From: Anthopleura xanthogrammica
Taxonomy: Eukaryota; Cnidaria; Anthozoa; Actiniaria; Actiniidae
NCBI GenBank assembly: GCA_964019055.1
Contig: OZ025207.1
Location: 16,023,357 to 16,087,356 of the forward strand
Direction of reading: 5' to 3'
DNA: 64,000 bases
Position 1 is the first letter of the stretch, and every line of letters begins with the position of its first letter. Below are positions 1-64,000 of this stretch, in pieces. A model generated the notes under the pieces. It had not been told where the DNA came from and did not search any database. It saw nothing but the letters and a program-made list of their open reading frames with translations. A program made the translations under genes and the position numbers.

Positions 1-91
1 TTTTTCGCTTTATTTTATAGGTTTTTGTGAGCAGTTGGACCCGGAAATACGTCACAACTTAACACCTCTATGATGATGTTTTGCACTATTC

Positions 92-246
92 TCGGGGTGC
101 AACTACGTGACTCAAAATCCCTTGAGATATAAATAACAATTGAACAGCCGTCATCTTGGTTGGTATAACAAGAGAATTTTAATGACGAATGCTTTGTATA
201 GTGAACCAACATGGCGGCTGGTGACGTAACATGCACCGCAAGAATA
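92..246. repeat. MITE-like element, copy 1
   Basis: The ends form an imperfect inverted repeat (CTATTCTCGGGGTGC on the left, GCACCGCAAGAATA on the right). A second copy with the same interior order lies at 35228-35402, including the motifs 'gactcaaaat', 'ataaataacaat' and 'gaatgctttgt'. Seen directly as two dispersed copies. The transposon class is not assigned. Confidence 0.6.
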
Positions 247-458
247 ACGCATTTATTATTGATTGCCAATAAAATGACGAAAGTCTAATAAGAAAATCCC
301 TTCAGGCGGAGCGATTCAGTTCAAACTTTCGACCATTTCACAAAATTCTAGATCAAAATGATAGAAAGTCGAGGGATACCTTACTACCTAAACGATACAG
401 CACAACCTTCCACCACTCCCCCAATACAGTCAGAGTCCCAATCTGTGGGTACTAACAA

Positions 459-732
459 TAGACCTCTCTACCGATACGGCGGCCATCTTGAATTCTATCG
501 TTTTAAGTAACACATTATGGGATGCCGAGGGGGCAATTATTGAAAAAATTATAGTATGCACAGCTGTCAGGGTGTCTTTTTATGTAATTTAACGTTATCC
601 AATGAGAAACACATCTAAAAACCAATTGAATTTGCTGGTAGTTGCCGCCACTCGATGCCTTATAAATGTTTCTACGTTTGCCCCTTGGCGTCCCATAATT
701 TAAGATAGCTACCGTATTAGTAAAAAGGTCTA
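459..732. repeat. TA-flanked MITE, copy 1
   Basis: Terminal inverted repeats of about 50 bp start TAGACC and end GGTCTA, with the motif 'ggccatcttgaatt' near the left end. A second copy, about 300 bp long, lies at 46561-46869. The TA ends fit a Tc1/mariner-type non-autonomous element, but that class is inferred from the ends only. Confidence 0.7.
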
Positions 733-2476
733 TTGCTATGCATGGAAAATTCAAATTATCAAAAGGTCTTTCCATAAAGGAATTATTTACCTTCGTCGAA
801 ATACGACGCAAATTTTAAGCAATTTTTTAACCTTATTAGTTACCTAGATATTCTTTTTTTAAGAAAAATAAAGAATAAAACATTAATAAATAAATCTAAG
901 TGAATTAATCATTAATTAATTGATTAATTGATAATTAATAGATTTATACGGATTAATAGCTGAGCAGCCTAATGTTACTTGCAAAAATATATAACCTAAT
1001 TTATAAGAGTTACTTTATCCATTAATTTTTAGGATTTTATCAATCTTATTTTAGCGTTACTTTAAAAGTAAAAACAAGTCAATTTTCAATCTGCTTGGAT
1101 CTAATGCTTTCCTCTTCCACACGTGATATTTTTGATAAGATTTTTCAAAAATCTTAAGATCTTTTTCTCGAGCTGTCGGATCAAAGTATTTTTTCAGAAA
1201 TTTATCTGATAACACTTGATCCGAAAGCAGGTTTTAGGATTCGAGGAAAAAAGACAATTAGGAGTTTTTTGGAACCCACTGCAGTTCTGAGCCGAGTAAA
1301 GTACACGTTATTACAGGTTGGAGTTAGAGCGCTTTTCAGGTTTCTGCGACCTTAACAACTTCGAAACGTCTAAATCTGGGGTTTTGGCTTCCGTCAAACA
1401 AAATCAAACCGCTGGAAATTTGATGTATTGGGGACCCTCCAAAACACGAGAAAATGTGCCCCGTATGGTGTTGGTCGGGCGCATAAACACGAAAAGTGCT
1501 CTTATTCTCAATCTCTCTCTGGCCCCGTTTACACAGACCGAGTTTCATTTGAAGACGGTTTCATGAACATAAAAACCGAGTCGAAAATGACACGGTTACA
1601 GAGCGCCTAGACGAGAACGGTATGACGCATTATCCTCATTTCCAGGCAATCTGTTTTCAAAACATCAGGATTTCATTATATATAATTCACTCGATGCTTT
1701 GCAAACCGACACAAGGCGTAAGCGAGTAGAAAATAACACGGTTTCAAATGAAAACGTGTCCGTGTAAACGTGGCCTCTATCTCTTTTGATTTCCTGGAAA
1801 TAAGTCGTGCTGTATCAAAGAAAATTCATGACTTTTTTAAACAAGTCTCAACAAAAATACTCACGGGGCATTCTAATCGCTATTTTATTCTGTGAGGGCG
1901 ATGTTGAAGAGTTTTTGAGATCCATAGGTGAAGGAATCTGCGGAAAAATAAATATAACGTTATATTAGAATCTAATATTGACTTGTATCAGTTATCAGTT
2001 TATCAGTTTTTGAGTACTAGGGGGACCTGAGGTCTCCAATGCCACAAAACATTTGTCGGTCGCCAACCTGCGATTTTCCTTGCATTTTTGTAGCTTTTCT
2101 TTGCATTGGGATTCCGATTTTTAGGATAAATAATAACCACCAAATCACAAATTTTAACAACCAAAATCTAGACTAAGTTGCTCGCAAAATCTAGACTTAG
2201 TGGCACCACCAAAATCTAGACTTAGTTACCAGCTGTTGAAACGCCTAATTTTAAGCACTGAGACGCCCCGATCATCCCTGAGGTTGTTTTCTTTTTGATA
2301 AAGTTAAAGGTTTTTCTATTTCACGATAATTACTCCTATCACCAATACCATATCTAAAGTAAATTGACCCAACACAATTGTAAGTTTATTGTCGCCTTTT
2401 AGTAGTGTCACACGTTACTGACAGATCGGTAAAACGATGAGTTTAGAAGTTAGTAATCAAATACCATTCTTAAATA

Positions 2477-2645
2477 GTTGAATGAACATAGAGATAACCT
2501 TTAAAGGGAACCTAACCCCTGCAACAATACTTTCAGTATTGATTCTACATGAAGTGAATAGTTGAATGAACATAGAGATAACCTTTAAAGTGAACCTAAC
2601 CCCTGCAACAATACTTTCAGTATTGATTCTAAATGAAGTGAATAT
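2477..2645. repeat. Two-copy tandem duplication, about 84 bp unit
   Basis: The block starting 'agttgaatgaacatagagat' is repeated twice head to tail with a few substitutions. Just upstream, around 2160-2225, a short motif 'aaaatctagacttagt' is also repeated. No gene is seen in 1-3440. Confidence 0.8.
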
Positions 2646-2818
2646 TTGAATGGTGAAATATTTTTTCAATTGAGTGTTGCGTCTTTAAGTTATGAAGGTT
2701 TATACTTCTTATATATTAATGACTGTGACATCCTCGCAGGCTTCATTAAATATACAAACTTTAACAGGTTCACACAAACAATAATTAACAAGCATCATCA
2801 TTATACTCGGCATTGACT

Positions 2819-3245
2819 AAAACATGGACTGGACTGGACTCAAGAAAACATGGACTGGACTGGACTCAAGAAAACATGGACTGGACTGGACTCAAGAAAA
2901 CATGGACTGGACTGGACTCAAGAAAACATGGACTGGACTGGACTCAAGAAAACATGGACTGGACTGGACTCAAAAAAAAAAAAAACTGGACTGGACTCAA
3001 GAAAACATGGACTGGATTGGACTCAAGAAAACATGGACTGGACTGGACTCAAGAAAACATGGACTGGACTGGACTCAAGAAAACATGGACTAGACTGGAC
3101 TCAAGAAAACATGGACTGGACTGGACTCAAGAAAACATGGACTGGACTCAAGAAAACATGGACTGGACTGGACTCAAGAAAACATGGACTGGACTGGACT
3201 CAAGAAAACATGGACTGGACTGGACTCAAGAAAACATGGACTCAG
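2819..3245. repeat. 26-bp minisatellite
   Basis: The unit AACATGGACTGGACTGGACTCAAGAA is tandemly repeated about 16 times, with one A-rich interruption near 2970-2985 and one shortened unit near 3128-3148. Since 26 is not a multiple of 3, all three forward frames stay open through the array and yield spurious WTGLK-rich open frames. It is therefore annotated as a repeat, not a gene. Confidence 0.95.
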
Positions 3246-3318
3246 AAAACATGACTCGTTCGAAAAATGTTATGTTTAGAATGGAGGGGGTGGGGTGGGG
3301 AAACAACTTCAGAGATAT

Positions 3319-3412
3319 GCTTCACTTGTCACACACAAAGGTTTCACGAACCACTGAGATTTATGGAAGAAGCCTCACATTGAAACCTTTGTGTGTGACA
3401 CACAAGTTAAGC
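3319..3412. repeat. Short palindromic element
   Basis: Inverted arms 'gcttcacttgtcacacacaa' and 'ttgtgtgtgacacacaagtt' flank a spacer of about 50 bp. Probably a MITE fragment adjoining the minisatellite. Confidence 0.6.
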
Positions 3413-3440
3413 ATAATGTTGGAAGTGGGCTATTTGTGCC

Positions 3441-3648
3441 AATAGTCCCCTTTACAGTTCCCTGCGCCACCTTGAAAGGTAGCCGTGCCTTAAAATTGAA
3501 GCAAGACGAATGGTGAGTTTGCAATGATTTTCAACACCTTGGACAATTATTCACGTCTCTATCATTGCAAGCTCAACGTTTGTCTCCCTTTGATGCAAAG
3601 GCACGGCTACCTTTTAAGATGGCGCAGGGAACTGTGAAGGGGACTATT
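3441..3648. repeat. MITE family 'AATAGTCCCC', copy 1
   Basis: Long inverted ends of about 50 bp run from AATAGTCCCC, through a GTTCCCTGCGCC and TAGCCGTGCC motif, to the mirrored GGGGACTATT. A diverged copy lies at 36801-37026 inside a TMEM161 intron. This copy abuts the 3' end of the SLC7 gene and supplies sequence next to its last possible splice acceptor. Confidence 0.8.
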
Positions 3649-3747
3649 AACTGAACAGAAGTAAGTGTACAAGGGATTCTGGTAGACGTAGTAAATGATG
3701 ATAAAATGCAAATGGTGTATTTCCAAGGATTCAAATGTACAGTGCAT

Positions 3748-6700
3748 CTACTTACCAACACCATCTCTAAACCCTTGTGGTACCAAATTAGACTTGAAAA
3801 AGAAATAAAATGGTAGTCCAGCCAGGACGATCACTAGAGCAATGAGAGAACCCAGAGGCTTGGCTATTATTGGAGCAATCACCAGGTATGCTGAGGCAAG
3901 GAGCATGAAGATGGGAATAACGATAGGAACCTGAAGATAGATTATACGTGTTATGATGATGTGATAATATAGAGATCTAAAGGGCTGCTAGCTATCACAA
4001 GGTAAGATGAGTCACAGAGCTTGAAGATGGGAATAACGATAGGATCCTTTATATAGTATACATGTATATTCTCATTTCTGCTAGCTATCACAAGGTAAGA
4101 TGAGTTACAGAGCTTGAAGATGGGAATAACGATAGGATCCTTTATATAGTATACATGTATATTCTCATTTCTGCTAGCTATCACAAGGTAAGATGAGTTA
4201 CAGAGCTTGAAGATGGGAATAACGATAGGATCCTTTATATAGTATACATGTATATTCTCATTTCTAGTATTATAGTTTTCTCAGTATTACAGTTTTTTGG
4301 GTGACTTAAACTTTATTGGAATAAGTTCTTTTAGTCCTATGAATTCGAAAGACAAACTTTTTTACATGGTGTTCAAGTTTCCATCTTATTCACTTGTTGT
4401 ATAACTATATTCAACACACCAACGCAGTCCCAAACTAGTAACCACTAGTCATTACCTGTAGATATACTAGTTATACAATGGTTTCGAGTGGCATACCATG
4501 GAATATCCCACAAGTCACTTGTAGTTTCTAGTATATGCACGAGCCTTTAGGTGAGTGTTTATACAAAGAAAATACAAGTGACGAGTGGGATATCCACGGT
4601 ATGCCACGAGAAACCATTGTATAACCATTTTATCCTACACCATAGAAAATACAAATGTGTAGATCCAACACACAGTGCATGATGGGCTGTATTTTCTATG
4701 GTGTGGGATAAATAGTGAATATGTAACTGTTACCTTATAAGGGCGAGGCATGTTAGGTTCTTTGTACCTCAACCACAAGAGTGCTGCGAAGGACCCACCA
4801 TAGAACAGCCAGGCAGCAAAACTGAAGAACCCTACTAAATTCATGAAATTAGATCCTGGAGGAATCAGCATTATAATGGCAATAGTGCTCTGAAAAAAAC
4901 AAAAAAATTAAAATGTTAGTGACACTGGATAACAGAAAGAACTTATTTTTCCTTAGATGCATCTCTTTTACCATATAATTTCAGTCAGACCCAGCTTCAA
5001 GACGACCTACTCAAGCCCTGTAATCAGGGGTACTGGGGAGGGAGGGCTCAGGGTAGATATGGCATTTAGTTTCATGCATACTGTACATGTACTAGTTAGT
5101 CTGCTATATTTTCCAATCTAAGCCACTACACACCCCCCCCCCCCCCACCCCCAAAACCCACTATTTGCTGTCCTTGGTTATCATAGACACATGTTTCTAG
5201 TACTGGCAGTTAGTAAATTAACAACAACCACTTGTTACAAGTGTCCATATGAATTCAGTTCATTCCTTTTGATACTATTTTGTTTTTGTTCATTTGTTAC
5301 TGCAGCGAAAATTGCTGCATTGCAACCTGCTGCTTCAAAACCTTGTTTGGAATTTGGTCTTTTCCGATCCGTCAATCATCTTGGGCTCATGAAAATAAGT
5401 CTTTGAACACGCTCCACTCAGCTTCGAATTTGCCCATAACACATACATAAAATTCTTTTTTTCAAAAATCTAAAATGAATGCAAGAATATTCCAAGGAGT
5501 TGCCACAATGATGAGTTCTTTTCAAGTTAAAAGAAGGCTGATCAATAAGAAATCTTCCATGAGTCAACAAAACTACAATGAATCATTGATGAATCTCAAA
5601 CATTGATCGTTCATGTACCCGATGTAAGCTTACAAAATATTTTGCATTATAGAAGCTAGCTCAAGACATATTTAATTAAATTGCAAATGACTGCATGATT
5701 GCATGATTGCTGAAGTTGAGTGAGCGTGCATAGACTAATTGACAGATTGGAAAGACCAAAATCCAATCAAAGATTTGAAACAGAGGTTCACAATGCAACG
5801 ATTTTTGCTGTAAATCGTTTCTTAATGTTGTTTTGCTCATTGAAGTTACTTGGAATAACAGTGCTAATTGAAATATTCCAGAAATATTGCAGAAAATTTT
5901 CTATTGTTCTTTGGCCAATCAGAAAAATGACTCTCTAACGACGAGATAGCGGAAAGATGACAATAACATTTTTTGATTAGCACTGTAAGAAAATAAGACC
6001 ATTAAACAGGGTCCATGCAGGCTTCTTGTGAAGACATTCAAGGACATTTCAAGGAGTATTCAAGGACCAAAATGAAAATTTTCAAGGACCACATAACGAT
6101 GGGTGCGATCGGGATTACGAACTTTTAGATGAGGAAAACAGGCGTTTTGGGTTACAAAAACCTTTCTAAATATTTTTCAAGGAGTATTTACGATTTTCGA
6201 GGAATTTTTTCTTTTTTCAAGGAGTTTCAAGTGCCCTTGAAATGAGTTTTCAAATTCCAGCACTTTTCAAGGAGTTCAAGGACCTGTACGAACCCTGATT
6301 AAATTAATTGAAAAATATTTCCCTACCAGGGCTCAAAATAATGGCCAGTCTTACGCTGGTCAAGAAGTGAGGCATATGATATTTTATCTTATTTTTTTTC
6401 AAATATTACCGATCAACCTGTCTGTCCAAAACTGTATTTGACCAGCCAAGTAAAAAATTTGGCTGGACATTTGCCATTGACCGGCCATTATTTTGAGCCC
6501 TGCCTACAGATGATCAATTTGTGACTTTTATTCTTACAGTTAGTAGCATAGATGGTAGAGGGGTGAATCGCTTCACTTGAATCATAGCCAGTATGGATGG
6601 CAATAACCCATCTCTTGCTGCAACATACGTCAACCTGGTGCATGAAAAGAAACAATTCTTAAACATCATATCATAAAAATGTGAGAACAATTTTGAATGT

Positions 6701-9700
6701 CATCTTTCCTTTGCATTTTACAATGCCTTCATTCACCATTTTCCATATGCATCAGTTCACTGGTCACAGACAAAGCATTCAATCAAGGTAGTTTCAAAGG
6801 ATTATTCAAATTTGAACCTTGCAGCCTCAACTGAATGCTTTGTGTTTGACCAATGAACTGATGTACGGAAAGTGGTAAATTTGCTCACAATTCCAACAAA
6901 AGTATTTAGCATCAGATTGGAGTAGAGTTTCTTAGAGTCTCTCCCCTGATTTGAGGGTTTTTCTCTAGCTTTCCTTCCTCCACCAAACCAATCATGTCAA
7001 TTCCAAATAATGACCTGTGAATTAGATGGACCCTGGAACCTGACTTTGATCAGCCCAAAGGACGTTCAGAGTTCAATAACAATGAGATTTTCACAAGAAA
7101 GGATTTTAACATTATACCTTCCACTGGTGAAAGCTACTCCATTTACTGTACCAAAGGTTGATGCTGCCACAAACAATGGAATGATCCAGTTGACAGGACC
7201 AAGGTAAACATTACCAATGCTCTGAGGAGGAAGATGATAGTGAAAGTCAATTTTGATCTGATCTGTGATCTGTGGTCAGACTTTGGTCCTGTAGAGGTAA
7301 CCTAGAGTGCCTGTCCAAGCTTTCAAAACAACCAGACTGAGCTCTATACGACTATTTCAAAAAAAGTTCACTTGGTAAAGGTTGGGTTGCTTGTTGCATG
7401 TTGCATACCAACCTTGAAATGCACATGGGTGATGTGAATCTAATCAGCGAAAGGTCACAATGATAATGCAGGTTTATCTAGTATATTTTTTCTGTGCGAA
7501 CATTATTTACATATGAAATATAATACATTTCAAACTGGGCAAGCAACATGCAACAAATTACCCTTCACCCATTTTGGTTTTTTTTAAATAGCTGTATTTT
7601 TGCAATTTAATTTTAATGCAGCAACATAGAATATATTTGCAAAGTATGCAGTTTTCTTTCATTATGGCACAAAAGATGCTAATGATCACGAACAACAGCT
7701 GTCCATTTGATAAAGAGTGCCAGCTTAATAATTGCTCCTGTTAATAGTTATCATTGTATTTGCCGAAGGAGAAAACTTTTATTGTTTTGACCCAAGACAT
7801 TGGGCTATTAAACTCATCCATAAGACAACTAGAAGTAAATGTCTTACCACTGCAACAGCCTCTGAAGCAAGAATTCCTGAACCACCCAGCACAGTAATGT
7901 AGGCAACATTGACAATCAAATAACATACAGTTACCAGGCTGATACCAATAATAATGGCACGTGGCATGTCCCTATATTGATTAAACAACAAATACGATAA
8001 TCAATTCTGATACATGTACAAAAATATTAATGTAACAATTTATAAAACGAGTAAATAAAATCATTGTATTGTATTGTATTGTCATTGGTGCTTAAGCAAG
8101 GATGGCATAGCAGTGAGAGCACTTGGCTGACCCAGTTGTTCCATGGTTGGCAAAAAAATAATGCATAATATGGTTTGGTGTAGATTGTTCTGCTGTTTAA
8201 ACACCAGATTTAATTCTATAATTAACTTTGATTCACATTACCTGGATGGATTTTTCATTTCTTCAGTACAATAATTAAGTGAATTCCTAAAAAATAATAT
8301 AACAAGAGGATAAAGATCTAAATACTAAAGTTGTATTCAATTAATTGCTACCCCTGATTAAGAATCACATATGAGAGCAAAAATATTAAAGAGCTGAGTG
8401 AGAACACCCTCAAATATGCGCGCACTGCATTCATTCACAACAATGTGGCACATCATTGAAGCATCATCAGACTGAGACAATGAATGGCAATTATTAAATC
8501 ATGTTTATCATTCAAATTATTTTTTCTATCATTTTGATTGGCCGAGAGAACTGCAAATAACTGCCTACAAATAACAGTCTGCTCATGCACATTACAATGC
8601 AAAGCCATTTTGCTGCAAATAACGGTCTGCTTATGCACAGTAACATTGCATTTGACAATGGCTCGCTTCCCTGAACTGAAAAAAACAATGAAAAGACTTC
8701 TTCATTGTTTGACTTGTGCTCACTGCCCGTCAAATATTAGAAAAAATAATTTGAATGATAAAACAATTATTGAACTCGGTTATCGTCAAATATTGATATT
8801 TTGCTCAAGCTCGTCCAATAATTGCTTATTATTGCATTTGGTTGTTGTTATCATTCACAAATGCTAAGATTTTTAAAGAGTGCTGCCTTCAAATAAGAAT
8901 GGTCCCTGAATAAGCACCACCATTGAAACACTAAACATTTTAAGAGCACAGCAGTAATTAATATGGCAAATAAATATGGTATCAGAATTCCTAGACAGGT
9001 ACGCCTTCTTTTGTTTAGTAAAATAACACCAACTTTCTTACTATTCTCATAAAAAATTGAATGAGGAACTAAATTTATAAAGTTCATTCTGATAATGGTA
9101 ATAATAAAATTATGCCATCTGTGTTTTGAGAAAAAATGAATAAATGTAGTTAAAGAACCTTACCATCCATCATATGCCCAGAGTCCAATATAGAAGGCAA
9201 AGCCTATTGTAGCAGGATCAGTCTCTGAACCCTCAAAGGCATTTTTTAAATGTTGAGTTCTCCCTATAATAGAAAATGAATGATTGGATGAATGAATGGA
9301 TCGATAGGTGGATGGATGGATGGATGGATGGATGGGTGGATGGATGGATGGATGGGTGGGTGGGTGGGTAGGTGGATGGATGGATGGATGGATGGATGGG
9401 TGGGTGGGTGGGTGGGTGGGTGGGTGGGTGGATGGATGGATGGATGGATGGATGGATGAATGAATGAATGAATGAGGGATGGATGAATGGTGTGACATCA
9501 TAGTAAAATAAGGCAAGAATTATCATCCCATGAACATTACATTTGCAACACATAAAAAGTATCAACTATCATCATTACCTTGGCATAACTCCACTACTCC
9601 AATAATGACCAACAAGGCAATACAAAGAAGCTTTGCATATGTGAAAATTCTCTGAACCCTTGTTGCCCAGAGCACACTCCAGCAGTTAATTCCTGTAACC

Positions 9701-12700
9701 ACCACTGAAACATAAAAATTAAAAAAGATTGAAAGGTTTGAACATGACATTCCTATCTATTTAATATTATTATATCCCCAGTTAATTTTTCATAACAAGC
9801 ATTGACTGACCTAATGTGGAAAAAAACATCATTCATCCAATAATTTTTTTAATTATTGGACGATTGGCGTCATTCGTCCAATAACTAAAAGATTATTGGA
9901 TGATTGACGTCATCATAGCCGCCAAACAAAGATGGCTTCCCAGGGAAGGTTTGCCAACCTATTTGAAATGCTTTCTAAATGACTGAATTAAATTTACTTT
10001 GAAAATATTTGAATAAATAATAAAACAACTATTGGATTCGGCTATCGTATGATATGAAAATTATGCATACCTCGAAGAGTGATATCCGCCTCAGCCTATG
10101 GCTTCGGCAGATAACACTCTCCTCGTTATGCATAATTTTTCATATCATAGTCAGCCTCATCCAATAATTGCAAAATATGTATAGTAAGTAAAACTAGATG
10201 GACAGTTGCTATGACAACTACTCTAAAACATGTCTTCCCCAGTTAATTAATAGGTTAACTGGAGCTGAAACCATGGCAGTTGCAAGGTATCAAGTTATAT
10301 GATTGTGTAGAAAGCTCTGCTCTCTAAAAATCAAGTGAACAAATTGAAATTGAACCTAAAAATATCTGGAAAATTTAGATGAAAATTGAATATTTGATTA
10401 TTTCAAGTGAATTTGCTTATTTGATAGCGAAACATTAACTACTGTACACCATGTAAAATGGCACAAAAAGAGATACTGTAGCAATCAAGTTTGTGTGAAG
10501 TGCATAACCTAATGTGACATTAAAATACTGCTCTGATAGAACATGCTTTTAATTTTTAATTCATCCTGAAAACTGTTATTATTAAATTGTTAAGAAATAT
10601 TTTAATTGTTATTACTAAAATAATTTTACCAGTCGTTATTAAAATTCTAAAATCACTATTTTTCTGATAAGAATTTAATTCTTCCCTGACAACAACCACC
10701 CACACACTACTATGCTATTCTTAATCTTCTTATTCCAAATACTTTATCCTTACAATGCTTATAAATTGTATAGAAATAACAGACAGCATTGTCCTCCAAA
10801 ACGTAACCTTTAAAGTATATGGCACGGACATGTTTCAGCATGAATCTCACCTATCATTTACATCTGTCATAAATGGTACTCTTTCAGACCAACAGTCTAA
10901 CTTCTATGAAGATCAATTAACTACGGTTCAATTAACAACGCTGTTGAAAACATGTTTCTGCATGAACGGAGAGTGTTGTGTGTTTGTTTTTCTTCAAGCT
11001 TAGAATATCATTATTTTCTAGAAACAAATATAACCATTTATAATTTTTATTCATTTCTTAAATTTGTTTAAAAGGAAACATTCCTTCTTTAAGTTGTTAT
11101 GACAGGCACTTCCTGGAGCCTTAAGATGATGCAAAAATACAAATTCTGTTTTGATAATAAAATCTTAAATCAACAAAATGAGGGTAAACTCTGCTGTACT
11201 TGAGGAGTATTTCTTTTAACAATGAGAGGTCATTAAATATGGACAAAAACCAATAAAAAAAAGAAAACCAAATCAACAAGGACCTATTGATCAGAGCTCT
11301 GTTTTTGGTTTGCTATAAATGGATTGCTAATGAATAAAAAGAGTAATTTCGAACCATTCAAAACGTTTCATTAAAAACCTATGCCATTGAGCCATACATG
11401 CACCAGTTAACAAAAACCAAATAATTACTTTCGATGATAATTTTTCCTTAATGCTTAAAAAATCTGTCATTTTCTTAACACACCAGGAAGTAGTCTTCCC
11501 ACACACGTGTAGCAGGTGATATATATACGTATATATATATCTATATATAGCCGTGGGGAAAATATGATGCAATGTTTTACTATATTGCTTCAGGGGTGCT
11601 TTCCATTCAGTCTAGGTAATTGGAAATCCATTTTTACAGGCTAAAAAAACATTAAATATAATAAATCTTTCAAGTATATCTAATAAAGTAGACCTTAATA
11701 TTTATTAAAAAATGCAGTTTTATCTTAATTTTTTTTCCTTTTTTCAATCAGTCCAGACAGTAAGCTTGAGCTTTTTTTAATGACAAAAATGCCTCTTTTA
11801 AATCCTTTGAAAAACAAGTCTTTACTAAAAACACGTGGCCAAATGTAAATAAAAGGTCTTCCTTTGCCTAGGAACCAGAATAAAAATCTTAATATCGTAA
11901 AGAATTTCTGACTGAAAATTCTCTAACAACAAATTGTTTTTCGTAGTAACTATTGGCGTGTTTTTGAGTCGCTTAAAAATTTGGAAATTATTTAACGAGA
12001 AGCGATTCCCTAAGTGAGTATAGGGCTTAATGACTTCATTGTTCAATTTTCCTTGGATTTTAGGTTAAAAGATTTAAAATAAATGTTTTATTTTGTATTA
12101 CTTATATCAGGAACATATGGTAGAAAAGAACAAAAATATATACGTATCATAAATGGACAACACCTTCACCGACATCATTTAATATTAGGGCTATTTTGTA
12201 TGAAAATTTTAATTAAAGTCAGTGGTCAAAAACTCTTCATATACCTTAAGCCTGATGACAATGAAAATATTGTCGTTCTGAAATTATATATGTGAGAGTT
12301 TTAATAAAAAGCGAACCGAAAGAACAGATCAAAATTAGATTCTTGAATTCTAATTCGATTGAAAAGCGCACGTGTACGAAAGCAACAAGCGTAAATTTAT
12401 TTATTTTTTAGTCTCTTGTGGTTTTTGAAACCACTCCTATTCTCTAGTTTTTGCAAGAATACCATACGTTTTGTCGAAGATCCCCACTGTCAACAAAAAT
12501 ACCAATACACTTATGCTATATAAACCATGAATTAAGCCTTACCTATACAAGAAAGACCCAATAGTTTGACTACAGACTCGGGCGGTTTACATTCTGGGAA
12601 GAACGGCTTCGAAACGTACTCGGCGAAGATGAGTGAAACGATGGCACAGATCGCTGGCCTGTTGATGACGATTCCCGTCCAAGCAAACAAGAAGGCAGGG

Positions 12701-13083
12701 ATAGGACCAAAGGCTTTCATAAGGTACGCATATTCAGCTCCTGATTTAGGAACAGCCGTTCCTAACTCGGTATAACAGAGACTTGCAAGCATCGCTAGGA
12801 CACCACATCCTAACCAAACTATCAGCGAAAGACCGATGGATTTAGAAGTTACAAGAATTCCAGTAGGAGAAACGAAGATCCCAGAACCGATAACTGTTCC
12901 TACGATGAATGAGATCCCACTGAGCAGCGTAACACTTTTCTTTAACTCAATTCTATTATCATCTACCACTGCTTCAGGATCTCCCTCTGCGGCTGGTTGC
13001 TCTTCTTTTGGATTGAGAGGAGCCGAGGCATTATTTTCTTCAGCCCCAGAATTCTCCCCTGATTTATCGTCTTTGTCAGGCAT
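3748..13083 (-). CDS. SLC7-family L-type amino-acid transporter light chain
   Basis: Predicted amino-acid exchanger of the heterodimeric (LAT) type, expected to pair with an SLC3 glycoprotein heavy chain at the plasma membrane. Exons (minus strand): 12543-13083, 9579-9704, 9164-9263, 8242-8286, 7848-7971, 7118-7221, 6538-6634, 4734-4889 and 3756-3930; all junctions are GT-AG and keep frame. The joined protein is about 490 residues, the usual LAT length. Visible hallmarks are GSGIF at residues 66-70 in the first membrane helix, and a Cys at about 165 in FPECKPPE, where LAT proteins form the disulfide to the heavy chain. Others are WAYDGW then TEEMKNP, and WIIP followed by FGTVNG. The start is the MPDKDD methionine at 13083, giving a short acidic cytosolic tail; an upstream in-frame methionine at 13224 is less LAT-like. 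The 3' end is uncertain: translation through the exon-9 donor meets a TAG at 3748-3750, or a further exon may exist. Substrate and subfamily member cannot be fixed by eye. Confidence 0.9.
3985..4263 (-). repeat. Three 93-bp tandem copies derived from SLC7 exon 9
   Basis: Units start at 3985, 4078 and 4171. On the minus strand each contains a recognisable copy of the first part of the adjacent exon at 3756-3930 (PIVIPIF, then SSYLVIAS compared with SAYLVIAP in the real exon) plus about 40 bp of intron-like sequence. The 93-bp period is a multiple of three, and the minus frame is open through all three. The copies lie in the intron just upstream of the real exon in the direction of transcription. 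The true acceptor (TATCTTCAG) is replaced by a weaker ATATAAAG in each copy. Confidence 0.85.
4470..4626. repeat. Palindromic MITE
   Basis: Arms GTTATACAATGGTTTC and GAAACCATTGTATAAC, followed inward by GTGGCATACC and its complement, enclose about 70 bp. A second small palindrome follows at about 4631-4710 (arms CACCATAGAAAATAC and GTATTTTCTATGGTG). Both lie in the last SLC7 intron. Confidence 0.75.
6733..6875. repeat. Palindromic MITE in SLC7 intron
   Basis: Imperfect inverted arms contain CATCAGTTCACTGGTCA and its partner TGACCAATGAACTGATG, with AAAGCATTCA and TGAATGCTTTG further in. Confidence 0.65.
7330..7610. repeat. Dispersed inverted-repeat element, copy 1
   Basis: Starts near 'ctatttcaaaaaaagttcac' and ends near 'ttaaatagctgtattttt', with inner motifs GTTGCATACC, GGGTGATGTGAAT and AGCAACATGCAAC. 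A second copy runs from about 32737 to 33935, interrupted by the element at 32895-33858. This copy therefore shows what the uninterrupted sequence looks like. Confidence 0.65.
9270..9478. repeat. GGAT/GGTG tetranucleotide array
   Basis: About 200 bp of GGAT, GGTG and GAAT tetramers in an SLC7 intron. It generates spurious HPSIHPS open frames on the minus strand. Confidence 0.95.
9830..10165. repeat. Cluster of palindromic sequences in SLC7 intron
   Basis: Contains several inverted pairs: CCAATAATTTTTTTAATTATTGG at 9837-9860, and ATATGAAAATTATGCAT near 10057 against ATGCATAATTTTTCATAT near 10130. It looks like one or two nested MITEs. A related palindromic block lies at about 8490-8860. Confidence 0.5.
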
Positions 13084-15221
13084 TTTGACGAAATTGAGGA
13101 CTTTAAGACCTACGTAACTCGGTAGGTAGTCAAAGGTTCGTCTGACGGCGAGAAAATATCGAGAAAGCCTGATAATACTACAAGAACTCCTCGACCTCAA
13201 AACCTTTACTCGACTCACAGTCACTCACAGTCCACTCATGTTTATTGTGATCAGAATCAACCAATCACAGAACGCGATACATGAAGCCGTGTCATCCTTG
13301 CACGTGTTCGCGGCGTGGAAAGCGCGGGAAAAAAGACCGAAAATGGAAAACTTTCCATCAAAAAAGTCATATTTCACCAACTCATGAATGAAAACAAGTT
13401 TATATTTTGACAATTAAGTAATACAAACAAAAATTATCAATGTTCAATCTTTATTATTGAATTTCGTGAGAGATCTTTCGTCGGCGACTCGCTGTTGAAA
13501 TGATGCAATATATACTTGTCACGCCAGTAAAATGTAACGCAAGCGTGTCACGGTTAGCTTTGTGCTTTTTTAATATTACGTAACACTGATAAAAAGATGT
13601 AAATGAGATAAAAGTTTCAAAAAATATAGTAAAATTTTATAAACATGATTGTACAACTAGAGACATTAAAAAAGAACAAGAAAGAGATACAAAAAAATCG
13701 ATTTTTGGACACCAAAAATATTCATAACAAAAAAAAATTGCGGCAAAAAACATAAACTTTTAGAATTTATAAAAATATAACAACAGAGTTATCTTTCTTA
13801 ATCGTTAGCAACAGTAATCTTAAAAAAAAAATCGTTGGGTTTCCTGTGGTATTTCGTATTGGTCCACGCCCTACGTTTTTTGCCATCTCAACTACATTTA
13901 TAATTTACACAATAAATATATCCTGCTCAACAGCGGTTGAAAATATATATACTACTGAGGTAATTATTTGGTTCAGCTGATCACTCAGGAGATGCCTTTG
14001 TTCCCTTCATTTTCATCCGTCACACGAGGCCGGAATTCATTTAGCAATGAATCCATCGCTAGCAAAATAAAAGAATTGAAAGGATGCGAGTGGGATCTTC
14101 CTCCGTAAAACCAAGTATCAAATAAATCGACAATTCGATGTGGTGTCGAAAGTAAATCACGAGCCGTTCGAGAGACTGAGCAATCACTGTGTGATCTTTA
14201 TACATTTCTCACACAATGAAAAATTTTTTTGATGACATAGTCGAAAAAAATATATATTACTAATAGGTTTTGTTTTAGGAAACGATACGGCAAGTTCTAA
14301 GCTATTGTTTGCCGTATTCAGATCACCGTTTCTGATTGGATAATCATCACGGAAATAACTGTTTCGAAGCCATTTCAGTGTAAGTTACACACTGCGATAC
14401 AGAAGCCACGTGCACTCTGTCTTGAATCATGATCAATCAAAAGCGGAAAATGTTGGCTGTTTTTAAAAACATATCTAGTATCCCTAGTGTTCCACTCAAG
14501 TGATAAAAAAATCTTCTCTTCCGATAAGTAGTGGGAAAAGGAAGCTTTTCAATTTCTATTGATTGACAGATGTGAATTATCGATGAGAACTAACAATGCC
14601 GTTCAAGATGTGTGTTAGTAATTGTAATTCGAACATCAGGGAGAATTCTTCAGTTTAATTAAAAACTTAACTAACGTTAATAGTTATGAGCAGGTATCAT
14701 AGAATAGAGCAGTAAGTCTAATTGAAAACATATGGCCGGCATTGTTCCAGTCAAATCAGTGTAGCTGTCGAATGTAAAAGCATAGACAATTTTTATTTTG
14801 GAAGGTGGATCTCATATTCCTTCAAGAATGGGTTTCCTGTGGTTAGTAAATCTTTTTTTGCCCGTTCTCCTTTTTTCTCCTCGTCATTATATCACAACAG
14901 GAACCCCAAGGCAATGTTTTTCGCAGTTGTCGCATAACTTTTGTCGCCAGAATAGCTTTATAGAGATAGTTTATCAGTAAGCAAAAGAAATAATACTCAA
15001 GAGAATAACAAGTGATCTGAAATGGGAAACCAAATATTAGATCCATTCTGTTTTTATTTTGACTCGTATTTTAATTTGCAAATCAGCGGTCATCACCGTA
15101 AACCGAATCAACGTATGATGGTCTATTCTCCTTTCCAAAGGCCGAAAGTACGACTGGTAGTGACCTCGTGGAGCGCGCACAGGATTGTGGGGCTTAATTT
15201 GAGTAAGCAAGATGGCAGAGC
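13084..15221. other. Intergenic region, no gene seen
   Basis: A+T-rich spacer between the SLC7 start and the element cluster at 15.2 kb. Only short open frames are present, none with recognisable domains. It should include the SLC7 promoter on its left side, but no core element could be assigned. Confidence 0.6.
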
Positions 15222-15413
15222 TTAAAGCTACGTATACACGGTGCAGCATTGCGCGCAATATTGCAGGCAATCGATGTTTTCGAGCCATGTCACACGACGC
15301 AACTTGTTACACGCAATGTTGCTGAAGTAGAAAACGATCCTACTTCAGTAACATTGCATGCAATGTTGCACGCAATGTTGCACGCAATGTTGCACCGTGT
15401 GTCTGCACCTTAA
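15222..15413. mobile_element. TTAA-flanked palindromic non-autonomous element
   Basis: The element at 15226-15409 is flanked on each side by TTAA (15222-15225 and 15410-15413). Its ends are inverted (CACGGTGCA near the left end, TGCACCGTG on the right). The interior is built from degenerate GCGCGCAATATTGC-like and GCAATGTTG motifs meeting at a central hairpin (GAAGTAGAAAACGATCC then TACTTC). TTAA flanks suggest piggyBac-type mobilisation, but no transposase is present in the window. Confidence 0.65.
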
Positions 15414-15659
15414 CAGTTTTTGTTCTAATAAAACAATCCCCTATCATCCTTGGCACCAAGAAGTTGATTCCAGTCTTCAGTGTCAATACCACACAACCCG
15501 ACTACGTCGTTCCTATCGAGGTGATTCGTTACTTCTTCACTATGAATAAATAAATGATTAATTTTGCAGGTTTATTAGAAATTTTCATACAAACCCTTGT
15601 TGCCGAAATTCGTCAGGTGGCGCGGCGCTCGGCTACGGCTACATTGATCGAGAGAGACT

Positions 15660-15995
15660 ATAGGATGACGCAATTTGTTGCACGCAATGTTGATGAAGTA
15701 GAAAAAGATTCACTTTATGTTAGAAATCTTTAAGTTTGGATCGACTTAGCGATCGATGTTTCCACCACTTGTGCGCAAGTAAAAAAGCTTTTGAAATTCT
15801 GTGTATTGAGGCGACGTTTTCTACCAAACGCAACATCCCCCATTCTAATATGCAAGCCAATTATAGGTGTACTCTTAGCAAAGCTAGCATTTTTGATCTT
15901 TGATAACCTATTTTCCAGTTCGGAAAAAGATTCTACTTCAGCAACATTGCCTGCAATATTACGCGCAAAGTTGTACGGTGTGTCTGCACCTTTAA
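15660..15995. mobile_element. Second TTAA-type element carrying a gene fragment
   Basis: Related to the element at 15226-15409: it shares CACGCAATGTTGATGAAGTAG on the left and CTACTTCAGCAACATTGC, then CGGTGTGTCTGCACCT and a terminal TTAA, on the right. The left end is diverged or lost before about 15660. At the exact centre, between GAAAAAGATT and GAAAAAGATT, sits a 213-bp piece of the neighbouring glycosyltransferase gene (annotated separately). Confidence 0.7.
15711..15923 (-). pseudogene. Glycosyltransferase exon fragment inside a MITE
   Basis: Matches 16535-16748, in the same orientation, at about 97% by eye: four substitutions plus a clustered 1-bp deletion near 15740. The deletion breaks the reading frame relative to the parent. 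The source covers about residues 350-421 of the fucosyltransferase-like protein, including its HIRMGD motif. With no start, no stop and a frameshift, it is a non-functional copy. Confidence 0.9.
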
Positions 15996-16213
15996 GAATT
16001 CGTGGTACGCCTTAGAACAGATAGAATACAGCAACTAAACTGCGGGAAAGGCGGACTGGTATGCGCGCAACGGCGTCACTTAATGCGCTTTTCATATTGC
16101 TGTAATGCTGCCTCTCCATAGCCTATTTTAGACGGCCTATGAATGCGATGAAGTTAATTCTATCGAAAATCGCTATATAGGAATAAAGTCTGTAATTTTG
16201 TTTCAATTTGTTA

Positions 16214-16219
16214 TTTATT
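16214..16219 (-). terminator. Poly-A signal AATAAA
   Basis: TTTATT on the plus strand, just downstream of the stop codon of the fucosyltransferase-like gene. The short distance implies a very short 3' UTR or a further signal downstream. Confidence 0.5.
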
Positions 16220-16230
16220 GTCTGTGATGC

Positions 16231-18199
16231 TCAATGTATTTTCTTGAGTCTGTGTTTCACAATACCGCAGCTTTCTCCAAAGGTAAAAGAATTCATGCCA
16301 TGATAGTTGATGCCAAGCGCTGAGGTCCCGAAAGTACTATTTGATAAAATGAGGAAAAAACACTCAGCCAATAAAAAATGATCCAGCAAAACTCCCGTCA
16401 CTCCTTCGTACGTTGGAAACCGTTGTTTCTGGAAGATTCCGATGTGTTCTGGCTCCACATCTAATGTCAGAACTTTGCCAGGATATTGTTGTAAACCGTA
16501 CTCTTTGACCGCAATGTGATCAGTAGCTAAGAACCACTTTATGTTAGAAATCTTTAAGTTTGGATTAGACTTAGCGATCGATTTTTCCACCACTTGTGCG
16601 CAAGTAAAAAAGCTTTTGAAATTCTGTGTATTGAGGCGACGTTTTCTACCAAACGCAACATCCCCCATTCTAATATGCAAGCCAATTATAGGCGTACTCT
16701 CAGCAAAGCTCGCATTTTTGATCTTTGATAACCTATTTTCCAGTTCGGGAGATCTCTGGAAGAGAAATTCGTAAGAGCATCCTACAAGGAGGTATTTTAA
16801 AGGCGGGAGTATAATTCCCATTTCATCAGCCAATTGAGATAGGTACGGATTTGACCATATCTCTTGCGCAAAGTTCCACGTTGCGGTAATAACTTCAACA
16901 GGTCGGTCAAAATAGCTGTTAAAGTCAACACTACGAAACCAATGCGCAAAATCCGGATACAAATTACCAGGTTTTTCAAAGTCTTCATGTTGTAATTTCT
17001 TAGGCAATCCTTTGCCCCAGTAATGCGTTCTAGATTCAAGGCCTCTTAAATTAGCTACAGCATAATTCCATTTGATTCGTTTTGGCCAAAGAAAATTTTC
17101 TAGTGCCAGGGGCGCTGGGTCATTCCAGTCTATGAGAAAAGCTCTTTTTGTAAGAACTGCTAGGAAAAACAAGGACGAAATTCCGCCAATTCGGTTGCCA
17201 TATCCCGCACAACCATAGCCTTTTCCTTTACAAGAATAGACCAAGAATTTCCGAGGGCGTATGGACTTGAGTATTTCATCATGCATAACTGCATAGTCCT
17301 CTTGCCAGCCCTCTCCACAAAGTTTATGACTATTTAAACGTTTCTTATTGGTATCCAAATATACATGAGATAAGTTAACAACTTTGTCTTTGTCCCATAA
17401 GCCGAAACTGGAGCTAGGCTTCACGGTTCTTCTACGAGGCATTTTTACTTTCTCTTTTTTTTTATTGCTTTGGTATTCTTCATTTAAAATTGTTTGAGGT
17501 TTCCTTTTCGGTTTTGACAAAGTTCGATGGCGTCTTTTATGTCTTTTTCGCCGAGGTTCTTCCAGTCTACTGTAGTCTTCTTTAAGATGAACCATCTTTC
17601 CTTGAACGTGGAGAACGTTTCCAAATGAGTCTTGAAATACTCTGTTGAATGCTACATTAGGTACTGGAAAACAAATGGGGGAAAAGTCGTTAATTTATTG
17701 AGTACAAATTGCGCTTACTCCGCGGGAGAGAACAACACATCAAACAAACTCAACTCACATATAATCCAGTCAATTACCCATCACTCCCTGCGCGATTACA
17801 TTATATTGCATTCTAAATCTGTTTTCGTTGCAGTCAAAACTGTCACTAAGAAAATGAGGCATAGCGAGGACCCAGTATCTGGGGGCACCTAGAATAAAAA
17901 CGTAAAATTGGGGGGGGGGGGGCACGTGCCCGCCCCCTTCCAACGCCAGTGGCATTGCCATCATCCATCAAACAAAAAAGGCTCGATCTGAAAATTTTAG
18001 GGGCCATCCCCTCTCCCTTGCCCTCCTCTCTACGCCACTGCTAAGAAACATAGTCGAAATTCTTACCCATAACTTGTCGAGGTGTCCATGACATCTGACT
18101 AACCACCATCAAAAATAAAGCACAGGTTAAAGGAATAATAAATATGGAGCTTTTCAGAGAAAACTGTCTGCGAAGCCATCGTGGACGCCAAAGCCTCAT
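16231..18199 (-). CDS. Fucosyltransferase-superfamily type II membrane protein
   Basis: Probable Golgi glycosyltransferase; donor and acceptor sugars are unknown. Exons 18067-18199 and 16231-17663 (minus strand) join in frame at GT-AG sites to give 521 residues. Exon 1 encodes a short basic N-terminus (MRLWRPRWLRRQ) and one hydrophobic helix at about residues 15-35, a signal anchor. Residues 68-125 are a very basic stem (KKRHKRRHR-type). The catalytic part carries GYGNRIGG at about 198-205, HIRMGD at about 374-379, and a C-terminal LILSNSTFGTSALG segment. These resemble the G-x-GNR, HxR and STFG motifs of the alpha-1,2/alpha-1,6 fucosyltransferase fold (plant FUT1, NodZ, FUT8). The resemblance is from memory and distant, so 'fucosyltransferase' should be read as fold, not proven activity. 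The poly-A signal AATAAA lies at 16214-16219, 12 bp past the stop. A fragment of this gene is duplicated at 15711-15923. Confidence 0.75.
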
Positions 18200-18671
18200 A
18201 AAGCACCAGTCAGATGTGGAAAAGCTACAAGTAGTACACTTGCCAAGCTATGGGGAAAAATACGAGAGAAAAGTCTAATGGACTAGATTGAAATTCAAGA
18301 ACTTAATTTTAGGATGGGAATAAATTAGTCTATAGCTGTTATCAGGTAGATAGATATGAATTAGTCATATGGCGTAAGTGTGAATAATATACATATATCA
18401 TATGTCTGACACCTTCCCTAGGACCACTCAATATTAATGTATTTTAAAGTGGATTCTAAGGCGAAAGGAATTAATATGCCTTTTGGGCATCTAAATGGCG
18501 CCCAAGCCAAACTGGTGCTTGTATTTCCTACTCTAGAATACTCTAGAAGGGAGAGCGTACATGTTTTGGAAGTGAAAAATCAAGGTTAAATTCCAATTGG
18601 AATCACCAGGCAGTCAAAGAAGAACCACTTTGTGGAATCCACTGTTAATTCCCATTTCTTTTAATTTCTTT

Positions 18672-18938
18672 AAGTGAAAATTCGTAGGTAGGAGGAATTG
18701 TAAAACAAACTCAAAGATTTTGAGAGCTTAAGTCTCAAAGCTGAAAATTGGAGATTGGAGATTTAGATTTTCGCTCAAATTGGATCCATGTTTCGAAATA
18801 AGAAAAGTGAAAATTCGTAAGTAGGAGGAATTGTAAAACAAACTCAAGGATTTTGAGAGCTTAAGTCTCAAAGCTGAAAATTGGAGATTGGAGATTTAGA
18901 TTTTCGCTAAAATTAGATCCATGTTTCGAAATGAGAAA
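18672..18938. repeat. Two-copy tandem repeat, about 133 bp
   Basis: The block beginning 'aagtgaaaattcgtaggtag' (second copy at about 18806) is repeated nearly perfectly, including GAGAGCTTAAGTCTCAAAGC and GGAGATTGGAGATTTAG. Confidence 0.9.
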
Positions 18939-21604
18939 TCTAAATTTCGTCTAGCATCAGGTTTCGTTTCCTGTTTTTGTATGAATGAAAGCAAGGATAT
19001 TAACAAGAGAAAGTGCAAAAATGCTCAAGAAATTTATCGTAGACTTTTTCCTCACTAAGCTCTTGCAGTCTGTCTGTTTCGAATGGTGTGTCCTTGAACT
19101 TTTTTGCCTCCGTTCGAAAAGGGAATTTGAACAAATATATAATTATATTTAAGACAGAAATCAGGGTTTGCAGACGTATAAGTAAAGTAAGACAGATAAC
19201 TAAAAAGGAAGGCATTTACGACATCAAATAAGGTGCTGCGCGCATCCCCCCCAAAAAAAGGAAAACTGAAGAAAAGTCGGGTCTTGTTCCGATAGAAAAG
19301 GAACTGTACACCGATGCACTTGTTACTGTGTTGCATAATGATAAAACTGTTACATTGATAAAACAAGATTGCTGTGCTGTCATTTTGTCGAAAATTTCAT
19401 CATTGCGTCTATAAGCACAATACTAGTGCATTCATTATTCACGTTCTAATTCCATTTAATCCTAATACCTGCCTCCTTTTTCAATAAGCACAAGCGAATC
19501 TCGGTAGAAATGTGCTTAGAACAACCAACTAGTCCATTTAAAACAGATTGGAATGAAACAGTATTGTTGAAAAAGTATTTGCTGAAGTAAAACACGCAGA
19601 TGCCAAGACATAAAATTAATAAACTTACCCTAAAATGGCTGACAAAAGTTGAATACCAGAATTAGCTAGTATTTAAAGCAGATTTACTTGGTGTGTGAGT
19701 CTTTGAAATCAGTCGAAATTCGCTTTGAAATTCCTAATGAGCAAACGCCAAAAGGGTTGGCTCTTTTCAGTGCTAGTAAGACTAGGCTTTTGTAGAGTAA
19801 TGAACTCGAGGTTTAGTTAACATGATGTTACGCTTGCCAGCTGCAATATCCTGGTACTTAAAAAGCAATCAAACTCCCACCAATCCTGGATACGCCGTAA
19901 CCGGAGACTATATTACTAGTGACTTTGGAGACCAATTATACTATAATACCAATGGCGTTCGGCAGCTAGTGAAGGCTGAGTTAATCTGGTGGTCAACGTT
20001 TCAGTATAAACACTGTTGAAACACTACCAGCTCGAGGATAACCACAAGACCTTGAGTCGCCTAAACTTACCACAATCTCCATCACGAAACACCAAGTATG
20101 ATATGTCTGAGATTGAGATCAAAAGTGAGTGGTTTTGGGTGAAGATAAGATTATTACAAACTTCTTGACTGAGTACAGCCAAAGTGATTAAATTTTAAGA
20201 GAAAAAGAGGGCCATAAAAGCAATGGTGCACGTCGCGTGCTACATGGGATCAATGAAAACGAAACTACTACTGAGATAAAATAACAAGAAAGATCGTATT
20301 CCAGGAGAATTGTATAGGAATAAACTTTTTTCTGTTAATCTTATCTCGAAAATGATTTTTTGTGAGTGGGCTAAAAATTGAACAGCAAAACAAGAGCTTT
20401 GCAAATAACTTGTTCTGGATTCGCCTGCATAGAACCATATTATTTCCATAACAGTGATTGATTTTTCCCCAGCGTTTGATCATCCTGAAGTGATTGAATG
20501 CAAGGTTACGCGGAGAAAATCTATTGTTGCAACTAACATAGCAGCCGCGTGAGAAAGACAGACTAAAATAGACGATATGAAGAAACTGTGCTGCAAAAAA
20601 TGTGTGCAAATTTGTTCATTTACAGTATTAGTCTTGGCCCGTCCTTTTTAGCAGGCTAATTCTGCGGAAACGAAGAAAGCCGGCCTGACTTTTTCTCCCA
20701 TGTCGCGGTTTTGATCGCGGAAACAGGTATCAAAAAGCATCTTTTCTATAAGAAGATTTCCTGGTTTATAGTTTAGCGAATTAATTCTGCTTAATTCCTA
20801 AAGAAAACGAAGCCAAAATACGAAAATAAAACTGCACTATATATATGAACACAATCTCTACTTCTTAATACCCTCTTTTTGCCATATTTTTTTTTCCTGT
20901 ATAGGACTTATAGTTTGGGATTTTTGATTGAATACCGCTGGAGCCAACTCCAACAGCAAGTCAAGAGGATTACTAGATATTAAATTTTTAAACCGCAAGG
21001 AAACCAGACGGGTCGTTTCTCAGATCTGCTAATTTTACGTCGGCTTCTGAATAGTAACGATAAATTCTTAAGCACGCCATTGCTAGTTTCGATTATTATA
21101 TAGCTTGGCATTTGTAATTATGTCTTGTTGCTGCTGTTGTTGTGGTTGTTGTTGTTACTTCTTCTGCAGAAGCGTTTTGGGATAGACTTGGAAACGTTTA
21201 CCAAGAGGTTTCTCTTGCTTTTATTTGCAATTGCGAAAGTTTTGATAAGTCACGCGACTGAAATACAAAACGTGCATTGATTGGTTGGCTGCGGTGCACA
21301 CAGAATCGTTAAAAAATGAAATTACATAAAACGTCCGCTTCTGTTTTGGCTGCATGTCTGGGAACTGTAGTGCGTTCGAAAAGCAAGAGAAACAGTGAGC
21401 AGCACCTGATCATGGACTTGGATCCTCTGTATATGAAGGAATGTCTCGCAATTTGATATCTGGGATGGTTGAGCGTCAGCCTTCTTTTCTGGTTTATAAC
21501 TATGTAATGGCCTGTAATACCGTTGCAATGTTTAGCCGATTAAGTTAAGTAAAATGTATCCTGTTGCATTGGTCGAATTCTTAAACGGAATGTTGGGTCG
21601 CTAA

Positions 21605-21760
21605 ACTACAAGGAAGTCTGATGAAGATAAAGAAAATGAGAAACGGAAGAAAAGAAGAAAGAGAAAAGAGAAAAAGAGAAAAGAAAAGAAGGAAAGGAAA
21701 ACGAGGGAAGGAAAGAAAAGGAAAGCGAGAAGAAGTGAAGAAAAAAAGAATAGAAGATAG
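21605..21760. repeat. Purine-rich GAAA/GGAAA tract
   Basis: Almost pure A and G on the plus strand. It yields Lys/Arg-rich or Phe/Ser/Leu-rich open frames that have no family resemblance and are treated as compositional artefacts. Confidence 0.85.
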
Positions 21761-22349
21761 AAATCCGAAATACAATCTTCCTTCAAATCGGCATATTTCT
21801 AATGGAGGACTCTCCTATTCAAGAGGCATAGCAATCATATTTGACGCTAGCTCTTAACTGATAACACATAAACTATATAGTAATAGATATAACACTCATA
21901 ATTTTTTTCAACTAAGCATAGCTATTTTATTATAGTTTTCTCTAGAGTACATGCTTTTTTAAATAACTTGAAAGAGTATTTATGAAATCTGATTACTTTT
22001 CGCTGAGTGACTTAACGAGAGATTTTGTGGTAATATTCCGAATTTTTGTTTTAATTCTAAATTGAGTAGAAAAGTAGAAATCTTTTTCGAAAAAAATATA
22101 GGAATGAAAAATCTAAGTTGTCTAACTTTTTATTAATATTACAATCAGATGAAAGTGGTTTTGTAGAACTAAAGTAAATAAAGAGAGGTTTGCAGGCTTT
22201 GGTTTATCAAATTATTGAGTCCCACTTAAAAAAGCTTACTATGGTACGGTTTATAAAGATGACAGGAATGATTAGATTGAGAAGAGAGTGATAAACACTG
22301 ATTGTATTCTAGAAAGAGGACTTTTATTACCAATTAAGACCTTTAAGTT

Positions 22350-22590
22350 TTATTGAACCCTGAAACAATTAACCTCTGGGCTGATCTAAGTCAAGGAACA
22401 CATAACTTACAGATTGACCCCTGAAACAACCTCTTGGCTGATCAAAGTCAGGGCATGGCTAACTCACAGATCAAACCATTAACAACCTCTAGGCTGATCT
22501 AAGTCAGGGCATGGCTAACTCACAGAACCAACTCTGAAACAACCTCTGGGCTGATCTAAGTCAGGGCATGGCTAACTCACAAACCGAAGT
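22350..22590. repeat. Tandem repeat, about 60-65 bp unit, four copies
   Basis: Unit built around CTGGGCTGATCTAAGTCAGG and GGCATGGCTAACTCACAGA. A single related unit sits at 37795-37845 next to a SINE copy, so the array is probably an amplified piece of that dispersed element. Confidence 0.85.
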
Positions 22591-23079
22591 AGAATTTAGC
22601 GTGGAAAAAAAACAACAAGAGAAAACAAAAGAAATGAATGTTTTAAACAGAGAAAAAATGAGGAAAATAAAGAGCTGAATTAAGGAAGAAGAAAAAAATG
22701 CGAGGAGATTATAGGGACTGGAATATCTTTTTCTCAGAATACCACAACATTGATTACAAGTTTATCAACATCTTCGGAGCAATTACTTTTTTACTTCGAA
22801 AGAGAAACCGAAGAAAGATAAGACAAATATAACAAACTAACAAAAATTTATTATAGTTAATAGGTACTTGAATTTCTAATAATGGAAAGTCAATATTAAT
22901 ATATTTTTTCGGTTTTTATTAATTTTTGGGAACAGAAAATTGAAAAAGGGTGGATACGTGCATTGCACGATTAGAGAAGCATGATAAATGACAAGTAAAC
23001 TAAAAAAAAATTAAAACAAAGGAAGGAAGAAATAAGAAGGAAAGAAAAGGAGGTAGCTACAGGCAAGCAGAAAAGCAAA

Positions 23080-23300
23080 AAAACCTAGGAAGCAAGGAAG
23101 CAAGGAAGCAAGGAAGCAAGGAAGCAAGGAAGCAAGGAAGCAAGGAGCAAGGAAGCAAGAAACAAGGAAGCAAGAAACAAGGATGCAAGAAAGCAAGGAA
23201 GCAAGCAAGGAGGCAAGCAAGCAAGAAAGCAAGTAAACAATGCAACGAAGCAAGTAAACAAGGAAACAAGGAACTAAAGAAGAAAGGAAGGGAGGAAGCA
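23080..23300. repeat. GGAAGCAA octanucleotide array
   Basis: Degenerate runs of GGAAGCAA, GCAAGAAA and related octamers. The minus strand reads as Leu/Phe/Cys-rich open frames (LLPCFLASL) with no biological support. Confidence 0.9.
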
Positions 23301-24208
23301 AGGAAAATTCCTAAGAAAACAATGGAACGATGGAGAACGAAGGAGCTGATAAAGGTATAAAAATGAAAATATAAAGTTTCAGCCACGATGCACTTAATGC
23401 TTAATTTCATAATCTTTATCAGCTTATCGTTAAAAATCAAAAGTATATTTGTGTTGCAAATAACGAAGACCATTACCAACCAATCAAATGATGCCAGGTA
23501 AAAGCTAAGTCGTTATGATTGGATGATACGATAGTGAACGCACCAATCACATTGCATTTATCTCAAGAGCCATCAGTAACAACTGTTCCAATAATGATCT
23601 AAATCTATTAGGTATAAACGTGTCTTTGATTTATCACAAGTGCACAGTTAGGCACTTGGAATACATGTTGTGCAGTTTCATTACTGCTATTTTCATAAAC
23701 ATGTGAACTCGGTATCTGCGAGCTGCACGCTGAAATTTGGTTTTTCGCTTCCATCGATTAAAAATAATCAGTCGGTACCTTTTATATTTTTGACTGACGG
23801 CAGTGAAACACCAAATTCCAACGGGCAACTAGCAACTACAGAGTTCGCGTGTTTATGAAAATTGCAGTAAGTCAGTGTACTAGTATCATAAAATATTTGA
23901 TGCACGCCAAGTTATTTTGTTTTAGTATTCTAGGATTTTATCCTCTCAAAAATCTGGTATTTCAAAAAGGGTATGGAAGGAACCAATGTGGGAGGGAAGG
24001 ACGGCTGCCATGGCTACACTCATCCCTCTCCCAAAAAAGTCTGTTTCTAATATTTTTCTTCCTAATTTACTACCAATAATTCTATTAACTTAGTAGCGCA
24101 TATTCTATTTTCCTAGACATGTACCACTACGACGTCATGTGGTACCAACCCTTATGTAAAAAAATAATTCACTAAAATGATTCTTCAAAATCACTAAGAA
24201 AAAACAAT

Positions 24209-24325
24209 ATAGAACTCTTACAGCATGTCGGAGTGTAGCTCAATTTGACAAAACAATAGGTTCCAATTCTCAGGAGATGGAATTTTTTTTTGTTTTGTCC
24301 TCCAAATTGTGTGAAAGGAATCTAT
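24209..24325. repeat. TAGACCCC-type MITE, diverged copy
   Basis: Shares the core AGCTCAATTT, ACAAAACAATAGGTTCCAAT and TTTGTCCTCCAAATTG with copies at 42291-42410, 54313-54434, 60261-60394 and 61097-61218, in the opposite orientation. About 115-135 bp, almost entirely palindromic. Confidence 0.75.
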
Positions 24326-26799
24326 ACGAGAGTCAACATTAATTACTTTCAGTTCGAACCCTTTCTGCGCGCGCACCTATCGTAGCAACTGTTGTGTTTT
24401 GGTATCGTCTGTGAGACTTCCTTCTACACTCTGGACATCGTTGCTTGAACTTAAACGAGACAAAATTTTGTATTCAGGAATTTAAAATTTCTAGATTCCA
24501 TTTGTTTTGAAATGTGAAAGGTGGTGGTGAATAACCTTTAAACATGTTGAATCCTGCTTCAAAAACATCTCAAAGGTCAAGTAACAACGTCAACCTCTGA
24601 ATGAAAGGACAAAAGGAAAGACCATCATATGCGAATTTCAAAACACTTTAGGATATAAGAGAGATAAAAAGATAAAAAACTTACTTTCAATTATGAATCT
24701 ACCCTTACAAATGATTCTCTCGCCATTCGCGCGCAGTAGGACAGAAATTCTTTAGTTTCATTGTACTTTGTATATGTCGGTAATTCAATTCGCTAATTTT
24801 CAAGACGAAAAAAAACCTTGAAAATGAAAAAAATATATGTATATATATCAATATTTTTCATATAATGGATCAAAATATGAATGTAAAATTAAATAGCTTT
24901 AAATATTTTAGGACGAATGTTAAGTAAAATACACAGATCTAAAAAAAGATTAAATATGTGTGCAAAAAGCGGTATGTTTATGGAACTTGATCAGTGTAAA
25001 CTCTCCTCAGTGGGTTGACCTAGTATAATCTGTATAATCGTCCTGAAAAGCTTGCCAAAGGCTTCTTTAAAATGCATATAAAATTTTCTATGCGTCTATG
25101 AAAAAAACAAATTAATATAAAAGCGTTGAAACAGCAAATGTTCAAAGAAAATTATAGTTCTTAAAAAGAAAAGTCATGAGTCTAGATGCAATGTATCTTC
25201 CATCCTAATTTCCTTGGGAATTGCCGGAGTTCCACATAACTTAGGAGCAGAATGAATAGAGAATCTTACATAATTTAGTGTGTACATACCAAAAGCTAGG
25301 CACTCACCTGAACTGAAAATCACCGAAATTGCGAATTAAATTTAGGTCGTCATTGCGAAGTCACGGCGTTTGTTCATTAACCTTCGTAGTAAATCAAACA
25401 AGCTCTGTATAAGATGACCACTTGATGACACAATAGCATTCGTACATAAAACGATATTTGTTCGAGCTTTTCTTTCGTTAAAGCTGAAGAACTACACGAA
25501 TGGATATCTTTGGAAGAAGCAAGACCAGAGAGGACTGTCACCGACAGCGACGCTTATTACCCGAAATATATTTAATACAATTCCTCACGTAGGTCAATGA
25601 AAGAAAGAGATATCCTGCTAGGACGCACACCCCAGCATGTTTTTTAGGTGTATTATTCACGAGCTCGGAATTTTTTTGTCAATTGTTATTTTCCAGTTTT
25701 ATCATAAGAAAAGCCTTCAATGCTGCAAATTACTGAAGTGGACAGAAGTATGAAGCGATAGGTCGAGGGATTCCCGAGTCCTGTTCCCAAAATTTATGCT
25801 ACTATGATCGGTATAGGCAAAGCAATTAGTAATATCGACTCTTGAGTACATTAACCTTCTTTGGGCAAGGGTTATGAATGAGCAGATGTTTGAGCTTTGA
25901 GATCGTTTTTCATTAGTCTACATTTTACAAAACAAAAAAAATATGGCGGCTCTCGTCAGAAGATTTAACAAGTCTTAGCGAAATCAAATCCGACAGGAAA
26001 AAGAGAGAAGATTTTTCCGCCCAAGTCTTATTATAATTCTAATGAAAAATCACTGATTAAGTACATGGTTCATAAAAGCTCTTATCTATTGTACATCAAT
26101 TCGGTGAATGTCTGCTTAATGTGCTACCATGTGGGTCTTGAAATTGCTTTATAATTTTTTTTGTTTCTTAGACTTGATTATTGATGTTTTCTGTTTGTAC
26201 TCCTAATTGTGCCAATTACTTTTGATGGAAAAGGGTCAAGCTGGAAAATCAACAAGCCCATTCACTGGTGATCTTTTATCGCTTTTCCTTAATTAGTTCT
26301 TAAGCCTAGGGCTGTTTTCTTTCACTTTACGTACGGTACCTTCATAAAATCCCCCATAAAATCCACGAGTATTCTATCTATACTGCATAAAATCTATTAT
26401 CGAAGGATTTTAGGCAGAGAAAAATTGCAGATAAAAGACTTGACCTTTCTACGTACCTTGCAAGCTTGGAGAAAACTGTTAGAAGAATTTAGTTATCTGT
26501 TTGCGTTATAAAAAGGCGTGTTTCCTTCCCTAAAGTATAATTACACATTATGAGCTCGACTATATTTCAAAAGTAAGCTATGCGTAGGAAAAAGTTGTGG
26601 TGAAGGATTGAGAAATACCTTGAATGCTTAGCATGAACTCAGAAATAGAAGTGTGTGCTATGAAGTTCATCTGCAACTGAGAAGACGTAGGATTAGTTTT
26701 CAATTACCGAGCTAAAGTACGTTCAGTCGATTGGACGGACGGAAACATAAGCGGATTAAACTTGATCGCTTTTTATGCGCAAATTGAAGACCAAGATCG

Positions 26800-27087
26800 A
26801 TGGATCTCGTTGACGAATGGAAACCAGGTCGGTTTTTGTGGGTTGATTTACCTGTTTTTGAATCAGCGAGGTTAGTTGATTTTGAAGCTGCTTTTCACTG
26901 GCTGATTGCGTTCATAAGAGACGTAGTTGCTGTAACGCGTCGTGGTTTGAACGCGTTTTCTACGCACATACCAGTATTTAAGTCTCAGCTAGTTAAAAAC
27001 CCTGATCTCTGTGTTCGATATGATCTCAAGCATCGTGTCTCGTCCAATCAAATCCCCGGAAATCTACCAATCTCGAGCCTACATTGA
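26800..27087 (+). other. Unassigned 95-codon open frame
   Basis: The longest non-repetitive open frame in the 18-34 kb region, and slightly richer in G+C than its surroundings. It encodes a Trp/Phe/Val-rich peptide beginning MDLVDEWKPG. No signal peptide, domain or splice partner was recognised. It may be part of an unknown gene or chance. Confidence 0.15.
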
Positions 27088-28547
27088 GTGTCAGCGGAGA
27101 CATCTGAAGGACCAGATAACTTTCCTCCAGACTGGAACCATTTGTATTGAAATATTAATATAGGAAATTTGCACTTGGTTTCTTGATTTCCAACGGACCC
27201 TTTTCAAGATTTGTTAACGATTTCTGGCATCTTCTGATCATAGGCATAATACCGACTATTTGGTAATTCAGTTGCATATCTCAAAAAACGAAAACAATTA
27301 TGATGATACAAAAATACAAGATGAAAATATTTCAAAGCATAGCGCGGACGCGGTGTTCTTACGCCTTTCAGTAGATGCGACACAAACACCCATAAGTCAA
27401 TTTTTGTGAAATAAGATAAGAAATGATTAGCGTCCAAAATCCTAGCCAAAAAGACGTTCATTAATAAGAGTTTCGAAAAGCACGGAAGAGCAAAAATTCA
27501 GGAAAAATATTTTTTATTAAGGAGTAATTATGTGGGTACTTATTCCGACCTTACTGTACATCTGTGCCACTGCGAAAAGAAAAAAACATGCCCTCTTTTC
27601 GCCTCCACGCGTGCTGACTTAACAGTCCTAATGCCTGGAGGACATTTTTTCTTCGATAAAAGGCTGTAGATGAATATCACACTGATTTACGGTTACCGAA
27701 TGTCTAAAAAATTCCCCCGAAGCAATCCTTCCTCAGGTTGTATGTCAATGCAAGGCAACTGAGAATACGCACTCATTCAGAAAACCAAGAAATACAAGAT
27801 CTATATTTCTAGGAGGATTGTGGTATTATTGAATGGTATCTACCAAAGCACAATAAGGGGCTGAAGTTTTCTCTCCCTTTTGCACTCGGTCCAGAGGCAT
27901 TCAACTAAACTTAATTTTTAGTTACGACTGGACCCTGCTGGTACAATATTTGGAGCTAGCTAGCCAACAACTGCACCAATCTTTTGTCGAAAAAGTAATA
28001 TTTGAATTCAATTTCTTTGCGTGCAAGAAATACTTCAGTTAGGTGCGCCCACCGTAAATTTTGATATGAAGCCAATTTTACGTATACCCTGCTAGCAGAT
28101 TCTCGTTTTACTCTTCCATGCATGAGCGAGAGAAGGAGGTATAAGGAGACTCTGCTCTCAGGGTAAAGCAAATCCCGAACTATAACAAAATTTCTTGGAA
28201 CTACATCTTATTGATATTTGTAGAAATGAATAATTTTGACTGTCAGGATTATCTGCAACGGACAGCTCTTCTGTTTTAAGATATTAGCCGACAAGGTCAA
28301 AGTAGTGCACCTGGGTAGGGACTTTATTCCATTGGTCATAGGTAGAAGGTACTGGAACTAGAATATCCCCTTCATTGGCTCCTTGAAATACTCAATACAG
28401 TGTGTCCATAGTGACTATTTCTAATCTCAAATTGAGTAGAATCCCTTATACCAGACAGTACATATTGCTGCAGTTTGACTTTTAGTTTTCGATATATATA
28501 CATAATATAAATATAAATGAGAATTAACAGTGGAATCCACCGAGTGG

Positions 28548-28754
28548 CTCTTCCTCCACTGCATTCCAATTGGAATTTAGAAGTTGATTTTTGAAGAGGG
28601 AGGAAAAACCGGAGAACCCGGAAAAATCCTCGAAGCACAGAACCAACAAACAACTCTACTCACATACGACACCGAGCCCAGTGGGGCACGAACTCGGGTC
28701 GCCTTGGTCAGTGAGAGGCAAGCGCTCTCCGGCACCGCTACACCACCCGTGCTT
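28548..28754 (-). repeat. tRNA-derived SINE, copy A
   Basis: On the minus strand it starts GCACGGGTGGTGTAGCGGTG, followed by an A-box-like GAGAGCGCTTGCCTC and a B-box-like CCCGAGTTCGTGCCCC. A shared body follows (GTGAGTAGAGTTGTTTGTTGG, then TTCCGGGTTCTCCGGTTTTTC). Copies of the same family lie at 37840-38033, 40884-41160 and 48225-48402. The body and the poor tRNA fold rule out a functional tRNA gene. Confidence 0.8.
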
Positions 28755-31700
28755 CCCTGAAATAATCATATATAGGATTTCAAAATACAGGATTGCTTGC
28801 AGAGGTGGTGGGTATCCCACTCCTCCTATACATTGATTTGACCTCATCCCATACAATGCTTCCGTCGGCAGTTTTGTTATCAAATAATTGCACACTCATT
28901 AGCGAAACACATGTAATGATTTAACCTAAAGATTTAGCGGGGTCATTACTGCATCACTAGATTTAGATTTAATCAGTACAAATATGTTTGTTTCATGGGT
29001 TTGATGACCTTAACTTGAATTGTCTTTAATTTGTTAGCATGCACATGAAGAATTTGATATTAAGTTTTGGTTTGTACATAGTTCAAGCTTAAACTGTTGA
29101 CGTTATGTTGGTCAAGAATTTCGGAAAAAGCAGTTAAAATAAAATTGCTTTTGAATTAAGACTTTTGTCCCATTTTATTTTCCAAATGCATTAATTTTAA
29201 CCACACATGTAGTAAACGTAAACGGCTGTCTCGATGGCACACGCACAGGGGAGGTGTTATAGGACTTGCAATCCAATTTCATAGTCATGCATGCACCTTT
29301 TCATTCAATTTTTTTGTATTTGTGACTAAACCTCTCAAGGAGTTGTATTCAAGACTGACACAAGAGAAGATTTGCCTTATCGGTCTGCGCGTTGAAAGTA
29401 TTTTAAAAAAGGAAGTCAGTATAGCGCGCGCATGCAGAATCGGTTACACAACTAACTAAATATTTTCCAACGAAATTATTTCTGGGCTGATATGACATGC
29501 TGGGCAGGGTTGGTGTTCCATCCGTTTGAAGCAGAGTGAGATCCAAACATATAACTAAGCAGTTGGAGTGATTCCTTTGATGTCGCGATTGCGTCAAACA
29601 TGTGTTCACTGAAGGTATCAAACTACTATTGACTGAAACTGATGTTATCGCTAATCACCGCAAGTACAGCAGGGGCGCAGCTCAACGGGTTGAACTGAAA
29701 GCATGTGAAGGCGCCTCTGGCAGCCGCTATACAGTCCATGTATGACCCTGGAGCACAGCTCTAACCAGTTTGAATTAGTTGTGTGTTATTACTACTGTCC
29801 ACACTCCTCAGTTTTGTTCTGTGGAATTTCTTCATTATCGCGCTCACGTAAGGATTTTGTTAGTAGGGGATACTATGCACTTGCGTCAAACGTCAAACCT
29901 ATCTTACTTAAAGTATTAACCTACTAACTGTAAACACTGTGCAGTTTTGCTAAGTGCATGGGGTTCTTAATTTCATGGACACCTTATTAATTGCCGATTC
30001 AGAAGGCGGTGTGGTTTTCATCTTTCTTCCATGTCGCTTGCTTCGCGTTCAGTGCCTTGACTGCATGTGAGTACCGTATGAACCACCTGTAGTCAATGCA
30101 TATATAATCTTTCTACCACTATAACTTAGTCAATCAGCCCCGAATTGCCTAGCATCTCAAGGGCTTTGAATTGAGCGTTCTTACTTCGTGAAAATATCAG
30201 TGAAGACTAGAGAAGACTAGTTAGGTATATATGTCGAATTGTTGACAATGGCAGAACCTTCCTCTTAAAGCATTTATTTTAAGACTATGAGTGTTGGTCA
30301 TACGGGAATGGAACTCCTTATACACACAGCCCAAGCCCAACCAACTGACTGAGCTATCGTGAGCATTATTGAGAGAAGTATTTATACAACGAATGGAAAA
30401 ACTCATTAATGAAATTTGAATGTCATTCCAAATCAACTTGATTGAAGAAATTCATTTTCAAAGACGTTATATCCGGATCCTCTTATTGGGATGGTCAATA
30501 TCGTAGATTACTTTAGGTCTATTCATTTGAAGGTTTCAAAATGAAATATTCGTATTCTTAATAACTGAGAATGGTACTTGGTCTCTCTCGATTATGGCTG
30601 GTTTTTAAGCGATGATGTGTCCGTTGCAACTTCGATTTACGACAAGAAACTTCAGCTGAACTAAAACTAAAAATTTGAAAGTGGAGGGCGAATTTCGGGC
30701 GAATTTCACAATGATTTTTGTCGTATCTTTACTGATGTTTTTTAGAGGCTTTGATGAATTCGAAGAGCACATGCAGAGAAAAAATATGTTTAAATAAAAA
30801 AAGAATTTAAAAAAAGGTATTGTTGACCGAGGAGGCTTTGTGAATCAAAAATAAAATGGGTATTTTGAATCACATTTTACATTAAAAAACGAAATCCGTC
30901 GATTTGATATAATAATTTGACTGCGGTTTATTACATGAAAATTCCAAATGTTTTGACTATTGATATCCCACAGAGCGTAGGTGTTACATACACAACTATT
31001 TAAATACTGTGTATGTATATAGCGATGGTTAGCGGATAACGAGTTTTGTCGCGTCCAGACAATAGCACAGCAGTCCATAATGTCTTGATTCGTAAAAGAG
31101 TGAAAATATTGTGAAATGTTTTGACAATTTGTGGTATGAAAAGAGCTTAGAAAATAAAGTCTGTCGCTGAAACTTGGAATACCAAAACATTATTTCTTTC
31201 ACCTAATTTTTTACCTAATTTTTTTACCAAACAGTTCTTTTTCATATCAGTCTTCAATCATATTTTTCTAGTAGAGTACAAATAAGAATCACATATTTTT
31301 TAACATACTGTATAAACATTTTGACGCTAATTTAGGATAGGGCTTTCAAGAAATGGCGGCGAAGCTTCCTCGGTGTTTTAGAGATCAAATAATTCTTTTA
31401 TTTTGCAGCGCTTTGTGGGGAAATTAAATTAAAACGGTAGGTGTGATTGCAGTTGAAGTAAAATTAAATACTGGAAGTAATTTCTATTCTCTTTAGCGAT
31501 GCTTTCTTGTTTAAAACAATGTGGTTACCAAACCATAATTAAAAGAATTCCCCCTCCTCCTTCATCTAAGTATACTATATTGTTCATGAATAAGTCTGGT
31601 GTAAATCCTGGGGTTAATTTGAAAGAACAAGTAGTTACCTTACACGAAAACTGCCAAGATTCGCAGCGCCGCCTTCGTTTCTTCACCAAATAATGATTCA

Positions 31701-32736
31701 CATCTTCTTGAATGTGCAATGGAACGGAAATCTTGAAAATCCTGATTTACGCTTACATGTTATGCACCAATATTCATTCTTGACAGCTTGGGGAAAAATG
31801 TAAATACAAGAGTAATTACCCATGAAACCTTGCGCCGTGATTAAATTTTACAGAACGCAAAGCACAGGAAGCCCAAACATTTTTAGTGAATATAAAAAAA
31901 ATAAAGAATACTTTTGCATGGCATGTATATCATCTTTAGAGTATGTTTAATCGGGTTTTCAAAAATATACCTTAAGTATTCCCTGCTTTATTACTTCAGC
32001 TTTCTTTAATTTTCTAAATTTTCTGGGGAAAAAACAAGCTTGGACACCCTGTGCGTAAATCGCTCCAAATTAAAACGCAGATGAAAATAAAATCAGCAAT
32101 CTTTATCTCTATAATGTCTTTTCTTCTTAATGCCACACATCAACACTAGAGTAATATTTCTAAAAGCACTTTTCTTTTCTTTTAACATAAGTTGATATAA
32201 ATCTTTCTTAAGTACTGTCAGACTAATACAATACGCCTCGAGGGATATTTTCCATTTTCGACATGTGCGCCTGGTTCCGGTGCTTCCAGTACAAAAAAAT
32301 ATATTTTGACCCTATTTTATTATTAAATGAAGAAGAGTGGAAGAGGCTAGAGTTAGGCCATTAGGCTTATAGAGGAAATATATTGAACGGAAATATTCTT
32401 ATTTGATTTATCGATATCATGCTGTTTTTCTCACGATGTCATAGCCACCATGTTAGTTGAATTTGACAAAAAATGTCTTCGGTTTTATTTTGTTACTAAG
32501 GAGTTATGGTGGCAAAAGGTTCAGTTTTTGATCATTCTACAGTATCCTGGGAATGTTTACGAGCCAACGTTACAGTTCCACGTTATCTTTCCATACTTCA
32601 ATGATTAGTTTTTTAAGAAATATCTGTGATACCCCCCCCCCCTCCCTCCCCCTACTGACCACCACCACCACCACCACAAAATTGCTGGCCTTCACTCAAA
32701 ATCCACTTCACACCCGTTTCCAAACCCTTAAATAGT

Positions 32737-33935
32737 ACACAGCTATTTCAAAAAAGGTTGGTGTTGCATACCAAGCCCGAAATGTATTATGGGTGATGTG
32801 AATTCAATCAGCGCAAGATCACAACAAAACGGGAATTTTCCCAAGCTTTGTCTGCACGTTTTCTTCTATGCTGACATTATTTAGACACGAATATACGGTG
32901 GCCCATAAGTGCAAAACACAACACACACATTGAAAACACAAAACATTTATCTAAAAACACAACACACACAGTGTAAACACAAAACACTTATCTGAAAACA
33001 CAACACACACATCGAACAGACAAGTTACGTATCTTAAAACACAACAGACACAGTGAAAACACAAAACACTTATCGGGAAACACAACACACACAGTGAAAA
33101 CACAATGCATTCTGTAGGTATATACCTCATGCTAACCAACCATATAGTCTCCCATGCTTATGACCACCATCAGCCATCCTCAACACTCCTTAGCCATCCT
33201 CAACCAACCTCAGCCATCCTCAACACTCCTTAGCCATCCTTAGCCATCCCGGCTTAGTCATCCTAAGGATGACTGAGGATGGCTGAGGATGGCTGAGGAT
33301 GGCTGAGGATCGTTGAGGATCGTTGAGGATGACTGAGGATGGCTGAGAATGGTTGAGGATGACTAAGGATGGCTGAGAATGGTTGAGGATGACTGAGGAT
33401 GGCTGAGAATGGTTGAGGATGACTGAGGATGGCTGAGAATGGTTGAGGATGACTGAGGATGGCTGAGAATGGTTGAGGATGACTGAGGATGGCTGAGAAT
33501 GGTTGAGGATGGCTAAGGACCGTTAATTAGGAGCGTTGAGGACGAGTAATGATGGTTAATGACTGTGGAGGATGGTAGGGGACTATATGGTGGTCATAAG
33601 CATGGGAGACTATATGGATGGTTAACATGAAGTATATACCCACAGAATGTATTGTGTTTTCACTGTGTGTGTTGTGTTTCCCGATAAGTGTTTTGTGTTT
33701 TTACTGTCTGTTGTGTTTTAAGATACGTAACTTGTCTGTTCGATGTGTGTGTTGTGTTTTCAGATAAGTGTTTTGTGTTTTCACTGTGTATGTTGTGTTT
33801 TCAGATAAGTGTTTTGTGTTTTCAATGTGTGTTGTGTTTTGCACTTGTGGGCCACCGTACGAATATAATATAATATCTAGATCTAACACTTGGTACTAAG
33901 CAACGAGCATCATGCAACTGAACATGCAAACATGC
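32737..33935. repeat. Dispersed inverted-repeat element, copy 2, interrupted
   Basis: Left part, 32737-32894, matches 7340-7520 (AGCTATTTCAAAAAAGGTTG, GGGTGATGTGAATTCAATCA). The right part resumes at 33859 with ATATAATATAAT and CATGCAAC motifs. The insertion between them is the element at 32895-33858. Confidence 0.65.
32895..33858. mobile_element. Foldback element with 8-bp target duplication
   Basis: Ends are ACGGTGGCCCA and TGGGCCACCGT, flanked directly by ACGAATAT at 32887-32894 and again at 33859-33866. The arms, about 230-250 bp each, are arrays of a motif of about 35 bp (TGTGTTGTGTTTTCAGATAAG) in inverted orientation. The core at 33240-33530 is a 30-bp tandem array (GGATGACTGAGGATGGCTGA and AATGGTTGA). 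The 8-bp duplication fits hAT-type insertion. It has no coding capacity, so it is non-autonomous. Confidence 0.85.
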
Positions 33936-34326
33936 AAACATGCAAACATGCAATAATCTAACCTTTTTTTACCAATTTTTTTCTTAAATGAGCTGTATTA
34001 TACTGAACGTTCCCAGACTCACCTTATCGGTATAAGCGTGACATCGTGACACTATTCAACTGCATATAAAAACTCGTACAGAAAGGTAAAAATATATACA
34101 AAAAAAATCTTCATTTTCCTGGCCTTACCCACAATTCTTTGCGTGATTCTACGGCCGAACAGCCTTTTGGGTAACTCTTCCCAGGTTCTCTCTGATATAT
34201 GTCAGGAACGCCTAGTACTTTCTCGTTTTTAAGGAGAATTTTCTAAAAATTTTCACAAATGTATTGATAAATTGGAGTTAAAATTCTTAGATATTGGTTT
34301 CGATACAGATCAACGGAACCGAAAGC

Positions 34327-37300
34327 ATGGTATGGCATTTGTGTTTCTTTCGATCACATTTTAGAGTTTCTATGATTCAAAAAATATGTGTATGGCCGTG
34401 ATTTGATTAATTCTTCCATTTTTTTTTTGTTCCTTGATTTTTGAAAGGCTTTATTTGGGATTCAGTTTGTTTTGAGTATCACTGTTGCTACGTTCCTGCA
34501 GAAACTTTCACCGTATCTTTCTCCGGCGAGATGGATCCTTTGTAACGGCTGGTAAGTAGATTCTAACTTTTTATATCTTATCCTAAGTAATGTTGACACT
34601 ATATATCGTGCAATCTTGCTTAGACTACATCAAATTGCAAGTTGACTTCAATGAAATGATTATATATTAAATCTCTCACTATGATATACCTGATGAAGCT
34701 AACATGACAAATAGCTTTCTAGTTCTAGTGACATAAATATCTTTGGATTTAATACTATCCCATGAGGAAATATATCATGCAATAGTTTAGCTGATCCCAG
34801 TTCTTCAGCTGACACCATTTATTATTCACATAACTTCATACAGGGTGTCACAGGAGTTAGCGTGATGAGTGATTTGGCCTATTTTTGGACCGTGATTCAT
34901 GAAATTAAAAAAATAAGTCTGTGATTCGTGAATTTCAGAACCCCTGTGATGCGTGATCTGCTTATTTTGAAGACTGTGATTCATGAAAATCAAGGTTATT
35001 CATTAATCGTATTTCGTGATTCGTGATTTGTGCCACCCTGTTCATAACGTAATAATTTGATTCAGTAATTTAATAAACTCTATCGGCAAATTTGTGGTTT
35101 AAACTTGTTGGCCATTTGTCGGTTAGGTGTTGGTGTATTATCGGTTGGATAATGACTGGCAAACGACTGATTACGTCAAAAGATAGATCAATGGGGGGTT
35201 GCTATTCTACACTTTTACTGTTTACTTGTCCTATTTTTCTGCAGTCTTTTTTGGGGGTGAAACCACATGACTCAAAATTCCCTGTATAAATAACAATGAA
35301 ACAGCTGCCATGTTGGTTGATCTATAAACATGAGAAGTTAATGAGAATGCTTTGTTATTATCAACCAACCTGGAGGCTATAACATAACAAGCACCCCAAG
35401 AATAGAGTGGTTTCAGGCTGCCTCCATGTCTTAGGGGAAGAAGAAATCATGCAAATGTTTTGCAAGACATTTAATAAGAGATTTCATTCCTGAAGGAGAC
35501 AATTTCCATTGTTTTGCTTGACTATTATATCATAACTAAAAGGAAATGCTTATATCTATTGTCTAGGCTGATTCGTTATCTTCACCCAACTGATGATCAG
35601 TTAAAAGCTTTGATTGGTAAACCAACTGGAACTACAAAAGGAAACAGAAAAAGAACAAATAACTATGAAGCCAGGTGAGCTAGGTCTCAATTACTGTGCT
35701 ACATAATGTACCATAGTCACTTAACAAGTTTTTGATTTCTTTTTGACAACTTTTAATATTGTGCTATATGCCATTAACCAATTAGATATTTGTGCTTCAC
35801 TTTGATATCTTGATATCTTTACATTGATGTACAAACTCTGCCTATTGAGACATCAAAGTGAAGCACTGAAACCTAATTGATTAGCAGTATATAGCACAAT
35901 TAAAAGCTGTCAAAACTTTTTTCTGCTGCACCTTTATGGTCCTGCATGGAGGGGGGCATTAAAAGGCACATTAAAGTAGATATTTCAATTAAAATATGTT
36001 CTAATTAATTTTAGAAAAGGGTCTTCAAGTGACAGTACGCATGGTGCAGATAATACATTCACTGTTCCATGTTCTCTTGACTTCCAACTTGAAAAACGAA
36101 AGGTATGATATTTTTACAGACTTTACTACTAAATAAATTAGACTATTTTGAAATATCACAATAATTATTGTTAAGCTGACTTGTTCTGAAACTAGGTTTT
36201 TATTTACAGCGATTGATTATTACCTTCAGAGAATGAAATAGCAAAACATATTTCCTGACATAACAAAAGAAAAGTTAACAAAGAGATTCAATGACCATGC
36301 ATAGTGACTATGAAAACAGAACTACATAGAAATAGAAAAATAATGGGAAATGTAATGAATTTAACTTGAGCAGAAAAAATTCCAGATGAGTTCCAGATGA
36401 GTTCCAGTACTGCATAACATTTTGATTTTGTTCTTTTCTTCATTTCAGTTGGCAGAGTTTGATGTACTGCCACAGTTTCTCTACAGTGACTACAAATGGC
36501 TGATAGATTTTGCTTGTAGTGCTGCAGTTTTAAACATACTTATTGAAGTGTTTGCTTGCTTCTTTCCTGCAATTCTTTCCCAAGAGTTCAACCTTGGGTT
36601 ATTTTGGAATTTGCTTGTTATTTTATTTTCACTGTATCCTTTACTAAGAGAAATGAATGAATATGATAGAAATGGGGAATAGGAAGAAAAAAAGACTGTC
36701 ACTATACCTGCCTGATGTCAAAAGTATGTTATCAAATGCATGTCATGGTGGTATGTGAGGTGACTTCATGTGCTCTAGCCACTAGACTCTAGAGGTACAT
36801 AACAGTTCTCTTCACAGTTCCCTATACCATCTTGAAAGGTAGCTGTACCTTGTTTGTATTGAAGCAAGACAAACAGTGAGCTTGCAATGATAGAGACCTT
36901 TTTTAAACACCTTGGACAATTATTCACATATCTCTATCATATTTGCAAGCTCACCATTCATCTCGCCTCAATGCAAAGGCACGGCTACCTTTCAAGATGG
37001 CTCAGGGAACTGTGAAGGGGGCTATTAGAAATACTCTGCAATATGATTGGCTAACTTCGTAAAAGTGGTTCCAGTCAGTGTATTAGCACAGTAAACCTCA
37101 GTCTTTCCTTAACACTTTCTAGCAAAGTCCTACTGTCACTGACAGCTGCATACTGGAGGGGGGAGGACACAGGAGAAAGATCAATATGCTTGACTTTTGG
37201 TCTTTTCTTCTTTGTGGTCGCCATGGCAGTTTTAGTGGTTGATGAAAGTTTGCTGGATTTTAAATTGGATTCAGGTTACGAGAAGTTCTCTAAAAGAGCT

Positions 37301-38379
37301 GCTGACTTCTTGAAAAAACAAGGGTTTAGTTCAAGGTAAAATTGAATATTCCTATTACTTTCTATTGCTGGTTTTTATAGCTAAAATTTTCCAATTCCAA
37401 AGTACAAGTATCTGATATTCCTACTTGGGTACTCATTAATGCTAGCAATTGTGCAAGACTAGTCTGCAGCTGTTCTTATTGTCGGTCTCAAAATCCCTCC
37501 CCACTAACGGCTGCTTACTGCAGCCAGACATTCCATTCCAACGGCTTAGCCAATCACGGCTCTAGTTCTAAAATCGAGAAATGAATCATTGTTTTGAATG
37601 TTAGAGAAAAGCTGTAGGCTCATTGTTTATTATATTTGGTGAGAATTCAAAAGGGTGGCCTGTCACGGGCCTGTCTCCTGATTGGCTTAAATCAAACAAT
37701 TGGAATGAAATGTCTGGCTGCAGTAAGCAGCCATTAGTAGGGAGGGATTTTGAGACTGACAATAAGAACAGCTGCAAAGGAGACTATTAAAAGACCTATG
37801 GCTTGATCAAAGTCGGCTGGCATGGCTAACTCACAGATGGAATTGGAATTTAGCATGTTTGCTTTTTTGGAGGGAGGAATACCAGAGAGCCCTGAGAAAA
37901 AACCTCAAATCAAGGGAAAGACCTAACAAACTCTACTGTTAATGTGATGCTGAGTCCAGGAATCAAACCCGAGACTCCAATAGGTGAGAGACAATGAACT
38001 ACTGCTACACCACCCTTTCCACTACACCACCCTTGATTTCTCTATTATTTCTTTACCTGTCAGTTTTTTTACTTCGTAATACACTGTATATGTTGACCAA
38101 AGATAACATCATAATTATTTTTGCTCTAAATTTATTTTTCATCAGAGAGGCAGCCCCTATTTGGGTGTTCAAGTTCATGTTGGCCATCACATCTTCTATT
38201 CTTGGTGCCTTCATGGGGTTTCCTGGCATGAGAGTTGCTAATATGTATCTTGATTCATTGTATTACTGTAGGGAAACCAAGTATATGGTGTAAGTATTTG
38301 TGTCTTGGTTCTCATTTGACATATAGCTGGGGAGGACCCTCCTGAAAATCATCACCGATGAGTGTGGCTTCCTCGTTAA

Positions 38380-38415
<36 letters not shown>

Positions 38416-41400
38416 TAATCTAGGATTTATAGTAGGGGGGGGCACGAAATTTAGAAGATGCACCTTTTGCTATCTTCTTCTTTCTCATAAGGCGAGACAT
38501 TCTGCTATACTAACCAACTGATTCCAAGCTAGAAGGGGAATCACAGGTACCTTGAGACCACCCCCTAAATCCGCCACTGTATGTATAGGTTGTGATCAAC
38601 AGATCAGTGTCATTGTCAGTCTTGTGTGGAGGTTTAACCTGCTGAATGGCAAGTTTGTACATCATGTACATCGATGATATGACTGTGTGTGTGTATGTGT
38701 CCTTCACTGAAGGCTGGTAATGAATTTCATGAGTTTTGTTGAGCTGATTATTACCAAGCAATAGAATCCTTTCTGGTTGCTAGCACATGATGGGCAGTGT
38801 TTGCCTGTCATTGTAGGCTATTAATGATATTCATTCAGGTTGTTGATGCAAGGCAATAGAATGCTCTCTCATTAATAGCACATGATGGGCAGTGTTTGCC
38901 TGTCATTGTAGGCTAGTAATGATTTTCATTCAGCTGATTGATACAAGGCAATAGAATACTCTCTCATTAATAGCACATGATGGGCAGTGTTTGCCCGCAT
39001 TGTAGGCTATTAATGATATTCATTCAGGTTGTTGATGCAAGGCAATAAAATACTCTCGCATTGATAGCACATGATGGTCAGTGTTTGCACTTCACAGTAG
39101 GCTGGTAGTGTGATTCGTGAGCTTCATTCAGCTGATGCACTAGAAATAGGAATCATTAGGCTCAAGTGTGCATTCAGAACCACTGAACACAAACTGTGTC
39201 TCAGTTTTGATTTGTCACTCGTTTCTTTTTCTTTTTTCTCAATCCAGAGCTCTTCTTCATCTCAATTTTCTATCACCCTTGTTCCTTCTACTAACCTGGA
39301 TCACACCGATAGTCAAAGATCCACTGGTGTCAGGAGAATGGAACACAGCAAGACCAAAAGCTACAAAAATGATTCCAACTGAACCAAAACCTATGTGAGT
39401 ACCACTTTTTTGTTACCAAATACTCTCTGGTTTGATCAGGGATAGAAGTGTAGAAAGCGTGCATTTTTTTGCACAAATTATAGGACCAAAAACTGAAAAC
39501 CACTACACTATTACTGTACCATAGCCGTAAATAAGTGTTGTGATTACCAGATGAAGTGTAAGAAAAACAGTAGATCTTAGTGTAACGGCAATCGTACCTT
39601 GTACGTGCTGTAAGTCAGTACTGTACGTTTCCCAGTTACTAATACTCCTTGTTTTCTTTTGTTCAATGCATCTGACTGACGTTTTTAGAATGAGTGAATC
39701 GATGTTTGATGGTCTTCGTATCGGTCTGGTAGTGTTTTTCTGTATTCTTCGATTGTGCTTAACGTGGAGACATCTACAGTCCTACCTCGACATGGCACAG
39801 GAAAGAATGGAGAAACTCAAACGAGAAACAGGCAGGATAACCAATATAGACTTACAGAGAAAGGTCAGTCCTGACTGCTGTTTGTGTAAATAAAGGGGGA
39901 ATAAATTTGCCAGACTTTTTCTTATTCACCCTAACAAATGGTCCTACTACGTTCTGCCAACTTTTGTCTGTAGAATGTTGGCACGTTTTTGTGTCGTGGA
40001 AAACTGAACCCAACATTTAGCCAATATTTCCAATAATTTGGCGGAAACGTGTTTAAAAAGTGTGAATGACCATGTGTAGTGCTGACAGATGTTGGCTGAA
40101 CCATGTCAAACGATGCCAACATCATGGAAAAGTTGGTGTGGTGTCGGGGAAATGTTTGTTTTTAAAAATCAGTCTAACTTCACCCAACATGAGAAGTCAC
40201 ATCCCAATATTGTTGGCAGACCATCATGACGGACGGTCCCTGCATTTGACCCAACAAATTTGACTGAATGCTTAGGCGTGGAAATACGAGCAACAAAATC
40301 GTGCAACTTATCGCGCAACATTGTTGTGTTGCAAGTTGCAGAGTAAATGTTGTTCGTATTACCACCTCGCATGCAACACATTTTCTTTGTAGGAGATAGT
40401 AGAAAGAGCTTCTACTTCTTCACCTTCTGCAACAAATTCGTGCAACAAAAATGTTGCACACGGGGCTGTAATACGACTGAGCAACATTCACTCTGCAACT
40501 TGCAGCGCAACAATGTTGCGAGAAAAGTTGAATTTTTGTTGCTCGTATTTCTCCGCCTTTATGTCAAATGTTGGGACTGTTTGCCGTCAGGGCCTTTAAA
40601 GGGACATCTACCACTCAATACCGGCTGGCACTGGAAAAACCTGCATTCCTCTTTTTTGAAAAAAAAATTAAAATCCGCGCCTGCCGGAGTTGCGGTAATA
40701 TAGGCTCCAAGTACCAAGTAATATAGTTAACCAAGTTCCTATTTTTTTAAATATATTCTCAGGTTGCGGGAGTGTTCTATTACCTCTCTGCAGCAACACT
40801 ACAGTATCTGGCTCCTACTGTACTCATTCTGTTCACAGCCCTGGTACTTAGAACAATAGGTAAGTTGTTATTTGTTAAGGAATCAAGGGTGTTGGTGTGC
40901 TAGACACTCGCCTCCACCTCTGTAGTCTCGGGTTTGATTCCCGGACATGGCATCGCTTGTGAGTAGTTTGCTAGATTTTTGTCCGGGTTCTCCGGTCTTC
41001 CCCCCTACGCGAAACAGAACACGTTACTCTCATAACAAAACCAAAGTACCCATAAAATTGGTTGTTGGTTGTTTTGAAAAACATTAAAATTTAGTTCAAA
41101 TTGGTTATCCGCCTACAAATTCTGAGGGCCACGGAGCAGCATTGGACTGAAGTAGGGTGCTAAGAGGAGCAATTAATCTCCAAGAGGGAAAAGGAAATAG
41201 ATGCGTTGTGTTTCTTACTTTGTGAGCATCATGATGCGTAAACTTCTCCCTTAACGAACACGAGTGATTCAACATTCTTTTTCTTTCTCTTCTTTCTTCT
41301 TAGAGTTTACAGACTGGTCTGCCATTCCAGAGGGAGGCACCTCCCGTCTTGACTACTCCAATCTTATCTCAAACTCCACAAGAGAAGCGGCTCTCAGCCT

Positions 41401-41524
41401 CAGAGGAGTGCTGTCACCAGAACTGTTTCAGGGGATGTTCTCCTACTTACTGTGGTGGATGTGTTCCTCTTGGTTCATTACGTCAGTGTTTGGAGTTATT
41501 TATTTAAAGATGATCAACCCTTGA
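34327..41524 (+). CDS. TMEM161: TMEM161 multi-pass membrane protein
   Basis: Member of the conserved metazoan TMEM161 (A/B) family of polytopic membrane proteins. The molecular role is poorly known; vertebrate TMEM161B affects excitability and heart rhythm. Exons: 34327-34329 (ATG only), 34448-34551, 35567-35674, 36015-36102, 36449-36633, 37123-37335, 38146-38289, 39248-39394, 39689-39863, 40763-40859 and 41304-41524. All junctions are GT-AG and in frame, giving 494 residues, close to the vertebrate length. Family landmarks in order: ARWILCNG near the N-terminus, YKWLIDF, LKVLLSLTAAYW followed by GERSICLTFG, FLKKQG, GAFMGFPGMRVANMYLD, LTWITPIVKDP, LRLCLTWRHLQSYLDMAQ and QYLAPTVL. The first 104-bp exon opens with the family's second residue, which forces the ATG onto a separate upstream exon; ATG followed by GTATGG at 34327 fits but is inferred. 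Vertebrate paralogs A and B cannot be told apart here. AATAAA lies 50 bp past the stop. Confidence 0.92.
35228..35402. repeat. MITE-like element, copy 2 (see 92-246)
   Basis: Shares GACTCAAAAT, ATAAATAACAAT, GCCATGTTGGTTG and GAATGCTTTGT with the copy at 92-246. Located in a TMEM161 intron. Confidence 0.6.
35720..35925. repeat. Palindromic MITE in TMEM161 intron
   Basis: Arms include TGTGCTATATGCCATTAACC against GATTAGCAGTATATAGCACA, and TGCTTCACTTTGAT against ATCAAAGTGAAGCA. Confidence 0.75.
36801..37026. repeat. MITE family 'AATAGTCCCC', copy 2
   Basis: Ends ACAGTTCTCTTCACAGTTCC and GAACTGTGAAGGGGGCTATT. Inner motifs AAGGTAGCTGTACC and GCACGGCTACCTTTC match the copy at 3441-3648. Confidence 0.8.
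37457..37795. repeat. MITE with inverted arms of about 80 bp
   Basis: Arms run from AGCTGTTCTTATTGTC, through CTGCTTACTGCAGCCAGACA, to the mirrored TGTCTGGCTGCAGTAAGCAG and GACAATAAGAACAGCT. The spacer is about 150 bp. Located in a TMEM161 intron. Confidence 0.85.
37840..38033 (-). repeat. tRNA-derived SINE, copy B
   Basis: On the minus strand: a GGTGGTGTAG start, a B-box-like CGGGTTTGATTCCTGG and a TTTTCTCAGGGCTCTCTGG body, as in copies A, C and D. Located in a TMEM161 intron. Confidence 0.7.
38750..39125. repeat. Tandem repeat, about 97-bp unit, four copies
   Basis: Unit contains AGCACATGATGGGCAGTGTT, GCCTGTCATTGTAGGCT, TGATATTCATTCAG and AAGGCAATAGAAT. Located in a TMEM161 intron. Confidence 0.85.
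40272..40560. repeat. 'GCAACA' palindromic element, copy 1
   Basis: Ends with GGCG-GAAATACGAGCAAC against GTTGCTCGTATTTCTCCGCC, with interior arms AAATCGTGCAACTT and CGCGCAACATTGTTG. Further copies at 41770-42083, 43425-43702 and 43843-44051. Located in a TMEM161 intron. Confidence 0.85.
40884..41160 (+). repeat. tRNA-derived SINE, copy C
   Basis: Starts AAGGGTGTTGGTGTGCTAGA with an A-box-like segment, then the B-box-like CTCGGGTTTGATTCCCGG, then a body with TCCGGGTTCTCCGGTCTTCC. It is the only clear copy in plus orientation and lies in the last TMEM161 intron. Confidence 0.8.
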
Positions 41525-41574
41525 TAACGCATGCTTAATGCAAGTGTTAAAGATATTAAATGTTTTATGATTTG

Positions 41575-41580
41575 AATAAA
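41575..41580 (+). terminator. Poly-A signal AATAAA of TMEM161
   Basis: Canonical AATAAA about 50 bp after the TGA at 41522-41524. Confidence 0.8.
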
Positions 41581-41769
41581 GTCAGTTAGTTAACAGGTGA
41601 ACATTCGTGGGATCTTCTTGTTAATTGGGAGAAAGACTCTTGATAACCAGATCTCTTGACTATTTTATTTCTTCCTTTACATTATTTATGACAGTATTCA
41701 ACCATAAGCTTACATTAATATAAATGCTTACATGTTTACAATACTAAAATTTTTTTACATTATGCTTAC

Positions 41770-42083
41770 AGGTGCGGTAATATGAGCAACAAAATCGTGC
41801 AACTTGTCGCGCAACATTGTTGCGTTGCAAGTTTCAGGGTGAATGTTGACGGTATTACCATCCCGCACGCAACTTGTGCAACAAAAATCGATGTTGCAAG
41901 TTGCCAAAAGCACAAGCACTTTGTACTTTTTTCAACAATCAGCCACAACTTGCAACATCTATTTTTGTTGCGTCACAAGTTGCGTGCGGGTTGATAATAC
42001 GATCAGCATCGCTCTGAAACTTGCAACGCAACAATGTTGCGCGACAAATTGTGTGATTTAGTTGCTCGTATTACTGCACCTTA
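41770..42083. repeat. 'GCAACA' palindromic element, copy 2
   Basis: Same family as 40272-40560: AACAAAATCGTGCAACTTGT and CGCGCAACATTGTTGCG on the left, the mirrored GCAACAATGTTGCGCGACAA and GTTGCTCGTATTACTGCACC on the right. It fills most of the gap between TMEM161 and the SHCBP1-like gene. Confidence 0.85.
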
Positions 42084-42290
42084 CAGTATTGGCATTTTTG
42101 CCCAATTTTTAAAGCTATTTTCAAATTTTTAAACGACAAATAGCTTATAATTTTAACATCTTTACACTTCTTGATATTATCTATCTCCCTAGAATTTAAT
42201 TCAGAACTGGTTGGAGATGCCATTTCTTTCTCAGTTGCACAGCAACCTTCATTCAATTCATTTTCATTTTTAACTTAATATCCTGAACAA

Positions 42291-42410
42291 GACCCCTTTC
42301 ACGTAACGTCAAAGCAGCTCAATTTGGAGGACAAAACAAACGAATTACAATCTACTGAGAACTGGAACCTATTGTTTTGTCCTCCATATTGAGCTGCATA
42401 TTAGGGGTCT
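42291..42410. repeat. TAGACCCC-type MITE
   Basis: GACCCCTTTCACGTAACGTC at the left, AGGGGTCT at the right, core AGCTCAATTTGGAGGACAAA and TTTTGTCCTCCATATTGAGC. Same family as 24209, 54313, 60261 and 61097. Confidence 0.85.
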
Positions 42411-42694
42411 ATAGCACCAATATTATTTATATGCTTATTAAAGCTTCTTTGGAGAGATAGAAAGCATCCATTTCATTTTTCCTTCTATTCATTTCCAAAG
42501 CATTACTGTTCATTCATTACCATTACATTGAGTTGACACTCTTCAGGATAACAGTCAATGTAATATTCCTATCAAAATTGCATTAATATAGAGTGCATCG
42601 TTACATTATTATTATTAATTATATTTGCATGCATAAATTAGCAAATATTTTGCATTGGCAAAGATATAAACCTTTAATGAGCTGGGACATGCAT

Positions 42695-42842
42695 GTTTTC
42701 CTATTTCAGACCACGTGTCATTCGCCTAAGAATAAGGTTCTTTGTTTGAGTTGTATCCATATTCATGTGTCTTCTCATGCGCAATCATCAAATAAAGAAA
42801 TAATACTCTAGGAAATGACACGTGGTCTGAGATGGAAAAACA
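42695..42842. repeat. Palindromic MITE
   Basis: Arms TTTCAGACCACGTGTCATT and AATGACACGTGGTCTGAGA, close to the SHCBP1-like 3' end. Confidence 0.8.
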
Positions 42843-42917
42843 TTGTGCCAAAGCTAAAAGGGTCTATTATGAAAATTATTTTACTGTATTTATTTATTTA
42901 TTTATTTATATATTTAC

Positions 42918-45900
42918 TTAAATGGTTGTGTCCAGGTAAATGTGCCCTACATCACCAAACTCGTTCCCTCTAAACTTATTTGCCGTTACATCCAGATTAA
43001 CAGAACATTCAGGGTTCTCATCAGGGTCACTAACACTTCTGACCACGCACACCCCATAACCACTGTTATTGTGAATGGTGTTGTCGGTCAGAGTGGCTTT
43101 AGGTTTGGCTGAAGAGTCTTGCTGCAGTTGGACAGCAGCAGAAGAGTTGAACCCTTCTTCAGAGTCCTTGTTGTCCTGTCCACAGTTGTGGAAGTCACAT
43201 TTCTCTATCTGTATTGAGCTGTTGGGTTGAGCAACTACACCTGTTGACTGATCATGCAAATAATAAAGAATTACGCCTTGTGTTTGACTCCTTCCTACTT
43301 TCCTGGGCCCGGTTGTATGAAGGGTGGATAGCGCTATCGATAAGTTGGTGCTGTTATTCAATAAATTTATCCATTGGATAGCGCTATCTACCGTTTGTAC
43401 AACCGAGCCCTGCTTAAAATCCAAAAGGCGCAGAAATATATGAAACAAAATCATGAAACTTGTCGCGCAACATCATTGAGTTGCACGTTGCAGAGCGAAT
43501 GTTGCTCGTATTACCAACCCGCGCGCAACAAAATTTTAATCTCGCAGAGAATAGAAAGAGCTTCGACTTCTACAACAAAGTCGCGCAACAATTTTTGTTG
43601 TTGCACGGGTGGTAATAAAAGCAACATTCACTCTTCAACTTGCAACGCAACAATCTTGCGCGACAAGTTGCACGATTTTGTCGCTCGTATTTCAGCGCCT
43701 TAATCTAAAACTCCACTGTATATGCTTTTCAACATACCATGACACTGAATTTAACGACAGCCTAAATAACTTCCACATAACTAAAATTAATAAAGATTGA
43801 GCGTGTGGTGTAGGCACCATGCATACAATCCATACAAATATAAAGCCGCGGAAATACAAGCAACAAAATCGTACAACTTGTCGCACAACGTTGCATTGCA
43901 AGTTGCAGAGCGAATGTTGCTCGTATTACAACCCCGCGCGCAACTAGTTTTCATTGTTTCATTGTTGCAGAGAGTACAAAGAGATTCTACTTCTGTAACA
44001 AAGTAGCGCAACAAAATTGCACGATTTTGTTACTCGTATTTCCGCGGCTTTGGGGGCACTCACCTTTGCATCATAAACTTTACAATTCTTCATCACTAAA
44101 TTCCCTTCATTCTTGACTGTTATACCAGCTATACCACATTTAAGCTGGCAGTCCACCAGTGTCGCATCACCTTGTTTGATCACCAACATACCTTGCGGGC
44201 CCCCTTCACCTTCTTGCTCGAATGTGATGTTCTTGAAGTGTATGCCTGGGGCATAACAGTCGATGGAAAAGTCTTCATCGTCCTCACACAAAACTTTAAA
44301 AGAAATGAAAGATTCGAGTTAGCACAATAGATGTAGATTTTTTGGATCCAGTGCGACTTCTAAGCTTATTTATACCTCTTAATTCAGGATGCAGTCCATA
44401 GTGCATTTTATTACCCCACTTTCATCCCCTCTCATTTCATGACAAAACTCACCAAGGATTCTATTTGAATCACCAATACCAGTGATGTGAACAGTGTCTG
44501 TTAGATTGACTGTACCGTCCAGACCATACGTTCCTGGGTGGACAAGAATCAAGTCTCCTTCGTGGTACACCTCTAGGGCTTCAGCAAGATGTTTGCAGTG
44601 TTCAATGACTTTATCATCTGCAAAAATGAAGAACTGGAATTGGTTACAGGACTAGAGTAACAAACAAACAAACAGACAGACAAACACTGACCAGTAAACA
44701 GACAAATAAACACACAAGTAAACAGACAAACAAACAAGTAAACACACAAGTTAACATACAGACAACAAACAAACAGACAAACAAACAAATGAAAAACAGA
44801 CAAACAAACAAATGACAAACAAACAAATGACAAACAAACAAATGACAAACAAACAAATGACAAACAAACAAATGACAAACAGACAAATAAACACACAAGT
44901 TATCATACAGACAGACAACAATCAAACAGACAGAAAGACAGACAAACAAGGGAAGAAGTTGCATTCACTATCAGCGCTTAGCAGCACAGCTTTTCCCCCC
45001 TCTGCACTTCAAGACTTCACCTAACAATACTAAGCTCTGAAGGTGGAAATGTGCTTCTTGGAGAGGAATTTTAACACTAGGACAAATGTTAAAAGAAAAC
45101 ACCAACTTATCAACACTACATGAATCAAGTAACCTGGTAGAGACTTGACCATTCCAGCTGTCATCTTAGGTGCAACAATAAATGTAACAGGAGTCTCTCC
45201 TTCTAGTCTAGGACCCTTTGGTTTACGCAGAGCAGCTTTAGCAGCAGGGGAGACGGCAGCCAGCAAGTACCTCATCTGAGGGTTCTCCATCATCTGTAAG
45301 GAGTTGACAAGGGTGTTGCATTCTTCTGTCTTTTGAGCACATTTCAGAACATCCAGGTCATCTAGTTCTTGTTCTGAGTCACTTGCTGACATCTGTTTTC
45401 TTAGTTGTTCAAGCTCTGCCAGCTTCATCTTGTACTGATCGTATGTCTCTGTTAAATTTGAATCATTCAGCTTTATTAGAGTAAGGAATGGAATAGCTTG
45501 TGAACAGCCTTCACACTGCTTCCCCTGTGGGAAAGAAATGTTTTTCACCCGATTTTCACCAACAAAGAGAGGGTAAGAGTAGCCGTACACAGGCTAGGAA
45601 AGGAATAAAGGGACCTAATGCTATTTTTATTTATTTATAAGCATTTAGGAATTGAAATACAATCCCAAGGGGATATATCAATAGGACACGTAGTCCTTTA
45701 CAAAGGTCAATCTCCAAAAATCTTAGAGGGAGGGGGAGGGGACTGTTGAGTCAGACACAAATAACAGGGAAGAGGTAACACATTTTTATTCAGGGAAGAA
45801 AGGGGACGCCATGTAAATCTATTCACTAGTACCTATATAAACTAAAATAACTAATGTGTTACATGAAAGGGTGCAGGAAAATAGAATAATAGTTTATTCA

Positions 45901-48900
45901 TATCTCAAAAATTAACTACTTTATTTCAGTGTATATAACATATGGTAGCACAACAATTATGGCTCATTGGAAACTAGGATAACTAAAAAGCTAATTTAAC
46001 TAGGTAACTGGATGACACAAGCATGACCATCACATAACTCATTTTGCACCCCCTCCTCGCCCCCTCTCAGGGGCAGATCTACGTGTAGGAATTAGTGCAG
46101 GGAAGGTTGCAGGGCTAAAAGTCAGCCCAGGGGGTGCAACCCTCAGAATCAAAGAAAGAATACATTATTTCGTAGGGAAAAAGGTGTTCCGAGGGGGGTG
46201 CGCACCCCCTGCCCTGGATCTGCCCCTGCCTCTCAACCCTCACTCTCAATCTATAGAATGAAAGGTCCATGAAAATAAGAACCAAATCTACAGTACTAAC
46301 ATAAGAAAGGCATTACCTCTGTATTTCTTGATGAGCTCTTTTGGCAGTGTTCCATCCTGCATGTCATAATAAAGCCTCAGCCGTGTCTCTAAGTAGCGGG
46401 CTGAGTAGCTACCATCACTGTCATCATCCTCATCCCATTCACGCCAAATGTGATCATAGAAGAACCTTTAGTTTATATATACAAGTAGTAATCAATATGA
46501 ATTTAATCAATAGTTATCATTAATTAATTATATATAATAATCATTCATTTATATTAATAATAGACCTTTTTACTGATACGTCGGCCATCTTGAATTATGG
46601 GATGCTGAGGGGGCAAACATGGAAATATTTATAAAGCATAGAGTTGCAGGGTTACTTTCTCAAATAATTTTACGCTTTCGGGTTTTACAATTAGCACTCC
46701 AACTACCAGCAAATCCACTTGGTTTTTAGATACGTTAAATTATATAAAGATACCTTGACAGCGGGAGGTGTATATACTATAAATTTTCCAATAATTGTCT
46801 CCTCAGCATCCCATGTCTTACTTAAAACAATAGAATTCAAGATGGTTGCCACATTGGTCAAAAGGCCTATTGATTTTTTTTCTTCTCTAAATGGCTGAGA
46901 ACATTCATCATGATGTCAACTTGAAAGTAAAACATGTGTCAAGCATAAATGGCTGGATATCATTTCAAGCATCTTAAACAATTCTCCTTGTGGGTTTGAA
47001 AAATGGAGGGACATTCACTATTAATTATTGTTCTTTAATTATTTACTTTATTATTTTTATTATTATTATTATTATTTTTTTTTTTGCAATTTGAATTATT
47101 TGTAAGTTCAATACCCCTCTGTTCTTAAAAGAAGAGATAGAACTTACAAATAATTCATGTTCAGATAAACCTCTATGTTCAGAGAGTCACTTATGGACAA
47201 GCATTTTGGCCCCAGCACTGCACTTACAGGGCACGAAATTAACTTTTAAACCCACTAGCATGCACTAGAAAAACCTTCTAAACTTTTCAGTCCTTCAATT
47301 TCTGGACTGTGGTCATACTCGCAAAACTTAGCTAGTTAAATTTTTTTCATGACTTTTTCATGCAAAACAGATCTTTGCAGAACTGGGCATCTCTCTAATG
47401 CTGCACTGATAAATCAAATAACCTCTCTATAACATTAACACTTCTCCTTCAGTGTTCACATCAGAATGGTTTAATCTTATCTCTTCAAATTATAATTTGA
47501 TATTTAGAGTACAGCTACTATCAACTGGGGCCCCTTAGACAGTGAGAACCCACAAACCAATCAAAATGTAGAATGAAAACAATATATGCATTCCAACTTT
47601 GGATAGTTGAGCCAATCAGAAACCTGGACAGCAAAAGTTGTTTACACTATTGTCTTTTTCTCATGGGGATTGGAATAATGTTTTTGCACCAGATGGACTC
47701 AATGTTAAAATGCTATTGTTTCTTAATGGTTTCTGATTGCATAGTTTTCATTCTACATTTTTATTGGTTCTCGCTGTCTAAGTGGCCCCAGTTATAGTAG
47801 CCGCACTGTAAGACCCATACTGCAATCATGAAAAAAAGAGGTATTTTCCAATGAATGCATACCTGACATGCTCAATTGCAAGTGCCGTCTCATCATTCTC
47901 CCCGGACTCATCATAAACAGGAAACAGTTCTACTATAGGTACAGCATTACTGTTGTTGCTTAGGTTTTGGTTGATCACTTCTATTTTCAGTTGTGGATTA
48001 TTGCATGGTGACTGGCAGACTACTGGTTCACATATGGTAATGTCAGCTGTCATATCATCAACGTTGACATTATTCACCTGTAACATATAAATATACAGTA
48101 TATGACGATAAATAAGCTCTGGCTTTTAAAGCAACTTATATCTTACAATTATTACCATCACTCCTTGTACGGGGCTCTTCTGTGAGGTTCACTCTACACA
48201 CACTACACCAAATGAATACATAAACTATTTACAACATACAACACTCAACTCACATGTTGATATTTATGGAGGGAGTAAAAAACCTTGAGAAAATCCCTCT
48301 TGGCAAGGGAGTGAACAACACATCAAACAAACTGAAACTCAAATGATCCAGCCTAAGCTTGGGATCAAACCTGGACCACAGCTGTAAACCACTACACCAC
48401 CCATATCATATAACCCCAGATTTCAAGGACAGGAAGTAACAGCAGTGGAGGGGAGGGGGTGGGGTGGAAGGTCAGCCTCCAAACATATTGACTAAGATTT
48501 TTCAAATTTCCTTTTTTAATTTTAAATGCTTAAAATCATAAAGCTTGCTATGCTAGCATATAATGATCAGACCAAACAATTTCTGGGGGAATATCATTGC
48601 ATAAATTTTACCACCTTCTCTAAGAGTTCAAGTGCATCGCATTCTATTGTAGATGACTATTGTAGTATGGAAAGAAACGCTCTTACACCATAAAAAAGGT
48701 TGGGTTGTATCCCAAGATGTTGTATGAGACGTATTAATAGAGACAAATTTTATTAAAATTATCTAAAAATTAATCCTAAAGTTTCAAAAAGAGTTTCTAA
48801 GATTTCAGAATATTTAAAAAATGACCAATTTACCATCTCATACATGTAGGTCATGAACGTTCCCTAGTAGATAATAATTTTGGACAATGACACAACAGTT

Positions 48901-49184
48901 AATTCTTCTTAATCGCTAACACAGTACTAGTATTTACTAAACAAGATTGATCAACCTACCTCTACAACGACATCAAAGGCCTGTTTTGTGCCGTTACTAG
49001 CTGGTGTACTTCTCCAGATGGCCTTCCATCCACCAGGGTTTACTTTCTGTGCAACATATTTCTTGATTCGTGAAGACACTTGCATCGTTCCACACTCACC
49101 CAAGATCTCCGTCTGATACACTGAAAAACGATCCTCATACGGTAGATTATCGGTCTGAAAGACCATCGGTAATGTACTGGACAT
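42918..49184 (-). CDS. SHCBP1-like beta-helix protein
   Basis: Relative of SHC SH2-domain-binding protein 1 and SHCBP1L, which act in cytokinesis/midbody signalling and on the meiotic spindle. Exons (minus strand): 48960-49184, 47863-48077, 46317-46465, 45134-45448, 44453-44617, 44064-44293 and 42918-43247; all are GT-AG and in frame, giving 542 residues. Landmarks: the N-terminal domain with GGWKAIWR near residue 50, then RFFYDHIWREWDEDDD and RYLETRLRLYYD. A linker coiled-coil (TYDQYKMKLAELEQLRKQ) follows, then the C-terminal parallel beta-helix: GDLILVHPGTY, ITGIGDSN, ATLVDCQLKCGIAG, LVMKNCKVYDA, NTIHNNSGYGV. These match the order in vertebrate SHCBP1 from memory. SHCBP1 and SHCBP1L cannot be distinguished. 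Exon 4 was started at the acceptor before AGACATACG because it alone keeps phase; the open frame upstream to 45590 is out of phase with exon 3. Introns carry many palindromic elements. The 3' flank at 42885-42910 holds several overlapping AATAAA motifs. Confidence 0.88.
43305..43410. repeat. Palindromic MITE beside the last SHCBP1-like exon
   Basis: Ends GGGCCCGGTTGTATGAAG and TTTGTACAACCGAGCCC, then GGATAGCGCTATC in both arms. An open minus frame runs through it into the true last exon, which would falsely extend that exon. Confidence 0.85.
43425..43702. repeat. 'GCAACA' palindromic element, copy 3
   Basis: AAGGCGCAGAAATATATGAA on the left, GTCGCTCGTATTTCAGCGCC on the right, interior CTTGTCGCGCAACA. 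Intron 6 of the SHCBP1-like gene. Confidence 0.85.
43843..44051. repeat. 'GCAACA' palindromic element, copy 4
   Basis: AAGCCGCGGAAATACAAGCA on the left, TGTTACTCGTATTTCCGCGG on the right. Only 12 bp separates it from the donor of exon 6 (44064). Confidence 0.85.
44655..44950. repeat. ACAA-rich low-complexity array
   Basis: Runs of ACAAACAAACAAATG and GACAGACAA in an intron of the SHCBP1-like gene. Gives spurious CLFVCLSFV open frames on the minus strand. Confidence 0.95.
46068..46228. repeat. hAT-like MITE
   Basis: Ends CAGGGGCAGATC and GATCTGCCCCTG; the CAGGGG terminus is typical of hAT elements. Flanks share only CCTCT, so the target duplication is imperfect or eroded. Intron of the SHCBP1-like gene. 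Confidence 0.65.
46561..46869. repeat. TA-flanked MITE, copy 2
   Basis: TAGACCTTTTTACTGATACG at the left and GGTCAAAAGGCCTA at the right, with GGCCATCTTGAATTATGGGA and its mirrored partner inside. Partner of 459-732. Intron of the SHCBP1-like gene. Confidence 0.8.
47510..47810. repeat. MITE with long inverted arms
   Basis: TACAGCTACTATCAACTGGG, CTTAGACAGTGAGAACCC and AATGTAGAATGAAAAC on the left are mirrored by GTTTTCATTCTACATTTTTA, GGTTCTCGCTGTCTAAG and CCCAGTTATAGTAGCCGC on the right. Confidence 0.85.
48225..48402 (-). repeat. tRNA-derived SINE, copy D
   Basis: On the minus strand: GGGTGGTGTAGTGGTTTACA, a B-box-like CCAGGTTTGATCCCAAGC, and a shared TGTTTGATGTGTTGTTC body. A related fragment lies at about 17700-17780. 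Confidence 0.7.
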
Positions 49185-49762
49185 TTCTTAGAGATATCTA
49201 TTCAAATAATCGGGACAAATGAAGAAATATTTGGCGCAAAGAAAACTGAATTTGGCGCACTCGCCTCAGTCTACTTAGCTCAACATCGATGTCGACTGTT
49301 GAGGAGGCCTGGACTAAAATACGAAGCCAGTGAAGCATTGTGGGATTTATTTCCTTTTTGGGCACAGATTTCTGAGAAAATTCTTTTCTTGGAACCAATA
49401 ATCTTTGGAACAGACAAAAGGGTTCTGTTTACAAATTTTTTTAAAGTTTATAATTTCTTTAAATTTTGATTTTCAACTGATAAATACCAATGGATTTATT
49501 TTCGCACAAGCAGTGCTGAGTTTGGTGGTCATGACAGTATGCTCTTTCCATAGAATCACAGTACTAAACCGTTCGCAGACGGAGAGGAAAACACGAAGGA
49601 ATTAAAAGATCTTCGAATTCGCTAGTACTGAAAACAGTGAGAGAATTGCAGAAAATTATTGGAAACTTTGAGTTCTTTTGATAACCCAGACAGAAGCCCT
49701 GACAAGAGACATAAAGCTTCGCATAAGTTCTAAGTACTAAAGTCGGACTGACGGGCTTCGAC
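49185..49762. promoter_or_regulatory. Head-to-head intergenic spacer
   Basis: 578 bp between the start codons of the SHCBP1-like gene (minus) and the first ROCO gene (plus). It must hold both promoters and 5' UTRs unless upstream exons are missed. No TATA or CpG-rich core stands out. A bidirectional promoter is inferred from geometry alone. Confidence 0.4.
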
Positions 49763-52700
49763 ATGCCTCTCACCGTAAAACATTTCCAAACTGACTCCAA
49801 TGACTTCCAAACAGCAGAAAATGTCCTCGCTCAAGCAGAACTGGAAGGCCTTCCTCCAGAAACATTCAGTATTTTCCAAGACATGGTGGAGGAAACGGGT
49901 TTTGAAAGAAGAGATGTGGCAGCAAAAAAGGAAAATAAACAATACGTATTACAGGGTCAGCTTCTTGTTCTGGGAGATCCTAGAAACGGAAAAACTAGTC
50001 TTGTTAAGGCAATAACTGGAGAGGAGTTCGATCCACAGGAAAACCAAACCAGTGGCGTGGAATTCAAGTTTGTGGACCGGATATGGGAGACTTTGAATCT
50101 ACAGGATCTGAAATTTGGAGACTTCAATGAGTATTCTAAGAAAAGTGTCTGCAACAGTAAATTTTTTCCAAGAGTTCTAAATGAGGATTTAGATGAGGAT
50201 AACTCTGAAGATGGATCTTTTTGGGTATTTCTGGGTCTTGTATTTCTAGTTCTAGTTGTCTTGCCTATCCTATTAGGGGCTTTTATGGGGGAAAGTAATG
50301 CAAGATGGCTGATTTATTTTGTCGTTATATTTGTTTTTTTGGTTTCATCTTGCATAGGACAAGGCTCTGTCACTATATTACTTACGTTATATTTCCGAAC
50401 CCTTGCGACATGTGTTGCATACGAGCTTTTTGGGTGTTCTGACGAACCAGTTCCAATGCGTCTTAGTTCATATCTCAATCATCTCGTAACTGCTGACATA
50501 ATTCCTCTCCATGTCATGAATCCTATGATCTTCTTCGTCTTGGAGTGGCTTTCCCTAGTTTGCATTGGACCGATTTTGGTTTTAATGCAAGGGTTGTTGT
50601 CCAAGCTTCCTATGTCAGGAGCATTGTTTCTTAACTTTATGTTCAGATACCGAGAGGAAGTTCTTCAGCCATTTGTAATATTTCTGTTCCACTTAATTTT
50701 CTTTGCGCCAATAGGGCTATCTTGCTACCGATCTTCCATTGTTTTCCCATTTGAATGTGTAGTCACCTTGCTGATGCATATCACCTTATTGTACCACCAA
50801 AATATACTTAAAAAGACATGCACATTTACTGTGATATCTATGGAGCTAAGCATCTTCATACCACTGTGTTTCACTGAGCTTGGCAAATGGAATATATTCA
50901 TTAATATAATAGCCAATATTTTTCTGTTAAGTTCAGGAATTGGCCTTCATGTATATGGAAAATGGCTGGAATTTAAAGATGACTTCAACGGCAAATCTTT
51001 TACACAAGTTGTTTTCTATAAAGATTTTCCTCTCCACATTATTAAGATAAAGAAAGCCCTTATCGATATGAAAAGGCTGAAATATGCCCTCAATGAAAAG
51101 TTCAGTTCATTGAAGTTGAAAGTACTGGACTTTGCAGGAGATGAAGATTATTATGCTTACCACCAGATCTTTCTAAACAGCAATGCTCTTTATGCTGTTG
51201 TATTTGACGTCCAAGAATACATCAGAGATGAATTCAATAACATTGAGACCAAAGTAAGGAGGCTTCGTTTCTGGTTGGAGTCAATCCACAGCAATCTACC
51301 TCACGGCACCCCCATCTTCCTGGTTGGTACTCACAGGGCAGACATCAAGATGGACACTCTGATAGAAATCAACTGTTGCATCAAAAAAGCAGTATGGCAC
51401 ACGCCTTTCAATGAAAGCATTGTTGTTAACGAAAAAGATAATTTAGTGTTCTTTCATGTCGAGAATTCAAGGGGTTTAGCAGACGATGATGTTCTCACAC
51501 TTCGTGAAAAGATAAGGTCTGTGGCTGAAGATGAGTTTAAGGATGTTATTGGCCAGGAAATACCACTGTCTTGGATCAAAATCCAGGATGCCATCATCCA
51601 GTACTTAGAAACAAATGAAGGACCAGTGTGTCTCACTGTAGAGGATTTCAAGAAACATTTTGAGCACTTGTACATAGAATGGGATGTTGAAATGCTGAAG
51701 TACTTCCACAAAAAGGGTTTCATTATCTACCTAGACAAGGATCCAGGACTTTCAAACTGGGTCCTGTTAAAACCTGATGTGCTAGTGCAAGCAGTGGTTT
51801 TGTTGATCAATCCACCTACTCAGCTAGCCAACAAAATGGGACAAAGAGGACACTGGCAGCTTCTGAAAAACAGAGGAATAGTAACCAAAACCCTAATGAG
51901 AAGCGTCTTATCTCACGTAGGGAAAAACGAAGAGTCCTCTCTTACAGCGTTTTTGGAGGAATATGACCTACTTTGCCCCCTTAAACACCCATCTGATGAC
52001 ATGAAGGGCCTCCAACCCATCATGCAGACAACACATTTTGTACCATCACTACTACCAATGCCATCAGATTTACAAAATGTGTGGGTGTCTTCCGAAGATG
52101 ATAAAAAATTTTACATCTTTTTCAACCATTTTCTTCCGGAAGCTTTGTTCTACCGCATTCTCTCTCGTGCAAGTAAGCTGACTCTTACTTTAAATCCTAA
52201 GAGTAAATGCGTGATATATCGCGACAAGGGATTGTTCTGGCTTTCTCCTGACCAGGCTTATTGCCTGCAACTACTAAAAGACGAGGGTCAAATTGAAGTT
52301 ACTTTCAGGTAAGCTAATTTTTTAAAAGGCTCTTAAATTCTTGGTAGTCCATTCAGTAACTCATAGAAAAAGAGAACACGAGACAAACAAAAACCTTTGC
52401 GCACAGGAATTGCGGCACGTTTTGGAAGAAAAGAACTGCTCATTTTCCCAAAAAAAGCATAACATTTTAGGCCCTAAGCTAGGGGGGACTAAGTTATTGA
52501 AATAATAAACGAACTCGTATTAATCTCAGTTGGGCTTTTATAAAGTGCATTGTATACAGACTATATGCATGCGCATACGTTCTCTTGTGTCCACGGACTA
52601 GTGACAACAAGTTGCGGATGCATATCAGTTCAAGAATTTTTTTACAATGAAAAGAAATGCTGACAAGTTTAAGGGGTGACTTTAGGTTTTAGCATTTATA

Positions 52701-53337
52701 TAGTCCATTTGGAAAAATCTGAAACTAAAAGTTGCATATTTTACAATACGTTTTGGAGTATGCGCAAACGTATTTATCTCGTGTGCGTCTAGAATTTTCC
52801 GTCGTAGAGCCGGAGTTTCTCCTGGTCATTACTAAGAAACTGACCAGGAGCAAGGGAAAAGCTTTGGACGAATTCAAGAACTTGTGCCACTTTCTTGTTT
52901 CAGTTTCATTGTTTTGACATTTTTGTGTCAGCAATTACTTTTTTCGTGATGGCAAACACGACCGCAAGCTTTGGGAACGAGAATGGAGGACACGTTACGA
53001 ATTCACATCTCTTTAACTAACGTTTTTTTTTTTTTCATTTTACAGCACCAAAGATACTGACCAGCAGAAGCCATATGATATCCTTGTCTTAATTGCAGTC
53101 AGCATTGTTGAGAGCATTTGCAAACGGGATTTTCAGAACCTGTCTTTCCATTGTGGACCCGAGTGCACTTCTCCTAAGTGTCCTGGTTTCCCAGACGACA
53201 GCCTTTCTCACTTTGCTGGTCAGCGTCGACGTCACGTGATCGATGTGTATCCAGCACAAAGCTCCGAATCTTTCAAGTGCCTTAATTTTCGTTCCGATGA
53301 TGAGGCAAATTACTGGTTACGGTCAGGTTCGCGATAG
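49763..53337 (+). CDS. ROCO GTPase with multi-helix membrane insert in the Roc domain (paralog 1)
   Basis: Predicted Roc-COR GTPase of the ROCO superfamily (relatives LRRK2, MFHAS1, DAPK1). Exons 49763-52308 and 53046-53337 join as AG|C to give 945 residues. Order: N-terminal segment 1-60; Roc first half with P-loop GDPRNGKT at 71-78 and switch-I-like QTSGVEF at 95-101; an acidic stretch at 140-150. Next is a membrane block at about 152-400 with roughly eight hydrophobic segments (about 153-174, 182-210, 255-280, 303-321, 329-347, 354-370, 377-398). Roc second half: DFAGD at 456-460, HQIF, VGTHRAD at 521-527 (G4-like) and ENSRG. The COR domain opens with IPLSWIKIQD at about 600 and continues with KGFIIY, FVPSLLP and FLPEALFYRIL to 848. 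Last is a 98-residue tail with FHCGPEC and RRRHVIDVYP. In ordinary Roc domains P-loop and G3 are about 45-60 residues apart; here they are 385. No leucine-rich repeats or kinase are present. Both GTPase halves should be cytosolic, so the number of helices should be even. Ligand and function are unknown. Confidence 0.88.
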
Positions 53338-53766
53338 GACACAAGGTACCTTGGAGAAGACCACGTGCATGCAAGTTTCAAAATAATTAATTTAGAAACT
53401 TTGGACATTTATAATTTTGGTGAGAAGCCATCACAGGAAGCCCAGGCTCTGTATCTTTGTAGCCACTACAAAGCACCTGTATGTGAGAATATTCATTTGC
53501 TCATTACATGGGAAATCGGGAATGAAAAGCCTTACACTAAACTTACCTGAAATCATGTTGCCTGATTGTGCTGTTTTCTTACGTTGATAATGGTTTCAGT
53601 TGAAGTGAACCACCCCATTTCAGGTAAAGTTTCAAGGCTTTGTAACGTCTACAAAGAAACAGAGCCTGGGCTTCCCGTGACGCCGTAAGGCAATGTTTAT
53701 GGGACATAGCTACAGTAGCTAGGGGTGTGAGCTTATGTCCGTGAGCGTCAGAACCGTGAATTATGC
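53276..53766. repeat. Duplicated ROCO tail and 3' flank, copy 1
   Basis: From the last 20 codons of paralog 1 through about 430 bp of 3' flank, this block is repeated at 61221-61704 with high identity. Inside, 53436-53462 and 53649-53676 are inverted partners (GGAAGCCCAGGCTCTG and CAGAGCCTGGGCTTCC), as are CTTACCTGAAAT and ATTTCAGGTAAAG, so the flank itself contains a foldback element. Confidence 0.9.
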
Positions 53767-54312
53767 CGTACTGACAGACGTTAATTTAGCTCATCTCTGT
53801 TAAAGGAGAAGCCAAAGGGCTCGATTCGGAGGAAGGGGTGGGGACGAAAGGAGAGCTTTCACAGCATGCCCTGATAATTAACAATATAGCCCAGTTTCAA
53901 TATTTCGGCGGAGTCATGATCACACACAAAGAAATATCCGCGGAATCCAAGTCCCGGAAAAACAATTGTTCCTCTGTTTGTGCGAAGCATCGATTCTGCT
54001 CCATTTTTTGTATGATTTCTCAACTAAAATATCGAAAGTGGGTTACTAGTATATACTTACTCTATGTTGTTATTGTAATACCCACGATCTTAGTCTCTGA
54101 ATGACTTGAGAACATTACCGCAAATCCTTGATGATCAGATACGTACGGTAGTGGCAGATAAACAACCTTGGTCTTGAGTAATAGAGGTTATAGTAAATCT
54201 TAGATCTAGTAAAGATCGTGCGATTTTTCATTCATAGTATATACACAAATTGTTGAAGCAAAAGCATTTATCTGTCTCTTTAGCCATTTTTCTTCAAAAA
54301 ATTCTAATTTAA

Positions 54313-54434
54313 TAGACCCCCTGCACGCGACGTCAAAGCAGCTCAATTTGGAGGACAAAACAAAACAATTTCAATCCCCTGAGAATTGGAACCTATTGTT
54401 TTGAGCTGCATTCCGAAGTGCTGCAAGGGGTCTA
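54313..54434. repeat. TAGACCCC-type MITE
   Basis: TAGACCCCCTGCACGCGACG on the left and GTGCTGCAAGGGGTCTA on the right, with the shared core GCTCAATTTGGAGGACAAAA. Confidence 0.9.
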
Positions 54435-54624
54435 TTACATACAATTAAATTGCATAAAAAGATTGGTTACACTGAAAGGTTTTAGTATTATATAAATATG
54501 TTTTGTAAGTTAAAAACATAGCTTTCAAAATTTTATTATGTGGTTCCATAGCAACTTAATAGGTGGTACTTCTCTCGACCAATCAGAAACGAGTAATTCT
54601 GTTGAGTGTACAATATATAATACA

Positions 54625-54845
54625 TTAACGATAGATAGATGCTTTATTAAGATGAGTAGATAGATGATAGATAGATAGATGCTTTATTAAGATGAGTAGA
54701 TAGATGATAGATAGATAGATGCTTTATTAAGATGAGTAGATAGATGATAGATAGATAGATGTTTTATTAAGATGAGTAGATAGATGATAGATAGATAGAT
54801 GCTTTATTAAGATGAGTAGATAGATGATAGATAGATAGATGCTTC
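54625..54845. repeat. 40-bp tandem repeat
   Basis: Unit GATAGATAGATAGATGCTTT plus ATTAAGATGAGTAGATAGAT, about five and a half copies. Confidence 0.95.
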
Positions 54846-55215
54846 ATTTATTGAGTAATTTTTGTTTCACGGGTTAAGTTATTACGTCACTCTAAAGTGG
54901 TGCAATAAAAATGGTATTTTTTTAACATTCTTTTTGCATTTTATTATTTCTATCTTTTTAGTGGAGCTTCTACGGTGGTACGATAACCTTTTATTGAATC
55001 ATTTTTCTATTCTTAAACCAAGCCATTTGCCAATATATTTTAATTTACGTAGTAGCTACGTTTTTATTATAATTTACAAGAAATAAATAATATTAGAGTG
55101 CAAACACTAGAGTGCAAACAATATATCCGTGAAACATTAGTTATACTAAATAGTACAATTTTGTGCAAATTCTATTGTTTTCTATTGTTTAATTAGCACT
55201 ATTTTGTACTATTTA

Positions 55216-55360
55216 GTGCACTTCCGGTTTCCCGGACGATAGCCTCTCTCACTTTGCTGGTCAGCGTCAACGTCACGTGATCGATGTGTATCAAACCCAA
55301 AGCTCCAAGCCTTTTTTTAAAAGTGCCTTAATTTTTGGTCCAAGGATGAGGCAAATTACT
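55216..55360 (+). pseudogene. Broken copy of the ROCO C-terminal exon
   Basis: Matches 53163-53317 of paralog 1 (GGTTTCCC-GACGA, CTCACTTTGCTGGTCAGCGT, GTCACGTGATCGATGTGTAT) with a deletion of about 12 bp near the start and length changes near 55311 (a T run before AAAGTGCC). These disrupt the frame. Both flanks are unrelated. It is the remains of a tandem duplication unit just upstream of paralog 2. Confidence 0.85.
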
Positions 55361-56141
55361 ATTTTCTCCAAAATAGAAGTCCAAAACTACACTTGATCTC
55401 GATTTTATCGAAATTGTTGGCCCTAATCCGAAATATCCAACACTGGAATTTATTTTGCTTATTATTATTATGGAACTAAAACCACATATTTCGAAGATAA
55501 AACAGAATATATAAATTCTTTTCTAGAACAATCAGCATATTCAAAGAAAAACGTGTCTTGACCCTGAGCTTGGGCACCAGAGGTTTGATTTCGTTCTAAA
55601 ACAGTAAACACCGGAACGAGAATAACCTCTGGACCAGAGGGTAGTCTCGACCAAGTCCCACGCTGAGTTGTTTTCCTCTAGCTGCTGTTTCAATGGTCGT
55701 CACGTGCAAACGCGTGATGCAACGCCATTTTCTCTACTAGCGAGTTACAATACAATACAATACAATCAGAAAACAATAAAGAGGGTGACGTACTAACCCA
55801 TCGAGTTATCTAACTTACGGAGTTGGTCGACTGTGTCCAAAAAAAATGACCTTTATGAAGGAAAGTCAAATTCATCCTATCAGATTTAAGATGTGTTTGA
55901 TGGTCGTATCATCTGTCAGTCACATCAGTCTGTCCCTTTCTCTGTTTACATTTCCCATAAGGCATCGTTTTCTTGGAAAGTAATAATGCGATAGAACCAC
56001 TAAGGCTTCGAATTCTGCCAGCAAGAACCTACTGTTGCTACAAGAGAGAATTGCTAGCAGTGTATTCATAGCTTAGTTCTACTGAAATAGAATTGGTCCT
56101 ATAATATTGACAAATCAGTCTAGATAAGTCAGTATTAAATC

Positions 56142-59100
56142 ATGCCTTTAAAATACATTGCAGTGGGTTGCAACAACATTACTACAGCAGAAGATATCTT
56201 TCGTGATACTGAACGGCAAGGCCTTGATCCAGAAGCTCGTGAGGTTGTACAAGACATGGTGGATAATCTTGGGATTGAGCAAAGGGAAGTGGCAGCGACT
56301 AAAGAAGAGAAACAGTTATACGTATTACAAGGACAGCTGTTGGTGTTAGGGGATGCAAGAACTGGGAAAACAAGTACGGTTAAAGCATTGACAGGAGAGG
56401 AGTTTAAAGACGATGAAAACGAAACCAAAGGCGTCGAGTTTAAATATGTTAACCAGGAATGGGAGACTTTTGATCTGCAAGACATGCAAGCTGGAAACTT
56501 TAATCGATTTGCCGAAAATATTGATATCGAAGAAGCTTCGTGGCCTCCAATATTTCATAAACGACGAAACACTATTAGAAATGACCACAAGTCATTTGTC
56601 GGGATCTGTTGTCGTAGTATTATTAATGCCTTCCTCTCCCTTCATTATAGTGAACTAAAAGACATAGTGTGGTTTACAATTTTTGATATGATCTGCCTCC
56701 AAATAATTTCGAATTCTATCTATTTCAATTTTTTTACCGAGAACTTTATGGTTCAATGGATTCAATGGTTATTTTATGTTCTTCTCTTTCGAAGATTTTT
56801 CAATCCGGCAGCTGACCGGAGAAAACTATTAGGTTCCTTAATGGTCTTTTTTCTTCTTCTCCATTTTGGTCATTCCTTGATGACAACTACTAGAAATTTG
56901 CGCACCGTTGATTTACAAATGCTGTTCCTATGCGATTGTCCAAATGCCGAAACAATTGTTTTCGGCAAGGTTTTTCACAGGTGCCACCTTCTATATCCTC
57001 TGATATTAGTTATTTTGGCGTCTTTTTTTCTTATCATATGTTGCTTACTAGTAATAATTGTTTGGTCTTTATTTATTATGAGGGGAAATTTTTTTAAGTT
57101 TCATAATCTGTTGATAGAATTGCAGTTTAAACTCACGCCTTTATTAATTTTCCATGACGTATTACCCTTGTGGGTTAAAATATTGTTAAGAATATTAATA
57201 ATAATTTGTTTTGGTTTGTTTGGTCGATTTTGCTTCTTTCGCTACTATACACCAACAGCTAATGGCTGCTTCATTTTTACTTTGCATTTATCTTTATTGT
57301 ATCAACAAAATATTCTCCTAAAGTTGTACACAGGAGCTGCTTTGGCCCTCGAGCTTGCTATCATACTTCAACTGCGTTATATTGGTTTGGACAGCAAAGT
57401 ACAATTAATACTCTTGTATGTCATTTTAGTATGTGTTGGAATAGCTCTTCACATCTATGGAAGATGGCTTGAAGTCAATGTTTCTGAAGACAGGATAATT
57501 AAGTTCTTTGGCAGAGATCCCACAATCTACTGCATTGTAATTTTAAAGTTTTCTCCTAATATGCAAAAGCTCAAGGCCAACTTTTGCAAACTGAAAATCA
57601 AGATTCTTGACTTTGCAGGAGACGAAGAGTATTATGCTTATCACCAGATCTTTCTGAACACCAATGCTATTTACGCTATTGTATTTAACATCCAAGAATG
57701 CATCAAGGACAATTTCAAGGACATTGAGACCAAAGTAGGGAGGCTTCGATTCTGGTTGGAGTCAATCTACTGCCATGTACCTCAGGGCACACGTGCACAC
57801 ATCTTCCTGGTTGGTACTCACAGAGCAGACGTAGAGATGGACACTCTGAGAGAAATCAACACTTACATTTACAAAGCACTTGGGCATTTGTTTATTGATG
57901 AAATTTTTTTGAACGTGGAAGATGATTTGATGTTCTTCCATGTTGAGAATTCAAGAGGGGTAAATGACAATGGCGTAATCAGTCTTCGCAAGAAGATCAG
58001 ATCTGTAGCTGAAGATGAGTTGAAGGATGTTATGGGTCAGGAAATACCTTTGTCTTGGATCAAAGTGCAAGATGCCATCATCAGATACCAGGAAAATCGT
58101 CAGAGACCTGCCTGTTTCACTGTTCAAGAGTTTAAAGAAATGTTCGATCACTTATATATAACATGGAGCGAAGATATGCTGAGATACTTCCACGAGAAAG
58201 GCTTTATCATTCACGTGGATAAAAACAAAAATGAAGGACTATCGAAATGGGTGCTTTTAGACCCTGATGTCCTGGTACAAATAGTAATTTTGCTGATCAG
58301 TCAACCAGAGGAATTAACCAACAAGAGAGGCTTTAGAAGGCACTGGACTATCTTAAAGAAATCAGGGATGATAACCAAGGACCTTCTGCATTTCATTGTC
58401 TCTCATGCCACTGGAGCAACTAAAGAGCGGGCACTCATTACCTTCATGGAAGAATACGACCTGATTTGTCCTCTCAAAGACCCATTTCGTGACATGCAGC
58501 ACCTTCCAGACATCAGACAGATAACACATTTGGTGCCATCACTGCTGCCTGCAGCCTCTGAATCACAAGCAATTTGGCTGGAATCCGGTGAAGATGTTAA
58601 GTTCTACATCTTCTTTGACAGCTATGTTCCAGACGCATTCTTTTTTCGCCTTCTCTCCCGTTCCTGCAAAGCGTCGTACGACGGAATAGAGTGTTACGAG
58701 CCGCAAATTTACCGAGATTGTGGAGTGTTCTCGTATTCTCAACAAATTTATCGCCTCCGAATCCTGAAGGATGAAGATCTAATCGAAGTGACATTGACAA
58801 AGTAAGTTAATTCTTCTATTCTGCTTAAAGATCTTAAACATGCTTTTCTGATGTCATTCCAAGGACTACCTGCAGCCTCCTCCTCCTCTCATGTACCTTC
58901 CCTAGGCAACTCCAAATGTCTCTTGATATTTAGAGGGACAAAGTAATTGCCTTGATTCTTTTCTGTGAGCGTAAGGGTTCAGCAAATGGCCTATAGGGTT
59001 CAAGGGTTTGACAACTGGAACCTCTTGCATGATTGGGGCTCAAAATATTTCAAAATAGTTCACTCACCACACAGAATACAGAGGTTTTGTGAAGCTCATA

Positions 59101-59615
59101 TCCTGATAGATCATGTAGCGATTCAAACAAATGAATTCAGTTCACAGTTACATAGGAGCCATAGGGGTAAGCCGGGTATCGAAGCCTCTCCTAAAAGCAA
59201 ACTGCCAGTTGGCAGGCAGTCCAAACATCTCTAAACATATAATAATATTCTACATTTATAATATACTTCATTTCTTCTTTTAACTAGGCCTACAGGTTTT
59301 TTGAAACCTTTTGACATCCTCCTCGCCATTGCCACCAGGGTAGAGGATATCCGTAACCACGACTTCCACAATTTGTTTTTCCATTGTGGACCTGAATGCA
59401 GTTCACCAGTTTGTCCTGGTTCTTGTACAGACAGCACGTCCTCGTTAACAGGTCAGCCACGTCGCCATGTGTACAATGTATACCCGGCTTGCAAACAAAA
59501 AGGCCCGAAATGTTTTCAAGATTTCTTCAAATGCCAGAATGTTTTTCGAGGAGAGGATGCAGAAATTTGGATGCCACCACCGAGAAACCGAGGACCAATA
59601 GAGGGACTGCGATAA
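56142..59615 (+). CDS. ROCO GTPase with multi-helix membrane insert in the Roc domain (paralog 2)
   Basis: Tandem paralog of the gene at 49763, with the same two-exon structure: 56142-58801 and 59288-59615, joined as AA|G, giving 995 residues. P-loop GDARTGKTS at 70-78 and switch-I-like ETKGVEF at 94-100. The membrane block at about 150-440 has hydrophobic helices near 175-195, 203-216, 229-246, 283-313 (long, possibly two), 334-366 (possibly two), 376-393, 396-414 and 420-440. Then come DFAGD at 490-494, GTHRAD at 558-563 and VENSRG. COR runs from IPLSWIKVQD at about 635 through LVPSLLP to YVPDAFFFRLLSR. The tail has FHCGPECSSPVCPGSC, a PRRHVYNVYP motif, and extra cysteines (CKQKGPKC, FFKC) that paralog 1 lacks. 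P-loop to G3 distance is about 420 residues. Outside the membrane block the two proteins align almost throughout; inside it only short pieces such as LHIYGRWLE and LLYQQNIL remain alike. Confidence 0.88.
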
Positions 59616-60260
59616 ATGGACCATTCACCGAAAGGTTGGTAAAGCAACGTACAAGTAAAGAAGGCAGACAGACATAAAATGCATTTTAAAGTTATAGACG
59701 AAGCTAGTAATAGAATGTGCATCACTAGAATCACTACAAGTTAAGGTACAGCTGTACGGGTAATGAATTAGACTAGAAACTAAGGGTGTGCAATTTACTC
59801 CCATTGCTCCAAAGATGCATTCTTTGTTGTAAGAGCTAGAATTGGTCATAAAAGGCGCTGTTTCATGGTGAAAATTTTGAACTTAAATTTGTATGCAATG
59901 GCGTTGCGAGGTAAGTTTCACTATGGTGTTACGCGGCGCTCAAGAAACTTTGAGCTGAAACTTGTCTTGCTGCTCAGCCTTAGTTCTAGCTGCCTCAATT
60001 ATTAGATTTATTACTCATCGATTCCGGAGAGTTCTAATGCAGAAAAGGTTTCGTATCTTTTGCCATCTGGTGAAATGATGCCCCTGATATCAAGTTCCAG
60101 TTATAGGAACAAATCATTGGTATCAAGTATGTCTAGGAATTAATGGGGATCAATTTGCATTGCATATGAAAACTGTAGCATTTACCAGGTGAAAAATGAT
60201 CACATGACCTATTAGCACATGTCGACCGCGACTTGTGTAGCTTGCATGAGGTCTTTCTTA

Positions 60261-60394
60261 TGGACCCCTTGCACGTGACGTCAAAGCAGCTCAATTTGGA
60301 GACAAAACAAAAGAATTTCCATCCCCTGAGAATTGGAACCTATTGTTTTGCCCTCCAAATTGTGCTGCATTCCGACGTGGTGCAAGGGGTCTAT
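60261..60394. repeat. TAGACCCC-type MITE
   Basis: TGGACCCCTTGCACGTGACG on the left and CGACGTGGTGCAAGGGGTCT on the right; core as in 54313-54434. Confidence 0.9.
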
Positions 60395-61096
60395 ACCACA
60401 GCCAAGTTGATTCCCAAGAGAATAAAAATCTTTGGCTGTGCTCAGTAAACTCATCCGCTGCATGTTATGTTATTGCGGCCATGTTGGTCAGTGGTATTTA
60501 ATAAACCATTTCTCATTAGCATTTTTGTTAATATCACCAACATGGCTGCCATGTCTTCATCATTTGACTCTTGGGAATACTTGCAAATCATGAATTGAAA
60601 TATTGAGAGAACTATAAGCAATAGATCAAATACAGTTCCAAACATATCACTCAGGAATAATTAAAATGCGACAATGTAATAGTTGCTTTACCAAGTAGAA
60701 AATATTTCATAGAGCAATTTAGAAATTGTTCACTTAACTCGTATTTTTTAAATATAGCTTTAATATTGACAGGGTACAACATATTTCTTGTACCAGCCTT
60801 TATCAAACTCCATAGGGTAGGTCTAGCTCCATTAGTTTTTAAACGTGGCACAAAAATGTCCTTTGAAGACAATGTTATATCAGTATTCTTGGCTTGAAAT
60901 CATTCCGCCATCAGGCCGCCATTTTGGAAGATATAACAAAGAGTCGATTGAAAAACCTTTTGTCAAATTATTCCAACAACGTGGCTATGACGTCATGTGC
61001 AAACCAAGAATGATGGCCTCTTATGGCATTTATGAACCACGTGACTAAGTCTTATAGGTCAGTACAGTGATACTTCTATTAAGCAGATGCCATTTA

Positions 61097-61218
61097 TAGA
61101 CACTTGCAGCACGTAAAATCCAGCTCAATTTGGAGGACAAAACAAATAGGTTCTAATTATCAGAAAATTGAAATTATTTTGTTTTGTCCTGCAAATTGAG
61201 CTGCTTAGACGTCACATG
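61097..61218. repeat. TAGACCCC-type MITE at a duplication junction
   Basis: Left end TAGACACTTGCAGCACGT. The core is AGCTCAATTTGGAGGACAAA, mirrored by TTTGTCCTGCAAATTGAGCT. Its right end runs directly into the duplicated ROCO tail at 61221. Confidence 0.8.
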
Positions 61219-61220
61219 AA

Positions 61221-61704
61221 AGTGCCTTAATTTTCGTTCCGAGGATGAGGCAAATTACTGGTTACGGTCAGGTTCGCGATAGGACACAAGGTACCTTGGA
61301 GAAGACCACGTGCATGCAAGTTTCAAAATAATTAATTTAGAAACTTTGGACATTTATAATTTTGGTGAGAAGCCATTACAGGAAGCCCAGGCTCTGTATC
61401 TTTGTAGCCGCTACAAAGCACCTGTATGTGAGAATGTTCATTTGCTCATTACATGGGAAATCGGGAATGAAAAGCCTTACACTAAACTATACCTGAAATG
61501 TTGATTGTGCTGTTTTCTTACGTTGCTAACAGTTTCAGTTTCAGTGGTTCACCCCATTTCAGGTAAGCTTCAAGGCTTTGTAACGTCTACAAAGATACAG
61601 AGCATGGGCTTCCCGTTACGCCGTAAGGCAATGTTTGTGGGACATAGCTACAGTAGCTAGGGGGCGGAGCTTATGTCGGAGAGGGTCGGAACCGTTAATT
61701 ATGC
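61221..61704 (+). pseudogene. Second copy of ROCO tail end plus 3' flank
   Basis: Begins mid-exon (AGTGCCTTAATTTTCGTTCC) and follows 53276-53766 through the stop codon and the foldback-bearing 3' flank, with scattered substitutions and small indels. There is no upstream ROCO coding sequence, so it is a relic. Confidence 0.9.
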
Positions 61705-62380
61705 ATGCGCATATACTGTGGACCCGACATCATTCTCAGATTTTTAGGTCGTTTGTGTTCAAGGCAAAGCTAAAAGTTTGATAAGGGGTGGGGACTAAAG
61801 GAGAACAATCAGGATGTTTTGCGGCCAACCTGATTATTAGAATCAGAAATCAAGTATCGTACAAGAGTTATTTCAGATTTCTGTTTCAGAAAACGGAAAA
61901 CCGGCTTTTTGCACTCTTTTTAGCATGATTTCTTATGCTAAAAACAGGATTACAATTAGTTGATGGAGGATTTTGAATTTCCGCTTCCCAAATAAAAAAT
62001 AAAAAATAGCATTTCTGTTTTCTGAATCAGGAATCGAATTCTCGTTGTCATACAATAAAATACCCCATCTAGGAGAGGGACACGGGTCGAAAATGTACTC
62101 ACTTCCGGTCACAGGTAGCCCAAGCGTAGACAAAGAATAGCAGCAAGAACACGTGCAAAAATTGGTAAGCTAAATTACATAAATTACTTACTTACGATAC
62201 AGATGCAATTCCACATACATTCCTTTAACGAATACATTGCTTGGACTTGGACTTGCTGAGTTAAAGCTAGATGAGTATCAATTCTTAATTTTAAGCTTCA
62301 GACAAATGTCATTATAAAATAATGACACTGATCTATTACTAATATTGAGTAGGAGTGAAAAATAGAAATGTTGGGCATTG

Positions 62381-62871
62381 TTAATGGAGTGGAATGGATT
62401 GGAAACCTATTGTTCTAGGCTTTTGTTTGGCAAGCAATGTTGAAACGTACCATCACGTGATATTGACCGTGCACAATGAACCCAAAGCAGGTATGGCTGA
62501 AAATACTAGTTTCCGTACTATTTTCATGTACGAACATTTTGAAAGAGTAAAATTGTCATGCTATAAGAGTTCAAAGAAGAGGATAAATAATCCCGCACAG
62601 ATACAGTTAAGTTACTAGATGATAAATAAGAAAGCGTTCAAAAAGGTGATTCCCTTTTCAGTAAACAGTTAACATCTGTCATATAGGATTAATTAACAAA
62701 TATCTCCTATTTTAGAATACTTTTGAGAAAAAAATCGTCTATGTTCCCTAATTTACGATGAACAAACGCTGCAACTTTTCCTTCTCTGTGCACGGTCAAC
62801 GTCATATAACAATAGAAAAAGTCGAACAAAAACCTAGAACAATAGGTTTCCAAACCATTCCACTCCATTAA
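62381..62871. mobile_element. Inverted-repeat element of about 490 bp, nested
   Basis: Ends TTAATGGAGTGGAATGG and CCATTCCACTCCATTAA, then CCTATTGTTCTAGG and CCTAGAACAATAGG. The arms extend to the inner GACCGTGCACA and GTGCACGGTCAAC motifs. Flanking sequence on both sides (TGTTGGGCA, and TTCACCCAACAT further right) belongs to another repeat that also occurs near 40140-40260. Confidence 0.8.
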
Positions 62872-63372
62872 CTATGTGTTGGGCAAATGTTTGCCCAAAA
62901 TTAAACTTCACCCAACATATGTACATCATAAAAAATCACATCCCAGCCGTGTTAAATGTAGGGACCGGCCGTTTGTCAAGACCTTTTAATACATGAATTC
63001 AAACAGTCTAATGCAGACATAACAATACCGCAATACGAGCTTGTTTTGCTCAAAACTACAGAATTTCCCAGAATTTTATCTAGAAAAACATATAAAATAA
63101 TAATAGTGAAGTAAATGGATTGAAGTATAAAATCTGGAGTCTAAATAAACAGTGATTTTTCGAGTTAACTAAACTAGTGAAAATAATTATTTCTTAAATA
63201 AGTGTTGCAATTCGTTGTTTCTGCTCTTTTAATAATTGGGGTGCCGAGTAGGAAAATGGACAGGTTGGGATATCGATGTAAAGCAGCGAGCGAACTGATG
63301 ATCGTAGAGTTCGTGATGGATAATACTCCTGTACAAGACACTAAGTGATTTTAAAATTGTGAATCATGGTGA

Positions 63373-63691
63373 CACAGGGAGCCCAATTTAAGTAAAAGGT
63401 GAAAATAAAATCGGGAAAAAATCGCGTTTAATTAATCTTTTTAATTCGTGGTCAAGATAATTGTTAAATTATATTGATCCAAATCCACACGTAGGATACC
63501 ATAGGGAAATTATATAGGAAAACAAAGGTACGCGCGAAAAAAAATGTTCTGGTGCATTTTTTACGGATTTTTTTGCTTGTTTGTATTATAGAGGACATTA
63601 TCTTGACCATGAATTAAAACAATTAATCAAACGCGATTTTTTCCCGATTTTATTTTCACCATTTACTTTTATCTAAATTGGGCTCCCTGTG
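63373..63691. repeat. MITE with long inverted arms
   Basis: CACAGGGAGCCCAATTTAAG, then GAAAATAAAATCGGGAAAA and GTCAAGATAAT on the left, all mirrored on the right, ending AAATTGGGCTCCCTGTG. Confidence 0.9.
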
Positions 63692-64000
63692 ATTGTGATA
63701 AAGAAGACTTGCATTGCCTGCTTGCTTCAACAAAAACGTCGTGCATCCAAGTTAGCCTGAGCAACGTGTTTTGAGCATAGGCGCTGAACATACGTACTGC
63801 ATGCTCTGAAAATCATCGTGAAAGAATGACAAACACAAATCGATTTTTTTCTGTCATCTAGCAAACAGGGATCCACGGGATGAAACACCGTGACGGAAAA
63901 CTGTCATTATTAGTGTCGCTGCTCGCCTGATGGCCCGGCTCGCAGCAATTAGTATTTATTCTTTTAGAAAATTCTAGAACAATGGGCATACAAAGAAAAA

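Follow-up and report, generated by a model that had tools for sequence, protein, structure and literature searches.

GTPases are normally instructed by separate receptors and exchange factors, and in Ras-like members the interswitch hairpin shifts between the GDP and GTP states. G-alpha carries a helical domain inserted near a switch, and the inserts of both G-alpha and MglA are soluble. In the available portions of the respective papers, the MglA insertion is placed between G1 and G2 (PMC4316618), brown-algal ROCO proteins are described as having ROC domains of 77-467 residues, one of which is interrupted by a non-conserved sequence (PMC11378527), algal ROCOs are reported with a C-terminal domain that resembles transmembrane proteins (PMC4104024), and Toll-like receptors of Aplysia are found to carry ROCO domains (PMC9334734). 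A crystal study of the LRRK2 ROC domain describes, in the part of the source that is accessible, an interswitch capable of flipping open and of inserting itself into another protomer (PMC12889809), and this hairpin can therefore be mobile in a ROCO. No ROCO with membrane helices inside Roc occurs among the matches listed by a literature search of open-access titles and abstract openings (most subscription journals and preprints lie outside it), which is consistent with the claim, made in an earlier note on the DNA discussed here, that no ROCO of this design is described, and hints that the split-Roc membrane design may be undescribed so far.

The locus in question lies within a window, meaning the whole stretch of 64,000 nucleotides analysed, from Anthopleura xanthogrammica, and all copies described below come from that one genome (289.8 Mb, 125 contigs). 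Gene 1 (Table 1) occupies an open frame on the forward strand at 49727-52309, with 861 codons and 849 residues from the ATG at 49763, whose Met opens the residue numbering used here; its first exon closes at a strong phase-2 donor (CAG/GTAAGC, GT at 52309), and both exons joined encode a protein of 945 residues. Genes 1 and 2 both start with MPL, some 60-70 residues ahead of the P-loop, and translation probably starts at the MPL ATG in each, the start at 49763 being probable because gene 2 likewise begins with MPL, its ATG lying three bases after the start of the open frame. The P-loop at residue 71, DFAGD at 456 and GTHRAD at 522 share one uninterrupted exon, as the earlier note had read, and the approximately 250 residues of strongly hydrophobic helices that it placed between the Roc halves reappear in hydropathy windows. 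The split-Roc membrane design is broader than first noted, since a second, complete copy lies in the window and a third just outside. Within a GTPase family that is itself known, the architecture is real, recurrent and unusual; the genes very probably encode a membrane-embedded protein with a split Roc domain, and receptor function is plausible.

Table 1. Features of the split-Roc locus, in window positions
Feature	Positions	Strand	Basis or remark
Gene 1 exon 1 (both Roc halves, membrane block, COR-A)	49763..52308	+	848 codons + 2 bases; start codon to donor
P-loop (G1) GDPRNGKT, residues 71-78	49973..49996	+	motif, Pfam and alignment
Switch I and strand beta2, FDPQENQTSGVEFKFV, residues 89-104	50027..50074	+	alignment; strand 99-103 in AlphaFold model
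Interswitch insert, gene 1, residues 119-436	50117..51070	+	borders set by bacterial Rocos
Membrane block, gene 1, residues 152-400, about eight hydrophobic helices	50216..50962	+	hydropathy, topology scoring
QNILKKT, residues 346-352, predicted cytosolic, between helices 6 and 7	50798..50818	+	comparison with gene 2
DFAGD (G3, switch II), residues 456-460	51128..51142	+	motif and alignment
GTHRAD (G4 position), residues 522-527	51326..51343	+	motif, comparison with LRRK2
COR-A domain, gene 1, residues 601-764	51563..52054	+	Pfam
Gene 1 exon 2 (protein end, Cys-rich tail FHCGPECTSPKCPG, stop 53335-53337)	53046..53337	+	splice sites inferred from consensus and gene 2
Exon-2-like relic, perhaps from a further copy	55193..55362	+	similarity
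Gene 2 exon 1 (P-loop GDARTGKT, membrane block, DFAGD, GTHRAD, COR part)	56142..58801	+	tandem paralogue, same design
Gene 2 interswitch insert, 356 codons	56496..57563	+	comparison with gene 1
Gene 2 exon 2	59288..59615	+	phase-2 intron position as in gene 1
93% identical copy of 53275-53766 (gene 1 end and sequence behind)	61220..61704	+	similarity

Membership in the ROCO family is indicated by the presence of a Roc domain, a COR behind it, and the G1, switch-I Thr and DxxG elements. In Pfam, the whole frame of gene 1 scores 61.6 bits for Roc (cut-off 27) and 39.1 bits for COR-A (cut-off 35.3), and when its halves are searched separately, a check that the earlier note had proposed, each exceeds the Roc cut-off by itself: the N half with 31.1 bits (E 3.1e-7, profile positions 2-39) and the C half with 34.0 bits (E 3.8e-8, positions 50-117), the latter also yielding COR-A at 40.9 bits (E 2.5e-10). 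The full COR domain announced for gene 1 stands in part, in that COR-A directly follows Roc, but COR-B was not detected by Pfam and the end of the protein sits on exon 2. Gene 2 scores 52.5 bits for Roc (cut-off 27) without a COR-A row in Pfam, and its AlphaFold model aligns with the Roc-COR of LRRK2 across residues 58-878. Across 14 aligned rows, G71, G76, K77, T78, S79, T96, D456 and G459 are invariant, as are F89, E93, T96 and G98 within switch I. The residue after DFAG is Asp in gene 1, Gln in 12 bacterial rows and Arg in LRRK2, and GTHRAD at the G4 position is one residue longer than the GTHLD of LRRK2. With G1, the switch-I Thr and DxxG intact, GTP binding by this family is likely and hydrolysis uncertain; neither is assured, because G4 reads THRAD instead of NKxD and the switch II Gln is replaced by Asp.

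Other affiliations were considered. Pfam detects no LRRs ahead of Roc, no kinase and no WD40 in the exon-1 frames and exon-2 parts of genes 1 and 2, and a classical LRR-Roc-COR or LRRK assignment was rejected, since neither LRRs before Roc nor a kinase after COR appear in Pfam. An FeoB-like membrane GTPase was likewise set aside: the membrane block lies inside the GTPase and not behind it, and neither gene 1 nor either insert gives a Feo row in Pfam or NCBIfam. No 7TM or GPCR receptor profile in Pfam recognizes either insert, a comparison in which fast evolution could mask a match.

The insert of gene 1 comprises 318 codons (residues 119-436) and falls between strands beta2 and beta3 when aligned with 12 bacterial Rocos that lack an insert (of 13 loci found, L013, with 37 of 101 query residues matched, was left out). 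When compared by eye with six ROCO genes of the same genome that lack an insert, the break is tighter, at about residues 105-447, and runs from GVEFKFV through the insert to SSLKLKVLDFAGD, the continuous counterpart in L025 being GVDISVLPLKDIKCKVYDLAGD. Both comparisons and both AlphaFold models agree with the interswitch (beta2-beta3) position that had been claimed for the insert. Structure prediction, also proposed in the earlier note, brings the two halves together as a single Roc fold in both models, with the insert bridged, an outcome favoured by the 12 insert-free bacterial Rocos in the AlphaFold input alignment, and one fold formed by the Roc halves is what these models predict. The insert is modelled poorly (pLDDT < 50 over most of it in both models), and structure matches to ROC alone rank level with those to Rag, Rab and other small GTPases. 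Insert 1 alone retrieves no solved-structure sequence at E<=10; in Pfam it meets only DUF6722, below its cut-off, and insert 2 meets nothing; NCBIfam has no match for insert 1 or insert 2, and Foldseek returns nothing at E<=0.001 for the gene 1 model against viral structures. These searches bear on a reading in which the Roc switch controls the membrane module as its effector, with GTP binding opening, for instance, a channel, a transporter or a scramblase. The putative geometry, in which a bundle of several helices is attached by both its ends to the switch hairpin, would suit such inside-out control, but the lack of solved-structure, Pfam and NCBIfam matches (the sub-threshold DUF excepted) argues against it, as does a block that diverges much faster than the GTPase, which is unexpected for a pore or transporter core; this reading is improbable.

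The possibility that the architecture is an artefact has two forms: the hydrophobic stretch could be a retained intron or a separate gene, or the Roc halves might never make one domain, for example by residing on opposite sides of the membrane. On base composition alone, the chance of a 318-codon insert staying open is about 2e-9; all three copies have an open insert, with the stop in copy 3 sitting just past it, and the other five frames hold 6-31 stops in insert 1 and 18-31 in insert 2, against none in frame. Splice sites were scored with a simple consensus of approximate weights, and on that scale the best donor-like sites at the left insert edge reach 3.8 and 3.0 (inserts 1 and 2), far under the 11.1 and 9.5 of real donors. 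At the right edge the best acceptor-like sites reach 7.9 and 7.2, compared to 10.8 and 8.9 for real acceptors, so that acceptors alone cannot exclude splicing. Three pairwise comparisons of the membrane block give pN of 0.41-0.52 and pS of 0.62-0.72, that is, fewer amino-acid than synonymous changes, with synonymous sites near saturation. A retained intron was rejected on the absence of a good left-edge donor together with this constraint, the acceptor scores being less clear, and the assertion that the arrangement is not a gene-model artefact is upheld by the three copies, the donor scores and the constraint.

The second form depends on topology, since the Roc halves are able to meet only if the number of crossings is even, and an odd number would part them. 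The block of gene 1 holds seven 19-residue windows at a mean hydropathy >=1.6 and eight at >=1.3, with one further hydrophobic window in COR (mean 1.51); at >=1.6, the block of gene 2 holds six (plus one in COR) and that of copy 3 eight. A home-made and crude topology scoring, which is not a validated predictor and whose helix borders partly differ from those assigned by hand, gives first rank in all three copies to eight crossings with both ends in the cytosol, in line with the roughly eight helices of the earlier note, whose proposed topology check this was. The margin over the best odd-number solution starting inside is 11.7, 4.5 and 13.9 units (gene 1, gene 2 and copy 3), seven-crossing solutions lie 7.0-18.6 units below the best, and the best outside-start solution (nine crossings, C end inside) is 5.3, 7.6 and 9.7 units lower in the same order; in gene 2, the margin over six crossings is 4.3 units. 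Eight crossings with both ends inside are thus the prediction of this crude model, and an artefact of either form is very improbable.

Hydropathy profiles of inserts 1 and 2 correlate with r 0.68, and none of 266 circular shifts exceeds 0.31. By hand assignment, predicted inside and outside loops contain 5 versus 2 K/R in gene 1 and 3 versus 3 in gene 2, the positive-inside signal thus depending on gene 1, and 8 of 22 inside-loop residues are kept between the two genes, compared to 4 of 32 outside. The inserts align strongly with each other in a single region, the last third, from LLYxQNIL to HxYGxWLE (27 of 67 identical), which adjoins beta3, and five of the seven QNILKKT positions are the same in gene 2, the highest share among block segments.

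Gene 2 is 47% identical to gene 1 (42% by tblastn). The third copy, located by genome search at G000:C2:16087786-16090377, 430 bases past the window end, consists of two pieces with a P-loop, eight hydrophobic windows and DFAGD, followed by an exon-2 match. It is damaged by one in-frame TAA just ahead of DFAGD and by a two-residue deletion next to switch II; Pfam scores its N piece at 26.9 bits for Roc and gives 28.8 bits for COR-A, both under the cut-offs, and finds no Roc row in the C piece. Judged by these lesions, copy 3 may be a pseudogene, and part of the family may be decaying. In the window as a whole, Rfam reports nothing above its gathering score.

At the DNA level, copies 2 and 3 are 90-91% identical over the C half of Roc and COR (dS 0.18-0.20) and 78% in the N part, and 53% over the membrane block (dS 1.3), whose middle falls to 38-47% in a region of uncertain alignment. 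Amino-acid identity of the block between copies is 22-36%: inserts 1 and 2 share 22-27% over it, and copy 3 is roughly equidistant, with 35% to gene 1 and 36% to gene 2. This divergence would fit weak constraint equally well as diversification. In a mosaic test based on columns where copy 3 matches only one other copy (287 informative columns in all), copy 3 residues 106-333 lean to gene 1 with z 7.5, a value reached in none of 500 permutations (largest 4.8), save for residues 152-200, where 6 columns favour gene 1 and 9 favour gene 2. Outside 106-333 copy 3 mostly leans to gene 2, with exceptions at residues 1-60 (8 for gene 1, 6 for gene 2) and 405-438 (8 and 5). By this column count copy 3 is a mosaic, and the pattern would be explained if the GTPase parts of copies 2 and 3 had undergone gene conversion while the sensor part was left or exchanged; a relaxation of constraint on helices 1-5 would give a similar picture.

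The remaining ROCO genes of the genome place the insert in context. A COR-A search returns at least 27 places at E<=0.001, gene 2 and copy 3 not being among them; loci were read with about 1.5 kb on each side, and some frames are therefore cut. DxxG is present in 15 of the 27 frames, and hydrophobic windows between switch I and DxxG in one of these 15, gene 1 itself. Single hydrophobic windows are seen elsewhere in three other frames, near the start of L039 and near residue 430 of L041 and L042. Six genes (L025-L030, L030 being also L048) have 47-49 residues from P-loop to DxxG with no hydrophobic window between; of three scanned in Pfam, L025 combines Roc-COR with LRRs, L026 has weak LRRs and an extra Ras domain, and L030 has LRRs and ankyrin repeats. 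Nine others (L039-L047; C10, C18, C19, C1) hold 133-173 residues between switch I and DxxG, a stretch with 19-35% D/E and no hydrophobic window; for the C18 gene, a P-loop is present shortly upstream in a frame of its own, which presumably represents an exon. ROCOs of this genome therefore have an insertion hot spot in the interswitch loop, where the tandem family on C2 carries a membrane module; given these nine genes, the place of the insertion is less unusual than its cargo.

This acidic class shares its insertion spot with the membrane family and has a similar switch I (GEKFDPKEDSTEGV in L039 and GEKFDPKENSTDGI in L040, versus GEEFDPQENQTSGV), but differs in its acidic stretch devoid of hydrophobic windows and in keeping the Gln of DFAGQ. 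The likeness of switch I, considered without a tree, suggests as ancestor of the membrane family a ROCO in which the loop had already become long. In blastp with the C halves, the best match of gene 1 is a C13 gene and that of gene 2 an acidic-class gene, and since these best matches are split and their scores close, the ancestry of the family is open. Used alone as a genome query, insert 1 retrieves its own locus and copy 3 but not gene 2, so other diverged copies could escape it; genome and viral contigs scanned with the two-gene alignment (two patterns each, N-terminal part only) yield no relatives, and plasmids and phages searched by tblastn with gene 1 give no match at E<=1e-5.

That other ROCO genes accommodate cargo of another kind at this loop would suit a simpler view, in which the block only tethers an ordinary ROCO to the membrane and the loop tolerates cargo, the helices having no effect on switching, and the low conservation of the block points the same way. 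Eight crossings, in contrast, are far above what anchoring needs, conservation within the block peaks at the predicted cytosolic loop 6-7 and next to beta3, and amino-acid changes in it are fewer than synonymous ones; anchoring alone is therefore considered possible but unlikely.

The best overall explanation would be a membrane-embedded ROCO in which a variable bundle acts on the interswitch in a receptor-like manner, the coupling and the receptor role being inferred, and its chance of being right appears about even. Roc would be assembled in the cytosol from two chain stretches, about residues 60-105 and 447-600, and the intervening chain would exit at the end of beta2, cross the membrane eight times and re-enter at beta3, so that both bundle ends would be tied to the interswitch hairpin, a part that moves between nucleotide states. 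A ligand, a lipid or tension could alter the fast-evolving bundle or its outer loops; the change would pull or release beta2/beta3, thereby altering nucleotide state or Roc-COR dimerisation, and COR and the C-terminal tail would relay the signal. A hairpin that would be tied to both bundle ends, and that can be mobile in a ROCO, favours this outside-in direction, followed by anchoring and then by GTPase-gated transport; coupling of the bundle to switching from outside to inside is held tentatively, at just under an even chance. A wider proposal, that of a one-chain receptor class with a polytopic sensor whose ends are the two switch strands, a bundle serving as built-in exchange factor or GAP, and a tandem family swapping sensor blocks between constant Roc-COR frames, is speculative and rather doubtful.

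If the bundle is built into the switch hairpin, receptor and G protein would be merged in one chain, and, if true, this would provide a direct handle on how Roc-COR is driven by movement of the interswitch, a question still debated for LRRK2 and Parkinson's disease. The comparison also reveals that insertions have entered the interswitch loop during the evolution of ROCOs in this genome.

With respect to known systems, the core Roc motifs of bacterial Rocos (Chlorobium type) align with gene 1, but these proteins have LRRs, which the membrane family lacks, and 25-31 residues from switch I to DxxG (three rows measured), the 12 aligned rows being free of an insert, compared to 360 residues from TSGV to DFAGD in gene 1, membrane block included. 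The Roc-COR proteins LRRK2 and LRRK1 differ in their kinase, LRR and WD40 domains, not found here by Pfam, in the Arg that follows DFAG in place of Asp, and in the TSGV-to-DFAGD span, which in gene 1 takes up those 360 residues with a membrane block. Brown-algal ROCOs differ in having LRRs, and the accessible part of their description reports no membrane helices for the insert (PMC11378527). G-alpha and MglA are alike in being GTPases with an insertion near a switch, but theirs lies before or at switch I, whereas here it lies between the switches and is predicted to span the membrane. The Aplysia Toll-like receptors, in the available text, resemble the present family as animal ROCOs joined to receptor parts and differ in that Roc and COR are accessory domains rather than a Roc split by a membrane part (PMC9334734). 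Lastly, receptor families that combine variable input with constant output display the same pattern as copies 2 and 3.

The third membrane-ROCO copy, at locus L022 beyond the end of the window, is a mosaic of gene 1 and its tandem paralogue, gene 2; it carries a single in-frame TAA and has lost two residues beside switch II. The features of this locus, of the C13 ROCO cluster and of the window are collected in the table, where the exon-2-like relic is perhaps the remnant of a lost copy.

Coordinates of ROCO loci, repeats, relics and other exons
Feature	Position	Remarks
Membrane-ROCO copy 3	L022:884-3484	contig C2, shortly beyond window end
C13-cluster ROCO genes with additional GTPase motif set	L026:1436-5362; L028:758-4600; L029:2634-4670
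Direct copy pair, 93% identical	window 53275-53766 and 61220-61704	gene 1 3' end and sequence after
Tandem array, 40-base unit, 5.5 copies, 98% matches	window 54630-54848	between genes 1 and 2
Exon-2-like relic	window 55193-55362	between genes 1 and 2
Exon, amino acid permease match	window 12535-13224	- strand
Exon, fucosyltransferase match, sub-threshold	window 16234-17694	- strand
Exon, SHCBP N-terminal domain match	window 45033-45593	- strand

In the three C13 genes, the second motif set (P-loop GASGVGKS, DTAGQ) lies close to the N end of the frame. The Pfam matches of L026 bear this out, with a Ras domain at the N terminus alongside Roc, COR-A and COR-B. Nine further ROCO genes (L039-L047, on contigs C10, C18, C19 and C1) have switch I and DFAGQ spaced by an acidic stretch of 133-173 residues, which is a second kind of interswitch insertion in the animal's own genome.
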